64,000 nucleotides of DNA from Rhodopseudomonas faecalis (GTDB lineage Bacteria; Pseudomonadota; Alphaproteobacteria; Rhizobiales; Xanthobacteraceae). The position numbers were made by a program, and so were the translations under genes. The DNA lies in NCBI RefSeq assembly GCF_003217325.1, contig NZ_QJTI01000012.1, forward strand, positions 1-64,000. The letters run 5' to 3'. Position 1 is the first letter of the stretch. Every line of letters begins with the position of its first letter. A model generated the notes under the pieces. The model was not told the DNA's origin. It saw nothing but the letters and a program-made list of their open reading frames with translations, and did not search any database. Shown piece by piece: positions 1-64,000 of this stretch.

Positions 1-150
1 CTCCGCAAGGCTCAGTTGATCTCGCTCCGCCATCGCCGTCTCCGATCCAATGCCAAACCATTGAATCACCAATCGCCAATAACGCAACGATCCCCACAAG
101 GGGGAGGGAGGTCGCCTCAGTTTCAAGACCTTCGGAAGCGACGGCTGCGA

Positions 151-1263
151 TTACGCCAGCAGCGCCTGCATTTCCTTCAGGATCGCTTCGCCCATCTGCG
201 AGGTCGAGACCACGGTGGTGCCTTCCGACTTGATGTCGGCGGTGCGCAGGCCCTTGGCCAGCACCGCCGCGATCGCCTGATCGAGCTTGTCGGCGAGATC
301 GCCCATATCGAGCGAATAACGCAGCGCCATGCCGAACGAGGCCAGCATCGCCACCGGATTGGCGAGGCCCTTGCCGGCAATGTCCGGCGCCGAGCCGTGC
401 ACCGGCTCATACATCGACTTGCGCTTGCCGGTCTTGGCATCGACCGCGCCGAGCGAAGCGGACGGCAGCATGCCGAGCGAGCCGGTCAGCATCGCGGCGA
501 TGTCGGACAGGATGTCGCCGAACAGATTGTCGGTGACGATCACGTCGAACTGCTTCGGCCACTTCACGAGGTTCATGCCGCCGGAATCGGCGAGCTGGTG
601 CTCGAGGGCGACGTCGGCGTAATCGGCCTTATGGACCGCGGTGACCACCTCGTTCCAGAGCAGGCCCGTCTTCATGACGTTGCGCTTCTCCATCGAGGTC
701 ACCTTGTTGCGGCGCTTGCGCGCCAGGTCGAAGGCGACGCGGGCGATGCGGTCGATCTCGTAGGTTTCATAGAGCTGGGTATCGACCGCGCGCTTCTGGC
801 CATTGCCGAGATCGGTGATGGTCTTGGGCTCGCCGAAATAGACGCCGCCGGTCAGCTCGCGCACGATCATGATGTCGAGGCCTTCGACCACTTCGCGCTT
901 CAGGCTGGAGGCATCGGCCAGCGCCGGGTAGCACACCGCCGGGCGCAGATTGGCGAACAGGCCGAGATCCTTGCGCAGCCGCAGCAGGCCGGCTTCCGGG
1001 CGGGCGTCATAGGGCACGCCGTCCCACTTCGGGCCGCCGACCGCGCCAAAAATCACGGCGTCGGAGGCGTGGGCCTTGGCCATGGTGGCATCGGTGATCG
1101 CCACCTTGTCGGCGTCATAGGAGGCGCCGCCGACCAGGCCGTCCTCGGTCTCGAACTTGGCGATGCCGGCCGAATTGAGCCAGTCGATCAGGCGCTTCAC
1201 CTCGGCCATCACCTCGGTGCCGATGCCGTCGCCGGGCAGAAGAAGCAGTTTATGCGTCGCCAT
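151..1263 (-). CDS. leuB: 3-isopropylmalate dehydrogenase LeuB
   Basis: Cytoplasmic NAD-dependent oxidative decarboxylation of 3-isopropylmalate in leucine synthesis. The 370-residue product shows the whole family pattern: LLLPGDGIG at the N-terminus, the substrate-binding arginines in [10 protein letters not shown] (about residues 88-97), [11 protein letters not shown] with metal-binding aspartates (about 246-256), and the NAD-site stretch [18 protein letters not shown] (about 288-305). Length is normal. I start at MATHK (1263) rather than the ATG five codons upstream (1278) because AGGAA lies 7-8 nt in front of 1263. It is transcribed alone here, divergent from the MFS gene. No leuA, leuC or leuD is in the window. 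Confidence 0.96.
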
Positions 1264-1283
1264 GATCGAATTCCTCATGATGA

Positions 1284-1367
1284 GTCATGGCCAGGCTGAT
1301 CCCGGCCATCCACGTCTGGCTGTGCAGCTCGAAAAATCGCGGATGCCGGCGCAGCACCGGGCATGAC
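1284..1367. repeat. MITE/REP-like palindromic element, divergent copy
   Basis: Starts GTCATGGCC and ends GGGCATGAC, with an internal GGCCATCCACGTCT. It matches the family described at 61539-61686 but is diverged in the second half. It lies in the divergent leuB/MFS intergenic region. Confidence 0.7.
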
Positions 1368-1489
1368 GAGTGGACAATGGAATTGTGCCGGAGTGCTAAA
1401 GCGCCGCTGCCGGATTGGCAAGCGCGGTTCCGGCCAGTGCTGTTGCGGCGCCCGCGAAAGCACGGCACAAATTCAAGCGGGAGAAACGC

Positions 1490-2668
1490 TTGAGCAGGAT
1501 CGACAAGACCCGGCCGCCGACCGCGCGCCTGGTGCTGACATTGGCGCTGGCACCGACCATCAGCCTCGGCATCGGCCGCTTTGCCTATTCGCTGCTGCTG
1601 CCGGACATGCGCGACTCGCTGGACTGGAGCTATTCGGCTGCCGGTCTGCAAAATACCGTCAATGCCGCCGGCTATCTCGCCGGCGCCCTGATCGCCGCCC
1701 GGCTCAGCCGGCGCTTCCCGCTGCTGGCGCTGGTGCAGGCCGGCACGCTGGCCTGCGTGCTGTCGCTGGCGCTGTGCGCGCTATCCGGCAATTTTCTCGC
1801 GATCGGTCTGGCGCGGCTGCTGGCCGGGCTTGGCGCCGCGGTGGCGTTCGTGGCCGGCGGCACCCTGACCGCGACGCTGGCGCAGCGCGAGCCGGAACGC
1901 GCCAGCCTGCTGATCGGGCTGTTTTATATCGGCCCCGGGGCTGGCATCCTGATCTCCGGGCTGGTGGTGCCATTCTTGCTGCAAGGCCTTGGGCCGGGCT
2001 CGTGGTGGCTGGCCTGGCTGGCGCTGACAGCCATCGCTTTGCTGCTGGCGCTGCCGCTGCTGGTGCTGCGGATCGATGGCGCGGCGGCGCGCCAGGAAGC
2101 CGAGGTGGGCTCGTTCGCCATCCGGCCGGTCGCGATCTATCTGCTCGGCTATTTTTTGTTTGGCGCCGGCTACATCGCCTACATGACCTTCATGATCGCC
2201 TATGTGCGCGACGCCGGCGGCGGCGCACTGGCGCAAAGCCTGTTCTGGAGCCTGATCGGGCTCGGCGCGCTGACCTCGCCCTGGCTGTGGCGGCGGCTGA
2301 TCGCCCGCGGCCATAGCGGCGCCGTCACCGCGATCGTGCTCGGCGTCAACGCGGTCGGCGCGGCGCTGCCGATGGCGTCGTCGTCGCTGGCGGTGCTGGC
2401 GCTGTCGGCGGCGGTGTTCGGCGGCTCGTTCTTCGCGGTGGTCACCACCACCACGGCGTTCGTGCGTTTCAACTATCCGCAAGCAGCCTGGCCGGGCGCG
2501 ATCGCGGCCATGACCATTGCTTTTGGTGTCGGCCAGACGCTCGGCCCGTTCGCGACCGGCGCGATCACCGATTACACCGGCAGCCTCGATTCCGCGCTGG
2601 CGGTGTCGGCCGCGACGCTCGGCATCGGCGCGCTGTGCGCGGCGCTGCAACGGCCGCTGCGGCGCTGA
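1490..2668 (+). CDS. YbfB/YjiJ-type MFS transporter
   Basis: Integral membrane protein with about 12 predicted hydrophobic segments, 392 residues from a TTG at 1490. The N-terminal part (LVLTLALAPTISLGIGRFAYSLLLPDMRDSL) is characteristic of the YbfB/YjiJ branch of the major facilitator superfamily, whose substrates are mostly unknown. GGAG about 8 nt before 1490 supports this TTG; another in-frame TTG at 1415 has no good ribosome-binding site and would add a non-hydrophobic, low-complexity leader. No neighbouring gene tells the substrate. An export or uptake role for a small metabolite is inferred only from the fold. Confidence 0.85.
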   Translation: MSRIDKTRPPTARLVLTLALAPTISLGIGRFAYSLLLPDMRDSLDWSYSAAGLQNTVNAAGYLAGALIAARLSRRFPLLALVQAGTLACVLSLALCALSGNFLAIGLARLLAGLGAAVAFVAGGTLTATLAQREPERASLLIGLFYIGPGAGILISGLVVPFLLQGLGPGSWWLAWLALTAIALLLALPLLVLRIDGAAARQEAEVGSFAIRPVAIYLLGYFLFGAGYIAYMTFMIAYVRDAGGGALAQSLFWSLIGLGALTSPWLWRRLIARGHSGAVTAIVLGVNAVGAALPMASSSLAVLALSAAVFGGSFFAVVTTTTAFVRFNYPQAAWPGAIAAMTIAFGVGQTLGPFATGAITDYTGSLDSALAVSAATLGIGALCAALQRPLRR

Positions 2669-2691
2669 TCCAGGGGCTAAACTCTTTTGGG

Positions 2692-2729
2692 ATTCCGGGT
2701 CTGCGCGCTCAAGGCGCGCATCCCGGAAT
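2692..2729. terminator. GC-rich palindrome between convergent genes
   Basis: ATTCCGGG (2692-2699) pairs with CCCGGAAT (2722-2729), and an inner GCGCGC pairs with GCGCGC. It lies between the convergent ends of the MFS gene and sodC, so it could terminate both. No T-tract. The sequence also resembles the GTCATTCCGGG repeat at 3412-3529, so it may be a repeat element doing this job. Confidence 0.5.
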
Positions 2730-2772
2730 GACTGATGGGGACGTGCGGCGCCGGACCGCTTCTCCACTCCTG

Positions 2773-3276
2773 CTACTCGATCACACCGCAGGCGATGCGG
2801 TCGCCGGCATTGCCGGCCGGATCGGTCTTGTAATCATCGGCGCCGGCATGGATCACCAGCGCGGTGCCATCCGGCTTGAACAGCGAATTCGGGGCGCCCT
2901 TGGCGAGCGTCACCGCATCATTGACCACGTCGATGGTCAGCGATCCGGACGACGGGATCGTCAGATTGGGCATATCGCCGGCATGGGCGCCGCCCTCCGC
3001 CATCTTGCCGTGCTTCTTGTTGCCGGGATTGAAATGGCCGCCGGCCGAAGTGAACGGCGGCTCGCAGCGCCCGACCGCGTGAATATGGAAGGCGTGTTCG
3101 CCGGGCGGCAGTCCCTTCAGCGCCAGCTTGATGGCGACGCCCTTGCTGGTCTCGCTGAGCGTGGCGGTGCCGACCTCGGCGCCTTGGGCGTTTTTCAAAC
3201 TGGCCTGCGCCGTTTGCGCGGCGACCGCCGTCGGTAGCAGCAACAGCGCGCCGGTGCACAACAAAGCTCGCAGCAT
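2773..3276 (-). CDS. sodC: periplasmic Cu/Zn superoxide dismutase SodC
   Basis: Dismutates superoxide in the periplasm. 167 residues with a signal peptide (cleavage after about residue 20, AVAA-QTAQ). The copper ligands sit in FHIHAVGRC (about 64-72) and in ALVIHAGADD near the C-terminus; the zinc loop contains GGHFNP and GGAHAGDMPN; the conserved disulfide partners are Cys in GRCEPPF and in RIACGVIE. GGGAGG lies directly upstream of the ATG. Length and motifs are those of bacterial SodC. It appears to be a single-gene unit, convergent with the MFS gene. Confidence 0.96.
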   Translation of the reverse strand: MLRALLCTGALLLLPTAVAAQTAQASLKNAQGAEVGTATLSETSKGVAIKLALKGLPPGEHAFHIHAVGRCEPPFTSAGGHFNPGNKKHGKMAEGGAHAGDMPNLTIPSSGSLTIDVVNDAVTLAKGAPNSLFKPDGTALVIHAGADDYKTDPAGNAGDRIACGVIE

Positions 3277-3411
3277 TGAAACCTCCCATGTCGCATCTTC
3301 TAGGCTTTGATTGCGACGCTATCACTGCCGCTGCAGCCCCGACAACACGCGATTGGCCGCGGATTAGTTGCGGAACCTTCTGCGCTCGCTGCGGGCAGCA
3401 TCAACTCACCA

Positions 3412-3529
3412 CGTCATTCCGGGGCGCTCGCGCCAGCGAGCGAACCCGGAAACTCGAATTTCGGGCCACCGGCGACACTTCAATCATCTCGATATTCCGG
3501 GTTCGCGCTCCGCGCCCCCCGGAATGACG
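3412..3529. repeat. GTCATTCCGGG palindromic intergenic repeat
   Basis: CGTCATTCCGGGGCGCTCGC at the left end and a complementary GCGCC...CCGGAATGACG at the right end make a roughly 118-nt inverted-repeat element upstream of sodC. A short relative is at 2692-2729. Confidence 0.7.
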
Positions 3530-3544
3530 GCGAACAGACAGCAC

Positions 3545-4324
3545 TTACAGTCCGCTGAACGAATTATAGCCCTGATCCTCCCAATAGCCGCCCTTGTAGT
3601 CGTTAGTGACTTCGAGCGAGACCACGTATTTCGGGTTCTTGAAGCCGAGCTTGGTCGGAATCCGAATCTTGATCGGATAGCCATAGGCGCGCGGCAGCGT
3701 GGTGCCATCAAAGCCGAGCGTGATCTGGGTCTGCGGGTGCAACGCGGTCGGCATATCGATCGGCGATGTGTAGCCGTCGGCGCAGCGGAACCAGACATAA
3801 TTGGCGCGCAGATCGGCGCCGATGCGCTGCAGGAATTCGCGCAGCGGCACGCCGGTCCAGGAGCCGATCGCGCTCCAGCCTTCGACGCAGACATGGCGGG
3901 TGATCTGGGTCTGTTGCGGCAATTGCGCGAGCTGAGCGAGACTCCAGCTGCTTTTGTCACCGACCAAGCCCGATATTTCGAGGCGGTACTGATCACCATC
4001 GACGCGCGGCGCCTCATCCAGCGAATAGAACGCATTGAACGGAAACGGTCTTGTGATCGCGCTCTCGGGAAAACTTGGCGCCAGCTGTTCCGGATCGAAG
4101 ATCGCGGCCTGTACCGCATCGTTGAATTTGGAAATCTGCACCAGCAGCTTTTCGGCCGAAACCTGATCGACCACGTCGCAGCCGGTCAGCAGCGTCAAGG
4201 CGCCGAGGCTGGCGCCACCGGCCAGAAAACGCCGCCGCGACGGATCAGGCAGCATTTTTGTCGCATCGCGCGCCAAGAGGCGCTTGTCGACACCGGGAAT
4301 GATCAGCCGCTTCAAGCCGAACAT
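3545..4324 (-). CDS. Tat-exported molybdopterin-dependent oxidoreductase (MsrP/sulfite-oxidase family)
   Basis: 259 residues. The N-terminus has a twin-arginine motif SRRRFLAGG (about residues 29-37), a hydrophobic stretch and then LTGC, a lipobox, so the mature protein is probably a Tat-exported lipoprotein. The body is a sulfite-oxidase-type Mo-cofactor domain: RHVCVEGWSAIGSWTGVPL carries the conserved Mo-ligand Cys, followed by RCADGYTSPIDMPTALHP. Strong GAGGAGG ribosome-binding site before 4324. It lies 115 bp downstream of the cytochrome b gene, which probably supplies electrons. The family includes the methionine-sulfoxide reductase MsrP and less characterised enzymes; it is shorter than typical MsrP, so I do not assign a substrate. 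Confidence 0.85.
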   Translation of the reverse strand: MFGLKRLIIPGVDKRLLARDATKMLPDPSRRRFLAGGASLGALTLLTGCDVVDQVSAEKLLVQISKFNDAVQAAIFDPEQLAPSFPESAITRPFPFNAFYSLDEAPRVDGDQYRLEISGLVGDKSSWSLAQLAQLPQQTQITRHVCVEGWSAIGSWTGVPLREFLQRIGADLRANYVWFRCADGYTSPIDMPTALHPQTQITLGFDGTTLPRAYGYPIKIRIPTKLGFKNPKYVVSLEVTNDYKGGYWEDQGYNSFSGL

Positions 4325-4390
4325 CGCTGCCTCCTCAAGTCAGGACAACGAGCAACGATACGGTCAGCGCTAAGCGTCAGCGTGCCGTGC

Positions 4391-4421
4391 GCTGGATTGC
4401 TTCGCTTCGCTCGCAATGACG
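4391..4421. repeat. GCTGGATTGCTTCGC short intergenic repeat
   Basis: GCTGGATTGCTTCGCTTCGC... ending in CAATGACG. A second copy with three differences is at 39500-39530. Located between the cytochrome b and Mo-oxidoreductase genes, so it is probably transcribed within the operon. Confidence 0.75.
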
Positions 4422-4439
4422 AGGCCCTGGTCATGGCTG

Positions 4440-5069
4440 TCACCGTCCGAAGATGATGGCACGCAAGGCGCGCGGCACCAGCAGCGCCAGCGCGATGTGG
4501 ATCACCAGAAAGCCGCAGATCGCCGTCATCGCAAAGAAGTGCACATAGCGCGCGGCGTCATAGCCACCGAACAAAGCGGTGAGCGTTTGCCATTGCACCG
4601 GCTTCCACAGCGACATGCCCGATAGCACCGCGATGATGCCGGCGATGATCACTCCGGCATAGAGCAGCTTCTGCACCTGATTGTAGCGCGACAGATCGGC
4701 ATGCGAGAGCTTGAAGCTCAGCGCTTGGCGTAGATCGTGGCCGATTCCGGTCACGCTGATCGGCCAGAATTTGTCGCGGAACCGTCCGGTGATGACACCG
4801 AGCAACAGATAGAGCACGCCGTTGATCGCCAGCAGCCACATCGCGGCAAAATGCCATTGCAACGCACCGCCGAGCCAGCCGCCGATGGTGATCGATCGGG
4901 AGAAGCTGAAATCGAACAGCGGCGAAGCGTTGTAGATCTGCCAGCCCGAGCCGATCATGATCACCATCGCGAAGGCGTTGACCCAGTGCAGCACGCGCAG
5001 CCACAGCGGATGAATGACCGTCCTGGTCGGCCGCCGCACCTGCGGCTCGCTGATCGAAACGCCGGACAT
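4440..5069 (-). CDS. membrane cytochrome b (b561/DUF4405-like) partner of the Mo enzyme
   Basis: 209 residues with four hydrophobic segments (about 28-47, 75-97, 135-155, 175-198). Histidines suitable as haem ligands lie in RVLHWVNAF, ALQWHFAAMW, RYVHFFAM and LVIHIALAL. This is the prokaryotic b561-type di-haem cytochrome that passes electrons from quinol to a periplasmic oxidoreductase. The ATG at 5069 is preceded by AGGAG. It is the upstream gene of a two-gene unit with the Mo oxidoreductase, which supports the electron-donor role. Confidence 0.87.
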   Translation of the reverse strand: MSGVSISEPQVRRPTRTVIHPLWLRVLHWVNAFAMVIMIGSGWQIYNASPLFDFSFSRSITIGGWLGGALQWHFAAMWLLAINGVLYLLLGVITGRFRDKFWPISVTGIGHDLRQALSFKLSHADLSRYNQVQKLLYAGVIIAGIIAVLSGMSLWKPVQWQTLTALFGGYDAARYVHFFAMTAICGFLVIHIALALLVPRALRAIIFGR

Positions 5070-5228
5070 TGACTGGCTCCTGCGCGGCTACGGCGTTCCG
5101 GGCGGAACGCGGCGTGATTGTCCCGCTTCCATCGCGAAGCCGTGATCACAACACGGCGAGCCCGTAGATTCCCTGGGTTGAGGGGAGCGCGGGCGCGATC
5201 GGCCACCCGCGCCCGCCAGAGCAGAGCG

Positions 5229-5810
5229 TTACGACGCCGGCATCAATACGGTGTCGATCACATGGATCACGCCGTTCGATTGGGCGACGTCGGCGATCGC
5301 GACCGTGGCGCTGCCGCCCTTGGCGTCGGTGATCGTCACCTTGCCGCCGGAGGTGCGTACCGTGAGTTCGTCGCCTTCCACGGTCTTGAGCTTCTGACCG
5401 TCCTTGAGATCGGCGGCTTCGAGTTTTCCGGGAACAACGTGATAGGTGAGAATTTTGGTGAGCGTCGCCTTGTTCTCGGGCTTGAGCAGATTATCGACCG
5501 TGCCGCCCGGCAGCTTGCCGAACGCGGCATTGGTCGGCGCGAACACCGTGAACGGCCCCTTGCCTTCCAGCGTGCCGACCAGGCCAGCCGCCTTCACGGC
5601 CGCGACCAGCGTGGTGTGATCCTTGGACGCGGCAGCATTCTCGACGATGTTCTTGGAAGGAACCATGGCCGCGCCGCCGACCATCACGGTCGCGTCACTT
5701 TTCGTCATGCCGGCGTTGTTGCGCATCATCTTGTCCTCGGCATGTGCCGGGATCTGCACGCTGGCAGCCAGAGCAATCACAGCTGCAGACAGAGCAATTC
5801 GCTTGGACAT
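5229..5810 (-). CDS. secreted fasciclin (FAS1) domain protein
   Basis: 193 residues. Signal peptide of about 24 residues ending AHA, then a short linker and one complete FAS1 domain (about 60-192) with its two signature boxes, [11 protein letters not shown] (H1) and YHVVPGKL, ending in [13 protein letters not shown] (H2). FAS1 proteins are extracytoplasmic adhesion or matrix proteins; in rhizobia related single-domain proteins affect host interaction and surface properties. GGGAG precedes the ATG. A single-gene unit; role inferred from the domain only. Confidence 0.9.
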
Positions 5811-6206
5811 CGATTAGTCTCCCAATGTTGGCATGATATCCGCGACCGAGCGCGGGCTGGATCGAACCTGGTTGCGATCGCAATCTGAGTTCGATGCCCG
5901 CAGCTACGCTTGTGAAGCGTGCTTGGTTTCAACGTGGTCGATTCTGTCGCAGCTGGAACAAATCGCAGAGATGCGATTCACGTCATCGTCACACTTACGC
6001 GCACGCAGCATTGCTGCGCATGCGCGCCGTGAGCTGCAAGGTGTGAGCTGCAAGGTGCGAGCTGCGACGCAACAACACATCACGCCCACGACAATTGCGG
6101 GCGCGACGGCTCAATCGCGGAAGCCGCTCACCTCACAAGCTGCGGCGACGATCAGCAATGGCGATAATGTGATCGTGATGACTCGCGCGAACAGCGAGTT
6201 CGGCGT
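5811..6206. other. 396-bp intergenic region with a short tandem repeat
   Basis: No convincing gene: the open frames here lack family features and a ribosome-binding site. A 14-nt unit TGAGCTGCAAGGTG occurs at 6030-6043 and 6044-6057 and partly at 6058-6069. GCAGCATTGCTGC and TGCGCATGCGC just before it are small palindromes. The fasciclin promoter should lie at the left end. Confidence 0.5.
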
Positions 6207-7148
6207 TCAGAGCACAGCCTGACGTGATCCGAACACGCAGGCATCGCGGCACAGCACCGGCGACACCATTTCGATCAGTTGCGTGGTCGCGTCATCAAGC
6301 GACAAAGACGCGGTGTCGAGCACGGCGGAGGCGCGGGCATAATGGGGCTCGCGGCTGGTCAAGATGGTGTGCAATTCGGCCATTGCCGTCTGATCATCAG
6401 CCAATGGCCGCAGATCGCCCTGACTGCGCACCCGCGCGATGTGTTGTTCCGGGTCGGCCTTCAGCCAGATCGTGAAGAACGATGACAAGAGCAGCTCAAA
6501 ACTGACCGGCTCGGACACGATGCCGCCACCGGCAGCCAGCACCATCAGCTCCTTGCGTGCCAGCAATTGCCGCAGCGTCGCCAGCTCCATGCGCCGATAG
6601 CCCTCCTGGCCATAGAGCGCGATGATCTCGGCGATCGACAGCCCGTGCTGCTGGGCGATCTCCTTGTTCAATTCCACGAACCGCCAGCCGATGTGATCGG
6701 CGAGCCTGCGGCCGAGCGTCGATTTGCCGGCGCCGCGCAGCCCGATCAAGGCGATGCCGTTGAAATCCGGCAGCCGGCGCGCGCCGGCACCGAGCCGGCC
6801 GAGCCCGGACAGCATGTCGCGGGCATGGGCGAGCTGCACCGGCGAGGCCTGGCGCAACAGATCGCGCAGCACCGGCCAATCCGGCACCGGATCGCTGGCA
6901 GGAATGAGGTCCTCAGGATGGGTGCCGAGCGCCTGGGCGACGCGGCGCAGCAGCACAATCGAGACGTTGCCCTTGCCGCTTTCAAGCTGGGCGATATAGC
7001 GCTCGGAAATACCCGACACCTTGGCCAGCACTTTGCGCGACATGCCGCGCAGCCCGCGCATGTTGCGCACGCGCTGACCGAGTTGCTCCAGGAACAGCGG
7101 TTCCGATTGCGCAGCGTCCATCACGAGGCCCGAGGGAACGGCCGTCAT
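6207..7148 (-). CDS. BzdR/BoxR-type regulator: XRE helix-turn-helix plus shikimate-kinase-like domain
   Basis: 313 residues from the ATG at 7148. Residues about 20-82 are an XRE helix-turn-helix (LGQRVRNMRGLRGMSRKVLA, then SERYIAQLESGKGNVS). Residues about 128-300 are a shikimate-kinase fold with P-loop GLRGAGKST (136-144), Arg185 in GYRRME and GGG at 207-209. The substrate Asp of true shikimate kinases is Asn161 (ELNKEI), so the domain is more likely a ligand sensor than an enzyme. In BzdR (Azoarcus) and BoxR this domain senses benzoyl-CoA. A TGCA-N6-TGCA site lies 63 nt upstream, fitting autoregulation. Neighbours are an SDR and matB rather than benzoate genes, so the ligand here is open; an acyl-CoA thioester is my guess. 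Confidence 0.87.
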   Translation of the reverse strand: MTAVPSGLVMDAAQSEPLFLEQLGQRVRNMRGLRGMSRKVLAKVSGISERYIAQLESGKGNVSIVLLRRVAQALGTHPEDLIPASDPVPDWPVLRDLLRQASPVQLAHARDMLSGLGRLGAGARRLPDFNGIALIGLRGAGKSTLGRRLADHIGWRFVELNKEIAQQHGLSIAEIIALYGQEGYRRMELATLRQLLARKELMVLAAGGGIVSEPVSFELLLSSFFTIWLKADPEQHIARVRSQGDLRPLADDQTAMAELHTILTSREPHYARASAVLDTASLSLDDATTQLIEMVSPVLCRDACVFGSRQAVL

Positions 7149-7210
7149 TGACCGAACCCACGAAACATAGTGCAGGCCCGCCGTCGCAGCAAGCGGACGG
7201 AATGCCCCAC

Positions 7211-7228
7211 TCTGCACTATAATGCAGA
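7211..7228 (-). promoter_or_regulatory. TGCA-N6-TGCA operator at the regulator promoter
   Basis: TCTGCACTATAATGCAGA: TGCA (7213-7216), six bases, TGCA (7223-7226), flanked by matching TC/GA. It overlaps a likely minus-strand -10. A second half-site, CATAGTGCAGG, is at 7167-7177, between this palindrome and the start codon. TGCA-N6-TGCA is the element recognised by BzdR-type regulators. Confidence 0.7.
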
Positions 7229-7253
7229 ATGAGCAAAGCAAGCAGCGCCCGGC

Positions 7254-8060
7254 TCAGTCCCAGCCGTCGCCCTGAATGCCGGGGGCGGCGTAGGCGACGC
7301 CGCCATCGACCGGCAGCGTGATGCCGACCACATAATCGCCGGCGCGCGAGGCGAGATAGACTGCGGCGCCCGCCATGTCGGCATCGGCGCCGATCCGGCC
7401 GGCCGGCACCCGGGTCGCCACCAGATCGGCATGGTCGCGCGCCGCCTTGTTCATGTCGGAAGCGAACGGCCCCGGCGCGATCGCGGTCACCACGATGTTG
7501 TCCTTGATCAGCCGGGCCGCCATGCGCCGGGTCAGGTGGATCAGCCCGGCCTTGCTGGCGGCATAGGGATAGGTTTCCAGCGGATTGACGAACAGCCCGT
7601 CGATCGAGGCGATGTTGATCACCTTGGCCGGGCGCTCGTCGCTGGCGGATTTTTGCAGCAGGCCATGCAGCGCCTTGGTGAGGAAGAACGGCGTCTTGAC
7701 GTTCAGGTCCATCACCTTGTCCCAGCCGCTTTCCGGGAACTCGTCAAACGGCGCGCCCCAGGCGGCGCCGGCATTGTTGACCAGAATGTCGAGTTGCTGC
7801 TCGCGCTTGCCAAGCTCAGCGGTCAGCAATTCGATGCCGCTCAGGGCGGAGATGTCGATCGGCAGCGCGATGCACTCGCCATCATATAGCGCGGTCAATT
7901 CCTGCGCGGTCTGCTCACAAGGCCCGGCCTTGCGCGCGGTGATGTAAACCCGCGCCGCGCCCTGCGCCAAAAACCCGGCCGCGATCATCTTGCCGATGCC
8001 GCGCGAACCGCCGGTGACCAGCGCCACCCGTCCCTGCAGTGAAAACAGATCCTTGAACAT
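7254..8060 (-). CDS. SDR-family NAD(P)-dependent dehydrogenase/reductase
   Basis: 268 residues, classical short-chain dehydrogenase. Cofactor motif TGGSRGIGK (about 16-24), NNAG (about 93-96), catalytic Ser in INIASIDG and the YxxxK pair in YPYAASKAG. The C-terminus (VVGITLPVDGGVAYAAPG) is complete. Strong CAGGAGG in front of the ATG at 8060. The acidic or arginine environment after the glycine motif (TARKAG) favours NADP, an inference. It lies 146 bp downstream of matB on the same strand and just upstream of the BzdR-like regulator; the three may form one unit. Substrate not determinable. Confidence 0.9.
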   Translation of the reverse strand: MFKDLFSLQGRVALVTGGSRGIGKMIAAGFLAQGAARVYITARKAGPCEQTAQELTALYDGECIALPIDISALSGIELLTAELGKREQQLDILVNNAGAAWGAPFDEFPESGWDKVMDLNVKTPFFLTKALHGLLQKSASDERPAKVINIASIDGLFVNPLETYPYAASKAGLIHLTRRMAARLIKDNIVVTAIAPGPFASDMNKAARDHADLVATRVPAGRIGADADMAGAAVYLASRAGDYVVGITLPVDGGVAYAAPGIQGDGWD

Positions 8061-8206
8061 GCGCCCTCCTGTGCTTTTCGGAAGCTGTGCGGCGCATGGC
8101 GGTGCAAGTCAAGGAGCCGCAGCAGCGCCCGATCGCTTGCGGCCGCCGCGCGGAATATGCAGTGCGCGGCACCGCTCAAAGCGGCGCGCGCGGCGTTTGC
8201 TGGAGG

Positions 8207-9718
8207 CTAGCTGTAGAGCTTGGCGTAGGTGTCGCGCAGCACGTTCTTCTGCACCTTGCCCATGGTGTTGCGCGGCAATTCGTCGACGAACAACACGCGC
8301 TTGGGCATCTTGAATTTCGCAAGCTGACCTTCAAGCGCGCCGAGCACCGTCGCCTCATCGACGGCGGCGCCCTTGTCACGCACCACCACCGCAGTGACGC
8401 CCTCGCCGAAATCGGCGTGGGGCACGCCGATCACCGCCGATTCCACCACGCCGGGAATGGCGTCGATCTCGGTCTCGACTTCCTTGGGATAGACGTTGAA
8501 GCCGCCGGTGATCACCAGATCCTTGCCGCGCCCGACGATATAGACGTAGCCGTCCTGATCGATCTTGCCGAGATCGCCGGTGATGAAGAAGCCGTCTGAG
8601 CGGAATTCCGCCTTGGTCTTGTCCGGCATGCGCCAATAGCCCTGAAACACATTGGGGCCTTTCACCTCGATCATGCCGATCTCGCCGGGCGGCAATTCGC
8701 GGCCGCTCTCGGTATCGACCACGCGCACGCAGATGCCGGGCAGCGCCGGGCCGACCGCGCCGGGCACGCGCGCGCCGTCATAGGGATTGGAGGTGGTCAT
8801 GTTGGTTTCAGTCATGCCGTAGCGCTCCAGCACGGCATGGCCGGTGCGCGCCGACCATTCGCGGTGCGTATCAGCCAAGAGCGGCGCTGAGCCCGAGATG
8901 AACAGCCGCATCGCCCCCGCAGCCTCTTTGGTCAGCGCCGGGCTTTGCAGCAGCCGCGAATAAAAGGTCGGCACGCCCATCAGCACGGTGGCCCGGCTCA
9001 TCAGCTTGATGATCAGCTCCGGATCGAATTTGGGCAAAAAGATCATCGAGGCGCGCGCGAACAGCGTGACGTTGCTGGCCACGAACAGCCCGTGGGTGTG
9101 ATAGATCGGCAGCGCGTGGATCAGCACGTCGTCCGGCGTAAAGCGCCAGAAATTGACCAGCATCCGCGAATTCGACGCGAGGTTATCGTGCGACAGCATC
9201 GCGCCTTTGGAGCGCCCGGTGGTACCGGAAGTGTACAGGATCGCGGCCAGGTCAGTGCCGGCGCGCGGCACGGTGACGAACTCTGACGATGCAGTCGCCG
9301 CCGCGGCGCTGATCGTGCCCTCGCCATTGGCATCGAGCGTTTCGACGCCGGCGCCGATCTTGTCCGCCAGCGCGGCAATGCCGTCGCGCTTGGCCGGATC
9401 GCACACCACCAGTTTCGGCTCGGCGTCGCCGATGAAGTAATCAAGCTCGTGCAGCGTATAGGCGGTGTTGAGCGGCAGATAGACCGCGCCGGCGCGCACC
9501 GTGGCGAGATAGAGCACCAGCGCCGCCACCGATTTGTCGACCTGCACCGCCACTCGGTCGCCGGGCTTGACGCCGCGCGCCACCAGCACATTGGCGATCT
9601 GGCCGGCGCGCTGCATCAGATCGCCATAGCTGACCCGGCCGCCATCATGGGTCTCGATCGCGAGCTTGCCGGGATCGGTGAGGCCGTCGAACAGACGGGT
9701 AAACAGATTAGCGTCCAT
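8207..9718 (-). CDS. matB: malonyl-CoA synthetase MatB
   Basis: ATP-dependent ligation of malonate (and methylmalonate) to CoA through an acyl-adenylate. 503 residues, the length of the R. palustris enzyme, and near-identical to it over long stretches by eye. Motifs: LYTSGTTGRSKGAM (P-loop), HALPIYHTHGLF, ERYGMTETNM, GDLGKID, and the catalytic Lys in PRNTMGKVQKN near the C-terminus. Start at MDANLF (9718), with AGGA 8 nt upstream; the frame stays open further upstream but with no family similarity. No malonyl-CoA decarboxylase gene (matA) is adjacent. Confidence 0.95.
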   Translation of the reverse strand: MDANLFTRLFDGLTDPGKLAIETHDGGRVSYGDLMQRAGQIANVLVARGVKPGDRVAVQVDKSVAALVLYLATVRAGAVYLPLNTAYTLHELDYFIGDAEPKLVVCDPAKRDGIAALADKIGAGVETLDANGEGTISAAAATASSEFVTVPRAGTDLAAILYTSGTTGRSKGAMLSHDNLASNSRMLVNFWRFTPDDVLIHALPIYHTHGLFVASNVTLFARASMIFLPKFDPELIIKLMSRATVLMGVPTFYSRLLQSPALTKEAAGAMRLFISGSAPLLADTHREWSARTGHAVLERYGMTETNMTTSNPYDGARVPGAVGPALPGICVRVVDTESGRELPPGEIGMIEVKGPNVFQGYWRMPDKTKAEFRSDGFFITGDLGKIDQDGYVYIVGRGKDLVITGGFNVYPKEVETEIDAIPGVVESAVIGVPHADFGEGVTAVVVRDKGAAVDEATVLGALEGQLAKFKMPKRVLFVDELPRNTMGKVQKNVLRDTYAKLYS

Positions 9719-10151
9719 GGGCGTGTCCTGGCGTATGACCGAAGGGTGCTTGCCCATATCAACAACTGCGGCGGCCCGGCAACGGAAGCCGCGAGCGAGC
9801 ATGACGCGCGTCAACCGCTACGGCGCGGCACACTCCCCTTCGCCGCGAAGCGTAACGCGATGGTGAGAGGCCCCTCTTCTCCCCTCCCCCCGCGAACCGG
9901 TGGGGAGGGGTCGGGGGTGGGGGGCTTCTGCGCTAGCCCCGATAATACCAATGGCGAGTGATACCAACCACTCCGCACGTCATGGCCGGGCTCGTCCCGG
10001 CCATCCACGCCTTTGATCTTGCTGGGATTTCAAGACGTGGGTGATAAGGCCTTCGCGAAGAAGCGCCCCCCACCCGACCGGCCTGCGGCCGGCCACCCTC
10101 CCCGCCGCTCGCAAAGCTCGCGGGGGGAGGGAGGGAGAGCAGACCGCCACG
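9719..10151. repeat. repeat-rich intergenic region with inverted G/C-rich arms
   Basis: 433 bp without a gene. TCGGGGGTGGGGGGCTTCTG (about 9911-9930) is matched in inverse at about 10054-10082 (GAAGAAGCGCCCCCCACCCG). These arms, each followed by CTCCCC-rich sequence, flank a truncated MITE-like element at 9945-10041. The matB promoter should lie at the left side. Confidence 0.6.
9945..10041. repeat. MITE/REP-like element, truncated copy
   Basis: Begins ATACCAATGGCG and runs through GTCATGGCCGGGCTCGTCCC and CCATCCACGCCTTTGATCTT to CAAGACGTGG, then stops; the right palindrome (CCCGCG...GCGGGCATGAC) and right terminus are missing. Confidence 0.75.
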
Positions 10152-11039
10152 CTAGCGCTGGCAGCTCGGGCACCAGAAGGTCGAGCGGTTGTTCTGGCTG
10201 AAACGCACGATGGTGCCGCGGCAACCTTTGGTCAGGCACGGTTCGCCCTCGCGGTCATAGACCTGGAACGAATGCTGGAAATAGCCAAGTTCGCCAGAGG
10301 CTTGGCGATAGCTCTGGTCGCGCAGCGACGAGCCGCCCGCCGCGATCGCCTCGGCCAGCACGGTGCGGATCGACATCACCAGCCGCTCGGCGGCGCCGGT
10401 CGGCGCACCCGAGGGATCGGCCAGCACGGCCGCCGGATGGGTCGGATCAAGCTGCGCCCGGAACAGCACCTCGCAAGCGTAGATATTGCCAAGCCCGGCC
10501 ACGGCGCGCTGGCCGAGCAGCATCGCCTTCAGGCTGACCGATTTGCCGGCGCAGACCCGCGCCAGCATCTCGGCATCAAAGGCATTGCCGAGCGGCTCCG
10601 GCCCCAGCCCTTTCAGGAACGGCTCGTCCTGGATCGCCGCGCGCGGAAACACTTTCATGTAACCGAACCGGCGCGGGTCGTTGAACACCACGGTTTTGCC
10701 GGTCGACATCGCGAACACCACATGGTCGTGGGCGCGGTCGGCGCAGCGGGCGTAATGGAACGAGCCGGGGGTGGTCTCGACACTGCCCTCCATCACCCGG
10801 AGCGAACCGGACATGCCCAGATGCATCAGCAGCACGTCGCCGCTGCTGAGATCGGCCAATAGATATTTGGCGCGGCGGCCGAGCCCGATCACGCTCTGCC
10901 CGGTCAGCCGGGCGGCGAAATCCTGCTGCAGCGGAAAGCGCAGGTCGCCCCGGCGCAGCGCCACCGCATCAAATCGGGCGCCTTCCATGGCTGGCTGCAA
11001 ACCAACCCGCACGGTTTCGACTTCAGGCAACTCAGGCAT
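10152..11039 (-). CDS. mutM: formamidopyrimidine-DNA glycosylase MutM/Fpg
   Basis: Base-excision repair enzyme removing 8-oxoguanine and formamidopyrimidines, with AP-lyase activity. 295 residues. Begins [13 protein letters not shown] after the initiator Met, giving the catalytic Pro2 and Glu3; Lys in the LGRRAKYLL loop; helix-two-turn-helix [13 protein letters not shown]-terminal zinc finger with CLTKGC and CPSCQR. The ATG at 11039, not the one at 11060, is right because Pro must be residue 2, and AAGGGGAA precedes it. Divergent from ubiE; the 128-bp gap holds both promoters. Confidence 0.97.
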
Positions 11040-11167
11040 GTATTCCCCTTGGACCGCCAAGGTGATAGCGCCGTCGCCAGCGGCACGCTATATGGTCCGC
11101 CGCAGGCCGGGTCCGGCGACCGCGAATCGACCGCGCCGGCGCGACGTCGCGTACAGGAGAGACAAGT

Positions 11168-11929
11168 ATGGCACAGCGGGGCGAGACCACGCATTTCGGC
11201 TTCCGGGACGTGGCCCTGGAGGAAAAGCAGACGCTCGTCAATGACGTGTTCCATAGCGTCGCCAGCCGCTACGACCTGATGAACGATCTGATGTCGGGCG
11301 GCCTGCACCGGGTCTGGAAAAACGCCATGGTGACGACGCTGAACCCGCCGCGCGACGATGCGCCGTTTGCGCTTTTGGACGTGGCCGGCGGCACCGGCGA
11401 CATCTCGTTCCGCGCCGCCAAGGCGGCCGGCGCCGGCTTCACCTCGACGGTGTGCGACATCAACAGCGACATGCTCGCGGTCGGCGAGGAACGCGCCCTC
11501 GCCCAGCATCTCGACCATCAGGTGACGTTCGTGGAAGGCAATGCCGAGGAGCTGCCGTTCCCCGACAAGAGCTATGACGCCTATACGATCGCGTTCGGCA
11601 TCCGCAACGTGCCGCGCATCGACCTGGCGCTGAAGGAAGCTCATCGGGTACTGAAGCCCGGCAGCCGGTTCCTGTGCCTGGAATTCTCGACCGTGGACGT
11701 GCCGGGCCTCGACAAAATCTATGACCTGTTCTCGTTCAAGGTGATCCCGCATATCGGCCGCGCCGTGACCGGCGACGCCGAGAGCTACCAGTATCTTGTT
11801 GAATCAATTCGCAAATTCCCGAAGCCGGAGCAGTTCGCGACCATGATCCGCGACGCCGGCTTTGCCCGCGTCAGCTATCAATTGATGTCCGGCGGCATCG
11901 TCGCGCTGCATTCGGGCTGGCGTTTGTGA
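11168..11929 (+). CDS. ubiE: ubiquinone/menaquinone C-methyltransferase UbiE
   Basis: SAM-dependent C-methylation of the demethoxyquinol intermediate in ubiquinone synthesis. 253 residues; class I methyltransferase motifs [15 protein letters not shown] (about 70-84), the family box [19 protein letters not shown] (about 33-51) and [30 protein letters not shown] precedes the ATG. The stop overlaps the GTG of ubiB by 4 nt, so the two ubiquinone genes are translationally coupled. Confidence 0.97.
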
Positions 11930-13503
11930 TCTCTGCACTGACCCATGCGGCGCGGCTGGCCCGCGCCGGCTACGTGTTCGCGCGTGAAGGCGTGTTCGGC
12001 GTGGTCGATCCGTCCCTGGTGCCACCGCCGGGGCGGCTGGCGCTGCGGCTGGCACGGCTGATCGAACGGCGCGGCGCCGGGACTGGCCCGCGGCTGTCGC
12101 TGGCGCTGACCAAGCTCGGCCCGGCCTATCTGAAACTGGGACAGTTTTTGGCAACCCGGCCCGACGTGGTCGGCGTGGCCATGGCGCGCAATCTGGAAAG
12201 CCTGCAGGACCGGCTGCCGCCGTTCTCGCAGTCGGAAGCCGATGCGGTCATTGCCGCCTCGCTGGAGCGGCCGGTCGATCAGGCCTTTGTCAGCCTGAGC
12301 GCCCCGGTGGCGGCGGCCTCGATCGCCCAGGTGCATCGCGGCGAGGTCGAGGTCGACGGCGTGCGCAAGCAGGTCGCGGTCAAGGTGCTGCGCCCCAATG
12401 TCGGCGCGAGATTCCGGCGTGATCTCAGCGACTTCTTCTTCGTCGCCGAGAAGGCCGAGCTGTATTCGGCGGAAGCGCGGCGGCTGCGGCTGGTGGAAGT
12501 CATCAACACCATGTCGCGCACGGTGGCCATGGAGATGGACCTGCGGCTGGAAGCGGCCGCGGCCTCCGAAATGGCGGAAAACACCAAGGACGACCCGGAT
12601 TTCCGGGTGCCGACGGTGGACTGGGACCGCACCACCCACAACGTGCTGACCATGGAGTGGATCGACGGCATTCCGCTGAACGACCACGCCCGAATCGCCG
12701 AAGCCAAGGTCGATACCCAGGAACTCGGCCGCAAGGTGATCCAGAGCTTCCTGCGCCATGCGCTGCGCGACGGCTTCTTCCATGCCGACATGCATCCGGG
12801 CAACCTGTTCCTGGACCCCGAGGGCCGGCTGGTCGCGGTCGATTTCGGCATCATGGGTCGGCTGGCGCCCAAGGAACGGCGCTTCCTGGCCGAAATCCTG
12901 CTCGGCTTCATCACCCGCAATTATCGCCGGGTCGCCGAGGTGCATTTCGAGGCCGGCTATGTGCCGCCGCACCATTCGGTCGAAAATTTCGCGCAGGCGA
13001 TCCGGGCGATCGGCGAGCCGATCCATAATCGCACCGCCGAAGAAATCTCGATGGCCAAGCTGCTCACGCTGCTGCTCGAGGTCACCGGGCTGTTCGACAT
13101 GCGCACCCGGCCGGAATTGATCCTGCTGCAAAAGACCATGGTGGTGGTCGAGGGCGTGGCGCGTTCGTTCGATCCCAAGCTCGACATCTGGAAGGTCGCC
13201 GACCCGGTGGTGCGCGAATGGATCGAGCGCAATCTTGGCCCGATCGGCAAGATCGAGAGCGCGCTCGCCGGCGGCGGCGAGATCGTTCAGGTGCTGTCCG
13301 GCCTGCCGTCGATCGTCAGCCGCTCGGTCACGGTGCTGAACCAGCTCGAGGCCATGACCCGCGACGGCCTGGTGCTGGCACCGGAAACCATCGCCGCGAT
13401 CGGACGCAGCGAGCGGCGCAAGAGCCGGGGCCGCACCATCGCGCTCTGGATCATCGCCGCGACCTTCATCGGCGTGCTGTTCTCGCTGCAATATCTGCGC
13501 TGA
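11926..13503 (+). CDS. ubiB: ubiquinone biosynthesis protein UbiB (ABC1/ADCK kinase-like)
   Basis: 525 residues from a GTG that overlaps the ubiE stop. Atypical protein-kinase-like fold of the UbiB/COQ8 family: KLGQ motif in [13 protein letters not shown] (about 66-78), Ala-rich loop [24 protein letters not shown] and VDFGIMGR. Two C-terminal hydrophobic segments, the last ([20 protein letters not shown]) reaching the C-terminus, anchor it to the inner membrane. UbiB proteins are ATPases thought to help extract or organise ubiquinone intermediates. Length is typical. Confidence 0.96.
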
Positions 13504-13512
13504 CGCGCTAGC

Positions 13513-13546
13513 ACTGACTGCAATGCTTGCCTGCATTGCAGTCAGT
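13513..13546 (+). terminator. perfect 14-bp hairpin after ubiB
   Basis: ACTGACTGCAATGC (13513-13526), loop TTGCCT, GCATTGCAGTCAGT (13533-13546), 10 nt after the ubiB stop. No T-tract follows, so it may terminate weakly, protect the 3' end, or be a binding site. Confidence 0.6.
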
Positions 13547-13569
13547 TGGCATAGTCCCGCATCCTCGCC

Positions 13570-13657
13570 GTCATGGCCGGGCCCTGCCCGGCCATCCACG
13601 TTTTGATCCGCAGCAGACCCGAACGGCGTGGCTGCCCGCGACCGATGCGGGCATGAC
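13570..13657. repeat. MITE/REP-like element copy
   Basis: GTCATGGCCGGGCCCTGCCC at the left and CCCGCGACCGATGCGGGCATGAC at the right (compare the family at 61539-61686). Sits between the ubiB hairpin and coaBC. Confidence 0.75.
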
Positions 13658-13695
13658 CAGCGTTACGGGCGCACGCGGATCGAAGGGAACACCGC

Positions 13696-15122
13696 ATGGC
13701 CAACCTGACCATCCGCAAGCTCGACGAGGCCATCAAATCCGAGCTGCGCCAGCGCGCCGCGCGCAACGGCCGTTCGATGGAAGACGAGGTGCGCAGCATT
13801 TTGCGCGAGGCGGCGCTGCAGTCGCCCTCGGCCGAGCCGGCGCCGAGCGACGAACTCGAGCGCGCCGAGCTGACGCCCACCGAAAGCGCCGCGCCGGGCA
13901 GCGCATCGCCGCGCATCACGCTGATCGTCGGCGGCGGCATCGCCGCCTACAAGTCGATGGACCTGATCCGCCGGCTGAAGGAGCGCGGCTTTGAGGTGCG
14001 CTGCGTGCTGACCGCCGCCGCGCAGCAATTCGTGACGCCGCTCACCGCCAGCGCGCTGTCGCATCAGCGCGTCTATACTGACCTGTTCGATCCGCAAAGC
14101 GAGTTCGATGCCGGTCATATCCGGCTCGGGCGCGACTGCGCGCTGATCGTGGTGGCGCCGGCCACCGCCGATCTGATGGCGAAAATGGCCAATGGCCACG
14201 CCAACGACCTCGCCAGCGCGATTCTGCTGGCCAGCAACCGCCCGATCCTGCTGGCGCCGGCCATGAACCCGATGATGTGGAACAACCCGGCGACCCGCCG
14301 CAACGTCGCGCAGCTTGTGCGCGACGGCGTCAAACTGATCGGCCCGTTTGCCGGCGAGATGGCGGAAGCCGGCGAAGCGGGCGTTGGCCGGATGGCCGAG
14401 CCGCTGCAGATCGCTGCCGCCGCCGACGCGCTGCTGCGCCCGGCCGCGCCGCAGCCCTTGGCCGGCAAGCACGTGCTGATCACCGCAGGCCCGACCCATG
14501 AGCCGATCGACCCGGTGCGCTACATCGCCAACCGCTCCAGCGGCAAGCAGGGCTTTGCCATCGCCGCCGCAGCGCAGGCCGCCGGCGCCAGCGTGACGCT
14601 GATCGCCGGCCCAGTGGAACTGCGCGACCCGCAAGGCGTCCGGGTGATCCGGGTGGAAGCGGCGCGCGACATGCTGGCCGCGGTGGAAGCAGCGCTGCCC
14701 GCCGATATCGCGATCTTTGCCGCCGCGGTCGCCGATTGGCGCGTCGCCGAACAAGGCGGCCAGAAGCTGAAGAAGGATGGCAATGGCGTGCCGCCGCTGC
14801 AATTGGTCGAAAACCCGGACATTCTCGCCACCATCGCGCAGCGCCAGCACGGCCGGCCGCCGCTGGTGATCGGCTTTGCCGCCGAGACCGAGCATCTGAT
14901 CGACCACGCCACCGCCAAGCTGCAACGCAAGCGCTGCGACTGGATCGTCGCCAATGACGTCTCGCCCGCGACCGGGGTGATGGGCGGCGACCGCAACACC
15001 GTGCATCTGTTGATCCGAGACGGTGATCAGATTCGCCAGGAAGCTTGGCCATTGATGGCCAAGGACGAAGTCGCCACCGCGCTGGTGCAGCGCATTGCCG
15101 ACGCTATCGGGAGTTTTGCCGC

Positions 15123-15126
<4 letters not shown>
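13696..15126 (+). CDS. coaBC: CoaBC with N-terminal FitA-like ribbon-helix-helix domain
   Basis: Bifunctional coenzyme A enzyme: CoaB ligates cysteine to 4'-phosphopantothenate (CTP), CoaC decarboxylates the product (FMN). 476 residues. Residues 1-42 are not Coa[12 protein letters not shown]...[16 protein letters not shown] is a FitA/Arc-type ribbon-helix-helix domain. A Pro/Ala/Glu linker covers 43-71. CoaC spans about 72-250 (GGGIAAYKS; His141 in [18 protein letters not shown]) and CoaB about 255-476 ([35 protein letters not shown]). No in-frame ATG, GTG or TTG exists in the linker, so CoaBC can only be made as the fusion. GAAGGGA precedes the ATG. The stop overlaps dut by 4 nt. Confidence 0.95.
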
Positions 15127-15575
<449 letters not shown>

Positions 15576-15929
15576 CACCACACGACCTAGGGCGCACCCG
15601 ACCCGGGAACCACAGCAGCAGACGCGCGCGTCATGTTCGGCCATCATTCGCGCTGCGTCGCGAATCCTGGCAAGAGCTGCCAGGAAAAATATTTGCCGCC
15701 GTCCGGGCCGCGGCGTTCACGGTCTGGACTCTTACCGGAAGAGTCGCGAAGGCGATAATGTCCGACGATTCGCTAACGACGTATCGATCACGATCAGCAC
15801 AATTGCGGCTCGTTGGGTACCAGGGGAGCCGCAAGGTCCGCTTGCGGTTTCGACCATGACTCAGAACCGTGCCAGCGTGCCGATCGGAACGGCGCGTCGG
15901 GCGCTGAGCGTGCAGGTTTGGGGCAATCT
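15576..15929 (+). promoter_or_regulatory. divL upstream region with five GANTC sites
   Basis: 354 bp without a gene. GANTC, the CcrM methylation site, occurs at 15662, 15727, 15741, 15767 and 15858. Two of them form the arms of the inverted repeat GACTCTT-ACCGG-AAGAGTC (15727-15745). A separate hairpin CCTGGCA-AGAGC-TGCCAGG is at 15666-15684. Confidence 0.55.
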
Positions 15930-18449
15930 ATGGCAGGCGTGATCGCATCGGTGCGTCGGACGCTGCTGTCGTGCACTTCGCTGGCACGCAGCAGCTACAT
16001 TGGCTTCGCCGCCACCGTGCTGACCGCGGTGACGCCGGCGCGTGCCGAGGCGGCGATGCTGGACGCGGCCGCCGAGCTGTTCGATCTCAACCGCCAGGAA
16101 CTCGGCACGCTCACCATCACCGCCGGCGTGCTCGGCTTTACGGTGCTGGCCACCATCCAGTTGATGCGCACCCGGATGCGCGCCGCGGCCTGCGAAGCGC
16201 GGCTGCGCGACGACATCCAGAGCCTGCAGATCGAAAGCGACCGGTTCCGCGCGCTGCTGTTCACCGAACCGCAGGTGCTGATCTCCTGGGCGGCCGGCGA
16301 CAACCGCCCGCAAATCTCCGGCGATATCGCGCTGCTCGTTCCGCCGACGCAGGACGGGCCGCCGCAGCCGCATCGCGTGCTGGCGTTCGGAACCTGGATG
16401 GCGCCGGAGCCGGCGCTGCGCATGGACCACGCCGTCGATGCGCTGCTGGAATCCGGCGAGAGCTTTGTGCTGAATCTCGTCACCTCGACGGGCCGCAGCA
16501 TCGAGGCGATGGGCCGCGCGGTCGGCGGCCAGGCGATCGTGCGGATTCGCGAGCTGAGCGGGCTGCGCCGCGAACTCGCCGAGATGACCGACCGCTATCG
16601 CGCGCTGCACGAAGAAACCGAGATGCTGCGCGATTTCGCCTTCGCCGCGCCCTGGCCGATCTGGACGCGGCGCGCCAATGGCGAACTGACCTTCGCCAAC
16701 GCCGCCTATGCGCGCGCCGCCGAGGCCACCAGCATCACCGACGCCGTGCAGCACAATGTCGAGCTGCTCGACAGCCATGATCGCGACGCGCTGACCCGCG
16801 GCCTCAATGACAGCGCCGCGTTCAACGCGCGGCTGCCGATCGTGGTCGGCGGCGAGCGGCGGATGTTCGACGTCTATGCCCAAAAGGTGCGCGGCGGCAG
16901 CGCTGGCATGGCGATCGACGTCAACGAAGCTGCCGCACTGAAAACCTCGCTCGCGCGGATGGCCGATTCCCATCGCCGCACGCTCGATCAATTGTCGTCC
17001 GGCGTTGCGGTGTTCGACGAGCAGCACCGGCTGGCGTTCTACAACGATTCCTATCGCCGGCTGTTCGATCTCGACACCGCGTTCCTCGATTCCAATCCCG
17101 ACGAATCGACGCTGCTCGACAAGCTGCGCGCCGCGCGCAAGCTGCCGGAACAGGCCGATTTCCGCGCCTGGAAGACGCGGCTGTACGACGCCTATCGCGC
17201 CGTCGATGCCACCAAGGACGTCTGGTATCTGCCCGATGGCCGCGCGCTCAGCATCGTCACCACGCCCAATCTCGAAGGCGGCGTCACCTATCTGTTCGAC
17301 GACGTCACCGAAAAGCTCGACCTGGCGCGGCGCTATGACGCGCTGATCACGGTGCAGCGCGAGACGCTCGACAATCTCGCCGAAGCGGTCGCGGTGTTCG
17401 GCAGCAATGGCTGCGCGCGGCTGTTCAACCCGTCCTTCACCCGGCTCTGGAATCTGTCGGAAGAAGCGCTGCAGCAGCAGCCGCATATCGAAACGGTGAT
17501 CGACTGGTGCCGGCCGTTGTTCGACAATGGCGCGACCTGGCAGACGCTGCGCACCGCCATCACCAGCATCGAGAACCGGGTGCCGGTGCCGCTCAAGCTG
17601 CAGCGCAAGGATGGCAGCGTGCTCGCCTGCCTGACCATGCCGCTACCCGACGGCGCCACCATGCTGACATTCCAGGACATCACCGATACCGAGAATGTCG
17701 AGCGCGCGCTGCGCGAGCGCAACGAGGCGCTGGAAGCCGCCGATCAGATGAAGATCGACTTCGTGCACCACGTCTCCTACGAGCTGCGCTCGCCGCTCAC
17801 CACCATCATCGGCTTCGCCCATTTCCTCAGCGATCCGACCACCGGGCCGCTCACCGACAAGCAGGGCGAATATCTCGGCTACATCACCAGCTCGACCAAC
17901 GCGCTGCTCGCCATCATCAATAACATTCTCGACCTCGCCACCATCGACGCCGGCGCGATGACGCTCAATCTCGGCCCGGTCGATATTCTCAAGGCGATCG
18001 ACGCCGCCAGCGAAGGCATTCAGGACCGGCTCGCCCGCGATCACATCACGCTCGATGTGCAGGCCGATGCCGAAATCGGCCAGTTCATCGCCGACGAACG
18101 GCGCGTGGTGCAGGTGCTGTATAATCTGCTCGCCAACGCGGTCGGCTTCTCGCCGCAGCAATCCACCATCACCTTGAAGGCCGAGCGCACCGCCACCGAT
18201 ATCGTATTCACCGTGATCGATCGCGGCCCGGGCATCGCGCCCGAAGTGCAGGAAAAGGTGTTCGACTGGTTCGAGAGCCATTCCAACGGCTCGCGCCATC
18301 GCGGCGCCGGGCTTGGGCTGTCGCTGGTGCGCTCGTTCGTCGAGCTGCATGGCGGCAAGGTGCGGATCGATTCGGTGGTGGGCCAGGGCACGACGCTGAC
18401 CTGCAGCTTCCCGATCGATCAGTCCCAGCAGCGCCACGCCGCTGAATGA
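15930..18449 (+). CDS. divL: DivL-type PAS pseudo-histidine kinase (Tyr in the H-box)
   Basis: 840 residues from the ATG at 15930, preceded by GGGG. Two N-terminal hydrophobic segments (about 15-38 and 57-78), three PAS-like regions (about 235-330, 345-440, 475-580), a HisKA dimerisation helix and a HATPase domain (about 715-830; DRGPGIAPE at about 763, RGAGLGLSLV at about 789). The H-box reads VSYELRSPL: the phospho-acceptor His is Tyr617, as in Caulobacter DivL, where the tyrosine protein acts through CckA to control CtrA. Gene order divL-tsaE-amgK-murU-addBA-trxA also fits an alphaproteobacterial divL locus. The stop overlaps the next ATG (ATGA). Signalling role inferred from Caulobacter. 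Confidence 0.88.
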   Translation: MAGVIASVRRTLLSCTSLARSSYIGFAATVLTAVTPARAEAAMLDAAAELFDLNRQELGTLTITAGVLGFTVLATIQLMRTRMRAAACEARLRDDIQSLQIESDRFRALLFTEPQVLISWAAGDNRPQISGDIALLVPPTQDGPPQPHRVLAFGTWMAPEPALRMDHAVDALLESGESFVLNLVTSTGRSIEAMGRAVGGQAIVRIRELSGLRRELAEMTDRYRALHEETEMLRDFAFAAPWPIWTRRANGELTFANAAYARAAEATSITDAVQHNVELLDSHDRDALTRGLNDSAAFNARLPIVVGGERRMFDVYAQKVRGGSAGMAIDVNEAAALKTSLARMADSHRRTLDQLSSGVAVFDEQHRLAFYNDSYRRLFDLDTAFLDSNPDESTLLDKLRAARKLPEQADFRAWKTRLYDAYRAVDATKDVWYLPDGRALSIVTTPNLEGGVTYLFDDVTEKLDLARRYDALITVQRETLDNLAEAVAVFGSNGCARLFNPSFTRLWNLSEEALQQQPHIETVIDWCRPLFDNGATWQTLRTAITSIENRVPVPLKLQRKDGSVLACLTMPLPDGATMLTFQDITDTENVERALRERNEALEAADQMKIDFVHHVSYELRSPLTTIIGFAHFLSDPTTGPLTDKQGEYLGYITSSTNALLAIINNILDLATIDAGAMTLNLGPVDILKAIDAASEGIQDRLARDHITLDVQADAEIGQFIADERRVVQVLYNLLANAVGFSPQQSTITLKAERTATDIVFTVIDRGPGIAPEVQEKVFDWFESHSNGSRHRGAGLGLSLVRSFVELHGGKVRIDSVVGQGTTLTCSFPIDQSQQRHAAE

Positions 18450-19969
18450 CCGCGCCGTTCGCATTCTCCGTCGCGCTGGCCAATGAAACGGCCACGGCGC
18501 ATCTCATGGCCGATCTCGCGCTGCTGATCAGCCCGGGCGATGTGATCGCGCTGTCGGGCGACCTCGGCGCCGGCAAGACCGCGGCGGCGCGCGCCATGAT
18601 CCGCTATCTCGCCGGCGAGCCCGAGCTCGACGTGCCGAGTCCGACCTTTACGCTGGTGCAGTCCTACGATCTGCCGTCGTTTCCGCTGCTGCACGCCGAT
18701 CTGTACCGGATCGACGATCCCGGCGAACTCGAAGAGATCGGGCTGTCGCCGCTGCCGGAGGGCACGGTGGCGCTGATCGAATGGGCCGAGCGCGCCCCGG
18801 AGGTGCTGCCGGACGACCACATCGAGATCACGCTGACCCATCGCCCGGCGCTGGGCTCGGTGGCACGCGCCGCCGAGATCAAAGGTTATGGCAAGGCCGC
18901 CGCCCAGGTACGGCGGCTGCAGGCGCTGCGCGCGTTCCTGGAACGCGCCGGGGAGATGGAGGCGGCGCGCGAACGGGTCGCCGGCGATGCCTCGACCCGC
19001 TCTTATGCCCGGCTGCTTCATGACGGCCCGCCGCTGATCCTGATGAACGCGCCGCGCCGGCCGGACGGCCCGCCGATCTATGGCGGCCGCTCCTACAGCG
19101 CCGCGGTGCACCTCGCCGAAGATGTCCGGCCGTTCGTCGCGATCGCCAATGGCCTGCGCGAGCGCGGCTTTTCCGCGCCGGCGATCCTGCACGCCAATCT
19201 GAGCGATGGCTTTCTGATCACCGAGGATCTCGGCGCCGCCGGCTTCCTCGGCGGCGTGCCGCGCCAGCCGATCACTGAACGCTACCAGGCCGCCGCCGAT
19301 TGCCTGGCGGCGCTGCATCGCGCGCCACTGCCCACCGTGCTGCCGGTTCCGGACGGCCCGGACTACACCATCCCGGAATTCGACGTCGAAGCGATGCTGA
19401 TCGAGATCGGCCTGATGCCGGAATGGTATCTGCCCGACCGCGGCACCCCGCTGACCGCGGCCGCCCATCAGGAGTTTCTGGCGCTGTGGCGCGCCTTGCT
19501 GTTGCAGCACGCCGCCGACGCCCAGACCTGGGTGCTGCGCGACTTCCATTCGCCCAATCTGATCTGGCTTGAGGACCGTACGGACATTGCCCGGGTCGGC
19601 CTGATTGATTTTCAGGACGCGGTGCTCGGCCCCGCCGCCTATGACCTGGTGTCGCTGGCGCAGGATGCCCGCATCGACGTGTCCGAACAGCTCGAACTGA
19701 CGCTGCTGGCGCGCTACATCAAGGCGCGGCGCACCGCGGAACCGGGCTTTGACCCGGCCGCCTTCGCCGAGACCTATGCGGTGATGTCCGCCCAGCGCAA
19801 CACAAGGCTGCTCGGCACCTTCACCCGGCTCAACCGCCGCGACGGTAAGCCGCAATACCTCGCCCATCTGCCGCGGATCTGGACCTATCTGACGCGCTCG
19901 CTGGCGCACCCGGCTTTGGCGTCGCTGCAGAGCTGGTATGACCGGCATGTGCCGCCACCGGCGCTGTGA
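18446..19969 (+). CDS. tsaE: TsaE / AmgK fusion: tRNA t6A ATPase plus MurNAc/GlcNAc anomeric kinase
   Basis: 507 residues. Residues 1-150 are TsaE, the ATPase of the t6A37 tRNA-modification complex: P-loop GDLGAGKT (about 38-45), SPTFTLVQSY, HADLYRIDDPGELEEIGL. Residues about 165-500 are an aminoglycoside-phosphotransferase-fold kinase: GDASTRSYARL, LRDFHSPNLIWL with the catalytic Asp, and LIDFQDAVLGPAAYDLVSLAQD. The kinase half matches AmgK, which phosphorylates MurNAc at C1 for MurU, and a murU-like gene follows 540 bp downstream. Fused TsaE-phosphotransferases are frequent in alphaproteobacteria. It starts inside the divL stop codon. Confidence 0.92.
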   Translation: MTAPFAFSVALANETATAHLMADLALLISPGDVIALSGDLGAGKTAAARAMIRYLAGEPELDVPSPTFTLVQSYDLPSFPLLHADLYRIDDPGELEEIGLSPLPEGTVALIEWAERAPEVLPDDHIEITLTHRPALGSVARAAEIKGYGKAAAQVRRLQALRAFLERAGEMEAARERVAGDASTRSYARLLHDGPPLILMNAPRRPDGPPIYGGRSYSAAVHLAEDVRPFVAIANGLRERGFSAPAILHANLSDGFLITEDLGAAGFLGGVPRQPITERYQAAADCLAALHRAPLPTVLPVPDGPDYTIPEFDVEAMLIEIGLMPEWYLPDRGTPLTAAAHQEFLALWRALLLQHAADAQTWVLRDFHSPNLIWLEDRTDIARVGLIDFQDAVLGPAAYDLVSLAQDARIDVSEQLELTLLARYIKARRTAEPGFDPAAFAETYAVMSAQRNTRLLGTFTRLNRRDGKPQYLAHLPRIWTYLTRSLAHPALASLQSWYDRHVPPPAL

Positions 19970-20043
19970 TCGCATTCGCTTTTACGGCTTGTTAGCGTTG
20001 CCGCCGATAACCTCCGCGCTGTCCCGAAATGGAGGAAACGAGC

Positions 20044-20367
20044 ATGGGTGTTGCGGAGCGCCGCAAGTCCGGTCGAGTCGTTTTCGAGCGCGGTCTCAAA
20101 GCTCACATGATGGCGATCGACGGAACCTGGCGCCGGCCATGCTCCGTTGAGGACGTGTCCGACGTCGGCGCCAAGATCACCATTGAAGGCGAGTTCCAGG
20201 GGCTGAACCTCAAGGAATTCTTCCTGCTGCTGTCGACCACCGGACTCGCTTATCGCCGCTGCGAGCTGAGCTGGATCAATGGCGACCAGATCGGCGTTAC
20301 CTTCATCCGCAACGACAAGAAAAAGCGTGAGCCGGCGCGCGGCCGGGCGCAGCACGCCAGCGCCTGA
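20044..20367 (+). CDS. PilZ domain protein
   Basis: 107 residues, a stand-alone PilZ domain. It has the arginine-rich c-di-GMP motif at the N-terminus (ERRKSGR, about residues 5-11) and a D-x-S-x-x-G element (DVSDVGAKI). The C-terminal tail is basic. The ATG at 20044 has GGAGG at good spacing; the upstream ATG at 20029 lies within that ribosome-binding site. PilZ proteins of this size in this family are common and mostly uncharacterised. Both binding motifs are present, so c-di-GMP binding is likely but inferred. Confidence 0.9.
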   Translation: MGVAERRKSGRVVFERGLKAHMMAIDGTWRRPCSVEDVSDVGAKITIEGEFQGLNLKEFFLLLSTTGLAYRRCELSWINGDQIGVTFIRNDKKKREPARGRAQHASA

Positions 20368-20511
20368 TCGCCTTCTCGTCCCTCGCGCGCGTCTTATCTT
20401 CGTCACGACCGCAGGTTATGCGGCCGGTCATCGTCGCGCGGAACATGTTACTGTTGCGTGCGATTCTTGAGACGAAAACAACAGACGAAACAACCGGGGA
20501 CCGCCTACGAA

Positions 20512-21234
20512 ATGTCCGTTACCCCCACTAAAGCGATGGTTCTTGCCGCGGGCCTCGGCCTGCGGATGCGGCCGATTACCGAAACCATGCCGAAGCCGCT
20601 GGTGCGCGTCGCCGGCAAGCCGTTGCTCGATCATGTGCTCGACAAGCTTGCTGAAGCCGGCGTCGCCGACGCGGTCGTGAACGTTCACTACCTGCCCGAT
20701 CAGATCATCAACCATGTCGCCGGCCGCAGCGCGCCGAAAGTGACGATTTCCGACGAGCGCGACCAGGTGCTCGGCACTGGCGGCGCGGTGGTGAAGGCGC
20801 TGCCGCTGCTCGGCACCGCGCCGTTCTTTCATCTCAACGCCGATACCATGTGGATCGACGGCGCCCAGCCCAATCTGAAGCGGCTGGCCGACACGTTTGA
20901 TCCGGCGCGCATGGATATTCTGCTCTTGATGGCACCGACCGCGAATAGCATCGGCTATAGCGGCCGCGGCGATTTCGCCATGACGCCGGACGGCACGCTG
21001 CGCAAGCGCAAGGAGCTGGAGGTGGTGCCGTTCGTCTATGCCGGCGTCGCGATCCTGTCGCCGCAGCTGTTCAATGATGCGCCAGCTGGCGAATTCTCAC
21101 TGACCGACATTTTCGATCGCGTCGGCGAACAGGGCCGGCTGTTCGGGCTGCGCATGGAAGGCGTCTGGATGCATGTCGGCACGCCGGAGGCGATCGCCGC
21201 GGCCGAGCGGGCCTATTCGACCAGCGTCGAATAG
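20512..21234 (+). CDS. murU: MurU-like nucleotidyltransferase (MurNAc-1-phosphate uridylyltransferase)
   Basis: 240 residues from the ATG at 20512. Sugar-nucleotidyltransferase fold: MVLAAGLGLRMRPITETMPKPLV (signature, about residues 8-30), LGTGGAVVKALPLL, LNADTMWIDG with the metal Asp. With the AmgK-like kinase upstream it would turn MurNAc-1-P plus UTP into UDP-MurNAc, recycling peptidoglycan and bypassing MurA. This assignment rests on family plus neighbourhood; a different hexose-1-phosphate substrate is possible. A GTG at 20458 is in frame but adds an unrelated basic leader. Confidence 0.85.
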   Translation: MSVTPTKAMVLAAGLGLRMRPITETMPKPLVRVAGKPLLDHVLDKLAEAGVADAVVNVHYLPDQIINHVAGRSAPKVTISDERDQVLGTGGAVVKALPLLGTAPFFHLNADTMWIDGAQPNLKRLADTFDPARMDILLLMAPTANSIGYSGRGDFAMTPDGTLRKRKELEVVPFVYAGVAILSPQLFNDAPAGEFSLTDIFDRVGEQGRLFGLRMEGVWMHVGTPEAIAAAERAYSTSVE

Positions 21235-21377
21235 CCGGCGCGTGTTGCGCGCCGCGCCACGACGTTTCCGGCTGCACTGCTGATCAGCTCAGCCGCACGG
21301 GCACCTGCGGCAGCGGCCACACTCCCTCGGGCCGCTGCCGCATGCCATGATGCGCGCTGCCGCGAATCGAGATCGTC

Positions 21378-24300
21378 ATGCGTGTCTTCAACATTCCGCC
21401 GTCCGCGCCGTTTCTGCGCACCCTGATCACGGCACTGGTGGACGGCGAGCTGATCGCGGGCTTTGCACCGCGGCGCGCGCCGGAGCTGCTGGCGCAGGCT
21501 ACGCTCTATCTGCCGACCCGGCGCGCCATGCGGCTGGCGCGCGAGACCTTCCTTGAGGTGTTGGGCGGTGACGCCGCGATCCTGCCGCGCATCGTGGCGC
21601 TCGGCGATATCGACGAAGACGAGCTGGCCTTTGCCGAACAGACCGCGGCGATCGGCGGCGCGGCGACGCTGGAATTGCCACCGACGCTGAGCGAGCTTGA
21701 TCGCCGGCTGGCGCTGGCGATGCTGGTCGGGGCCTGGGCCAAGCAGCTCGACCCCACTGATCCGCTGGCGGCGCCCTTGGTGGTCAGCAGCCCAGCCTCG
21801 GCGATCGCGCTCGCCACCGAGCTGGCGCGGCTGATGGACGACATGGCGACCCGCGACGTCGATTGGAAGCGGCTTGATGGCCTCGTGCCCGGCGCGCTCG
21901 ATCGCTACTGGCAGCTCACCCTCGATTTTCTGAAAATCGCGCGCGACTGGTGGCCGCGTTATCTCGCCGAAATCGGCTGTATCGAGCCGGTGGTGCGCCA
22001 TAATCGGCTGCTGACGGCGGAAATGGAGCGGCTGCGCGCCCAGCCAAGCGGCCCGGTGATCGCCGCGGGTTCAACTGGCTCGATGCCGACCACCGCGCGC
22101 TTTCTGGCCACGATCGCCGCGCTGCCGCAGGGCGCGGTGGTGCTGCCGGGGCTTGATACCGAACTCGATGACGACGCCTGGCGCCAGATCGGCGCCAGCA
22201 GCGCACGCGCCGATGATCCCAATCCGGCGCCGCCATCCTCCAACCACCCGCAATTTGCGCTGTTTCAACTGCTGAATACCTTCGGCATCACGCGCGCGGA
22301 TGTGCGGCCGCTCGGCGCGGCGGTGTCCCATGCCCGGGAAACGCTGCTATCGGAGGCGCTGCGGCCATCGAGCGCCACCGCGCATTGGCATCACCGGCTG
22401 CAACAGGCCGAGATTGCCGAGCGAATCGCCGCCGCCATGCAGACGCTGACGGTGATCGCCGCCGACAATGCCGAACTGGAAGCGCTGGCGATCGCGGTGG
22501 CGATGCGCGAGAGCTATGCGCAAAATCGCAGCGCCGCGCTGGTGACGCCGGACCGCGCGCTGGCACGGCGCGTCGTCGCCGCGCTCGGCCGCTGGCAATT
22601 GCCGTTCGACGATTCCGGCGGTGATGCGCTGGTCGATACCTCGGTCGGCGTGCTGGCACGGCTCGCCGCGGAAGCCGCCAGCGCCGGGCTTGAACCGGCG
22701 ACGCTGCTGGCGCTGCTGAAACATCCGCTGCTGCGGCTCGGCGCGGCACCAGGCGCCTGGAGCAGCGCGATCGAGACCCTGGAAATCGCGGTGCTGCGCG
22801 GCACGCGGCCGCCGCCCGGCAGCGCTGGGCTGGCGCAGGCGCTGGCGCGGCTATGCAGCGAGCGCGACAAATTGCGGCGCGGCGAGGTCTCGATGCTGCA
22901 TCGCTCCGAACTACGCGCCCAGCTTGGCGACGACGCCATCGAGGCCGCGCAGCGCCTGGTGACGCAGCTTGGCGCCGCGCTGGCGCCGCTGGAAACGCTG
23001 GATGGCGATCAGAGCCATGATCTTGCCGAACTCGCCAAGCGCCACCGCGCGGTGCTGACCGCGCTGACGACCGATGCCGAGGGCATCGCGGCGGCGTTTG
23101 ACGGGCTGGCCGGCGCGGCGCTGGCGCGGGCCTTCGATGACATGCCGGCGCATAGCCACGTGCTGGCGCGGCTTCGCGACTATCCCGAGGCGTTCACCAC
23201 GCTCTATGCCGATCGCATGGTGCGGCGGCCGGAAGCGGTGGATGCGCCGCTGCGCATCTTCGGCCCGCTGGAAGCGCGCCTCACCGATTGCGACCGCGTG
23301 ATTCTCGGCGGACTGGTGGAAGGCATCTGGCCGCCGGCGCCGCGCGTCGATCCCTGGCTGAGCCGGCCGATGCGCCATCAGCTCGGCCTCGATCTGCCGG
23401 AGCGGCGGATCGGGCTGTCGGCGCACGACTTTGCGCAGCTGCTCGGCCATGACGACGTGATCCTGACCCACGCCGCCAAGGTCGGCGGCGCCCCGGCGGT
23501 GACCTCGCGCTTCCTGCATCGGCTGAAAGCGGTCGCTGGTGATCAGCGCTGGTCGGCGGCGCTTGGCCGCGGCGCCAGCTATCTCAGCTATGCCGCTGCG
23601 CTCGACCGCCCCGCCAAGGTCGAGCCGATCGGCCAGCCGATGCCACGGCCGCCGCGTAGCGCGAGGCCGCTGCAGCTCTCTGTCACCGCGATCGAAGACT
23701 GGCTGCGCGATCCTTACACCATCTACGCCAAATACATCCTCAAGCTGGCGCCGCTCGATCCAGTCGATATGCCGCTGTCGGCCGCCGATCGCGGCTCGGC
23801 GATCCATGCCGCGATCGGCGAGTTCACCGAACGGTTCGCCGCCGCACTGCCGGACGATGGCGCGCGCGTGCTGCGCGAGATCGGCGCCAAGCATTTTGCG
23901 CCGTTGATGCAACAGCCGGAAGCGCGCGCGCTGTGGTGGCCGCGTTTCCTACGCATCGCCGACTGGTTCCTGAGCTGGGAGAACGAGCGCCGCGGCGACA
24001 TCAAAGCCGTGCTGGCCGAGCAATCCGGCCGCCTGAAAATCCCGCTCAGCGATGGCCGGCACTTCGTGCTGACCGCGCGCGCCGACCGGATCGAACGGCG
24101 CACCGACGGCAGCTACGCGCTGCTCGACTACAAGACCGGGCAGCCGCCCTCCGCCAAGCAGGTGATGATGGGCCTGTCGCCGCAGCTCACCTTGGAAGCC
24201 GCGATCCTGCGCGATGGCGGCTTCGACGGCATCCCGGCCACGGCCACGGTCAGCGAATTCACCTATGTCCGCTTGAGCGGCAACAGCCCGCCCGGCGAGA

Positions 24301-24524
24301 ACAAGCCGATCGAGCTGAAACGCGGCCGCGGCGAGCCGGCGCTAACGCCCGATGACGCCGCCGATCAGGCGCGCGCCAAGCTGGAATGGCTGGTGCGCAA
24401 ATTTGATAGCGACACCGTGCCGTACACCTCGCTCGATCTGCCGATGTGGGCCAGCCGCTACGGCAGCTATGACGATCTCGCCCGCATCAAGGAATGGGCG
24501 GCTACCAGCGGAGACGAGCGATGA
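21378..24524 (+). CDS. addB: double-strand break repair protein AddB (alphaproteobacterial type)
   Basis: 1048 residues. Subunit of the AddAB helicase-nuclease that resects double-strand breaks for RecA. N-terminal half is an inactivated helicase-like fold (ATLYLPTRRAMRLARE; VILGGLVEGIWPPAPRVDPWLSRPMR). The C-terminal RecB-like nuclease has ALLDYKTGQPPSAKQV with the catalytic Asp and Lys. No cysteines occur in the C-terminal nuclease region, so the Fe-S cluster found in Firmicutes AddB is absent, as expected for this branch. Stop overlaps the addA ATG (ATGA). Confidence 0.95.
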   Translation: MRVFNIPPSAPFLRTLITALVDGELIAGFAPRRAPELLAQATLYLPTRRAMRLARETFLEVLGGDAAILPRIVALGDIDEDELAFAEQTAAIGGAATLELPPTLSELDRRLALAMLVGAWAKQLDPTDPLAAPLVVSSPASAIALATELARLMDDMATRDVDWKRLDGLVPGALDRYWQLTLDFLKIARDWWPRYLAEIGCIEPVVRHNRLLTAEMERLRAQPSGPVIAAGSTGSMPTTARFLATIAALPQGAVVLPGLDTELDDDAWRQIGASSARADDPNPAPPSSNHPQFALFQLLNTFGITRADVRPLGAAVSHARETLLSEALRPSSATAHWHHRLQQAEIAERIAAAMQTLTVIAADNAELEALAIAVAMRESYAQNRSAALVTPDRALARRVVAALGRWQLPFDDSGGDALVDTSVGVLARLAAEAASAGLEPATLLALLKHPLLRLGAAPGAWSSAIETLEIAVLRGTRPPPGSAGLAQALARLCSERDKLRRGEVSMLHRSELRAQLGDDAIEAAQRLVTQLGAALAPLETLDGDQSHDLAELAKRHRAVLTALTTDAEGIAAAFDGLAGAALARAFDDMPAHSHVLARLRDYPEAFTTLYADRMVRRPEAVDAPLRIFGPLEARLTDCDRVILGGLVEGIWPPAPRVDPWLSRPMRHQLGLDLPERRIGLSAHDFAQLLGHDDVILTHAAKVGGAPAVTSRFLHRLKAVAGDQRWSAALGRGASYLSYAAALDRPAKVEPIGQPMPRPPRSARPLQLSVTAIEDWLRDPYTIYAKYILKLAPLDPVDMPLSAADRGSAIHAAIGEFTERFAAALPDDGARVLREIGAKHFAPLMQQPEARALWWPRFLRIADWFLSWENERRGDIKAVLAEQSGRLKIPLSDGRHFVLTARADRIERRTDGSYALLDYKTGQPPSAKQVMMGLSPQLTLEAAILRDGGFDGIPATATVSEFTYVRLSGNSPPGENKPIELKRGRGEPALTPDDAADQARAKLEWLVRKFDSDTVPYTSLDLPMWASRYGSYDDLARIKEWAATSGDER

Positions 24525-27500
24525 GCGCGCGCGTCATTCCGCAGGAGGCGATCGCCCGGCAGATCCAGGCGTCCGATCCCGGCGCCTCGGTGTTCGTGTC
24601 CGCCAATGCTGGCGCCGGCAAGACCCATGTGCTGGTGCAGCGCGTCATTCGCCTGCTGCTCGCCGGGGTGCCGCCGGAGAAGATCCTGTGCATCACCTTC
24701 ACCAAGGCGGCCGCCGCCAATATGGCGCAGCGGGTATTTGCCACGCTCGGCCATTGGATCACGCTTGGCGACGACGCGCTCGATGCCGCGATCCGCAGCA
24801 CCGGCATCGCCCAGCCTGACGCCGCGCTGCGCCGGCGCGCCCGTGAACTATTCGCTGGCGCGCTCGAAACGCCGGGCGGGCTGAAGGTGCAGACCATCCA
24901 CGCGCTCTGCACCCGCCTGCTGCAGCAGTTTCCGTTCGAGGCCAATGTGCCGGCGCATTTCGCCGTGCTCGACGACCGTGACCAGGCCGAGATGATGGAG
25001 CGCGCCAGCCTGGCGGTACTGCTGAAAGCAGCCGCCGAGCCGGACAGCAAGGCCGGGCGCGCGCTTGCGGTGGCGATGACTTCGGCGGCCGACACCACCT
25101 TCCGCGATGTGGTGCGCGATGCCTGCATGAGCCGCGATACGTTTCTGGCCTGGATCGACCGCGCAGGTTCCGCCGACGCCGCGATGGCTGAACTATCGGA
25201 CGCGCTCGGCGTCGCGCCGCAGCTCGATGCCGCCAGCATCGACAGCGCCATTGTCGACGGCCCGCATCTGCCGCGCTCAGAATGGGCCAGCGTAGCAACG
25301 ATCTTTGCCAGCGGCAGCACCAATGACGGCAAGCAGGCGCAGCGACTGCGCAATGCGCTGACGCTTTCGGGCGAGGCGCAGATCGAAGCTTATCTTGCGG
25401 TGTTTTTCACCGGCGGGATGGAGCGACGCAAATCGCTCGCTACCAAAAAGATCGCAGAAAGCTATCCTGAATTCTGCGCGCGGCTCGCTGACGAAGCCGA
25501 GCGCGTGGCGCAATTACTAGCGCAGCGCCGCGCGGTGGCGGCGCGCGACCGCACCGAGGCGCTGCTGGTGATCGCCAGCGCGGTCGCGAGCGCGATCCGC
25601 CGCGACAAGCAACAGCGCGGCCTGCTCGATTATGACGATCTGATCGACAAGACGCTGGAGATGCTGGACCGCATTTCCTCGGGCTGGGTGCATTACAAGC
25701 TCGACCGCGGCGTCGATCATGTCCTGATCGACGAAGCGCAGGACACCAGCCCGCGGCAATGGGACATCATCGAGCGGCTGATCGCCGAATTCACCGCCGG
25801 CGCCGGCGCGCGCGACGGCTTGAAGCGCACCATCTTCGCGGTCGGCGACGAAAAGCAGTCGATCTTCTCATTTCAGGGCGCGGTGCCGCGCGAATTTGCC
25901 GAGCGGCGCGGCGCGTTGCAGAGCCGGTTCCGCAAAGCCGAGCTGAGCTTTGAGAAGGTCAACTTCAACTACTCGTTCCGGTCCGGCGCCGCGATCCTGC
26001 AATCGGTCGACTACGTGTTTCGCGATCAGGAGATCTTTCGCTCGATCCACGCCGATGACAGCTATCCGGTGCATCAGGCGCTCGGCGATGCCGGGCCGAG
26101 CCTGGTGGAATTGTGGGAGCTGCAACAGCCCGACAAGCGCGAGGACATGGAGGGCTGGCAGGCGCCGTTCGATGCGGTCGCCGAAACCAGCCCCGAGGTG
26201 AAGCTGGCGCGGCGCGTCGAGGCCGAAATCGCGCGGCTGATCCGCGATGGCACGCTGACCGGCCCGGTCGGCAACCGCCGGCGGCTGCGCTATGGCGACG
26301 TGCTGATTTTGGTGCGGCGGCGCGGCCGCGCGTTCAACGCGGTGATCCAGGCGCTGAAGCGCGGCAACATCCCGGTGGCCGGCGCTGACCGGCTGAAACT
26401 CACCGAACATATCGCGGTGATTGATCTCCTCAACCTCGCCGATGCGCTGCTGCTGCCGCAGGACGATCTGGCGCTGGCGACCGTGCTGAAAAGCCCGCTA
26501 TTCGGCCTGGATGATGACGACTTGTTTGAGCTGGCCTGGGATCGGCAGGGCTCGCTGCGCCAGGCGCTCGATGCGCGCGCCAATGACAATCCGAAATGGC
26601 AGCGCGCCCGGCAGCGGCTGGAAGCCTGCGCGGCGCGCGCCCGCAGCGAGGCGCCGTTCTCGTTCTACACCTGGCTGCTCGGCGGCGATGGTGGCCGCGC
26701 CGATATGCTGCGCCGGCTCGGCCCGGAAGCGACCGACGCGCTCGACGAATTTCTGGAGCTGGCGCTGAGCTATGAGCGCAAGGCGCCGGCGACGCTGCAG
26801 GGCTTTGTCGGCTGGCTGCGCTCGGCCGATACCGAGATCAAGCGCGACATGGAAATCGCCCGCGACGAGGTGCGGGTGATGACGGTGCATGGCGCCAAGG
26901 GCCTGGAAGCGCCGGTGGTGTTCATGATCGACACCACCTCGGCGCCCGCCGACAACGCCCGGCTCAATCTGATTGAGCTGGCGCGCGGCAACGCCGCGCC
27001 GGGCGCCGCTGGCGTGGTGGTGTGGGCCGGCCGCAAGAGCGACGACCCGCCCGCGGTAGCGGCGGCGCGCGAGGCAATGCTGCGCGACACCGAGGATGAA
27101 TATCGACGGCTGCTCTATGTGGCGATGACCCGCGCCGCCGACCGGCTGATCGTCGGCGGCTGCATGCCGGGCAACCGCAAGGAGGTGCGCGAAGCCTCCT
27201 GGTACGATCTGATCTGCAAGGGGCTGGAACGCTCCGGGCTGCCGATGCAGGAGCTGACCACCGACGATGGCGTGGTGAAGCGCTTTGGCGAAATCGCCGA
27301 GGCCGCTGGTAGCCCTGAAGCCGCCGCCGAGCCGCCGCAACCGGCCGAGCTGCCGGCCTGGCTGCGCAGCGCAGTGCCGCCATTCGTGCCGAAACTACGC
27401 ATGCTGCAGCCCTCGGTCGCCGAGCTCGACGCGATTCGCGCCGCGCAGCATGGCGGCGATGCCGATCCGGCGCGGCTGCGCGCCCGGCAGCGCGGCGTGC

Positions 27501-28012
27501 TGGTGCACCGGCTCTTGCAATCGCTGCCCGAGATTGCCGCGCCGCGCCGCCATGAGGCTGCGAGCGCGTATCTCGCCCGCCACGTCGATGCGCAGCTATG
27601 GCCACCGGCCGAGTGCGAGGCGCTGACCGCACGGGTGCTGGCCTTGCTGGATGATGAGCGTTTTAGCGCGGTGTTCGGCCCCGGCAGCCGCGCCGAGGTG
27701 CCGATTGTCGGCCGGTTGCCGCATCTTGGCGGCGGGCCGGCGCTGTTGGTGTCCGGCCAGGTCGACCGGCTGGTGGTCGCCGATGACACCGTGCTGATCG
27801 TCGATTTCAAGACCAATCAGACGCCGCCGCCAAGCAGCGCCGACGTGCCGGCCGGCTACCGGCGCCAGCTGGCGCTGTACCGCGCCGTGCTGGCCAAGCT
27901 TTATCCGCAGTGCGCGGTGCGGGCCGCGCTGCTATGGACCGAAACACCTGAAATGATGGAGATTTCCGAAGCGGCGCTGGAGCAGGAGGCCTCCGCGATC
28001 ATGTCCCGGTGA
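24521..28012 (+). CDS. addA: double-strand break repair helicase AddA
   Basis: 1163 residues, UvrD/Rep-type superfamily 1A helicase with a C-terminal nuclease. Walker A SANAGAGKTHVL (about 28-39), CITFTKAAAANMAQRV, DYDDLID, motif II VLIDEAQDTSPRQW, motif III AVGDEKQSIFSFQGA, motif V VMTVHGAKGLEAPVV, motif VI LLYVAMTRAADRL, and the RecB-type nuclease VLIVDFKTNQTPP near the C-terminus. Start at MSARVIP, overlapping the addB stop. Complete and of usual length. trxA follows after 93 bp. Confidence 0.97.
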   Translation: MSARVIPQEAIARQIQASDPGASVFVSANAGAGKTHVLVQRVIRLLLAGVPPEKILCITFTKAAAANMAQRVFATLGHWITLGDDALDAAIRSTGIAQPDAALRRRARELFAGALETPGGLKVQTIHALCTRLLQQFPFEANVPAHFAVLDDRDQAEMMERASLAVLLKAAAEPDSKAGRALAVAMTSAADTTFRDVVRDACMSRDTFLAWIDRAGSADAAMAELSDALGVAPQLDAASIDSAIVDGPHLPRSEWASVATIFASGSTNDGKQAQRLRNALTLSGEAQIEAYLAVFFTGGMERRKSLATKKIAESYPEFCARLADEAERVAQLLAQRRAVAARDRTEALLVIASAVASAIRRDKQQRGLLDYDDLIDKTLEMLDRISSGWVHYKLDRGVDHVLIDEAQDTSPRQWDIIERLIAEFTAGAGARDGLKRTIFAVGDEKQSIFSFQGAVPREFAERRGALQSRFRKAELSFEKVNFNYSFRSGAAILQSVDYVFRDQEIFRSIHADDSYPVHQALGDAGPSLVELWELQQPDKREDMEGWQAPFDAVAETSPEVKLARRVEAEIARLIRDGTLTGPVGNRRRLRYGDVLILVRRRGRAFNAVIQALKRGNIPVAGADRLKLTEHIAVIDLLNLADALLLPQDDLALATVLKSPLFGLDDDDLFELAWDRQGSLRQALDARANDNPKWQRARQRLEACAARARSEAPFSFYTWLLGGDGGRADMLRRLGPEATDALDEFLELALSYERKAPATLQGFVGWLRSADTEIKRDMEIARDEVRVMTVHGAKGLEAPVVFMIDTTSAPADNARLNLIELARGNAAPGAAGVVVWAGRKSDDPPAVAAAREAMLRDTEDEYRRLLYVAMTRAADRLIVGGCMPGNRKEVREASWYDLICKGLERSGLPMQELTTDDGVVKRFGEIAEAAGSPEAAAEPPQPAELPAWLRSAVPPFVPKLRMLQPSVAELDAIRAAQHGGDADPARLRARQRGVLVHRLLQSLPEIAAPRRHEAASAYLARHVDAQLWPPAECEALTARVLALLDDERFSAVFGPGSRAEVPIVGRLPHLGGGPALLVSGQVDRLVVADDTVLIVDFKTNQTPPPSSADVPAGYRRQLALYRAVLAKLYPQCAVRAALLWTETPEMMEISEAALEQEASAIMSR

Positions 28013-28105
28013 GCGTCCTTGACCCGGCCCCCCGCCGTTCATAGGTTCAGCGTCCCTTCTGCGCGATTCCCGCAGCGCCGTTCAATCACCGATACGAGGT
28101 TTCCC

Positions 28106-28426
28106 ATGGCCGTTGGCAAGGTTTCAGACAACGATTTCGACTCCGAAGTGCTGCAAGCGGCGGGGCCGGTCGTGGTGGATTTCTGGGCCGAGTGGTGCGG
28201 CCCGTGCCGGATGATCGCCCCGGCGCTCGACGAAATCGCCAGCGCGCTCGGCGACCAGGTCAAGATCGTGAAGCTCAACGTCGATGAGAGCCCGAAGACC
28301 GCCTCGAAGTATGGCGTGATGTCGATCCCGACGCTGATGATCTTCAAGGGCGGCGAAATGGCCTCGCGCCAGGTCGGCGCCGCGCCGAAGGCCAAGCTGC
28401 AGCAGTGGATCAGCTCCGCGATCTGA
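28106..28426 (+). CDS. trxA: thioredoxin TrxA
   Basis: 106 residues, cytoplasmic disulfide reductase. Active site WCGPC in [20 protein letters not shown], cis-Pro in [12 protein letters not shown], and ending [10 protein letters not shown]. The ATG at 28106 is preceded by GAGG. Same gene order (addA-trxA) as in other alphaproteobacteria. Confidence 0.97.
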
Positions 28427-28449
28427 GCGGCGCTGCCATCTGAATTTGA

Positions 28450-28472
28450 ACGGCCGGCCCCGCGCCGGCCGT
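28450..28472 (+). terminator. intrinsic terminator of trxA
   Basis: ACGGCCGGC (28450-28458), loop CCCGC, GCCGGCCGT (28464-28472), then TTGCGTT; 24 nt after the trxA stop. Confidence 0.75.
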
Positions 28473-28509
28473 TTGCGTTGGCAGAGGCCGCCATCCCTGC
28501 CGATGACCC

Positions 28510-28597
28510 GTCATGCCCGCGCTTGGCGCGGGTATCCACGCCTTGAAAACGCTGCAAGATCAAAGACGTGGATGGCCGGGACGAGCCCGGCCATGAC
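28510..28597. repeat. MITE/REP-like element copy, inverse orientation
   Basis: GTCATGCCCGCGCTTGGCGC at the left and CGGGACGAGCCCGGCCATGAC at the right; the core reads in the opposite direction to the copies at 39363 and 61539. Between the convergent trxA and folC ends. Confidence 0.8.
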
Positions 28598-28627
28598 ATA
28601 CACAATGTATCAGTCGCAGTATCAGCG

Positions 28628-29971
28628 CTAATTCGGCGGCGTGCCGTTGCAGGCCAGCACCTGGCCGGCGAGGTAGAGCGAGCCGGTGATCAGGATGCGC
28701 GGCGGCACTTCGTACAAGAGCCGCGCCACGCTTTGCAGCGCGGCATCGACGCTGCCCGCCACTTCGACCCGCATGCCGAGCCGGCGGGCCGCCTCGGCCA
28801 GGCGCTGCGGCGACATCGCATCGGCGCGGGTCGGGATCGGCACCGCGATGATGTGCCGGGTCAGCCCGGCGAAATTGCCCAAAAACCCCTCGGCATCCTT
28901 GTTGGCCATCATGCCGGCGATCACCACCAGCGGCCGCGGCACCCGTTCTTCCAGATCGCCGAGCGCCGCCGCGGCGACCCGGCCGCCGTCGGCATTGTGG
29001 CCGCCGTCGAGCCAGACCTCACTGCCGGGCGGCGCGACCGCGAGCAGCGCACCGCTTGCAAGCCGCTGCATGCGCGCCGGCCATTCCGCGCCGGCGACAC
29101 CGGCCTCGAACGCGGCATTGTCGATCGCAAAATGATCGACCGCGCGCAGCGTGGCGATCGCGAGCCCAGCATTGTCGAATTGATGGCGGCCGAACAGCCG
29201 CGGCGCGGCGAGATCAAGCAGGCCGCGTTCGTCCTGAAACACCAGCCGGCCGCGCTCGATCGCGACATGCCAATGCTGGCCGGCGGCGCTGAGCGGCGCG
29301 TGCTGACGGCGCGCCTCGCGCTCGATCACCGCCATCGCCTCATCGGTCTGCTCGGCGACAATCACCGGCACGCGGCGCTTGATGATGCCGGCCTTTTCGC
29401 CGGCGATCGCCGCCAGCGTCGGACCGAGAAATTCGGTGTGGTCGATGCCGATCGGGGTGATCACGCTGGCGAGCGGCTGCGCCACCACATTGGTGGCGTC
29501 GAGCCGGCCGCCCATGCCGACTTCCAGCAGCACGACATCGGCGGGGTGCTGCGCGAACAGCTCAAAGGCCGCGGCGGTTTCGATTTCGAACAGCGTGATC
29601 GGCTCGCCGTCATTGGCGGTTTCGCAGCGGCGCAGCGCGGCGAACAATTCATCGTCGCTGACCAGGCGGCTGCCGCCGCCCTCGGTGCCGATCCGAAAGC
29701 TCTCATTGACACGCACCAGCCAGGGCGAGGTGTAGGCATGGACGCGCAGGCCCGCAGCTTCGAGGATGGCGCGCAGATAGCTGAGGGTCGAGCCCTTGCC
29801 ATTGGTGCCGGCGATATGGATCACCGGCGGCAGGCGGTTATGCGGGTCGCCGAGCCGCGACAATAGCCGCAGCATCCGCTCGAGCGACAAATCGATGGCG
29901 TGGGGATGCAGTTGCGCGAGCCGGGCGCGCAGCCCGGCCAGCGGCGTCTGTGACGCGGCGCCCTCGCTCAC
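28628..29971 (-). CDS. folC: dihydrofolate synthase / folylpolyglutamate synthase FolC
   Basis: 447 residues from a GTG that overlaps the accD stop (GTGA). Mur-ligase-type ATPase: [13 protein letters not shown]-loop (about 50-61), [38 protein letters not shown], and the C-terminal [13 protein letters not shown]. Adds glutamate to dihydropteroate and to folates. accD-folC adjacency, with coupling, is known in other bacteria. Confidence 0.95.
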
Positions 29972-30948
29972 GCCTGCGGCGCGGCAGCGGGCGGCGGCTC
30001 GGCGGCGGGCGGGGTGGCCGCAGCGACCGGCTGTTCGGCGGCAACCGGCTCGGGCTGCTCCACCGGCTCGCAGGCTTCGGCGTCGGTGACGGCATCGATC
30101 GCCGGCGCCTTGGTCAGCAGCCGGCACAGCCGCGCCAAGGTCGGGCGCAGATCATGGCGGTGCACCACCATATCGACCATGCCGTGATCGCGCAGATATT
30201 CGGCGCGCTGGAAACCTTCCGGCAGCTTTTCGCGAATGGTCTGTTCGATGACGCGCGCGCCGGCAAAGCCGATCAAGGCGCCCGGCTCGGCGATATGGAC
30301 ATCGCCCAGCATCGCGTAAGAGGCGGTGACGCCGCCGGTGGTCGGATTGGTCAGCACCACGATGTAAGGCAGCTTGGCGTCGCGCAGCATCTGCACCGCA
30401 ACGGTGGTGCGCGGCATCTGCATCAACGACAGAATGCCTTCCTGCATGCGCGCGCCGCCCGAAGCGGCGAACAGAATGAACGGCGAGCGCTTTTCCAGCG
30501 CCAGTTCAATGCCGCGGATGATGGCCTCACCGGCCGCCATGCCGAGCGAGCCGCCCATGAAGTCGAAATCCTGCACCGCGATCACGACCGGGAAATTTTC
30601 CAGCTTGCCATAGCCGACCTTGACCGCGTCATGCAGGCCGGTCTTGGCGCGCGCATCCTTGATGCGGTCGACATAGCGGCGCTCGTCGCGGAATTTCAGC
30701 GGATCGGGCGTCACTTCCGGCAGCGCGATGTCGTACCAAGTCTCATTGTCGAACAGCGACTTGAGCCGCGCCACCGCGCCCATGCGCATGTGGTAGTTCG
30801 AGCCGGGAATCACGAACTGATTGGCTTCGACGTCCTTGTAGAACACCAGATGCCCGGAATCGGGGCACTTGATCCAGAGATTCTCCGGCGTCTCGCGCCG
30901 CAGCATGTTGCGAATCTTGGGACGGACGACGTTGGTCAACCAGTTCAT
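29968..30948 (-). CDS. accD: acetyl-CoA carboxylase carboxyltransferase subunit beta AccD
   Basis: 326 residues; with AccA it transfers carboxyl from biotin to acetyl-CoA. Carboxyltransferase body is intact ([55 protein letters not shown]). The N-terminal zinc ribbon is not: of the four cysteines in E. coli AccD only Cys28 remains, and the others are Ser31, Ile47 and Ser50. The last 45 residues are a Pro/Ala-rich tail. GGAG precedes the ATG; stop is coupled to folC. Confidence 0.96.
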
Positions 30949-31120
30949 GACATACTCCGCGTCGCGCCGATCCGGGCGCCGCTGCTCTCTGGCATGCGCC
31001 CGCGACCGGACGCGCGCCGACTATATGGCGGGCCGGGCGACGCCCGGCAACCCGCACCTTGGTGGTCCCTTCACAGGCTCTTGGCAGCCCTTGGTCAAAA
31101 CCATCGGGCCGCCTTGCGGC

Positions 31121-31947
31121 CTATTTTGCGGCCGCGTGCACGCCCTGCGCCAGCGCCGTTGCCAATTCGATCACCGCCGGAACGGTGGTGGCCGTGGCAC
31201 GGCCCTCGGCGTCCAGACTGTTACGCAGCACATCGACCAGCGCCGAGCCGACCACCGCGCCATCGGCGTGGCGGGCGATCTCGTTGGCGGCATCCGTGGT
31301 GCGGATGCCGAACCCGACGCAGACCGGCAGCGGCGTATGGCGCTTGATGCGCTGCACTGCGGAACTCACCGCCTTGGCATCGGCCGAGGCCGAGCCGGTG
31401 ATGCCGGTGATCGACACGTAATACACAAAGCCCGAGGTGTTGGCGAGCACGGCCGGCAGCCGCTTGTCGTCAGTGGTCGGGGTGGCGAGGCGGATGAAAT
31501 TCAGCCCGGCGCGCATTGCCGGCAGGCACAGCTCGCCGTCTTCCTCAGGCGGCAGATCGACCACGATCAAGCCGTCAATGCCGGCTTCCTTGGCATCGAT
31601 CAGGAACTGGTCGACGCCGTAGATATAGATCGGGTTGTAATAGCCCATCAGCACGATCGGGGTGACGTTGTCGCCGGCGCGGAACGCGCGCACCAGATCG
31701 AGGGTCTTTTTCAGCGTGGTGCCCGATTGCAGCGCGCGCAGCGCCGCCGCCTGGATCGCCGGACCATCGGCCATCGGATCGGTGAACGGCATGCCGATTT
31801 CGATGATGTCGGCGCCGGCCTGCGGCAGCGCCTTGATCAGCGCCAGCGAGGTGTCGAGATCAGGATCGCCGGCCATCAGGAAGGTGACGAAGGCGGCGCG
31901 GCCCTGCTGCTGCAGCGCCGCGAAGCGGGCTTCGATACGGCCGGTCA

Positions 31948-31948
<1 letters not shown>
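31121..31948 (-). CDS. trpA: tryptophan synthase alpha subunit TrpA
   Basis: 275 residues; cleaves indole-3-glycerol phosphate to indole. Catalytic Glu in [16 protein letters not shown] and the following Asp, [14 protein letters not shown], phosphate-binding GFGIRT and GSALVD. Start ATG overlaps the trpB stop by one base (TGATG), so translation is coupled. Confidence 0.97.
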
Positions 31949-33161
<1,213 letters not shown>

Positions 33162-33162
<1 letters not shown>

Positions 33163-33818
33163 CAGACGCTCAGCTGTTCGGTGGCGCGCGCGGCGCGGAT
33201 GAAGGCGCGGATCAGTTCCGGGTCCTTGACGCCCGGCGCGGATTCCACGCCGGATGACACATCGACGCCAGTGGCGCGGCTGATCCGCAGCGCCTCGGCG
33301 ACATTGGCGGGCGACAGTCCGCCAGAAACCATATACGGCACCGCCAGCTCGATGCCCTGCAGCAAAGTCCAATCAAAGCACGCGCCAAGGCCGCCGGGAC
33401 GGGTGGCGTCTTTCGGCGGCCTAGCGTCGAAGAGCAAGCGATCTGCGACCGCTGCATAGTCCGGCAGCACGGCAAGATCAGCGGCGGTGGCGATCGGCAG
33501 CGCCTTCATCACCGGCAATCCGAAGCGCTGCTTGATGGCGGCGACCCGCTGCGGCGTCTCGTGGCCATGCAACTGCAGCAATTGCGGCGACACCATCTCG
33601 ATAATCGCGCCAAGCTGCGCGTCGTCAGCATCGACCGTCAGCGCCACCACCTCGGCCTGCGGCGCGGCGGCACGCGCCAGCGCCCGCGCGCTGTCGAGTT
33701 CGACATGGCGCGGCGAGGCCGGAAAAAACACCAAGCCGATCATATCGGCGCCGCCTTCGAGCGCCGCGTCCAGCGTCGCGCGGGTCGACAGACCGCAGAT
33801 TTTGACAACAAGGGTCAT
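33162..33818 (-). CDS. trpF: phosphoribosylanthranilate isomerase TrpF
   Basis: 218 residues, TIM barrel isomerising N-phosphoribosylanthranilate. Catalytic Cys in [16 protein letters not shown] (residue 8), LQLHGHE, ALTVDAD with the catalytic Asp, [14 protein letters not shown] and the phosphate loop [16 protein letters not shown]. First gene of the coupled trpFBA unit. Confidence 0.97.
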
Positions 33819-33863
33819 GGGGTTCGCAGCATGCCGGCGGGATGCCGGCCCGGAACGGCGTGT

Positions 33864-34265
33864 TTACAACGCCGCGCTCTGCTTGTCTCGTTCGGCAGCG
33901 CTGCTCGGCGCGCCCAGCAAGAGCCGCGGCGCCGCGGACGGCTGGCTGTCATTGGACGCGGTCGGCACCACGCTGGCGCGCAGCCGGGTGAGCTGCGAGC
34001 GCGCTTCGATGGCATCGGCCTGATGGCGGCGCGCGGCGCGGCGCCAGTGACGCTGACCGATCCAGGTGGCCATGCCGCCGGCGATGACGCCGAGGATCGC
34101 CACCGCGATCAGCACCACGAACAGCGGCATCGCGATGCTCAGCTCGGGGTCATTGGTATTGAACGGATCGAACGACACCGTCACCGAATGACGGTTGGCG
34201 ACCGCGAATACGAAAAAGATCAGTCCCAGCGGAATAAGAACCAAGGCCGAAAAGAGCTTTTGCAT
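33864..34265 (-). CDS. lapA: LapA/DUF1049 domain membrane protein
   Basis: 133 residues with two transmembrane segments (about 7-24 and 47-68) and a cytoplasmic basic tail. The pattern FVFAVANRHSVTVSFDPF is typical of lipopolysaccharide assembly protein A (LapA, DUF1049). In enterobacteria LapA acts with LapB to control LpxC stability; in alphaproteobacteria the role is not established. It sits between ihfB and trpF in the conserved minus-strand order. Confidence 0.82.
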   Translation of the reverse strand: MQKLFSALVLIPLGLIFFVFAVANRHSVTVSFDPFNTNDPELSIAMPLFVVLIAVAILGVIAGGMATWIGQRHWRRAARRHQADAIEARSQLTRLRASVVPTASNDSQPSAAPRLLLGAPSSAAERDKQSAAL

Positions 34266-34296
34266 GGTTATTCTCGCCTGGCAGGCTCAGCGCGGA

Positions 34297-34605
34297 CTAG
34301 GCGCCGGTTTCTGGGGACGTTTCGGGTTCCCGGTTCAGCCGTTCGCGCATCTCTTTTCCGGTCTTGAAGAACGGCACGCTCTTCTGTTCCACCGGAACGT
34401 GTTCGCCGGTCCGGGGATTGCGACCGGCGCGCGCCGGGCGGTGCTTGACCGAGAAGGCTCCGAAGCCGCGCAGTTCGACGCGGTCTCCACGTGACAACGC
34501 CGCCACGATCTCTTCAAGGATCGCGTTGACGATGTTCTCCACGTCCCGCTGGTAGAGGTGCGGGTTGTGCTCGGCGATACGCTGTACAAGTTCGGATTTA
34601 ATCAT
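34297..34605 (-). CDS. ihfB: integration host factor subunit beta
   Basis: 102 residues, HU/IHF family DNA-bending protein. [21 protein letters not shown] contains the arm with the intercalating Pro; N-terminal [17 protein letters not shown] matches IHF beta rather than HU. Works with IHF alpha (not in the window) in nucleoid architecture and sigma-54 promoters. Confidence 0.95.
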
Positions 34606-34748
34606 CGAGACTGGAGCCCGTGGATGCGGACCGTCATTTCCGTGAAAACAGCTTGGACTGTCAAGACGCTAAATCAAACTCGCCGGCGCAGCAACCAAGC
34701 TTGCGCCGTCGAAATCTGTTCTGCAACCAGCCAGTCCGCGCGATATTG

Positions 34749-35726
34749 CTAATTTGACGCGCTGGGACGCCAGAGCGCTAAGATACCGTCAAGCCCGTAC
34801 TGATCAACCGACTGCAACATACCGCCGTCAGCAATCTTGTGGGCGATCGAAGGCAGCCCGACCGCCTCCAGCGTCACCACCGCAGCGGTACGCAGGAAGG
34901 TCATGTCGCCGAGCCGCGGCGACAGCTTGTAATCACGCACCGGCAGATCGGCCTTGATCTTCTTCTGCGCCACCAGCCAGGCGACCGCGGTCTTCTCGTC
35001 GCCGAGCTGATCGACCAGCTTGAGGCCGACCGCCTGCCGTCCGGTGAACACCCGGCCATCGGCGACCTTGTCGAGCGAGGGATCGTCCAGGCTGCGCCGT
35101 TCCTTCACCAGGCCGCGGAACCAAGCATAGGAATCCTTGACCAGCGCGTCGAGCGCGGCGCGCGCTTCCGGGCTGGTCGGCTCAAAACCGTTCGGCGCGG
35201 CCTTGAGCGGCGACGACTTCACTTCCTCGACCTTGACGCCGACATTCTTCAGCAGCTCGGCGAGGTTCGGATATTGGATCAGCACGCCGATCGAGCCGAC
35301 CAGCGAGCTTTGCCGCGCGACGATGTGGTCCGCCGAGAGCGCCGCGATATAGCCGCCCGACGCCGCCATGCCTTCGACCACCACCACCAGCGGCTTCTTG
35401 GCCTTCAGCCGCGCGAGCGAATCATAGAGCTGTTCCGCCCCGGCGGTGGTTCCGCCTGGCGAATTGATGTGCACCACCACCGCCTCGTAGGACGACTTTT
35501 CCAGCCGCTCCAGCGCCGCGACGCGGTCGTAGTCGCTGCGGATCAGACCATCGATCTTGATGCGGGCGATCGAACCGGAGGAGCCCGGCAACGAACCGCT
35601 CGACGTCGAAGCGGCGCCGATCGCCACCACGGCGGCAATTGCGACCACAGCCGCCGTCACGCGCCAGAACGTCAGTTTCCGGCGAATGCGACGACGATCG
35701 ACGATGACATCGGAATCAAACGACAT
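34749..35726 (-). CDS. sppA: signal peptide peptidase SppA (short, S49 family)
   Basis: 325 residues. One N-terminal transmembrane segment (about 21-40) anchors a periplasmic S49 serine protease domain. Nucleophile Ser in VEGMAASGGYIAAL and the general-base Lys in EEVKSSPLKAAPNGF. Only one protease repeat, so it is the short form that assembles as an octamer. Cleaves remnant signal peptides. GGAGAG before the ATG. Confidence 0.93.
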   Translation of the reverse strand: MSFDSDVIVDRRRIRRKLTFWRVTAAVVAIAAVVAIGAASTSSGSLPGSSGSIARIKIDGLIRSDYDRVAALERLEKSSYEAVVVHINSPGGTTAGAEQLYDSLARLKAKKPLVVVVEGMAASGGYIAALSADHIVARQSSLVGSIGVLIQYPNLAELLKNVGVKVEEVKSSPLKAAPNGFEPTSPEARAALDALVKDSYAWFRGLVKERRSLDDPSLDKVADGRVFTGRQAVGLKLVDQLGDEKTAVAWLVAQKKIKADLPVRDYKLSPRLGDMTFLRTAAVVTLEAVGLPSIAHKIADGGMLQSVDQYGLDGILALWRPSASN

Positions 35727-35857
35727 CGGCTCTCTCCAACGCGGGCACGAGTGGGTCTCGGCACGGGGGGATGGGTTTAGCGGCCCTGCCCCCGGCTGCG
35801 CAACAGAAAGAACAACAGGTGGCGAGCGCGGCCGCCGCCGTCAACCGATCAACAAAA

Positions 35858-35880
35858 AGGCCCCGGCAAAGCCGGGGCCT
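35858..35880 (-). terminator. intrinsic terminator of rpsA
   Basis: AGGCCCCGGC (35858-35867), loop AAA, GCCGGGGCCT (35871-35880). Read on the minus strand it ends in TTTTT, 29 nt after the rpsA stop: a clean Rho-independent terminator. Confidence 0.92.
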
Positions 35881-35908
35881 TTCGCAAACCGCCACGAAGG
35901 CGCGGTTC

Positions 35909-37600
35909 TTACTTCTCGCGCTGCTTGAGCGCGGTGCCGAGAATGTCGCCCAGCGTCGCGCCCGAATCGGACGAGCCGTACTGCGCGATCGCTTCCTTCT
36001 CCTCGGCCACTTCCAGCGCCTTGATCGACACCTGGACCTTGCGGGCCTTCTTGTCGAACTGGATCACGCGGGCGTCGACCTTCTCACCAACCGCGAAGCG
36101 TTCAGCGCGCTGATCGTTGCGATCGCGGGCCAGCTCCGAGCGCTTGATGAAGGTGGTGAACTCGGTGCCGACGATCTGCACGTCGATGCCGGAATCCTTC
36201 ACGTCGAGCACTTCGCAAGTGACGATCGCACCCTTCTTGACGTCGCCCGGCTCGGCGAACGGGTCGCCTTCGAGCTGCTTGACGCCGAGCGAGATACGCT
36301 CCTTCTCGACATCAACGTCGAGCACCACCGCCTTGACGACGTCGCCCTTCTTGAAGTTGTCGATCACCTGCTCGCCCGGCAGCTTCCAGTCGAGGTCGGA
36401 CAGATGGACCATGCCGTCGACTTCGCCGTCGAGGCCCAGGAACAGACCGAACTCGGTCTTGTTCTTGACTTCGCCTTCGACCACCGAACCGACCGGGTAC
36501 TTCTCGACGAACACTTCCCACGGATTGCGCATGGTCTGCTTCAGGCCGAGCGAGATACGACGCTTGACCGAATCGACCTCGAGCACCTGCACCTCGACTT
36601 CCTGCGAGGTGGAGACGATCTTGCCGGGGTGCATGTTCTTCTTGGTCCACGACATCTCGGAGACGTGGATCAGGCCTTCGATGCCCGGCTCCAGCTCCAC
36701 GAAGGCGCCGTAGTCGGTGATGTTGGTGACGCGGCCGGTGAAGCGCGCGTTCAGCGGGTACTTGGCCTCGATGCCCTGCCACGGATCGTCCAGCAGCTGC
36801 TTCATGCCGAGCGAGATGCGGTGGGTCTCGTGGTTGATCTTGATGATCTTGACCTTCACGGTCTGACCGATCGACAGCACCTCGGTCGGGTGATTGACCC
36901 GGCGCCAGGCAATATCGGTGACGTGCAGCAGGCCGTCGATGCCGCCGAGGTCAACGAACGCACCGTAATCGGTGATGTTCTTGACGACGCCGTCGATCAC
37001 CTGACCCTCTTCGAGGTTCTGCACCAGCTCCTGGCGCTGCTCGGCACGGGTCTCTTCCAGCACGGTACGGCGCGACACCACGATGTTGCCGCGACGGCGA
37101 TCCATCTTGAGGATCTGGAACGGCTGCGGGTTGTTCATCAGCGGCGCGACGTCGCGGATCGGGCGGATGTCGACCTGCGAGCGCGGCAGGAACGCCACGG
37201 CGCCGTCGAGGTCGACGGTGAAGCCACCCTTGACCTGGTTGAAGATGACGCCCTGAACCTTTTCGTTGTTCTGGAACGCCTTCTCGAGCTTGCCCCAGCT
37301 TTCTTCGCGGCGCGCCTTGTCGCGCGACAGCACGGCTTCACCGAGCGCGTTCTCGATCCGGTCGAGGAACACTTCGACCACGTCGCCGACCTTGAGGTCG
37401 CTCTCCCGGCCCGGGCCGGCAAATTCACGCAGCGCCACGCGACCTTCGGTCTTCAGACCGACGTCGATGACCGCCATGTCCTTCTCGATCGCGACAACAG
37501 TGCCCTTGATGACCGAGCTTTCCTGCAGATTGCCGCCAGCGAAGGACTCGTCGAGCATCGCAGCGAAATCGTCGCGGGACGGATTGTAAGTCGAAGCCAT
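35909..37600 (-). CDS. rpsA: 30S ribosomal protein S1
   Basis: 563 residues with six S1 RNA-binding repeats, the later four closely similar to each other (KNITDYGAFVDLGGIDGLLHVTD, TNITDYGAFVELEPGIEGLIHVSE, and so on). Binds mRNA leaders on the small subunit. Starts at MASTYNPSRDDF with GGAG upstream; the frame continues upstream without similarity. Followed by a strong terminator, so sppA has its own promoter. Confidence 0.97.
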   Translation of the reverse strand: MASTYNPSRDDFAAMLDESFAGGNLQESSVIKGTVVAIEKDMAVIDVGLKTEGRVALREFAGPGRESDLKVGDVVEVFLDRIENALGEAVLSRDKARREESWGKLEKAFQNNEKVQGVIFNQVKGGFTVDLDGAVAFLPRSQVDIRPIRDVAPLMNNPQPFQILKMDRRRGNIVVSRRTVLEETRAEQRQELVQNLEEGQVIDGVVKNITDYGAFVDLGGIDGLLHVTDIAWRRVNHPTEVLSIGQTVKVKIIKINHETHRISLGMKQLLDDPWQGIEAKYPLNARFTGRVTNITDYGAFVELEPGIEGLIHVSEMSWTKKNMHPGKIVSTSQEVEVQVLEVDSVKRRISLGLKQTMRNPWEVFVEKYPVGSVVEGEVKNKTEFGLFLGLDGEVDGMVHLSDLDWKLPGEQVIDNFKKGDVVKAVVLDVDVEKERISLGVKQLEGDPFAEPGDVKKGAIVTCEVLDVKDSGIDVQIVGTEFTTFIKRSELARDRNDQRAERFAVGEKVDARVIQFDKKARKVQVSIKALEVAEEKEAIAQYGSSDSGATLGDILGTALKQREK

Positions 37601-37835
37601 ATGTTCTCCAGATGCGGGTCTGCCGGCCATGGGGTGAGGGGCGCATCGCGCGTAAAGGGCCGAGGGGTCCGCAAACCTCGGCGACCGCTCCTGCCGCAGA
37701 AACGGCAATAGCGGGCCGGCAAAGGCCTTCACGATCAATACGGTGGTTGATCCAGACGCGCGGGACAAATGGTCACCGAAATCGACGGTCAGGGGCCAGG
37801 AGCGGGCTTTCCTCCAATGACGGCTGCAGTTTTGC

Positions 37836-37850
37836 TTAAGAAATATTTAA
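37836..37850. promoter_or_regulatory. perfect TTAA-N7-TTAA (CtrA-type box)
   Basis: TTAA (37836-37839), seven bases, TTAA (37847-37850), in a strongly GC-rich region. It overlaps the cmk stop codon and lies 236 bp upstream of rpsA. Confidence 0.45.
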
Positions 37851-38485
37851 GCCCGCAGCCGGCCCGCTCGGACAGCCTCGACGATATCGATCGCAGCCCG
37901 GACGCCGCTTTCTATATCTAAATGCGAATTGTCGAGCAAGTGTGCGTCATCGGCCTGTTTCAAGGGCGCCGCCGCCCGGTTCCGGTCGCGTTCATCGCGC
38001 TTGAGGATATCGGCCAGCACCACCGCTTCATCGGCCGGCTCGCCGCGCGCTTGCGCCTCCAGCGTGCGCCGCCGCGCCCGCACTGCGGGATCGGCGACCA
38101 CGAAGATCTTCACGTCGGCCTGCGGGCAGATCACGGTGCCGATATCGCGGCCATCCAGCACCGCGCCGGGCGGCTGCTCGGCAAACTGCCGCTGAAAGCT
38201 GACCAGCGCCTCGCGCACCTTGGGCAGCGCCGACACCACCGAGGCGGCGGCGCCAACCTCCTGCGATTTCAGCGCCGGATCGTCAAAAGTGGCCGGGTCG
38301 AGCGTCTGCGCCACCATGGCGGCCCGCGCCTCGTCGTTCAGATCAGCGCCGGCATCGAGCATGGCCTTGGCCACCGCGCGATAGATCACGCCGGTATCGA
38401 GATGACGAAGGCCGTAATGAAGCGCCAGCCGCTTGGCGAGGGTGCCCTTGCCGGAGGCGGCCGGTCCGTCGATGGCAATGATCAT
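37847..38485 (-). CDS. cmk: cytidylate kinase
   Basis: 212 residues; phosphorylates CMP/dCMP. P-loop [13 protein letters not shown] (about 3-15), [32 protein letters not shown], and the lid [17 protein letters not shown] precedes the ATG. Part of the conserved aroA-cmk-rpsA order, but separated from aroA by a plus-strand acyltransferase and repeats. Confidence 0.96.
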
Positions 38486-38657
38486 GAGCCTCTCGCTTGC
38501 ATTGCCGGGCGATCACCCGGCGTTGTCGCCGCTTTCAACACCCAAGCCCAGGAACTTTCAAGCCGGTGCGATTGCCTCACGGCCCCTGGGCCGTATAAAC
38601 CGGCGGCCCGTCACGCCCGCGCGGCGGCGCGTCTCAAACCTTTCGGTGAACCTTCGG

Positions 38658-39329
38658 ATGTCCACGCCCGCTTTCGTCAAACGCATTCTGCGCTCGAATG
38701 CGTTTCAGACCTTCATCAGCTATCCGCTGGCGGGCTATTTCCAGTTCGTGACCTGGACTGGCAAGATCGACCGGCCGGAACCGCCGGTGCCGGGGCCGTT
38801 CATCATGGCGATGTGGCACGGCCGGCTGATCATGCTGCCGATGCTGCGCGTCGGCGCCAAGCCGCTGGTGGCGCTGATCAGCGGCCATCGCGACGGCCGC
38901 ATCATCAGCAAGGTCGGCGCCCATTTCGGCATCATGACCGTGACCGGATCGAGCTCGAAGGGCGGCATGCGCGCGGTGCGCGAACTGATGCGCTTTGGCC
39001 GCGACGGCCATTGCCTGTTCGTGACACCCGATGGCCCGCGCGGCCCGCGCATGCATGTCAATGAGGGCGTGCTCGACATCGCCCGCCTGACCGGGCTGCC
39101 GATCGTGCCGGTCACGGTCGGCCCGCAGCGCGCGGTGGTGTTCAAGAGCTGGGACCGGCTGTTTCTGCCGCTGCCGTTCTCGAAAGTGGCGATTCGCTGG
39201 GGCGCGCCGATCACGGTCGACGCCGATACCGACCGCGCCGCTGCCGCCGCCGAACTCGAAGCGTCGCTGTCGGCGGTGCAGCGCGAGGCCGAATTGCTGG
39301 CCGGCCGCGAGCCGATCGAGCCGGGCTGA
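38658..39329 (+). CDS. lysophospholipid acyltransferase family protein (DUF374)
   Basis: 223 residues. DUF374-type acyltransferase: FIMAMWHGRLIMLPML (the His of the acyltransferase motif), ISGHRDGRIIS, TGSSSKGGMRAVREL and VTPDGPRGPRM. Related to KDO-lipid A/phospholipid acyltransferases; substrate not known. Start chosen at ATG 38658 (MSTPAF); a GTG at 38646 is also possible. It is on the opposite strand from its neighbours aroA and cmk, interrupting that conserved pair. Confidence 0.87.
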   Translation: MSTPAFVKRILRSNAFQTFISYPLAGYFQFVTWTGKIDRPEPPVPGPFIMAMWHGRLIMLPMLRVGAKPLVALISGHRDGRIISKVGAHFGIMTVTGSSSKGGMRAVRELMRFGRDGHCLFVTPDGPRGPRMHVNEGVLDIARLTGLPIVPVTVGPQRAVVFKSWDRLFLPLPFSKVAIRWGAPITVDADTDRAAAAAELEASLSAVQREAELLAGREPIEPG

Positions 39330-39362
39330 CCTTAGAACGCACGGCGCGAGTGTTTTCCGCGC

Positions 39363-39450
39363 GTCATGGCCGGGCTCGTCCCAGCCATCCACGTCTTTGA
39401 TCCTGCAGTGTTATTAAGACGTGGATACCCGCGACAAGCGCGGGCATGAC
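39363..39450. repeat. MITE/REP-like element copy
   Basis: GTCATGGCCGGGCTCGTCCC at the left, CACGTCTTTGATCCTGCAG in the centre, and CCCGCGACAAGCGCGGGCATGAC at the right end. Between the acyltransferase and aroA 3' ends (convergent). Confidence 0.85.
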
Positions 39451-39499
39451 GGGGCAAACGGGGGATCCCAGCCGCGGGCTGAGCCCCGCGTATTGGAGC

Positions 39500-39530
39500 G
39501 CTGGATTGCTTCGCTGCGCTCGCGATGACG
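39500..39530. repeat. GCTGGATTGCTTCGC short intergenic repeat, second copy
   Basis: GCTGGATTGCTTCGCTGCGC... ending GATGACG, the same as 4391-4421 apart from a few bases. Confidence 0.75.
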
Positions 39531-39534
39531 GAGA

Positions 39535-40872
39535 CTAGGCGAACTCGGCGCCGAGCCGGCGCATCATCGGCACGAAATCCGGAAAACTGGTGGCGATGAA
39601 CGCGGTGTCATCGACCCTGACCGGCTGGTCCGAGGCGAGGCCCATCACCAGCGCCGACATCGCGATGCGATGATCCATATGGGTGGCGACCAGACCGCCG
39701 CCCGGCACATGGCCGCGCCCTTCCACGATCAGATCGTCACCCTCGATCGCCACGTCGACGCCGTTGACGCGCAGCATCGCCGCGGTCGCTTCGAGACGGT
39801 CGCTTTCCTTGACCCGCAGCTCCTGCAGGCCGCGCATCCTGGTCGTGCCCTCGGCAAAGGCCGCCGCCACCGCCAGCACCAAATATTCGTCGATCATCGC
39901 AGGGGCGCGCGCGGCCGGCACATCGACGCCCTTGAGCCGCGACGCCTTGACCCGGAACTGGGCCATCGGTTCGCCGGCATCGCCGCGCAGCTCGCTGATC
40001 TCGATCGAGGCGCCCATTTCCTGCAGCGTGGTGAACAGCCCGGTGCGCAGCGGATTGGTCATGACGTCGGTCAAGACCACGTCCGAGCCCGGCACCAGCA
40101 GCGCCGCCACCATCGGAAACGCCGCCGAGGACGGATCGGCCGGCACCACCACCGGCGCGCCGCGCAGCTCCGGCTGGCCGGTCAGCGCGATGCGGCGGCC
40201 ATGGGCGCCTTCCGGCTGCGAGCTGATGGTCGCGCCGAAATGGCGCAGCATCAGCTCGGTATGATCGCGGCTCGCTTCCGATTCGATCACCGTGGTGACG
40301 CCCGGCGCCGCCAGCCCCGCCAATAATACCGCCGACTTGATCTGCGCCGAAGCAACCGGGGTGCGGTATTCGATCGGCAACGGATCGCGCGCGCCCTGCA
40401 GCGTCAGCGGCAACCGGCCACCGTCGGCGCATGACACCACGCTCGCGCCCATCAGCTGCAGCGGATCGAGCACCCGGCGCATCGGCCGCGAGCGCAATGA
40501 GGCGTCGCCGTCAAATGGCACGGTGATCGGGCAGCCCGCGACCGCGCCCATCACCAGCCGGCAGCCGGTGCCGGAATTGCCGAAATCGAGCGCGGCTTGC
40601 GGCTGGGCGAAGCCGGCGACGCCAACCCCATTGACCTTCCAGGCGAATTCGCCGGTGCGCGCCACCTGGGCGCCGAGCGCCTGCATCGCCTTGGCGGTGT
40701 TGAGCACGTCCTCGCCTTCGAGCAGGCCGGTGATCCTGGTCTCGCCGACCGAAAGCGCGCCGAGAATCAAAGCGCGGTGTGAAATCGATTTATCGCCCGG
40801 TACACGCACCTCGCCGTGCAGAGCGGTGCTTTTGCGGGCTTCGAGCGGCTTGGGTTGGGAGCAATGTGTCAC
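39535..40872 (-). CDS. aroA: 3-phosphoshikimate 1-carboxyvinyltransferase (EPSP synthase)
   Basis: 445 residues from a GTG at 40872 with GGGGA about 9 nt upstream. Shikimate pathway step combining shikimate-3-phosphate and PEP. Motifs [10 protein letters not shown] (about 25-34), [12 protein letters not shown] (about 95-106), [45 protein letters not shown]. The general layout (VPGDKS, SAQIK, RDHTE) follows the class II, Agrobacterium-like branch. The residue equivalent to CP4 Ala100 is Gly101, the form usual in glyphosate-sensitive enzymes. Confidence 0.96.
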
Positions 40873-41016
40873 GAAACGGATCCCCGGCACGCGGCCAATG
40901 AGTTCGGGCCTGCGTGCCCGATGTGGTCAAACGCCCCGTGAAGAAGCGCTATTGACAGCAGCGTGGCAACTAGCCAAGTGAAGCACCGTTTTTCAAGAAT
41001 TCCCAGGATTGCACAA

Positions 41017-41418
41017 GTGGCCAAATCCGAGCTCGGAACCAAGCGCGTTTGCCCGACCACGGGCAAAAAGTTCTATGACCTCAACAAGAATCCTGTGATC
41101 TCGCCCTACACCGGAGAAGTGGTGCCGATCGCGGCGATCCCGCAGCCGCGCGGCCGCGCCGAAGCCGCACGCGGAGCCATGTCGGAAAACATGGTGGAGA
41201 CCGAGACCGAAGAGTTGGTGTCGCTCGAAGAGGCCGATGCCGAAGAGAACACCGGCAAGGTCAAGGCGATCGTCCCCGAATCGGAGGACGACATCGAGAT
41301 CGACGAGGCCCTCGACGACGAGGACGATGACGATTCCACCTTCATCGCCGACGAAGAAGAAGGGGATGAAGACGTCACCGACATCATTGGTGACGTTTCT
41401 GGCGATGAGGAGACTTGA
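41017..41418 (+). CDS. TIGR02300 family acidic protein
   Basis: 133 residues from a GTG at 41017 with AGGA 9 nt upstream (VAKSELGTKRVCPTTG). The first 50 residues form the conserved part (CPTTGKKFYDLNKNPVISPYTGE, a half zinc-ribbon with only one Cys); the remainder is extremely acidic, with runs of Asp and Glu (LDDEDDDDSTFIADEEEGDED). Alphaproteobacteria-specific family of unknown function, here as usual divergent from aroA and beside a tRNA-Ala. Confidence 0.88.
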   Translation: MAKSELGTKRVCPTTGKKFYDLNKNPVISPYTGEVVPIAAIPQPRGRAEAARGAMSENMVETETEELVSLEEADAEENTGKVKAIVPESEDDIEIDEALDDEDDDDSTFIADEEEGDEDVTDIIGDVSGDEET

Positions 41419-41484
41419 GATCGTCGTCAGAATGTGATCAACGAATGCCGTGCGCGGTTGCTGTTCGCCGCCGCGCACTGGAAC

Positions 41485-41560
<76 letters not shown>

Positions 41561-41691
41561 ACACCCGTTTCGATGACCTGACGGTCATGGTTGAGGGCGC
41601 GTTCTGACAGCGCTCCGTGCTTCTCGCGAAGCAGCCGTGACAAAGGGACCATCGCTAACACCGCGCGGTGCTTGCGCCGCGTGCCCGGAAC

Positions 41692-41767
<76 letters not shown>

Positions 41768-41888
41768 AGCTCCCACCATCAGCCCTTTACCGATGACTTG
41801 CTTGCGGCGCCTTGAGGGCGCAATCTGAGCGCGTTCGCGCTTCTTCGCGCAGCGTTCCGCGACAACTTGAGCAAGCTTCGCCACTCCC

Positions 41889-43094
41889 ATGACCCCAAAC
41901 ATTGCTCCCGGCGCTTTGGCCGGCCTGCGCGTGATCGATCTGTCGCGCGTGCTCGGCGGGCCGTATTGCACGCAAATCCTCGCCGACCATGGCGCCGACG
42001 TCATCAAGGTCGAACCGCCGGCCGGCGATGAGGTGCGCGAATGGGGCCCGCCGTTCCATGAGGAAGACGCGGCTTATTTCATCGGCGTCAATCGCAACAA
42101 GCGCTCGATCGGGCTCGACCTCGCTTCGCCGACCGGGCGCGAAGTGCTGCTGACCATGCTGGCCAGCGCCGACGTGCTGATCGAGAATTTTAAGCCGGGC
42201 ACGCTGGAAAAATGGGGCATCGGCAGCGAGGTGCTGCGCGCGCGTTTTCCGCAGCTGGTGCATTGCCGGATCTCCGGCTTTGGCGGCGATGGCCCGCGCG
42301 GCGGCAATCCCGGCTATGACGCGATCGTGCAGGCGATGGCCGGCATGATGGCCGCCACCGGCTCGGCGCAAAGCGGCCCGACCCGGATCGGCGTGCCGCT
42401 GGTCGATGTCGCCACCGGCCTTTATGCCGCGATCGGCATTCTGATGGCGCTGGCGGAGCGCCAGAAATCCGGCGAGGGCCAGTTTCTCGAAACCACGTTG
42501 TTCGAGACCGGGCTCGCCATCATGCACCCCCATGCCGCCAACTACTTCATGCACGGCAAGCCGCCGGCGCTGACCGGCAATGAGCACCCCAATCTGGTGC
42601 CCTATACGATCTTCGCCACCAAGACCGACGACATCTTCATCGGCGTCGGCAATGACGCCACCTTCCGCAAGCTGACCCGCGAGATCGGCAAGCCGGAATT
42701 GGGCACCGACCCGCGCTTTGCCCGCAACAAGGATCGCATCGCCAATCGCGAGGCGCTGCGCGCTGAACTCGCAGCCGTGTTCTGCCAGCACGAAGCCGAG
42801 CCGCTCTGCGACCGGCTGCTGGCGGCCGGACTGCCGGCCGGTCCAGTGCAATCGATCGACAAGGCGCTGACCAGCACCCATGCCAGCTACCGCGGCGATG
42901 TGATCGCCAAGGACTGGTACAAGGGCGTTGCCTCGCCGATCCGGATGGAGCGCACCAAGGCCTCGCTGCGCCGGCTGCCGCCGAAATTCGGACAGGACAC
43001 CGCCGAGGTGCTCGGCGAGTTCGGCTATTCGGCGGACGCGATCGACGCCCTGATCAAGGACGGCGCGGTGTGCGGCACCACCAAGCGCCGCTAA
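41889..43094 (+). CDS. CaiB/BaiF class III CoA-transferase
   Basis: 401 residues. Transfers CoA between carboxylic acids through an aspartyl-CoA thioester. N-terminal LAGLRVIDLSRVLGGPYCTQILADHGADVIKVEPP, RNKRSIGLDL, and the catalytic Asp in NPGYDAIVQAMAGMM (about residue 144). Central SGPTRIGVPLVDVATGLYAA and C-terminal ASPIRMERTKASLRRLPPK are complete. The substrate cannot be read; succinyl- or glutaryl-CoA-dependent transfers are common in this branch. Single gene. Confidence 0.9.
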   Translation: MTPNIAPGALAGLRVIDLSRVLGGPYCTQILADHGADVIKVEPPAGDEVREWGPPFHEEDAAYFIGVNRNKRSIGLDLASPTGREVLLTMLASADVLIENFKPGTLEKWGIGSEVLRARFPQLVHCRISGFGGDGPRGGNPGYDAIVQAMAGMMAATGSAQSGPTRIGVPLVDVATGLYAAIGILMALAERQKSGEGQFLETTLFETGLAIMHPHAANYFMHGKPPALTGNEHPNLVPYTIFATKTDDIFIGVGNDATFRKLTREIGKPELGTDPRFARNKDRIANREALRAELAAVFCQHEAEPLCDRLLAAGLPAGPVQSIDKALTSTHASYRGDVIAKDWYKGVASPIRMERTKASLRRLPPKFGQDTAEVLGEFGYSADAIDALIKDGAVCGTTKRR

Positions 43095-43216
43095 CGTGAG
43101 CCGTGCGGCATGCCGGGGCGCCGCGCGCCGGCCGCCGCCGTTTCGCTGCACTGCAGCGCCGATTACCACGGCCAATCCGCGACGCTGCGTCTTTTCGTCT
43201 GGCCCGCGCGGCGATA

Positions 43217-43234
43217 CGGTCATGTAACCGTCAT
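43217..43234 (+). promoter_or_regulatory. PhoB box-like direct repeat upstream of ugpB
   Basis: CGGTCAT-GTAA-CCGTCAT: two 7-nt half-sites with a 4-nt spacer, 12 of 14 positions matching the CTGTCAT-N4-CTGTCAT Pho box. It ends 54 nt before the ugpB ATG. Confidence 0.7.
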
Positions 43235-43253
43235 CCGGCGCTGGTACCCGCGC

Positions 43254-43265
43254 CATCACGTGATG
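43254..43265. promoter_or_regulatory. 12-bp palindrome in the ugpB leader
   Basis: CATCACGTGATG, a perfect palindrome 23 nt upstream of the ugpB ATG. Might be a second operator; no regulator is encoded next to it. Confidence 0.35.
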
Positions 43266-43288
43266 ATAGCCCAGTCGGGGAGGAATTG

Positions 43289-44605
43289 ATGACGCTACGG
43301 ACCTTTGGCCTTGCCACGTTGCTGTCGACGACGCTGGCCCTTGCTTCGCCGGCTTATGCCGTCACCGAAATTCAGTGGTGGCACGCCATGACCGGCGCCA
43401 ATAACGACGTGATCGTCAAGCTGGCCGAGGAGTTCAACGCCTCGCAAAGTGACTACAAGGTGGTCGCGTCCTACAAGGGCAGCTACGCCGACACCATGAA
43501 TGCCGGCATCGCCGCATTCCGCGCCAACAACGCCCCGCATATCCTGCAAGTATTCGAGGTCGGCACCGCCACCATGATGGCCGCGACCGGCGCGGTGAAG
43601 CCGGTCTACAAGCTGATGGCCGAGGCCGGCGAGACTTTCGATCCGCAGGCCTATCTGCCGGCGATAACCGGCTATTACTCGACCTCCAAGGGCGAGATGC
43701 TGTCGTTCCCGTTCAACTCGTCCTCGATGGTGATGTGGGTCAACAAGGACGCGCTGAAGAAGGCCAACATCACCGAGATTCCGAAAACCTGGCCGCAGGT
43801 TTTTGAAGACGCCAAGAAGCTCAAGGCCGCAGGTTATGAGACTTGCGGATTCTCGACCGCCTGGGTGAGCTGGGCGCATATCGAGCAGTTGTCGGCGTGG
43901 CATAACGTGCCGCTTGCGACCAAGTCCAATGGCCTGGACGGTTTTGATACCGAGCTGAAATTCAACGGCCCGGTGCAGACCAAGCATCTCGACAAGCTGA
44001 TCGAGCTGAAGAAGGACAACACCTACGATTATTCCGGGCGCACCAATACCGGCGAAGGGCGCTTCACCTCCGGCGAATGTCCGATCTTCCTGACTTCGTC
44101 GGCGTTCTTCGGCCAGGTGCGCGCCAACGCCAAATTCGACTTCACTAACGCGCCGATGCCGTATTACCCGGATGTCGAGGGCGCGCCGCAGAACTCGATC
44201 ATCGGCGGCGCCTCGCTGTGGGTGATGGCCGGCAAGAAGCCCGACGAATACAAGGGCGTCGCCAAATTCCTGGCGTTCCTGTCCGACACCGACCGCCAGG
44301 TCGAGATTCACAAGAAGTCCGGCTATCTGCCGATCACCAAGGCCGCCTACGCCAAGGCCAAGGCGGAGGGCTTCTACAACGACTTCCCCTATCTCGAAAC
44401 GCCGCTGCTGGAGCTGACCAACAAGCCGCCGACCGACAATTCGCGTGGCCTGCGCCTTGGCAACATGGTGCAGCTGCGCGAGCTGATCGCCGAGGAATTC
44501 GAGCTGGCGCTGAACGGCAAGAAGTCGGCCAAGGATGCACTCGACAGCGCCGTGCAGCGCGGCAACCAGATCCTGCGGCAGTTTGAACGCACCGCCAGCC
44601 GCTGA
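43289..44605 (+). CDS. ugpB: sn-glycerol-3-phosphate ABC transporter, binding protein UgpB
   Basis: 438 residues; periplasmic solute-binding protein. Signal peptide cleaved after AYA (about residue 22). Strong similarity to E. coli UgpB in ligand-site stretches: EIQWWHAMTG, SYKGSYADTMNAGIAAFR, APHILQVFEVGTATMMAA, GGASLWVMAGKK, KSGYLPITKAAY, GLRLGNMVQLRELI. Ribosome-binding site GGGGAGGAATTG. First gene of ugpBAEC, behind a Pho-box-like site, so probably phosphate-starvation induced. Confidence 0.94.
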   Translation: MTLRTFGLATLLSTTLALASPAYAVTEIQWWHAMTGANNDVIVKLAEEFNASQSDYKVVASYKGSYADTMNAGIAAFRANNAPHILQVFEVGTATMMAATGAVKPVYKLMAEAGETFDPQAYLPAITGYYSTSKGEMLSFPFNSSSMVMWVNKDALKKANITEIPKTWPQVFEDAKKLKAAGYETCGFSTAWVSWAHIEQLSAWHNVPLATKSNGLDGFDTELKFNGPVQTKHLDKLIELKKDNTYDYSGRTNTGEGRFTSGECPIFLTSSAFFGQVRANAKFDFTNAPMPYYPDVEGAPQNSIIGGASLWVMAGKKPDEYKGVAKFLAFLSDTDRQVEIHKKSGYLPITKAAYAKAKAEGFYNDFPYLETPLLELTNKPPTDNSRGLRLGNMVQLRELIAEEFELALNGKKSAKDALDSAVQRGNQILRQFERTASR

Positions 44606-44676
44606 TCGCTCGCTGATGACAGATCGCTTCCTGCTCATGCTGGTCTTGTGGTCCTTGTGGCAGGAGGCGCCCTGAC

Positions 44677-45558
44677 ATGCATAAGAACGTCGTGTTCCAT
44701 CACCGCTGGCTGCCGTATCTGCTGATCGCGCCGCAATTGGTGATCGTGCTGGCGTTCTTCTATTGGCCGGCGCTACAGGCGGTGTGGCAGTCGTTCCTGC
44801 TGCAGGATGCATTCGGGCTATCGACCACCTTTGTCGGCTTCGAGAACTATGTCGAGCTGCTCCGCCAGCCCGAATATTTTGGCGCGGTGGTCCGCACCTT
44901 TGTGTTCTCGGCGTTGATCGCCGGATCGTCGCTGTCATTCGCACTGCTGCTGGCGGTGATGGCCGACAAGCCGCTATCGGGCATCACGGCGTATCGCACG
45001 CTGCTGATCTGGCCCTATGCGGTCGCGCCCGCGGTCGCCGGCGTGCTGTGGATCTTCATGCTGCATCCCTCGCTCGGCATGGTGGCGCGCGGGCTGCGCT
45101 CACTGGGCATCAACTGGAATCCGCTGCTCAATGGCGATCATGCCATGATCCTGGTGGTGCTGGCCGCGGCCTGGAAGCAGATCTCCTACAACTTCCTGTT
45201 CTTCCTCGCCGGGCTGCAGTCGATCCCGAAAAGCGTGCTGGAGGCCGCGGCGATCGACGGTGCCGGGCCGATGCGCCGGTTCTGGACCGTGACCTTCCCG
45301 CTGCTGACGCCGACCATCTTCTTTCTGATCGTCGTCAACATCGTGTACGCGTTCTTCGACACTTTTGGCATCATCGACGCCATGACCGGCGGCGGCCCGG
45401 CCAAGGCCACCGAAACGCTGGTGTACAAGGTCTATCTCGACGGCCTGCTCGGCGGCAATCTCGGCTCGTCGGCGGCGCAGTCGGTGCTGCTGATGATGAT
45501 GGTGATCGTGCTCACCGCGATTCAGTTCCGCTACGTCGAACGCAAGGTGACGTATTGA
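44677..45558 (+). CDS. ugpA: sn-glycerol-3-phosphate ABC transporter permease UgpA
   Basis: 293 residues, six transmembrane segments. Inner-membrane permease of the MalF/UgpA type; EAA loop contacting the ATPase at [28 protein letters not shown]-like ribosome-binding site before 44677. The 518 bp to ugpE are filled with two repeat copies. Confidence 0.94.
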
Positions 45559-46076
45559 TGAGCGCGCAGCAAATGGCGCCCTTTCTTCACCTCTCCCCGC
45601 GTGCGGGGAGAGGTCGCCCGACCAAGCGCAGCGGTGCCGGGCGGGTGAGGGGGCAGTACTTCAAGTCACAGCGCGCGGCCACGCCCCCTCACCCGACTGA
45701 CCCGCGCAAGGCGCGTGTCAGTCACCCTCTCCCCGCAAGCAGGGCGAGGGAAGTAGCCGGCGACGCCGCAAACCGCAATATCGCACACCACCAAGTCGGC
45801 TACGCAAAACGCTGGGTGAGGTGTTGATGAGCGGGCACACAATGATGCCAACTCTGGACGGCACGGCGCGTCACCTCTCCCCGCGTGCGGGGAGAGGTTG
45901 CCCGGCAAAGCCCAGCGACGCCGGGCGGGTGAGGGGGCAGTACTTCAAGTCACAGCGCGCGGCCACGCCCCCTCACCCGACTGACCCGCGCAAGGCGCGT
46001 GTCAGTCACCCTCTCCCCGCAAGCAGGGCGAGGGACATCCTCGCGAGCTGTTACTTCCAAAGAACAGGCAGCGCTG
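45559..46076. repeat. tandem duplication of a CACCTCTCCCC repeat between ugpA and ugpE
   Basis: Two 165-nt near-identical copies at 45587-45751 and 45871-46035. Each begins TCACCTCTCCCCGCGTGCGG and ends CCGCAAGCAGGGCGAGGGA and is itself an inverted repeat (CTCTCCCC...GGGGAGAG, GGGTGAGGGGG...CCCCCTCACCC). Each is preceded by a similar TTGATGAGCG segment, so the duplicated unit is about 284 nt. No gene. Confidence 0.88.
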
Positions 46077-46925
46077 ATGGTCGAGAATGAAGGCATAAGG
46101 CGTTATGTCGCCCACGCGATCCTGTGGCTCGGGATCGCGATCGTGGCCTTTCCGGTCTATCTGGCGATCGTGGCCTCGACCCAGGACGCGGCTTCGATCG
46201 CCAATGGCCAGATGTCGCTGCTACCCGGCGGCCACCTGCTCGAGACCTATTACAAGACCATCTTCGTCGGCACGTCCGGATCGACACGCGAGCCGGTCGG
46301 CGTGATGCTGCTGAACTCGCTGGTGATGGCGCTGGCGATCGCCTGCGGCAAGATCGCGATCTCGATCATATCGGCCTATGCGGTGGTGTATTTCCGCTTT
46401 CCGCTGCGCATGACAATTTTCTGGCTGATCTTCATCACCTTGATGCTGCCTGTCGAGGTGCGGATCTATCCGACCTACAAGATCGCCGCCGATCTGCAAT
46501 TGCTCGACAGCTATGCCGGCTTGACGCTGCCGCTGATTGCGTCGGCGACCGCGACGCTGCTGTTCCGGCAGTTCTTCATGACGGTGCCGGATGAACTCCT
46601 GGAAGCCTCGCGGATCGACGGCGCAGGGCCGTTGCGGTTCTTCTGGGATACGCTGCTGCCGCTATCACGCACCAATATCGCGGCGCTGTTTGTGATCCTG
46701 TTCATCTATGGCTGGAACCAATATTTGTGGCCGCTGCTGATCACCACGCGCGACGACATGCAGACCATCGTGATCGGCATCCGCAAGATGATCACCACCT
46801 CCGACGCGCTGACCGAATGGCCAGTCGTGATGGCGACCGCGGTGCTGGCGATGCTGCCGCCGGTGGTGGTTGTGGTGGTGATGCAGAAACTATTCGTGCG
46901 CGGGCTGGTGGAGACGGAAAAGTGA
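46077..46925 (+). CDS. ugpE: sn-glycerol-3-phosphate ABC transporter permease UgpE
   Basis: 282 residues, six transmembrane segments, MalG/UgpE type. EAA loop [45 protein letters not shown] is typical of UgpE. I start at [10 protein letters not shown] (46077); in-frame codons further upstream (to 45999) lie within the repeat and are unlikely to be original coding sequence. Confidence 0.92.
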
Positions 46926-46930
46926 AGATC

Positions 46931-47031
46931 GCGAATAAACGGGCGAATAGCGAATGGCGAATAGCGAATAGCCCACGACGCGCCGCCACGCCCCTGTTCT
47001 ATTCGCTATTCGCTACTCCCTACTCGCTTCT
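46931..47031. repeat. GCGAATAG inverted repeat between ugpE and ugpC
   Basis: GCGAATAGCGAATGGCGAAT... on the left and its complement (TTCTATTCGCTATTCGCTAC) on the right form a large palindrome filling the gap. Confidence 0.7.
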
Positions 47032-47048
47032 GTGCGCGGAGCGCGCTG

Positions 47049-48101
47049 ATGGCTAACGTCACGCTGCGCAATGTCCGCAAGACCTATCCGGGCGGCTTTG
47101 AGGCCATCAAGGGCATCGACGTCGCGATCGGCGATGGCCAGTTCTGCGTGCTGGTCGGGCCGTCGGGCTGTGGCAAGTCCACGCTGCTGCGCATGGTGGC
47201 GGGACTGGAAACCATCAGCTCCGGCGAGATCGAGATTGGCGAGCGCGTGGTCAACACCATCGAGCCGGCCGATCGCGACATCGCCATGGTGTTTCAGAAC
47301 TACGCGCTCTATCCGCATATGACCGTGTACAACAACATGGCCTATGGTTTGCGCAATCGCGGCATGCCCAAGCCCGAGATCGAGCAGCGGGTGCGCGAGG
47401 CGGCGCGCATTCTGGAAATCGAAGCGCTGCTTGACCGCAAGCCGCGCCAGCTATCGGGCGGCCAGCGCCAGCGGGTGGCGATGGGCCGCGCGATCGTGCG
47501 CCAGCCCAAAGTGTTCCTGTTCGATGAGCCACTGTCCAATCTCGACGCCAAACTGCGGATCGCGATGCGGGTCGAAATCCGCAAGCTGCAGCGCAGGCTC
47601 GCCACCACCTCGATCTATGTCACCCATGATCAGCTCGAAGCGATGACGCTGGCCGACATTCTGGTGGTGATGAATGGCGGCGTGGTCGAGCAGATCGGCA
47701 GCCCGCTCGAGGTCTATCACCGCCCGGCGACCACCTTTGTTGCATCCTTCATCGGCGCGCCGCCGATGAATCTGATCGCGCTGGACGGCAGCGAGCTGCG
47801 CCACCAGCTCGGCGAGCATGGCGATGCGACCACGCTCGGCATCCGCCCGGAAGACTTGACGCTGACCAATGGCGATGCGGGCGATGGCGGGCTCGCGCTC
47901 AAGCTGCGCGTCGATGCGGTCGAGCGGGTCGGCCCGGAGAGCTTTGTCTATGGCCACCCGGGTGATCACCAGGGCGAAGCTGAGATCATCGTGCGGGTCG
48001 CGGGCGAGCACACCCCGGCGCTTGGCAGCTCAGTGCAGGCGATCGCCAGTCGCGCCAAGCTGCATCTATTCGGCCGCGATGGCCGGCGCCTCGAGCCGTA
48101 A
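47049..48101 (+). CDS. ugpC: sn-glycerol-3-phosphate ABC transporter ATPase UgpC
   Basis: 350 residues. Walker [10 protein letters not shown] (about 37-45), Q-loop [13 protein letters not shown], signature [15 protein letters not shown], Walker [15 protein letters not shown]-loop [12 protein letters not shown], then a TOBE-type regulatory domain (about 240-350) as in MalK/UgpC. Last gene of ugpBAEC; energises import. Confidence 0.94.
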
Positions 48102-48162
48102 ACGCATTTTCCCAGATTGCGGCGGCGGGTTCTTGAACAGCCAATAGCAATGACCATATCCT

Positions 48163-48254
48163 GGTGGTGACCGGAGGGCGTTACCGCCAACCGGGCCACT
48201 GAGGTGCCGAAAGGGCCTCCAAGATCAAAGTCGCTTCGAGAGGACTTTGGGACA
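48163..48254 (+). promoter_or_regulatory. ROSE-like RNA thermometer in the hsp20 leader
   Basis: Three consecutive hairpins end at the start codon. First: GGTGGT (48163-48168) with GCCAACC (48186-48192). Second: GAGGTGCC (48201-48208), GAAA tetraloop, GGGCCTC (48213-48219). Third: CAAAGTC (48226-48232) with GACTTTG (48243-48249), burying the AGAGGA ribosome-binding site. TCGCT (48231-48235) fits the UYGCU motif opposite the Shine-Dalgarno in ROSE elements of rhizobial small heat-shock genes. Confidence 0.65.
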
Positions 48255-48680
48255 ATGTCTCGTGTTCCGACACTATCAAGCCCGTTCCTGCTGGGCTTCG
48301 ACGATATCGAGCGTGCGCTCGATCGGGTCGTGAAAGGCGCTGACGGCTACCCGCCTTATAATATCGAGCGCTGTGACCGTGAGAACGGCCAGCCCGAAAA
48401 GCTCCGGATCACGCTTGCCGTCGCAGGGTTCACCCGCGACCAGCTCGACGTCACCATTGAAGAGAATCAATTGGTGATCCGCGGGCGGCAGCAGGACGAC
48501 AAGACCCGGCACTACATTCATCGCGGCATTGCTGCGCGTCACTTCCAGCGCACCTTTGTGCTGGCCGACGGAATGCAGGTACTGGGTGCGGATTTGAAGA
48601 ATGGGCTGTTGTCGATCGACCTCGCCAGACCAGAGCCTGCCAGGGTTGTTAAGACAATCGCCATCAACGAGCACGAATAA
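48255..48680 (+). CDS. small heat-shock protein (Hsp20/IbpA family)
   Basis: 141 residues, ATP-independent holdase. Alpha-crystallin domain at about 32-125 with KLRITLAVAGFTRDQLDVTIEENQLVI and RGIAARHFQRTFVLADGMQVLGADLKNGLLSIDL. Belongs to the class A/IbpA-like group of rhizobial sHSPs. Start at MSRVPTL because AGAGGA lies 10 nt upstream, within the thermometer hairpin. The DUF1150 gene follows after 51 bp. Confidence 0.93.
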   Translation: MSRVPTLSSPFLLGFDDIERALDRVVKGADGYPPYNIERCDRENGQPEKLRITLAVAGFTRDQLDVTIEENQLVIRGRQQDDKTRHYIHRGIAARHFQRTFVLADGMQVLGADLKNGLLSIDLARPEPARVVKTIAINEHE

Positions 48681-48731
48681 TGGGAACGAGTAGCGGACTC
48701 GACCGCTTAAATCTAACGAGGAGTCGAGACC

Positions 48732-48995
48732 ATGACTGGAGTTGAAATCATCGAAGACACCGATGTGTCGGTGGAAACGTTGGCCAGCCTCGGCGAAGGC
48801 CACATCGCCTATGTGAAGCAGATCCGTTCGGAGGACGTGCCGAGCCTGTTTCCGCAGGCGCCGAAGATCGCCCCGGGCACCAAGCTATTCGCGTTGCATG
48901 CCGCTGACGGCACGCCGATCATGCTGACGGACAGCCGCGAAGCCGCGCTTGCCAATGCCTGGAGCCAGGAACTGCAGACCGTCAGCGTCCACTGA
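48732..48995 (+). CDS. DUF1150 family protein
   Basis: 87 residues, conserved in alphaproteobacteria and usually found directly after an hsp20 gene, as here. Core pattern GHIAYVKQIRSEDVPSLFPQAP and LFALHAADGTPIMLTDSREAALANA. No known biochemical function. GAGGAG in front of the ATG. A link to heat stress is suggested only by the operon. Confidence 0.9.
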   Translation: MTGVEIIEDTDVSVETLASLGEGHIAYVKQIRSEDVPSLFPQAPKIAPGTKLFALHAADGTPIMLTDSREAALANAWSQELQTVSVH

Positions 48996-49544
48996 CGCGG
49001 CACAGCCTTCCTGATGGTCGGTTCTGAGCGCATCAGAGCCAAATGACGAGACCGATTGCTGACGCGTTGGCCACCGGCGGGCCGGAGACAGCGGCGCGGC
49101 AGCCGTACCCGCCCCCTCTCACCTCACACCACCCGCAAACACGCCGGTCGCCGGCGATGATGCGCCATTTGTGCCAAAGTGCGCAGCGCTGCGCATTGCG
49201 GTGCGCCGTCGCGTGCCGCTGGCGCGGCCTTGATCCGCTGCGCCGGCGCCGTCGCCTATGGGACGCGCGCCACCAAGCCGCTGCAACGGCTACAGCTTTG
49301 GCGCGAGCGAACAACTTTTCGCACCCTGCTACCTGTTTCTTAACTACAGATCACGACGCGTAGTTATCCCAGGTCCCGAGTTAACCTCGCAAAGCCTGTT
49401 GTGTCGCTAGGCTTTCCTCAGACACCGCTGATCGTCCGGCTCGCTGATCCGTCCCGCCGATCCCGGCGGGTCTCGGAATGCTCAGGTCCCGCTTGATCGC
49501 AAGGCGGGTGCACACCTCCAGCGTACGGAAGACGCAGGCTCATC
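48996..49544. other. 549-bp intergenic region before the DUF4407 gene
   Basis: No gene supported. It holds the hairpin at 49020-49040; an inverted repeat TAACTAC (49341-49347) with GTAGTTA (49360-49366), in an AT-richer patch about 180 nt before the next start; and a CCCGCC-GATC-CCGGCGGG hairpin near 49455. The region around 49200-49260 is GC-rich without structure I recognise. Confidence 0.5.
49020..49040 (+). terminator. hairpin after the hsp20-DUF1150 unit
   Basis: GGTTCTGA (49020-49027), loop GCGCA, TCAGAGCC (49033-49040): eight pairs including one G-T. No T-tract. Confidence 0.5.
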
Positions 49545-51077
49545 ATGATTCAACGCTTCTTGCATTTTGTTGCGGGGGTAGACCGCAACACGCTCGCGAG
49601 CTGTCCGGCGACCGACAAGATGTGGGCGACCCATCTCGGCCTCTCGCTGCTCTTGTCCTTCACCGTGGTGTTCGGAGTGACGTTCCACGCCACCGGCTAC
49701 ATGATCGAGTCGATCTCGACGCGGCTGTTGGTTGCCCTGGTGGTGGCCATGACGGTGCTGATGTTCGACCGCGCGCTGTGCCAATCGGACTGGTTCTCGC
49801 AAGGTTCGTTGTGGACCCCTGGTTCGTCGGTGCAAACCGCCGCACAGGCCCGGCAATCGGTGTGGCGCTTCATGCGCATCGCGGTGCGGCTGACCTTGTC
49901 GCTCGGCCTCGCCTGGGTGATCGCGATGTTCTTGGAGCTGGCGATCTTCTCCGGCACCATCAGCGATAAGATCGAACGCGACCGGGTCGCCGCCAACCAG
50001 CCGATCTTTGACAAGATCGGGCAGTTCGAAGCGCAGCTCGACGCCGAAGGAGAACGCCGCCGTGCCAAGATCGTGGAACTGGAAGCGGCGATGCGCACCG
50101 GCTTCACCGGCAGCTCGACGCTTGATCCGGCGCTGGCCGCGCGCTCTGAAGCCATTGATCAGCAATTGAAATTGATTGAACAGCGCGAAGCCGAGATCCG
50201 GACAGAACTGAGGCAGATCGACGAGTCGGTGCAGCAATATGCAGCCGACATGGTCGCCGAGGAATTCGGCCAAAAGCTGCGGCCGACCAATAGCGGCAAG
50301 CCCGGCACCGGCCCGCGCTTTGAGTTCGCCAAGCGCCAGCGCCAGGCTTTTGAAGCGCAACGCGCCGTGCGCTTTGCCGATATCGCTCAGCTCGACGCCA
50401 GGCGCGCCCAGCTGCGCGATGCGCAGAGCCAGGTGGCCGCCGAGGCGCAGGCGATCCGTGAGAAGGAGCGCGCCGCGTTCGAAGGACAGCGCGAAGCGCT
50501 GCAGATCGAGATCAACACCGCGCGCGCCGAGCTCAAGCAGTTCGACGCCACCAAGAGCGAGCGCGTCGAGGAGCTGCGCAACCGGCTCTATACCGAGCTG
50601 AACTACCAGGCCAAGACCGACGCCAGCGACCCGCTGACCCGGATTGCCGCCTACCAGTCGCTCAAGAACGACCCGAAGGACGGCGCCATCATGACGCTGT
50701 TCTCCTGGATGACCCGGTTCTTCATCATCTTCCTGGAAGTGGTGCCGGTGGTGGCCAAGATCTTCTTCTCGCCGCCGAGCGTCTATGCCGCCAAGATCCA
50801 GGCCGAGGTGCAGCGCCAGCGCCGCAACATCGTGCTCGGCGCGGAAGCCGCCGACAACGGCTCCAAGATCGCCGCCGCGGCGGAGCTGCAGGCCGCCGCC
50901 GAGGCATCGGATTTCATTCTGGTGCCGAAGACACTGGCCGAGCAGGAACCGTTCGAGGAACGGCGCAAGATGAACCGCCGGGTCGCCAATCGCCGCGCGG
51001 AACGTCCGAAGATCGTGTCGTTCCGGCCCCGTTCGGCCAAAACGCTGCCGAGCCGGGCGGTCTCGATGCGGGCCTGA
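49545..51077 (+). CDS. DUF4407 membrane protein with long coiled coil
   Basis: 510 residues. Transmembrane segments at about 29-51, 59-77, 108-133, then a long cytoplasmic or periplasmic helical region (about 145-375) rich in Glu, Gln, Arg and Ala, predicted coiled coil, then a fourth membrane segment (about 385-412). C-terminal tail is strongly basic (RRKMNRRVANRRAERPK). Matches the DUF4407 family, of unknown function. Single gene with a very strong terminator. The coiled coil between two membrane units suggests a scaffold or tether; this is inference. Confidence 0.85.
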   Translation: MIQRFLHFVAGVDRNTLASCPATDKMWATHLGLSLLLSFTVVFGVTFHATGYMIESISTRLLVALVVAMTVLMFDRALCQSDWFSQGSLWTPGSSVQTAAQARQSVWRFMRIAVRLTLSLGLAWVIAMFLELAIFSGTISDKIERDRVAANQPIFDKIGQFEAQLDAEGERRRAKIVELEAAMRTGFTGSSTLDPALAARSEAIDQQLKLIEQREAEIRTELRQIDESVQQYAADMVAEEFGQKLRPTNSGKPGTGPRFEFAKRQRQAFEAQRAVRFADIAQLDARRAQLRDAQSQVAAEAQAIREKERAAFEGQREALQIEINTARAELKQFDATKSERVEELRNRLYTELNYQAKTDASDPLTRIAAYQSLKNDPKDGAIMTLFSWMTRFFIIFLEVVPVVAKIFFSPPSVYAAKIQAEVQRQRRNIVLGAEAADNGSKIAAAAELQAAAEASDFILVPKTLAEQEPFEERRKMNRRVANRRAERPKIVSFRPRSAKTLPSRAVSMRA

Positions 51078-51099
51078 CCCTCAGCACCAGCTCACCAAC

Positions 51100-51138
51100 A
51101 AAACCCCGGCGAAACGGTCAGCGTTTCGCCGGGGTTTT
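51100..51138 (+). terminator. strong intrinsic terminator of the DUF4407 gene
   Basis: AAAACCCCGGCGAAACG (51100-51116), loop GTCAG, CGTTTCGCCGGGGTTTT (51122-51138): 17 perfect pairs ending in TTTT. Confidence 0.93.
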
Positions 51139-51169
51139 GATTCTTGAAGGCCGCTTGGCGCTCCGCCTG

Positions 51170-51316
51170 ATACCAACGGCGATCGAGGCCAACCCATCCA
51201 CCCGTCATGGCCGGGCTCGTTCCGGCGATCGCCGCCTTTGATCTTGCAGCGTTCTCAACACGAAAATGCCCGCGACAAGCGCGGGCATGACGGTCATGGG
51301 TGGGACCCAATGGTAT
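51170..51316. repeat. MITE/REP-like element, full length
   Basis: 147 nt, from ATACCAACGGCG to CCAATGGTAT; internal GTCATGGCCGGGCTCGTTCC and CCCGCGACAAGCGCGGGCATGAC. The centre has lost the AAGACGTGG arm (reads CAACACGAAAATG). Confidence 0.88.
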
Positions 51317-51332
51317 TAAAAGACCGAGAGCC

Positions 51333-51794
51333 TTAAGCCACGGTCGAGGGCGGCAGCGCCAGCACCGAATAGATCGCCTGGGCATCACGCGAAGCCCGCA
51401 GCTTCTTGGCGACCTCCAGATCGCGCAGCAGCCGCGCGATCCGCGCCAGCGCCTTGAGGTGATCGGCGCCGGCCCCTTCCGGAGCCAGCAGCAAGAACAT
51501 CAGGTCGACCGGCTGGCCATCCATGGCCTCAAAGTCGATCGGCCGTTCCAGGCGTGCGAACAGGCCGAACAGCTTCTCGAGCTTGGGCAGCTTGCCATGC
51601 GGAATGGCGATGCCATAGCCAACCGCGGTTGTGCCGAGTTTCTCGCGCTGCAGCAGAACTTCGAAGATCGACCGCTCGTTCTGCCCGGTCAGCGCCGCCG
51701 CACGCGCCGCCAGTTCCTGCAGCGCCTGCTTCTTGCTGTTAACCTTCAACGCCGGGAGAATGGCCTCGGGCGCGACCAAATCGGTAATCGTCAT
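51333..51794 (-). CDS. ptsN: nitrogen-PTS EIIA protein PtsN
   Basis: 153 residues. Regulatory phosphotransferase of PTS-Ntr; phosphorylatable His in GYGIAIPHGKLPKL (about residue 66). Typical C-terminus DLMFLLLAPEGAGADHLKALARIARLL. It receives phosphate from EI-Ntr through NPr and modulates potassium transport and stress signalling in related bacteria. Downstream of hpf in the conserved rpoN cluster. Confidence 0.95.
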   Translation of the reverse strand: MTITDLVAPEAILPALKVNSKKQALQELAARAAALTGQNERSIFEVLLQREKLGTTAVGYGIAIPHGKLPKLEKLFGLFARLERPIDFEAMDGQPVDLMFLLLAPEGAGADHLKALARIARLLRDLEVAKKLRASRDAQAIYSVLALPPSTVA

Positions 51795-52014
51795 AAGGCG
51801 TTCCGAGGATGTTGTCCGGGGGAGATAAGATCAAGGCGGCCCGCGTCAAGCCGGGCCGCCGCGTTTGGCCTAACCATGTTGCCATCAACGCCCGTGCGAG
51901 GCGCGGTCGGCTCCATCATGGCACCGCCGCCCGCAAAACCGGCCGGCGGCGATTGCCGGACCGTCTGAAGCGGCGGGACCATAGGGACGACCTTGCGAGG
52001 CGTCAACGGGGTTC

Positions 52015-52602
52015 TCAGGCGTTGACCGCCGGCGGATCGATCCAGCCGATGTTGCCGTCGGCGCGGCGGTAAATCAGGTTGACCCGCCCGCTGCTGCCAT
52101 GGATGAACGCCATCACCGGCGCGCCGCTCAGGTCGAGTTCCATCACCGCCTCCGACACCGACAGCCGCTTCAGCGACGTAGTGGCCTCGGCGATGATCAC
52201 CGGGCTGTAGGCCGGCTCGACTTCGACGTCGGCATCGGGTGCTTCGATCACATAGCTCGGCACGTTGATCGCTGCGCTGGGTTCGGTCGCCGCGTGCACC
52301 TTGCGGGCCGAGCGATCCTTGAGCCGGCTCTTGTAGCGGCGCAGACGCTTTTCGATCTGCAGCAGAGCCTGGTCGGCGCTGGCGTAAGCGTCAGCGGCGT
52401 TGGATTCCGCTTCGAGCGTGATGCCCGAATCCAGATGCAGAGCGCAGTCGGTACGGAAGCCGAAGCCATCCTTGCTCAGCGTGATATGGCCGGAATAGTT
52501 GCCATCGTAGTACTTGCGCAGCACCTCTTCGGTGCGCTCGCTCACGCGGCCGCGGAGCGCCTCGCCGATATTGATGCTTTTGCCTGAGACCCGAATGGTC
52601 AT
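52015..52602 (-). CDS. hpf: long-form ribosome hibernation-promoting factor
   Basis: 195 residues. N-terminal S30AE/YfiA domain (about 1-100: MTIRVSGKSINIGEALRGRV, KYYDGNYSGHITLSKDG) that occupies the decoding site, and C-terminal dimerisation domain (about 135-195: LSGAPVMAFIHGSSGRVNLIYRRADGNIGWI) that makes 100S ribosome dimers. GAGG before the ATG. Follows rpoN by 52 bp; in related bacteria it is stationary-phase induced. Confidence 0.95.
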   Translation of the reverse strand: MTIRVSGKSINIGEALRGRVSERTEEVLRKYYDGNYSGHITLSKDGFGFRTDCALHLDSGITLEAESNAADAYASADQALLQIEKRLRRYKSRLKDRSARKVHAATEPSAAINVPSYVIEAPDADVEVEPAYSPVIIAEATTSLKRLSVSEAVMELDLSGAPVMAFIHGSSGRVNLIYRRADGNIGWIDPPAVNA

Positions 52603-52654
52603 GTCATGCCTCGATTCGTGAAGTGATCTACAGTTTCAGGGGAAATCGATGCGA

Positions 52655-54268
52655 TCAAGCCGGTGCGATGTCGCGGGACCGATCGATTGAGTTGGTGGAG
52701 GCACCGAGTACGGCTCCGAGCATGCTCTGCTTATCCCGGCGACGCTGTACCGATGAAGGTATGCGCATCGCCTCGCGATACTTGGCGACAGTGCGACGGG
52801 CAATGTCAATACCGGCCTCACGCAATTTCTCGACGATGGTGTCGTCCGACAGGATTGCCGCCGGGTTTTCCTCGTCGATCAAGCGCTTGATATGATGGCG
52901 GACCGCTTCGGCCGAATGCGCTTCGCCGCCATCGGCAGAGGCAATCGATGCGGTGAAGAAGTACTTCAACTCGAAGATGCCGCGATTGGTGGCCATGTAT
53001 TTGTTGGCGGTGACGCGCGACACGGTCGATTCGTGCATCTGGATCGCATCCGCGACCGCTTTCAGATTGAGCGGCCGCAGATGAGCGACGCCGTGCGAGA
53101 AAAAGCCGTCCTGCTGACGAACAATCTCGGTCGCGACCTTGAGAATGGTGCGGGCGCGCTGATCGAGCGCGCGCACCAGCCAGGTGGCATTCTGCAGGCA
53201 ATCGGTGAAATAAGCCTTGTCGCCATCCTTGCGAATGGTCTTCGACAGCTGCGCGTAATAGCTCTGGTTGACCAGAACCTTTGGCAGCGTCTCGCTATTG
53301 AGCTCGACCTGCCAGCCGCCATCGGGACCGGGCCGGACATAGACGTCGGGCACCACGGTCTGCACCCGCGCTGATCCAAACTTCAGTCCGGGCTTTGGAT
53401 CGAGATGACGGATTTCGCTGATCATGTCAGCGAGATCTTCGTCATCGACGCCGCATACTTTTCGCAGCGCAACAATGTCGCGCTTGGCCAACAGATCGAG
53501 ATGTTCGACCAGCGCCTGCATCGCCGGGTCATAGCGATCGCGGTCGCGCAGCTGAATGGCGAGGCACTCGCTCAAGGAGCGCGCGCACACCCCGGCCGGA
53601 TCAAAGGTCTGCAACACCGCGACCACCGCCTCGACCTGATCGGCGGACGCGCCGAGCCGCGCTGAGACGTCGCCAAGATCGGCGGGCAGATAACCGGATT
53701 CGTCGACCTGATCGATCAGATACTGGCCGATCAGACGCTGCTGCGGATCGGTGAACGCCACCGCGAGCTGTTCTGCGAGAAGATCGACCAGCGTCACTTC
53801 GGCGGCCACGAACGCTTCGAGATTGTAGCCCTCGTCGCTGGAAGCGCCGCCGCCCCATTCGGTAAACGTGCTCGGCGCGGCGTCCTGGGCATTACGGGCC
53901 GCGGCTTCAGCCGGTTCTTCGGAAAAGACGTTGTCGAGACCGGTATCGAGAGTCTGTTCGATTTCGGCGCGGCTGCCGAGATCCGGCTTCATCCAATCTT
54001 CGGCGCTGGGTTCTCCGCGCTCGCCGGAGTCGCCGCCATCACCCCCGTCGGAATCAGCGAATTCGCCGCGCTCGGATGGCTCGCCCGGCACTGGCGGCTC
54101 GCCATTTTCATTGGCGCGGTCGAGCAGCGGATTGCGCTCCAGCTCCTCCTCGACATAGGTCGCGAGGTCCAAATTCGACAGCTGCAGCAGCTTGATCGCC
54201 TGCATCAGTTGCGGCGTCATCACCAGCGACTGCGACTGGCGGAATTCGAGGCGTTGAGACAATGCCAT
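52655..54268 (-). CDS. rpoN: RNA polymerase sigma-54 factor RpoN
   Basis: 537 residues. N-terminal activator-interacting region QRLEFRQSQSLVMTPQLMQAIKLLQLSNLDL; acidic Gly/Asp/Glu-rich region II (about 50-130); core-binding and HTH domains; RpoN box ARRTVAKYRE. About 35 residues follow the box, longer than in enterobacteria. Directs transcription at -24/-12 promoters (nitrogen fixation, Ntr). Bradyrhizobia often have two rpoN genes; this one is in the lptB-hpf-ptsN context. Confidence 0.97.
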   Translation of the reverse strand: MALSQRLEFRQSQSLVMTPQLMQAIKLLQLSNLDLATYVEEELERNPLLDRANENGEPPVPGEPSERGEFADSDGGDGGDSGERGEPSAEDWMKPDLGSRAEIEQTLDTGLDNVFSEEPAEAAARNAQDAAPSTFTEWGGGASSDEGYNLEAFVAAEVTLVDLLAEQLAVAFTDPQQRLIGQYLIDQVDESGYLPADLGDVSARLGASADQVEAVVAVLQTFDPAGVCARSLSECLAIQLRDRDRYDPAMQALVEHLDLLAKRDIVALRKVCGVDDEDLADMISEIRHLDPKPGLKFGSARVQTVVPDVYVRPGPDGGWQVELNSETLPKVLVNQSYYAQLSKTIRKDGDKAYFTDCLQNATWLVRALDQRARTILKVATEIVRQQDGFFSHGVAHLRPLNLKAVADAIQMHESTVSRVTANKYMATNRGIFELKYFFTASIASADGGEAHSAEAVRHHIKRLIDEENPAAILSDDTIVEKLREAGIDIARRTVAKYREAMRIPSSVQRRRDKQSMLGAVLGASTNSIDRSRDIAPA

Positions 54269-54373
54269 GGCGGAGGCCGCCGCTCCAGTTTGGTCCGTTT
54301 CTTGCTTTAATACTTTCCGCGCCGGATGTACACGTCTTGACGAATTGGAAAAACGCGCTATGCGACCTCGCCG

Positions 54374-55297
54374 TTACAGTCGGAATTCCTCGCCAAGATA
54401 CAGACGCCGGACATCCGGATTGTTGACGATCTCCTCCGGGGTGCCTTCGGTCAAGATCTCACCGGCATAGACGATGTACGCACGGTCGGTGAGACCGAGC
54501 GTCTCACGAACATTGTGGTCCGTGATCAATACCCCGATGCCGCGATTGGTGAGGTGGCGCACCAGATCCTGAATGTCGCCGACCGCGATCGGGTCGATGC
54601 CGGCGAACGGCTCGTCGAGCAGCATGTAGCTCGGACGACTAGCGAGCGCGCGCGCGATTTCGACGCGGCGCCGCTCACCACCGGATAGCGCGATCGACGG
54701 CGATTTGCGCAAGCGTTCGATGTTGAATTCTTTGAGCAGATTATCGAGCTCGGCTTCGCGGCGATCGCGGTTCGGCTCGACCGCTTCCAGCACCGCGCGA
54801 ATATTCTGCTCGACGCTGAGGCCGCGGAAGATCGACGCTTCCTGCGGCAGATAACCGATACCAAGCCGGGCGCGCTGATACATCGGCAGCTTGGTGACAT
54901 CGCGGCCATCAAGTTCGATCGCGCCGCGATCGGCCTTGATCAGTCCGGTGATCATGTAGAACACCGTGGTCTTGCCGGCACCGTTCGGGCCGAGCAGACC
55001 GACCGCTTCACCACGGCGCACATGGATGCTGACGCCGCGCACGATGCGGCGGGTGCCAAAACTCTTCTCGATGGCATGCACGGCGAGATAGCCGCTATGC
55101 GCCGGCTGCGGAGCCGTGCGCTGCACCTGCTGCAGCTCGGCGTCGAACTCATCGTCCGGCGCGACGCCGCCCGCCGCAGGATGACGCGGCTCATGCAACT
55201 GCTGGCCGGGATGGCCGCCGATCGCGGTGATGTCGGCGCGCGACTCAGGCGATGATTTGGAGCCGCGCGACCGGAACATGCCAAGGAAATCTACCAT
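54374..55297 (-). CDS. lptB: LPS export ABC transporter ATPase LptB
   Basis: 307 residues; energises lipopolysaccharide extraction by LptFG. Walker A GPNGAGKTT, LPQEASIFRGLSVEQN, signature LSGGERRRVEIARAL, Walker B YMLLDEPFAGIDP, H-loop TDHNVRETL, and the C-terminus YLGEEFRL. The first 65 residues or so are an extra, polar Pro/Gln/Asp-rich extension, since family members start near YLAVHAIEKSFG. No good internal start codon is visible there, so the extension looks real. Between lptA and rpoN. Confidence 0.95.
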   Translation of the reverse strand: MVDFLGMFRSRGSKSSPESRADITAIGGHPGQQLHEPRHPAAGGVAPDDEFDAELQQVQRTAPQPAHSGYLAVHAIEKSFGTRRIVRGVSIHVRRGEAVGLLGPNGAGKTTVFYMITGLIKADRGAIELDGRDVTKLPMYQRARLGIGYLPQEASIFRGLSVEQNIRAVLEAVEPNRDRREAELDNLLKEFNIERLRKSPSIALSGGERRRVEIARALASRPSYMLLDEPFAGIDPIAVGDIQDLVRHLTNRGIGVLITDHNVRETLGLTDRAYIVYAGEILTEGTPEEIVNNPDVRRLYLGEEFRL

Positions 55298-55470
55298 CGC
55301 CGCTCTTCAGTTCTTTCCGGGCGGCCGGCCGCCCTGCCATTCACCATGACCGAGGTTCCCGGCTTTGCCCAGCCCCGGTGCGGGGCGCGTGGTGGGGCAG
55401 CGGCCGCGGTCACCCTGCGCGCCCTATAGGAAACAGGCTTACAGATCAACTGCTTGACCGGAATGCCAAC

Positions 55471-56220
55471 TCATTTCGGCCGACCCGCGGGCGGGGTCAG
55501 CGAGGTCGGCGCGCCGGCCGACGGGCTGGACGAGGGGGTGGTCGGCTGCGCTCCAAAGACGCCGCCCGGACCCGACGACTGGAACAGGCCCTGCACCCGC
55601 CCGCTGCCCGATTCCACCCGCGACACGCCGGTGGTCATGTCGACCACCAGCCGGTCGCCGCGCAACACGTTCTTGCCCTGGGTCAGCACCACCTTGCCGA
55701 GCACCGTAACCAGATTGGTCTTGGTATCGAACACCGCGGTGTCGCCGGTCACCACCTGATCCTTCTGGGTGACCACGACATTGCCCTTGGCTTCCAGCCG
55801 GCGGATCGACGAACCACCACCGGGACCGGGCGAGGCCGCCGTCATCGATGATTTCGGGGCAGCCTTGGCGGCGCCGTTGCCGCTCGATTCCTGTTGATCA
55901 TAGAACACCACCAGGGTTTTCGAGGTCATGGTGGTGTCACCCTGCACGACTTTGACGTCGCCGGCGAAGGTCGCTTCTTTCTTCTTGTCGCGGACTTCCA
56001 GCGACGCCGCTTCGATCTGAATCGGCTGGTCGCGGTTTTGCGAAAAACCCTGCACGGCATTGGGCACGCCGCTCACCGCGCCTTGCGCCGCAGCGGGTGC
56101 TGCGGTCAGCAGCAGCGATGCGGCGAGGGCCATCACCGCCGGCGCGCGAGCGGCGCGGCGCGGCATAGTGGGCTGTTGAGCGTGATGATTAGGAGACTGC
56201 TGACTCATAGCCACGATCAC
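55471..56220 (-). CDS. lptA: LPS transport periplasmic protein LptA (OstA-like)
   Basis: 249 residues. Signal peptide (about residues 20-46, ending AAAQ), then OstA/LptA beta-jellyroll repeats: PIQIEAASLEVRDKKKEATFAGDVKVVQGD and NLVTVLGKVVLTQGKNVLRGDRLVVDMTTG. Forms the LPS bridge across the periplasm. A Ser/Gly-rich insertion (about 110-140) and a Pro-rich tail are extra. GTG start overlaps the lptC stop (GTGA); ATG at 56208 is an alternative. Confidence 0.92.
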   Translation of the reverse strand: MIVAMSQQSPNHHAQQPTMPRRAARAPAVMALAASLLLTAAPAAAQGAVSGVPNAVQGFSQNRDQPIQIEAASLEVRDKKKEATFAGDVKVVQGDTTMTSKTLVVFYDQQESSGNGAAKAAPKSSMTAASPGPGGGSSIRRLEAKGNVVVTQKDQVVTGDTAVFDTKTNLVTVLGKVVLTQGKNVLRGDRLVVDMTTGVSRVESGSGRVQGLFQSSGPGGVFGAQPTTPSSSPSAGAPTSLTPPAGRPK

Positions 56221-56918
56221 TTCGCGCTGCTGTTGGCCGGGGTGGTGGTGGGTGATGCGGGCCCCGCATTGTCGAGATGCATCACCACGCCGCCGTCAAA
56301 CCGAACCAGATCGCCTCGCTCGGTGATGCGCAGCTTCTGTCCTCGCAAAGTGCCGCCCTGCCATTTGACGTCGACCGGCTCATCGGAGCTGATGGTCCCT
56401 TTACCGAGGTCGACCAACGCTTGGGTCAGCCAGGCCTCGTAACCGCTGGTCGCCAGCAAATAGACGTCCTTCCGCAGTTGCAGCAATTGGGACTTGGTAT
56501 CGAACACCCCGTTGCGGGCGTCGATCATCACGGTGGACTGATCCTCGGTCAGAAGTTTGGCGCGCAGCGTGCTGAGATCAACCTGGTCGGGACGGGTCAG
56601 GTCCTGGGTGGCGGCCTTGGCCCATAATTCATAGGGCCGGCCGTCGGGCGTAAAGCCGGACAGATGCGGCGATTCCATGGTGACCTTGGTACCGGACACC
56701 ACCAGCCGGCCGGGGTCGATCGGCAATTTCGCCAGCAATCGGAACGGGTTGAGCACCGACACCGCGATGATGGCCGCCATCGCCACCGCCACCGCCGCGG
56801 GCACCGCGACCCGCAGCGTGCGCACCAAGCGGCTATGCCGCGCCGCCGCCGCGAAACGCGCATCCATCTCGGCCTGATAGGCTGACAGCGACAGCGACGA
56901 CACCGGGGCTCCGAACAC
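56217..56918 (-). CDS. lptC: LPS export periplasmic protein LptC
   Basis: 233 residues if it starts at the GTG at 56918; GTG 57008 (263 aa) and ATG 56867 (216 aa) are alternatives and none has a strong ribosome-binding site. One N-terminal transmembrane helix (VAVPAAVAVAMAAIIAVSVL) and an OstA-fold periplasmic domain (VTMESPHLSGFTPDGRPYELWAKAATQD, then TLRGQKLRITERGDLVRFDGGVVMHL). Hands LPS from LptBFG to LptA. Coupled to lptA by a 4-nt overlap. Confidence 0.85.
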   Translation of the reverse strand: MFGAPVSSLSLSAYQAEMDARFAAAARHSRLVRTLRVAVPAAVAVAMAAIIAVSVLNPFRLLAKLPIDPGRLVVSGTKVTMESPHLSGFTPDGRPYELWAKAATQDLTRPDQVDLSTLRAKLLTEDQSTVMIDARNGVFDTKSQLLQLRKDVYLLATSGYEAWLTQALVDLGKGTISSDEPVDVKWQGGTLRGQKLRITERGDLVRFDGGVVMHLDNAGPASPTTTPANSSAK

Positions 56919-57054
56919 GGGTTGGCGGGATGGCCTTGCGAGCCTAGCTAAGCGGTCTGGCAGAAATTTGCACCCCTTGGCAGCTCCGCCCAGGCCACCA
57001 TTCCACACGTAGAACGCTCAACCGCGCCCGGATGCGCGCCGAACGGCGCCGGGT

Positions 57055-57669
57055 TCAGGAATGAGCGAAGATGTCTTCGTCCTCCCAGCCGGACAAATCG
57101 AGCATGGAGCGAACCGGCAGGAACTCAAAGCAGGCGCGGGCCAGCGCGGTGCGGCCTTCGCGCGCCAGCATGGTATCGAGCCGCTCGCGCAGCGCATGCA
57201 GATGTAGCACGTCGGAGGCGGCGTAAGCGAGCTGCGCATCGGTGAGGTTCTGCGCGCCCCAATCGCTCGACTGCTGCTGCTTCGACAGATCGATGCCGAG
57301 CACTTCGCGCACCAGGTCCTTCAGGCCATGACGATCGGTATAGGTACGGGTCAGGCGCGAGGCGATCTTGGTGCAGTACACCGGCTGCGGCATCACCCCA
57401 AACGTCTTGTTCAGCGCGGTGAGATCGAAGCGCGCGAAGTGGAAGATCTTGGTGACCGAAGGATCGGCGAGCAGCTTGGTCAGATTGGGCGCCTCGGTAT
57501 GACCGAGCGGAATCTGCACCACGTCGGCGGTGCCGTCGCCATTCGACAATTGCACCACGCACAGCCGGTCGCGATGCGGATTGAGGCCCATGGTCTCGGT
57601 ATCGATCGCAACCGAGTCAGTATAGCGGGAAAGGTCCGGCAAATCGCCGCGATGCAATCGAACAGTCAT
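57055..57669 (-). CDS. rnd: ribonuclease D-like 3'-5' exonuclease
   Basis: 204 residues: only the DEDDy exonuclease domain, lacking the HRDC domains of E. coli RNase D. Exo I VAIDTETMGL, Exo II FHFARFDLTAL, Exo III YAASDVLHLHAL with the Tyr. Such single-domain forms are the standard in alphaproteobacteria and process RNA 3' ends. GAGG before the ATG. Located upstream of lptC on the same strand. Confidence 0.92.
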   Translation of the reverse strand: MTVRLHRGDLPDLSRYTDSVAIDTETMGLNPHRDRLCVVQLSNGDGTADVVQIPLGHTEAPNLTKLLADPSVTKIFHFARFDLTALNKTFGVMPQPVYCTKIASRLTRTYTDRHGLKDLVREVLGIDLSKQQQSSDWGAQNLTDAQLAYAASDVLHLHALRERLDTMLAREGRTALARACFEFLPVRSMLDLSGWEDEDIFAHS

Positions 57670-57793
57670 GGGTCAAGCCTCAGGATCGGGCAAACGAATC
57701 GCGGCCAACCTAACGTCGAAATCCGCGCGGCACGAGAGGCAGACCCGGCTGGCAGCCCTGCCGGCGCCCGGCCGTGGATAAGTCGGCACGATT

Positions 57794-58702
57794 TTAGCGC
57801 ACAAAACGCACCACCACCCGCTGGCCGAGCGGCACCGAGGGGCCGGGACCGTCAAACCCCACCACCACCTCCAGCACCCGGACATCGACCCGGTCACGCG
57901 GCTCATAAGGGGTGGCGCGCCGCGGCCCGAAAGCCTGTCCGATCCGGATCAGCTTGCCGGTCAGCCGGGTGCCTGGGTCGTTTTCAAAGCTGATTTCCAC
58001 CGGCTGGCCGGTGCGCAGCCGCGGCAGAAACAGTTCTTCGATCTCGGCGCGCACGATGCGCGGCGTGCCCGGCGCAAACAGAAACAGCGGCGTGACATTG
58101 AGGGTCGAGACGCCGTCGCCGGGCCGCACCATGCGGCGCACCACCACGCCGTCGGCCGGCGCCCGCACGGTGCGAAGCGCCAGCTCATAGGCCGCCGACC
58201 GCACCTGCGCCTCGGCGGTGACCACTTCGGCGCGGCGCACTTCCAGCTCGGCGGCCTGCAGATCATGCTCCGACACCGCCTGATCATAGATCTTGGTGGA
58301 GACCGCGCGGCCGGCGAGCGGCGCGATCCGGTCGCGCTCGCGGCGGGCGGCGGCGAGCCGGACCTCCTGCACTGCGACCGCGGCACGGCGATCGGCAAGC
58401 TGGGCGCGGGCAATATCGAGCTGATGCGCCGCCGGCCGATCGTCGAGCACCGCGAGCGGGTCCTGCGCGCGCACCGCCTGGCCTTCTTCCACCAGCACGG
58501 TGCTGATCACGCCGTCGCGCGGCGCGGCGATCTGCACGAGGCCGCCCTCGACATCGATCATGCCGCGCCCGACCGGCACCAGCGGCTGTTGCCCGGCCGC
58601 TGGTTCTGAACTTGATGCGTTGTTAGCGAACGCCAAAGACAGCAAAGCGGCGGTGATCACCGCCAGCGCCGCGCCGGCAATGAGGACAGGACGGGTGATC
58701 AT
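57794..58702 (-). CDS. HlyD/DevB-type periplasmic adaptor subunit
   Basis: 302 residues. N-terminal membrane anchor (about 7-26), biotinyl-lipoyl halves (IAAPRDGVISTVLVEEGQAV and RAPADGVVVRRMVRPGDGV), a helical hairpin (about 90-165) and a beta-barrel (FENDPGTRLTGKLIRIG). Membrane-fusion protein of a MacB/Dev-type exporter. Its ATG overlaps the ABC stop (TGATG). Substrate unknown. Confidence 0.9.
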   Translation of the reverse strand: MITRPVLIAGAALAVITAALLSLAFANNASSSEPAAGQQPLVPVGRGMIDVEGGLVQIAAPRDGVISTVLVEEGQAVRAQDPLAVLDDRPAAHQLDIARAQLADRRAAVAVQEVRLAAARRERDRIAPLAGRAVSTKIYDQAVSEHDLQAAELEVRRAEVVTAEAQVRSAAYELALRTVRAPADGVVVRRMVRPGDGVSTLNVTPLFLFAPGTPRIVRAEIEELFLPRLRTGQPVEISFENDPGTRLTGKLIRIGQAFGPRRATPYEPRDRVDVRVLEVVVGFDGPGPSVPLGQRVVVRFVR

Positions 58703-59460
58703 CAGGTCAGCTCCGGCACGACAAGGGGGTCGGGATTGGTAACAGCAGCGTTGCGTTCGTCGGAGGTCAGCACGCCGTCCTCGATCCGTACCACGCGATC
58801 AGCATGGGCGATCAATCGCGGGTCGTGGCTGACGCACAGCACCGTGGCGCCTTGGGCATGCGCGATCGCGTGCAGCAGCCGCGCGACATTGGCGCCGTTC
58901 TCTTTGTCGAGCGCGCTGGTCGGCTCGTCGGCAAACAGCAATTGCGGATTCTTGGCGATGGCGCGCGCCACCGCGACGCGCTGCTTTTCGCCGCCGGATA
59001 GCGCCAGCGGATAGAGCGCCGCCTTGTCGCGTAGTCCGACCGCGGCCAGCGCCTCTTCGGCGCGGGTTCGCGCCGCGCCGATCGACAGGCCGGTATATTG
59101 CAGCGGCAACACCACCTGTTCGGCCGCGGTCAGCGCCGGAAACAGATTGAAGCCTTGAAACACAAAGCCGCAATGTTCGAGCCGGAACCGGTCGATCGCC
59201 TCAAGCGGCTGATTCCACAAATCACAGCCGAGCGCATGGACCGTGCCGCCGTCGGGCCGCAGCAAGCCGCTCATCACCGCCAGCAAAGTACTTTTGCCGG
59301 AGCCCGACGGGCCGACGATCAAGGTCATCTCGCCGGGCTGCACCGCAAGATCAACGCCGCCGAGCACGCGCGTGGTGATACTGCCGCTGGTGAAGCTGCG
59401 GGTGACGGCGCTGGCGAGCAATGACGCTGGCGCGGAAGGTGTCGCGGCGCGCTTGATCAT
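58702..59460 (-). CDS. DevA/LolD-type ABC transporter ATPase
   Basis: 252 residues. Walker A GPSGSGKST, Q-loop FVFQGFNLFPALTA, signature LSGGEKQRVAVARAI, Walker B LLFADEPTSALDKE, SHDPRLIAHADRV. MacB/LolD/DevA subfamily. Starts at MIKRAATP, overlapping the permease stop (ATGA). Centre of the three-gene exporter unit. Confidence 0.92.
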   Translation of the reverse strand: MIKRAATPSAPASLLASAVTRSFTSGSITTRVLGGVDLAVQPGEMTLIVGPSGSGKSTLLAVMSGLLRPDGGTVHALGCDLWNQPLEAIDRFRLEHCGFVFQGFNLFPALTAAEQVVLPLQYTGLSIGAARTRAEEALAAVGLRDKAALYPLALSGGEKQRVAVARAIAKNPQLLFADEPTSALDKENGANVARLLHAIAHAQGATVLCVSHDPRLIAHADRVVRIEDGVLTSDERNAAVTNPDPLVVPELT

Positions 59461-60656
59461 CGCAGCAGCTCCGCAGGCTCCGTGCGTAGCAGCGGGCCGA
59501 GCGACATCAAGCCTGACACGATACTGACCAGCATCGAGAACAGCGCGGTGCCGAGCACCGCCCACCAGGTCACCGCCACCGCGACGCCGGCGGAAATGGC
59601 GATACCGACCACCAGTACCGTCGCCAGCGCGGTCACCGCAAAGCCGGCGGCACCGATCCAGGTTGCTTGTTCGAGCACCACCGCGCGTAGCGCCGGCAGT
59701 GGCACGCCGAGCGCGCGCAGCGTGGCGTATTCGCGCAGCGACGACAGCACCGCGGCGCGCAGCGTCTGGCTGGTAATCGCAACGCCGACCAGCAGACCGA
59801 GCACGGTCGAGAACAGAAAGCCGATACCCGTGCCGGATTCCAGCAGCCAATAGAGCTGAGACATTGAGGCGAGCTCATCGGGCGTCATCACCCGGAACAG
59901 GCTGCCGCCGATCTCGCGGAGTTCCTGACGCACGGCAGTGACGTCCTGGCCTGGCGCTAAGCCGGCCAGCACGTAATGCGGCGTATCGCGGCTGGCACCG
60001 CCGCGGATCTCGCGATAGGTCGCCTCCGAGACAAACACCATGGCGCCGCCGATCGCCCGAAAGCCGGTGGTGACGCCGGCGACCCGTACGCGCCGACCGT
60101 CGATCTCGGCGCCGTCGCGGACATACTCCACGCCGAGCTTGTTGAGATCGGCTTGGTCGACCAGCACGGTGCCGGCCGGCTGCAACGCCTCGCGCAGCTC
60201 ATCCGGCAGCGAGCGCGGAAACGCCAGGCTGCCGGGGCTGACATCGAGCGCCACCAGGGTGATCGCCACCCGGGCCCCCTGCGGGCCGCGCCAATCGGCG
60301 AAGGCCAGCGCCAGCCGCTCGGTGCGCTGCACCGCCGGATGGGCACGGACCCGGTTCTCGGCCCGCGGCGACAGCTCACGCGCGAGATCAAACGACGCGA
60401 CCGTCGGCTCCACCAGCCACAGATCGGCGGCGGCGTTTTCTACCACCGTGGTGGTGGTGCGGAACATGCCGAGCAAGAGCGCGATCTGCACCAGCACCAG
60501 CAGGCCGGAGAACGCCACCGCGAGCAGCGCGGCGAGATAGCGCCGCCATTCGTACAGCAAGGTGCGCCGCGCCAGCGACACGCGGCCGGTGTCGGCGCGC
60601 TCTTTGACGTTCTGATCAGCGGCGGGAGGGGAGGCGAGAGGGCGCAAGCGGACCAC
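59457..60656 (-). CDS. DevC/FtsX-type ABC transporter permease
   Basis: 399 residues. One N-terminal transmembrane helix (about 41-63), a large periplasmic domain (about 70-270) and three C-terminal helices forming the FtsX domain (about 275-395). Resembles DevC of the cyanobacterial DevBCA exporter. GTG start without a clear ribosome-binding site, 107 bp from the divergent tetR; a shorter start (GTG at 60581) is possible. First gene of the exporter operon. Confidence 0.88.
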   Translation of the reverse strand: MVRLRPLASPPAADQNVKERADTGRVSLARRTLLYEWRRYLAALLAVAFSGLLVLVQIALLLGMFRTTTTVVENAAADLWLVEPTVASFDLARELSPRAENRVRAHPAVQRTERLALAFADWRGPQGARVAITLVALDVSPGSLAFPRSLPDELREALQPAGTVLVDQADLNKLGVEYVRDGAEIDGRRVRVAGVTTGFRAIGGAMVFVSEATYREIRGGASRDTPHYVLAGLAPGQDVTAVRQELREIGGSLFRVMTPDELASMSQLYWLLESGTGIGFLFSTVLGLLVGVAITSQTLRAAVLSSLREYATLRALGVPLPALRAVVLEQATWIGAAGFAVTALATVLVVGIAISAGVAVAVTWWAVLGTALFSMLVSIVSGLMSLGPLLRTEPAELLR

Positions 60657-60671
60657 CTGAATTAAATAACC

Positions 60672-60683
60672 GAACGATCGCTC
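60672..60683. promoter_or_regulatory. candidate TetR operator between exporter and regulator
   Basis: GAACGATCGCTC, a near-palindrome centred on CGATCG, between AT-rich flanks (ATTAAATAA and TTATATAT) in the divergent promoter region. Confidence 0.4.
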
Positions 60684-60763
60684 TTATATATCCAGCCGGC
60701 AATTTCGAGTAAAGTGGCCGGCGCAACGCACTTTCAGATTTTAGGAACCAGCCTGCCGACGTG

Positions 60764-61462
60764 ATGGACCAAACAAAAACCGATAAGAAATCAGTGACTT
60801 CAACCCATAAAACGGGGCCCGCCCCGGCGCGGCGACGCCCGGGACGGCCGGTTGACCCGGCCGCGCGGGAGCGGCGGATCGCGGCGATCCTGGCCGCGGC
60901 CCGGCGCTGTTTTGCCCGTGATGGATTTTGGAAGGCCTCGATCGGCGACATCTGCCGCGAGGCGGAGATCAGCCCCGGCAATCTGTACCAATATTTCGAC
61001 AGCAAGGACGACATCGTGCTGGCGATGGCCGAGGCCGAGCGGCAGTCGATCCTGGAGCTGCTGCGCGGCTGGCTCGACACCGATGATCTCGCCGCCACCG
61101 TCGACAACTATTCCGCTCTGGTGTTCCAGGCGCCCGGCCCTGAGCAGCGCGCCGAAGCACGGCTCGCGGTCGAAGTGCTGGCCGAGGCCAGCCGCAACCC
61201 GCGTATTGCCGAAGCTTTCTGCCGCGTCGATGACGATCTGCGCCAGGCGATCGCCGATGCGATCCGCCGCGCCCAGGCCAACGGCACCGTTGACCCGGCA
61301 TTGCCGCCGGAGCCGGCGGCAACGGCGATGCTGGCGATCTATGACGGGTTGATTGGCCGGCTGGTGATCGAGCCGGCGGAAGGCTGCGACGCGCTGCTCG
61401 CCGCGGCGCGCTGCGCGGCACAGGCGCTACTGCGCCGGCCACCCACCGCGGGTTCAAGCTGA
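60764..61462 (+). CDS. TetR family transcriptional regulator
   Basis: 232 residues. N-terminal helix-turn-helix (about 35-85): RIAAILAAARRCFARDGFWKAS, ISPGNLYQYFDSKDDIV. The first 30 residues are a basic tail (PARRRPGRPVDP). The C-terminal ligand domain (TetR_C, as in BetI-like repressors) is unassigned as to ligand. Divergent from the exporter operon, which it most likely represses. Start ATG at 60764; a GTG sits directly before it at 60761. Confidence 0.9.
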   Translation: MDQTKTDKKSVTSTHKTGPAPARRRPGRPVDPAARERRIAAILAAARRCFARDGFWKASIGDICREAEISPGNLYQYFDSKDDIVLAMAEAERQSILELLRGWLDTDDLAATVDNYSALVFQAPGPEQRAEARLAVEVLAEASRNPRIAEAFCRVDDDLRQAIADAIRRAQANGTVDPALPPEPAATAMLAIYDGLIGRLVIEPAEGCDALLAAARCAAQALLRRPPTAGSS

Positions 61463-61487
61463 CGGCCGCGATTAGTTCGGGCTCGAT

Positions 61488-61722
61488 GTAGCCCGGATGG
61501 CGCGCAGCGCAATCCGGGGCCGTCAGGTCCGCGAGGCAATACCAACGGCGATTGACACCAACCACTCCGCACGTCATGGCCGGGCTCCGTCCCGGCCATC
61601 CACGTCTTTGATCTTGCAGCGCTTTCAAGACGTGGATACCCGCGACAAGCGCGGGCATGACGGTCAATGGTAGGAGCCGCTGGTATAAGAACCTGGATTT
61701 CGCTGCGCTTCATCCAGGCTAC
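61488..61722. repeat. GTAGCCCGGATG inverted repeat split by a MITE
   Basis: Left arm 61488-61519 (GTAGCCCGGATGGCGCGCAG...) and inverted right arm 61692-61722 (CCTGGATTTCGCTGCGCTTC...GGCTAC). A MITE-like element fills the space between them. Confidence 0.75.
61539..61686. repeat. MITE/REP-like element, full length reference copy
   Basis: 148 nt. Terminal inverted repeats ATACCAACGGC and GCCGCTGGTAT. Inside: hairpin TGGCCGGG..CCCGGCCA, arms CCACGTCTT..AAGACGTGG, hairpin CCCGCG-ACAA-GCGCGGG, and outer GTCATG/CATGAC. No coding capacity. Confidence 0.9.
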
Positions 61723-61746
61723 GAGACTATTCGTTCGGCAGCGCTG

Positions 61747-63369
61747 TTAGTTCAACAATCCCGGCGCCTCATGGCCGGTGCGCGACACATATTCGGTGTA
61801 GCCGCCGCCATAGGCGTGCACGCCTTCCGGCGTCAGTTCGAGCACGCGGTTCGATAGTTCGGCCAGGAAGTGACGGTCATGCGACACGAACAGCATGGCG
61901 CCTTCAAACTGCGCCAGCGCGGTGATCAGCATTTCCTTGGTCGCCATGTCGAGATGGTTGGTCGGTTCGTCCAGCACCAGGAAGTTCGGCGGGTCGTACA
62001 GCATCTTGGCCATCACCAGCCGCGCCTTCTCGCCGCCCGACAGCACCCGGCATTTCTTCTCGACGTCGTCGCCAGAGAAACCGAAGCAGCCGGCGAGCGC
62101 GCGCAGCGAGCCCTGGCCAGCCTGCGGAAACCACTCTTCCAGCGACTCGAACACGGTGAGTTCGCCGTCGATCAGGTCCATGGCGTGCTGCGCGAAGTAA
62201 CCCATCTTGACGCTGGCGCCGATCGTCACCGTGCCCTGATCCGGCTCGGTACTACCCGCGACCAGCTTGAGCAGCGTCGATTTGCCGGCGCCGTTGACAC
62301 CCATCACGCACCAGCGCTCACGGCGCCGCACCTGGAAATCAAGCCCGTCATAGATGCAGCGGCTACCATATTGCTTATGGATGCCGGCCAGCGTCACCAC
62401 GTCTTCACCGCAGCGCGGTGCCGGCGGGAAATCGAACGCGATCACCTGGCGGCGGCGCGGCGGCTCGACCTTTTCGATCTTTTCCAGCTTCTTGACCCGG
62501 CTCTGCACCTGGGCGGCGTGCGAGGCGCGCGCCTTGAAGCGCTCGATGAAGCTGATTTCCTTGGCCAGCATCGCCTGCTGGCGCTCGAACTGCGCCTGCT
62601 GCTGCTTGTCGGCGAGCGCGCGCTGCTGAGCATAGAACTCGTAGTCGCCGGAATAGGAGGTGAGCGTGCCGCCGTCGATCTCGATGATCTTGGTGACGAT
62701 GCGGTTCATGAACTCGCGGTCATGCGAGGTCATCAGCAGCGCGCCGTCATAGCCCTTCAAGAACTGTTCGAGCCAGATCAGGCTTTCGATGTCGAGGTGG
62801 TTCGACGGTTCGTCGAGCAGCATCACGTCGGGCCGCATCAACAGAATGCGGGCCAGCGCCACGCGCATCTTCCAGCCGCCGGACAATTTGCCGACGTCGC
62901 CGTCCATCATTTCCTGGCTAAAGCTGAGGCCGGCCAGCACCTCGCGGGCGCGGCCTTCGAGCGCGTAACCGTCGAGCTCCTCAAAACGGTGCTGCACCTC
63001 GCCATAGCGCTCGATGATCTGGTCCATCTCGTCGGCGCGGTCGGGATCGGCCATCGCCTGTTCGAGTTCGCGCAGCTCGGCGGCGACTTCGCTGACCGGG
63101 CCGGCGCCATTCATCACCTCGGCGACCGCGCTGCGGCCGGACATCTCGCCGACATCCTGGTTGAAATAGCCGATTGAAATGCCGCGATCGATCGAGACCT
63201 GGCCCTCGTCGGGCTGTTCGCCGCCGGTGATCAGCCGGAACAAAGTGGTTTTGCCGGCGCCGTTCGGGCCGACCAGCCCGATCTTTTCGCCGCGCAGCAG
63301 CACGGCCGAGGCCTCAATGAACAGGATCTGATGGCCGTTCTGCTTGGAGATGTTGTCGAGACGGATCAT
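61747..63369 (-). CDS. ABC-F family ATP-binding protein (YbiT/Uup-like)
   Basis: 540 residues, two ABC domains and no membrane segment, so a ribosome-acting ABC-F protein. First domain: GPNGAGKTT, LSGGWKMRVALARIL, MLLDEPSNHLDIESL. Linker helix about 240-300 (DKQQQAQFERQQAML). Second: GVNGAGKSTLL, LSGGEKARLVMAKML, FLVLDEPTNHLDMAT, SHDRHFLAEL. Members regulate translation or release stalled ribosomes; which subfamily needs phylogeny. Confidence 0.93.
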   Translation of the reverse strand: MIRLDNISKQNGHQILFIEASAVLLRGEKIGLVGPNGAGKTTLFRLITGGEQPDEGQVSIDRGISIGYFNQDVGEMSGRSAVAEVMNGAGPVSEVAAELRELEQAMADPDRADEMDQIIERYGEVQHRFEELDGYALEGRAREVLAGLSFSQEMMDGDVGKLSGGWKMRVALARILLMRPDVMLLDEPSNHLDIESLIWLEQFLKGYDGALLMTSHDREFMNRIVTKIIEIDGGTLTSYSGDYEFYAQQRALADKQQQAQFERQQAMLAKEISFIERFKARASHAAQVQSRVKKLEKIEKVEPPRRRQVIAFDFPPAPRCGEDVVTLAGIHKQYGSRCIYDGLDFQVRRRERWCVMGVNGAGKSTLLKLVAGSTEPDQGTVTIGASVKMGYFAQHAMDLIDGELTVFESLEEWFPQAGQGSLRALAGCFGFSGDDVEKKCRVLSGGEKARLVMAKMLYDPPNFLVLDEPTNHLDMATKEMLITALAQFEGAMLFVSHDRHFLAELSNRVLELTPEGVHAYGGGYTEYVSRTGHEAPGLLN

Positions 63370-63472
63370 GGCACCGGCGAGGAATTAAAGAAGGAAGGCG
63401 CGGCCTTAGCCGGTTTGCCGGTGGCAGGGAAGGGGCGGACGCGCAATCCGCACCCGTGAGCGGGCAAAAAGC

Positions 63473-63862
63473 TCAACCGCTGATCACATCGCCTTCGCAG
63501 AACAGCCAGCGGCCCTTGCGCATCCGGAACCTGGAGCGCTCGTGGTGGCGCGCCTCCGGGTTGGGACCGCGCCGAAACCGCGCGATGAATTCCACGGTGC
63601 CCTCTTTGCCATTGTCGGAGGCGGCGAGCACCTGCAGCCCGGTGAACAGGCTGGAGCTCATCCAGTCGCAATTGGCGGCGTGGGAGAATTCGTCGCGGTA
63701 TTTCGGGTCGGTGGTGTCCCAGACATAGTCGAAATTGCTGGTGGCAAACGCGGTGTAGCGCGAGCGCATCAGCGCTTCCGGCGAGGCGGCAGCCGCCCGC
63801 CCGGCGAGCAGCGGCTCGCAGCATTGCTCATAGGGTTTACCGGAGCAGCAGGGGCATTCCAT
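63473..63862 (-). CDS. YchJ family protein with SEC-C zinc motif
   Basis: 129 residues. N-terminal SEC-C metal-binding motif CPCCSGKPYEQCC (residues 3-15), then the YchJ NTF2-like domain: ALMRSRYTAFATSNFDYVWDTTDPK and EGTVEFIARFR. UPF0225 family, function unknown; the SEC-C motif hints at ribosome or SecB-type contacts. Start at MECPCC with GAGG 10 nt upstream. Confidence 0.9.
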   Translation of the reverse strand: MECPCCSGKPYEQCCEPLLAGRAAAASPEALMRSRYTAFATSNFDYVWDTTDPKYRDEFSHAANCDWMSSSLFTGLQVLAASDNGKEGTVEFIARFRRGPNPEARHHERSRFRMRKGRWLFCEGDVISG

Positions 63863-63914
63863 CGCCAAAAACCTCGCCTCATCTGCAGATGCGGCGCAAA
63901 ACCGCATTGTTTCC

Positions 63915-63951
63915 CTACAGCTTCGGTTCTGCGAACGAACCAAAGCTGTAG
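63915..63951. terminator. CTACAGCTT hairpin near the window end
   Basis: CTACAGCTTCGGTTC (63915-63929), loop TGCGAAC, GAACCAAAGCTGTAG (63937-63951) with one mismatch, followed by TCTATTGTTTT. No gene on the plus strand ends here, so it is more likely a repeat or regulatory palindrome; TTTTGACGCATTTTCTTGAC just after it looks like the start of another dispersed intergenic repeat that continues past the window. Confidence 0.45.
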
Positions 63952-64000
63952 TCTATTGTTTTGACGCATTTTCTTGACGCGAACCGATAGCCACTTCGCT

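Follow-up and report, generated by a model that had tools for sequence, protein, structure and literature searches.

Why does an enzyme of coenzyme A (CoA) synthesis begin with what reads as the DNA-binding domain of an antitoxin? The question is raised by a stretch of 64,000 nucleotides from Rhodopseudomonas faecalis (contig NZ_QJTI01000012.1; hereafter the window), in which one open reading frame joins a ribbon-helix-helix (RHH) domain to the bifunctional flavoenzyme CoaBC. Ordinary CoaBC (Dfp; e.g., MsmCoaBC, 6TGV) has a full TIGR00521 match in common with the window protein. It begins, however, at the flavoprotein domain, as do the unfused relatives, whereas in the window CoaBC is preceded by the RHH. 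We know of no DNA binding by ordinary CoaBC. The regulation reported for the enzyme is feedback by CoA and CoA thioesters (PMC7794376). The first-pass annotation of this locus had offered two alternatives: an antitoxin-like gene was captured ahead of coaBC, or the enzyme has a second role as autoregulator of coaBC-dut. From sequence comparison, the two appear to combine into one story, in which the capture of an antitoxin probably made an essential enzyme into a PutA-like autorepressor of coaBC-dut.

An antitoxin-family domain on the sole CoaBC of the genome

The gene and its neighbours in the window are the following.

11926..13503, + strand: ubiB, the upstream neighbour; open reading frame, named from the sequence by eye
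13696..15126, + strand: RHH-CoaBC fusion gene, 476 amino acids; open reading frame with ATG start, matching PF22513, PF02441, PF04127 and TIGR00521
13699..13815, + strand: FitA-like RHH domain, residues 2-40; PF22513 E 1.3e-17, invariant residues, fold match to 2bsq
within 13699..13815, + strand: residues 2-8, the expected DNA-contact strand of the RHH
13816..13911, + strand: linker, residues 41-72, variable and predicted to be disordered, and in relatives the stretch from which antitoxin tail and toxin disappeared; pLDDT <50 at residues 43-68, median dN/dS 0.61 within the genus, no in-frame start
13912..15123, + strand: CoaC flavoprotein decarboxylase and CoaB ligase, residues 73-476; PF02441 at 73-237, PF04127 at 255-439
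15123..15575, + strand: dut; GTG start sharing GTGA with the coaBC stop, name and start chosen by eye

The initial proposal of a FitA-type RHH fused to CoaBC was borne out by two profiles in the one reading frame: the Pfam family FitA-like_RHH (PF22513) covers residues 2-40 with 63.9 bits against a cut-off of 27, over profile positions 1-39 of 39, and the coaBC equivalog TIGR00521 covers residues 73-467, both enzyme domains included, with 398.6 bits against 219.7. The motif PxMNxxM, which we take to be the CoaC substrate motif, is present as PAMNPMM. A search of the genome found no other CoaBC and no other PF22513 match over the cut-off (one more lies under it, E 0.33), so that the sole copy of an essential enzyme bears the genome's sole domain of this antitoxin family. 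Since the dut start overlaps the coaBC stop, coaBC and dut are probably co-regulated.

The linker had also been described as offering no start codon from which an RHH-less enzyme could be made. This holds in the window, where no in-frame ATG, GTG or TTG occurs from the RHH to the flavoprotein motif and the nearest in-frame starts (GTG at codon 32, TTG at codon 36) both lie inside helix 2. Most relatives differ: an in-frame ATG, GTG or TTG occurs in that interval in 43 of 57 fused sequences, an ATG in 13 of them, which leaves room for an RHH-less isoform there.

The predicted fold agrees, apart from the strand, with the expectation that residues 1-42 form an RHH. AlphaFold placed helices at 11-24 and 28-42 in the full-length protein (pLDDT ~90, against <50 for linker residues 43-68) and the same two helices in the domain modelled alone, at the positions of the FitA helices. 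Residues 2-7 were modelled as helix (full length) or coil (domain alone) and never as strand; the models are of single chains, and an RHH strand arises in the dimer. The top Foldseek matches were the FitA chains of DNA-bound FitAB, 2bsq (probability 0.99-1.00, TM 0.75-0.77, E 0.09-0.15). VapB, AmrZ, Arc and CopG proteins came next, and E-values were weak throughout; the RHH of E. coli PutA (2gpe) was among the weaker matches (rank 43, E 2.1). None of the 91 matches had E <0.001, as expected for a query of 45 residues.

A separate observation concerns the CoaC redox cysteine, presumably the equivalent of C158 in E. coli. The stretch where it would be expected (14361-14400, placed by analogy with E. 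coli) has no cysteine in the window, and it equally has none in the other loci that yielded the motif, fused or unfused, except for MACGE in L109 and L110; five loci yielded no motif in this comparison. Cysteine loss as a companion of the fusion was therefore rejected, because unfused relatives equally have none. Elsewhere in the window, a 507-aa open reading frame (18446-19969) looks, by eye, like TsaE joined to a domain of aminoglycoside-phosphotransferase type.

Distribution of the fusion and number of events

The search of CoaBC orthologues for this N-terminus, which the first-pass annotation had proposed, recovered the RHH in two groups, the family of the window (f1) and one genus of another family of the order (f22). 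The family draw comprised 75 genomes, with a match in 46 of 47 genera and CoaBC in 74; in 40 of these 74, from 28 genera, the alignment runs from residue 1-2, in 32 it begins at residue 57 or later, and two (G055, G004) are cut by a contig end. The N-termini of the fetched family loci were read directly. Conservation of the RHH across 28 genera argues that its presence is not due to chance. Elsewhere in the order (140 genomes, 137 matched), the alignment starts at residue 1 in two genomes only, both of the f22 genus, and four late starters that were read (G446, G507, G454, G485) have no RHH. Among 134 genomes of the class (101 matched), no alignment from residue 1 was found besides the window's own; four matches (G617, G596, G593, G635) start at residues 37-49 and are judged by alignment start alone. 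Within the f22 genus (81 genomes examined, 80 matched), 59 of the 80 align from residue 1-2 and 21 do not, and the RHH was confirmed in 30 of the 30 read, which were the best 30 of the 59.

The best 80 of at least 536 matches in named genomes comprised 49 loci labelled fused by script, three fused by reading (L242, L254, L282), one with a broken frame (L232) and 27 free FitA genes; among these 80, the closest named genome is Rhodopseudomonas palustris JSC-3b and the fused genera include Rhodopseudomonas, Bradyrhizobium, Tardiphaga, Afipia, Pseudolabrys and Rhodoplanes. Three loci deserve separate mention. The broken frame (L232:2501, an Afipia MAG) falls in the linker and leaves a 53-aa RHH alone with CoaBC in another frame, through either an assembly error or a natural split. 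In a Deltaproteobacteria MAG (L249:50-1500), an RHH and linker much like these precede a CoaBC of non-alphaproteobacterial look. The contig ends 50 bp away; this locus, possibly a third fusion and possibly a chimeric contig, was excluded from the analysis. In Rhizobiaceae bacterium MnEN-MB40S (L282:2501-3892), a TGATATCAATGATATCA palindrome lies upstream of an RHH-CoaBC that may stem from yet another fusion of its own.

How often the fusion arose was considered with a quick tree of 127 CoaBC cores, made without bootstraps. On this tree the fusions of f22 fall within their own genus (support 99) and well away from those of f1. They retain the canonical LSGKRILLII start, which the f1 fusions do not have, and their RHH is nearer to free FitA (mean identity 58%, best 75%) than to the fused RHH of f1 (mean 51%, best 62.5%). 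Together these observations make at least two fusions likely, the one in the f22 genus apparently separate from that in f1. The fused label changes eight times on the tree within f1, at least four of the changes being forced by starred branches, and eight times within f22, at least three being forced, with fused and toxin-antitoxin (TA) states interleaved; L081, with its deleted toxin, stands beside the fused L125, and the fused L071 lies among unfused rows. These changes suggest several fusions, losses or exchanges and a history that is not one clean event, and a single fusion, which the quick tree does not support, was rejected.

Toxin-antitoxin modules between ubiB and coaBC

In the window the fusion gene lies directly between ubiB and dut and, from the open reading frames as read by eye, no toxin gene adjoins it. 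In relatives, ubiB is the left border of a slot that holds TA modules. The most complete case in f1 is L113 (G079, genus g10), where ubiB is followed by an intact fitA (93 aa) and fitB (a PIN protein, 145 aa) and then by coaBC, unfused; fitA, fitB and coaBC overlap one another at GTGA and ATGA, and the operator sequence TGATTGCAATGCAATCAT lies just upstream of fitA. In L070 (genus g10) and L081 (genus g3) the antitoxin is kept and the toxin is internally deleted to its first and last few residues; Pfam recognized FitA in all three loci and PIN in L113. L081 keeps the operator. No operator was seen in L070, the antitoxin strand of which reads TIHEL (His for Arg7) instead of TIRKL. Finally, L125 (genus g3) is fused, and its linker AAAIQRIAEPGGDVEPE resembles, by eye, the antitoxin tail AIAAIVDPIGGFEIE; in L113 and L070 the antitoxin tail ends in PRFDDWPDDP. 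No TA genes were found in the slot of four other g10 genomes (G053, G100, G133, G148), and L123 gave no ubiB border in the survey.

The f22 genus presents a similar picture. Eighteen of its 21 unfused members (17 of 20 newly fetched loci, and L104) have an antitoxin-toxin pair between ubiB and coaBC, both genes being confirmed by Pfam in the two pairs tested (L163, L164) and the remainder read from sequence; no pair was found in the slot of L175, L178 and L181. L163 shares with L113 an overlap between the stop codon of the toxin gene and the start of coaBC. Upstream of the intact antitoxins, the strict half-site of the operator occurs in 3 of 16 loci and the looser TGAYNGCA in 16 of 16, a count made without a shuffle control and on 16 of the 20 loci, as L180 was missed by the pattern and L175, L178 and L181 have no antitoxin. 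Six unfused f22 loci (L164, L166, L167, L171, L176, L104) have an extra RHH antitoxin-like open reading frame ahead of the pair, so that TA genes are stacked there, and in G021 the same slot holds HicA and HicB-like genes, another TA type (L075:933-1555). Taken with the pairs of f1 and f22, the latter locus suggests that the interval between ubiB and coaBC is a repeated landing place for TA modules. The idea that an antitoxin-like gene was captured before coaBC gains its support here, in intact, toxin-deleted and fused states that occupy the same position in living relatives and that may be regarded as fossil intermediates.

A putative operator at the coaBC promoter

The region upstream of the window gene contains the following.

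13513..13546, no strand: putative operator, a perfect inverted repeat ACTGACTGCAATGC-N6-GCATTGCAGTCAGT with 14-bp arms, -183 to -150 from the start
13527..13555, + strand: weak sigma-70-like promoter, TTGCCT (13527-13532), 17-nt spacer, CATAGT (13550-13555); read by eye
13569..13600, no strand: REP-like repeat between operator/promoter and start codon; core 15-mer GCCCGGCCATCCACG

The spacer of the inverted repeat is TTGCCT (ACTGACTGCAATGC-TTGCCT-GCATTGCAGTCAGT), and the palindrome thus covers the -35 and part of the spacer of the weak promoter. No second copy of the repeat was found in the genome with up to three mismatches allowed (reversed control, 0), and G089 has it with a single change. 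A consensus promoter in the window was rejected, as a scan of the region gave none over threshold and TTGCCT/CATAGT fall below it; the promoters of relatives are stronger (e.g., TTGATT-N16-TATAAT in L124). The REP-like core has six copies in the window at up to two mismatches (0.84 expected by chance), the others being at 1300, 9995, 28567, 39379 and 61590. The copy at 13569-13600 separates the operator from the coaBC start, an arrangement similar to that of L034, which was counted as having no half-sites within 200 bp and has half-sites starting at -282 and -268, ahead of REP-like repeats.

In the f1 loci, a recurring palindrome with the consensus TGATTGCAT-TGATTGCAA-TGCAATCA was read upstream of fused coaBC, and a palindromic putative operator, TGATTGCA-N-TGCAATCA, is found at the coaBC promoter of most fused genomes and is missing from the unfused. 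The motif was first noticed in f1 and then counted in other sets, one f22 locus being already among those first seen. Of 49 loci labelled fused by script, 43 have half-sites (TGATNGCA/TGCNATCA) within the 200 bp ahead of the start (shuffle mean 3.0, highest 9) and 39 have two or more (shuffle 0.07); of 47 labelled unfused, 4 have at least one (shuffle 1.06) and one has two or more; in a coding control the numbers were 5 of 49 and 0 of 47. The labels come from a regular expression, which called L132 unfused; when this locus is taken as fused, as it reads, half-sites are present in 44 of 50 fused and 3 of 46 unfused loci, and two or more in 40 of 50 and 0 of 46. These upstream counts leave out L067 (contig end) and four loci in which the CoaC start was unmatched by the motif (L066, read as fused; L083; L094; and L095, cut by its contig), and the TA-bearing L070, L081, L104 and L113 are counted as unfused in them, with the 200 bp taken ahead of coaBC and not of the antitoxin. 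All 30 fused loci counted in the f22 genus, the best of its 59, likewise have half-sites (shuffle 1.8), as do the upstream regions of 19 of the 27 free FitA genes, from several phyla, that are among the best 80 of at least 536 matches (shuffle 1.1).

A scan of 56 whole genomes for the 17-bp core TGATTGCANTGCAATCA (at most one mismatch) placed it in 24 of 32 fused genomes, at coaBC in all 24 and as the sole site in 23. At this threshold it was missing in eight fused genomes, the window's own (G000) and G089, G046, G059, G072, G014, G034 and G070. Two TA-bearing genomes (G079, G049) have the core at fitA and a third (G009) has none; of 21 other unfused genomes, the TA status of which was checked for part only, three have it (G022 five times, G073 twice, G041 once), never at coaBC. 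The reversed core pattern was absent from all 56 genomes. In relatives, the core sits between -35- and -10-like hexamers as read from the sequence, a position at which binding should block the promoter. Where the core is found, the putative operator of FitA type is nearly always one copy per genome. The exception is a second core in G065 (L184:1501-1517), 4.3 kb upstream of coaBC and between convergent open reading frames, one of them mutM-like; as no other of the 24 core-bearing fused genomes has a second site in this search, which misses diverged sites, a wider regulon was rejected.

The window's own putative operator is diverged, with TGACTGCA half-sites 14 bp apart and without the canonical core. 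The divergence goes with a residue of the expected contact strand: after merging identical upstream sequences (127 entries reduced to 109), canonical half-sites accompany Ser at position 3 in 87 of 90 loci, Asn in 6 of 18 and Thr in 0 of 1, kinship being ignored. The Asn loci, 12 of which have no canonical half-sites, are mostly Rhodopseudomonas. Kinship aside, the association between residue 3 and operator type fits a shift in specificity.

Autorepression and competing explanations

The reading that we favour is that a fitAB-type TA module sat between ubiB and coaBC, in one overlapping operon driven by a TA promoter under antitoxin repression. Deletion would then have removed the toxin along with the antitoxin tail that binds it, the antitoxin RHH would have become the N-terminus of CoaBC, and the TA operator and promoter would have been retained; we infer that the window lineage passed through these stages, which relatives display. 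CoaBC would thereby have three functions, as ligase, decarboxylase and repressor of its own promoter. RHH dimers would bind paired TGATNGCA half-sites, or the diverged version of Rhodopseudomonas, overlapping the -35 and -10, and plentiful CoaBC would shut down coaBC-dut, as happens with PutA and free antitoxins. The fused enzyme, then, probably turns down its own gene, and the early suggestion of a coaBC-dut autoregulator finds support in the predicted operator of FitA type that overlaps the coaBC promoter in most fused genomes. More speculatively, DNA binding could be tuned by CoA status, by substrate or by oligomeric state, and a dodecameric fused CoaBC could present up to six RHH dimers per particle to an array of half-sites.

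Of the alternatives, the one that survives best, itself unlikely, is that the RHH has been retained as a dimerisation or assembly module of CoaBC, with DNA binding lost and the palindrome a leftover. RHH domains are dimeric by nature, and conserved residues lie also outside the strand, where A22, S27, E29 and R33 are the same in all 57 fused sequences (one genome being included twice). In MsmCoaBC, CoaC trimers are linked through CoaB dimers into a dodecamer (PMC7794376), which makes an extra dimer contact conceivable. However, conservation of the strand itself, with Arg7, the expected DNA-contact residue, in all 57 sequences and T5 in 56, argues against the loss of DNA binding, as do the half-sites, which 44 of 50 fused loci and all 30 counted in the f22 genus retain and which are not seen in L070, where the strand has changed.

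It is very unlikely that the palindrome has nothing to do with the RHH and is instead a ubiB terminator, an RNA hairpin or a mobile repeat. The window repeat does have a strong predicted RNA fold (z -4.84) and follows closely on ubiB, but a terminator scan found none, as few as 3 of 46 unfused loci have one half-site and none has two, and the same motif precedes 19 of the 27 free fitA genes among the best 80 of at least 536 matches. Nor is the palindrome a dispersed repeat, being single-copy wherever it is found at coaBC, except in G065.

Still less probable is that the fused RHH remains an antitoxin that neutralises a FitB or VapC toxin encoded elsewhere, despite the PF22513 family it shares with FitA and the TA modules at the same site in relatives. 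In place of a toxin-binding C-terminal tail such as the one that ends in PRFDDWPDDP in L113 and L070, the window protein has an unconserved linker that runs into CoaC. The toxin partner that the first-pass annotation had thought worth looking for did not emerge in the genome: a search with PF01850, the one family used, returned a single PIN protein, on another contig and beside a gene that reads by eye as Phd-like, and the candidate was dropped.

That the RHH is a functionless passenger is the least credible explanation, since, although the linker varies freely and many relatives have CoaBC without the RHH, the domain is under strong purifying selection within the genus, as strong as that on CoaC (median dN/dS in ten sequences 0.076 for RHH, 0.107 for CoaC, 0.181 for CoaB and 0.609 for the linker), and across all f1 fused pairs it is somewhat less conserved than CoaC yet still between CoaC and CoaB and far below the linker (mean pN 0.201, against 0.158, 0.215 and 0.630).

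Returning to capture followed by autorepression, the proposed conversion of a TA module into a repressor has probably happened at least twice and left its stages visible. A broader proposition, for and against which we find the balance about even, is that TA modules repeatedly settle immediately before the essential coaBC, in an overlapping operon that ties its expression to the promoter under antitoxin control, and that toxin decay and fusion make the enzyme its own repressor, a general route from selfish addiction module to housekeeping regulator, with CoaBC sensing CoA demand and, through DNA binding, adjusting the amounts of itself and of dUTPase to it.

Comparison with known systems

Cofactor-pathway enzymes that double as DNA-binding regulators are represented by BirA and NadR, the DNA-binding folds and origin of which differ from those of RHH-CoaBC. 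The free antitoxins of FitAB and VapBC resemble the window domain in RHH family (PF22513), in fold (2bsq) and in the half-sites found at most of the free fitA genes examined, and antitoxins autorepress at their own promoter (PMC3384007, PMC3920265). Unlike them, the window RHH is part of an essential enzyme, with neither an adjacent toxin gene nor a toxin-binding tail.

The closest parallel is trifunctional PutA, in which an N-terminal RHH on a bifunctional flavoenzyme makes the protein the autogenous repressor of its own genes (PMC5293562). The window protein likewise has an RHH in frame at the N-terminus of a bifunctional flavoenzyme and, judging from sequence, a matching operator at its own promoter, diverged in the window; its role as repressor is predicted. 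The kind of RHH-enzyme autorepressor is, with PutA, already known. The fusion itself is unreported in the titles and abstract openings of the open-access papers listed by searches on CoaBC and CoA synthesis, antitoxin domestication and RHH moonlighting. What would be new, on the best reading of the sequences, is a CoA enzyme made into an RHH autorepressor through antitoxin capture, for which relatives still show the putative operator and intermediate stages. CoaBC differs from PutA in belonging to the CoA pathway, in drawing its RHH from the FitA antitoxin family, in sharing its putative operator with TA modules, in the intermediates that remain, and in that no switch ligand is known for it.

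If true, photosynthetic and nodulating bacteria would have a direct genetic control of CoA synthesis, and a route by which TA modules are tamed would have come into view: the module captures the promoter of an essential gene and loses its toxin, and the repressor stays welded to the enzyme, with the steps of the taming still visible in living genomes. The prediction of autorepression is sharp and cheaply testable, with one protein and one 34-bp site. RHH-CoaBC would then stand beside PutA as another RHH-enzyme autorepressor, now in an essential cofactor pathway.
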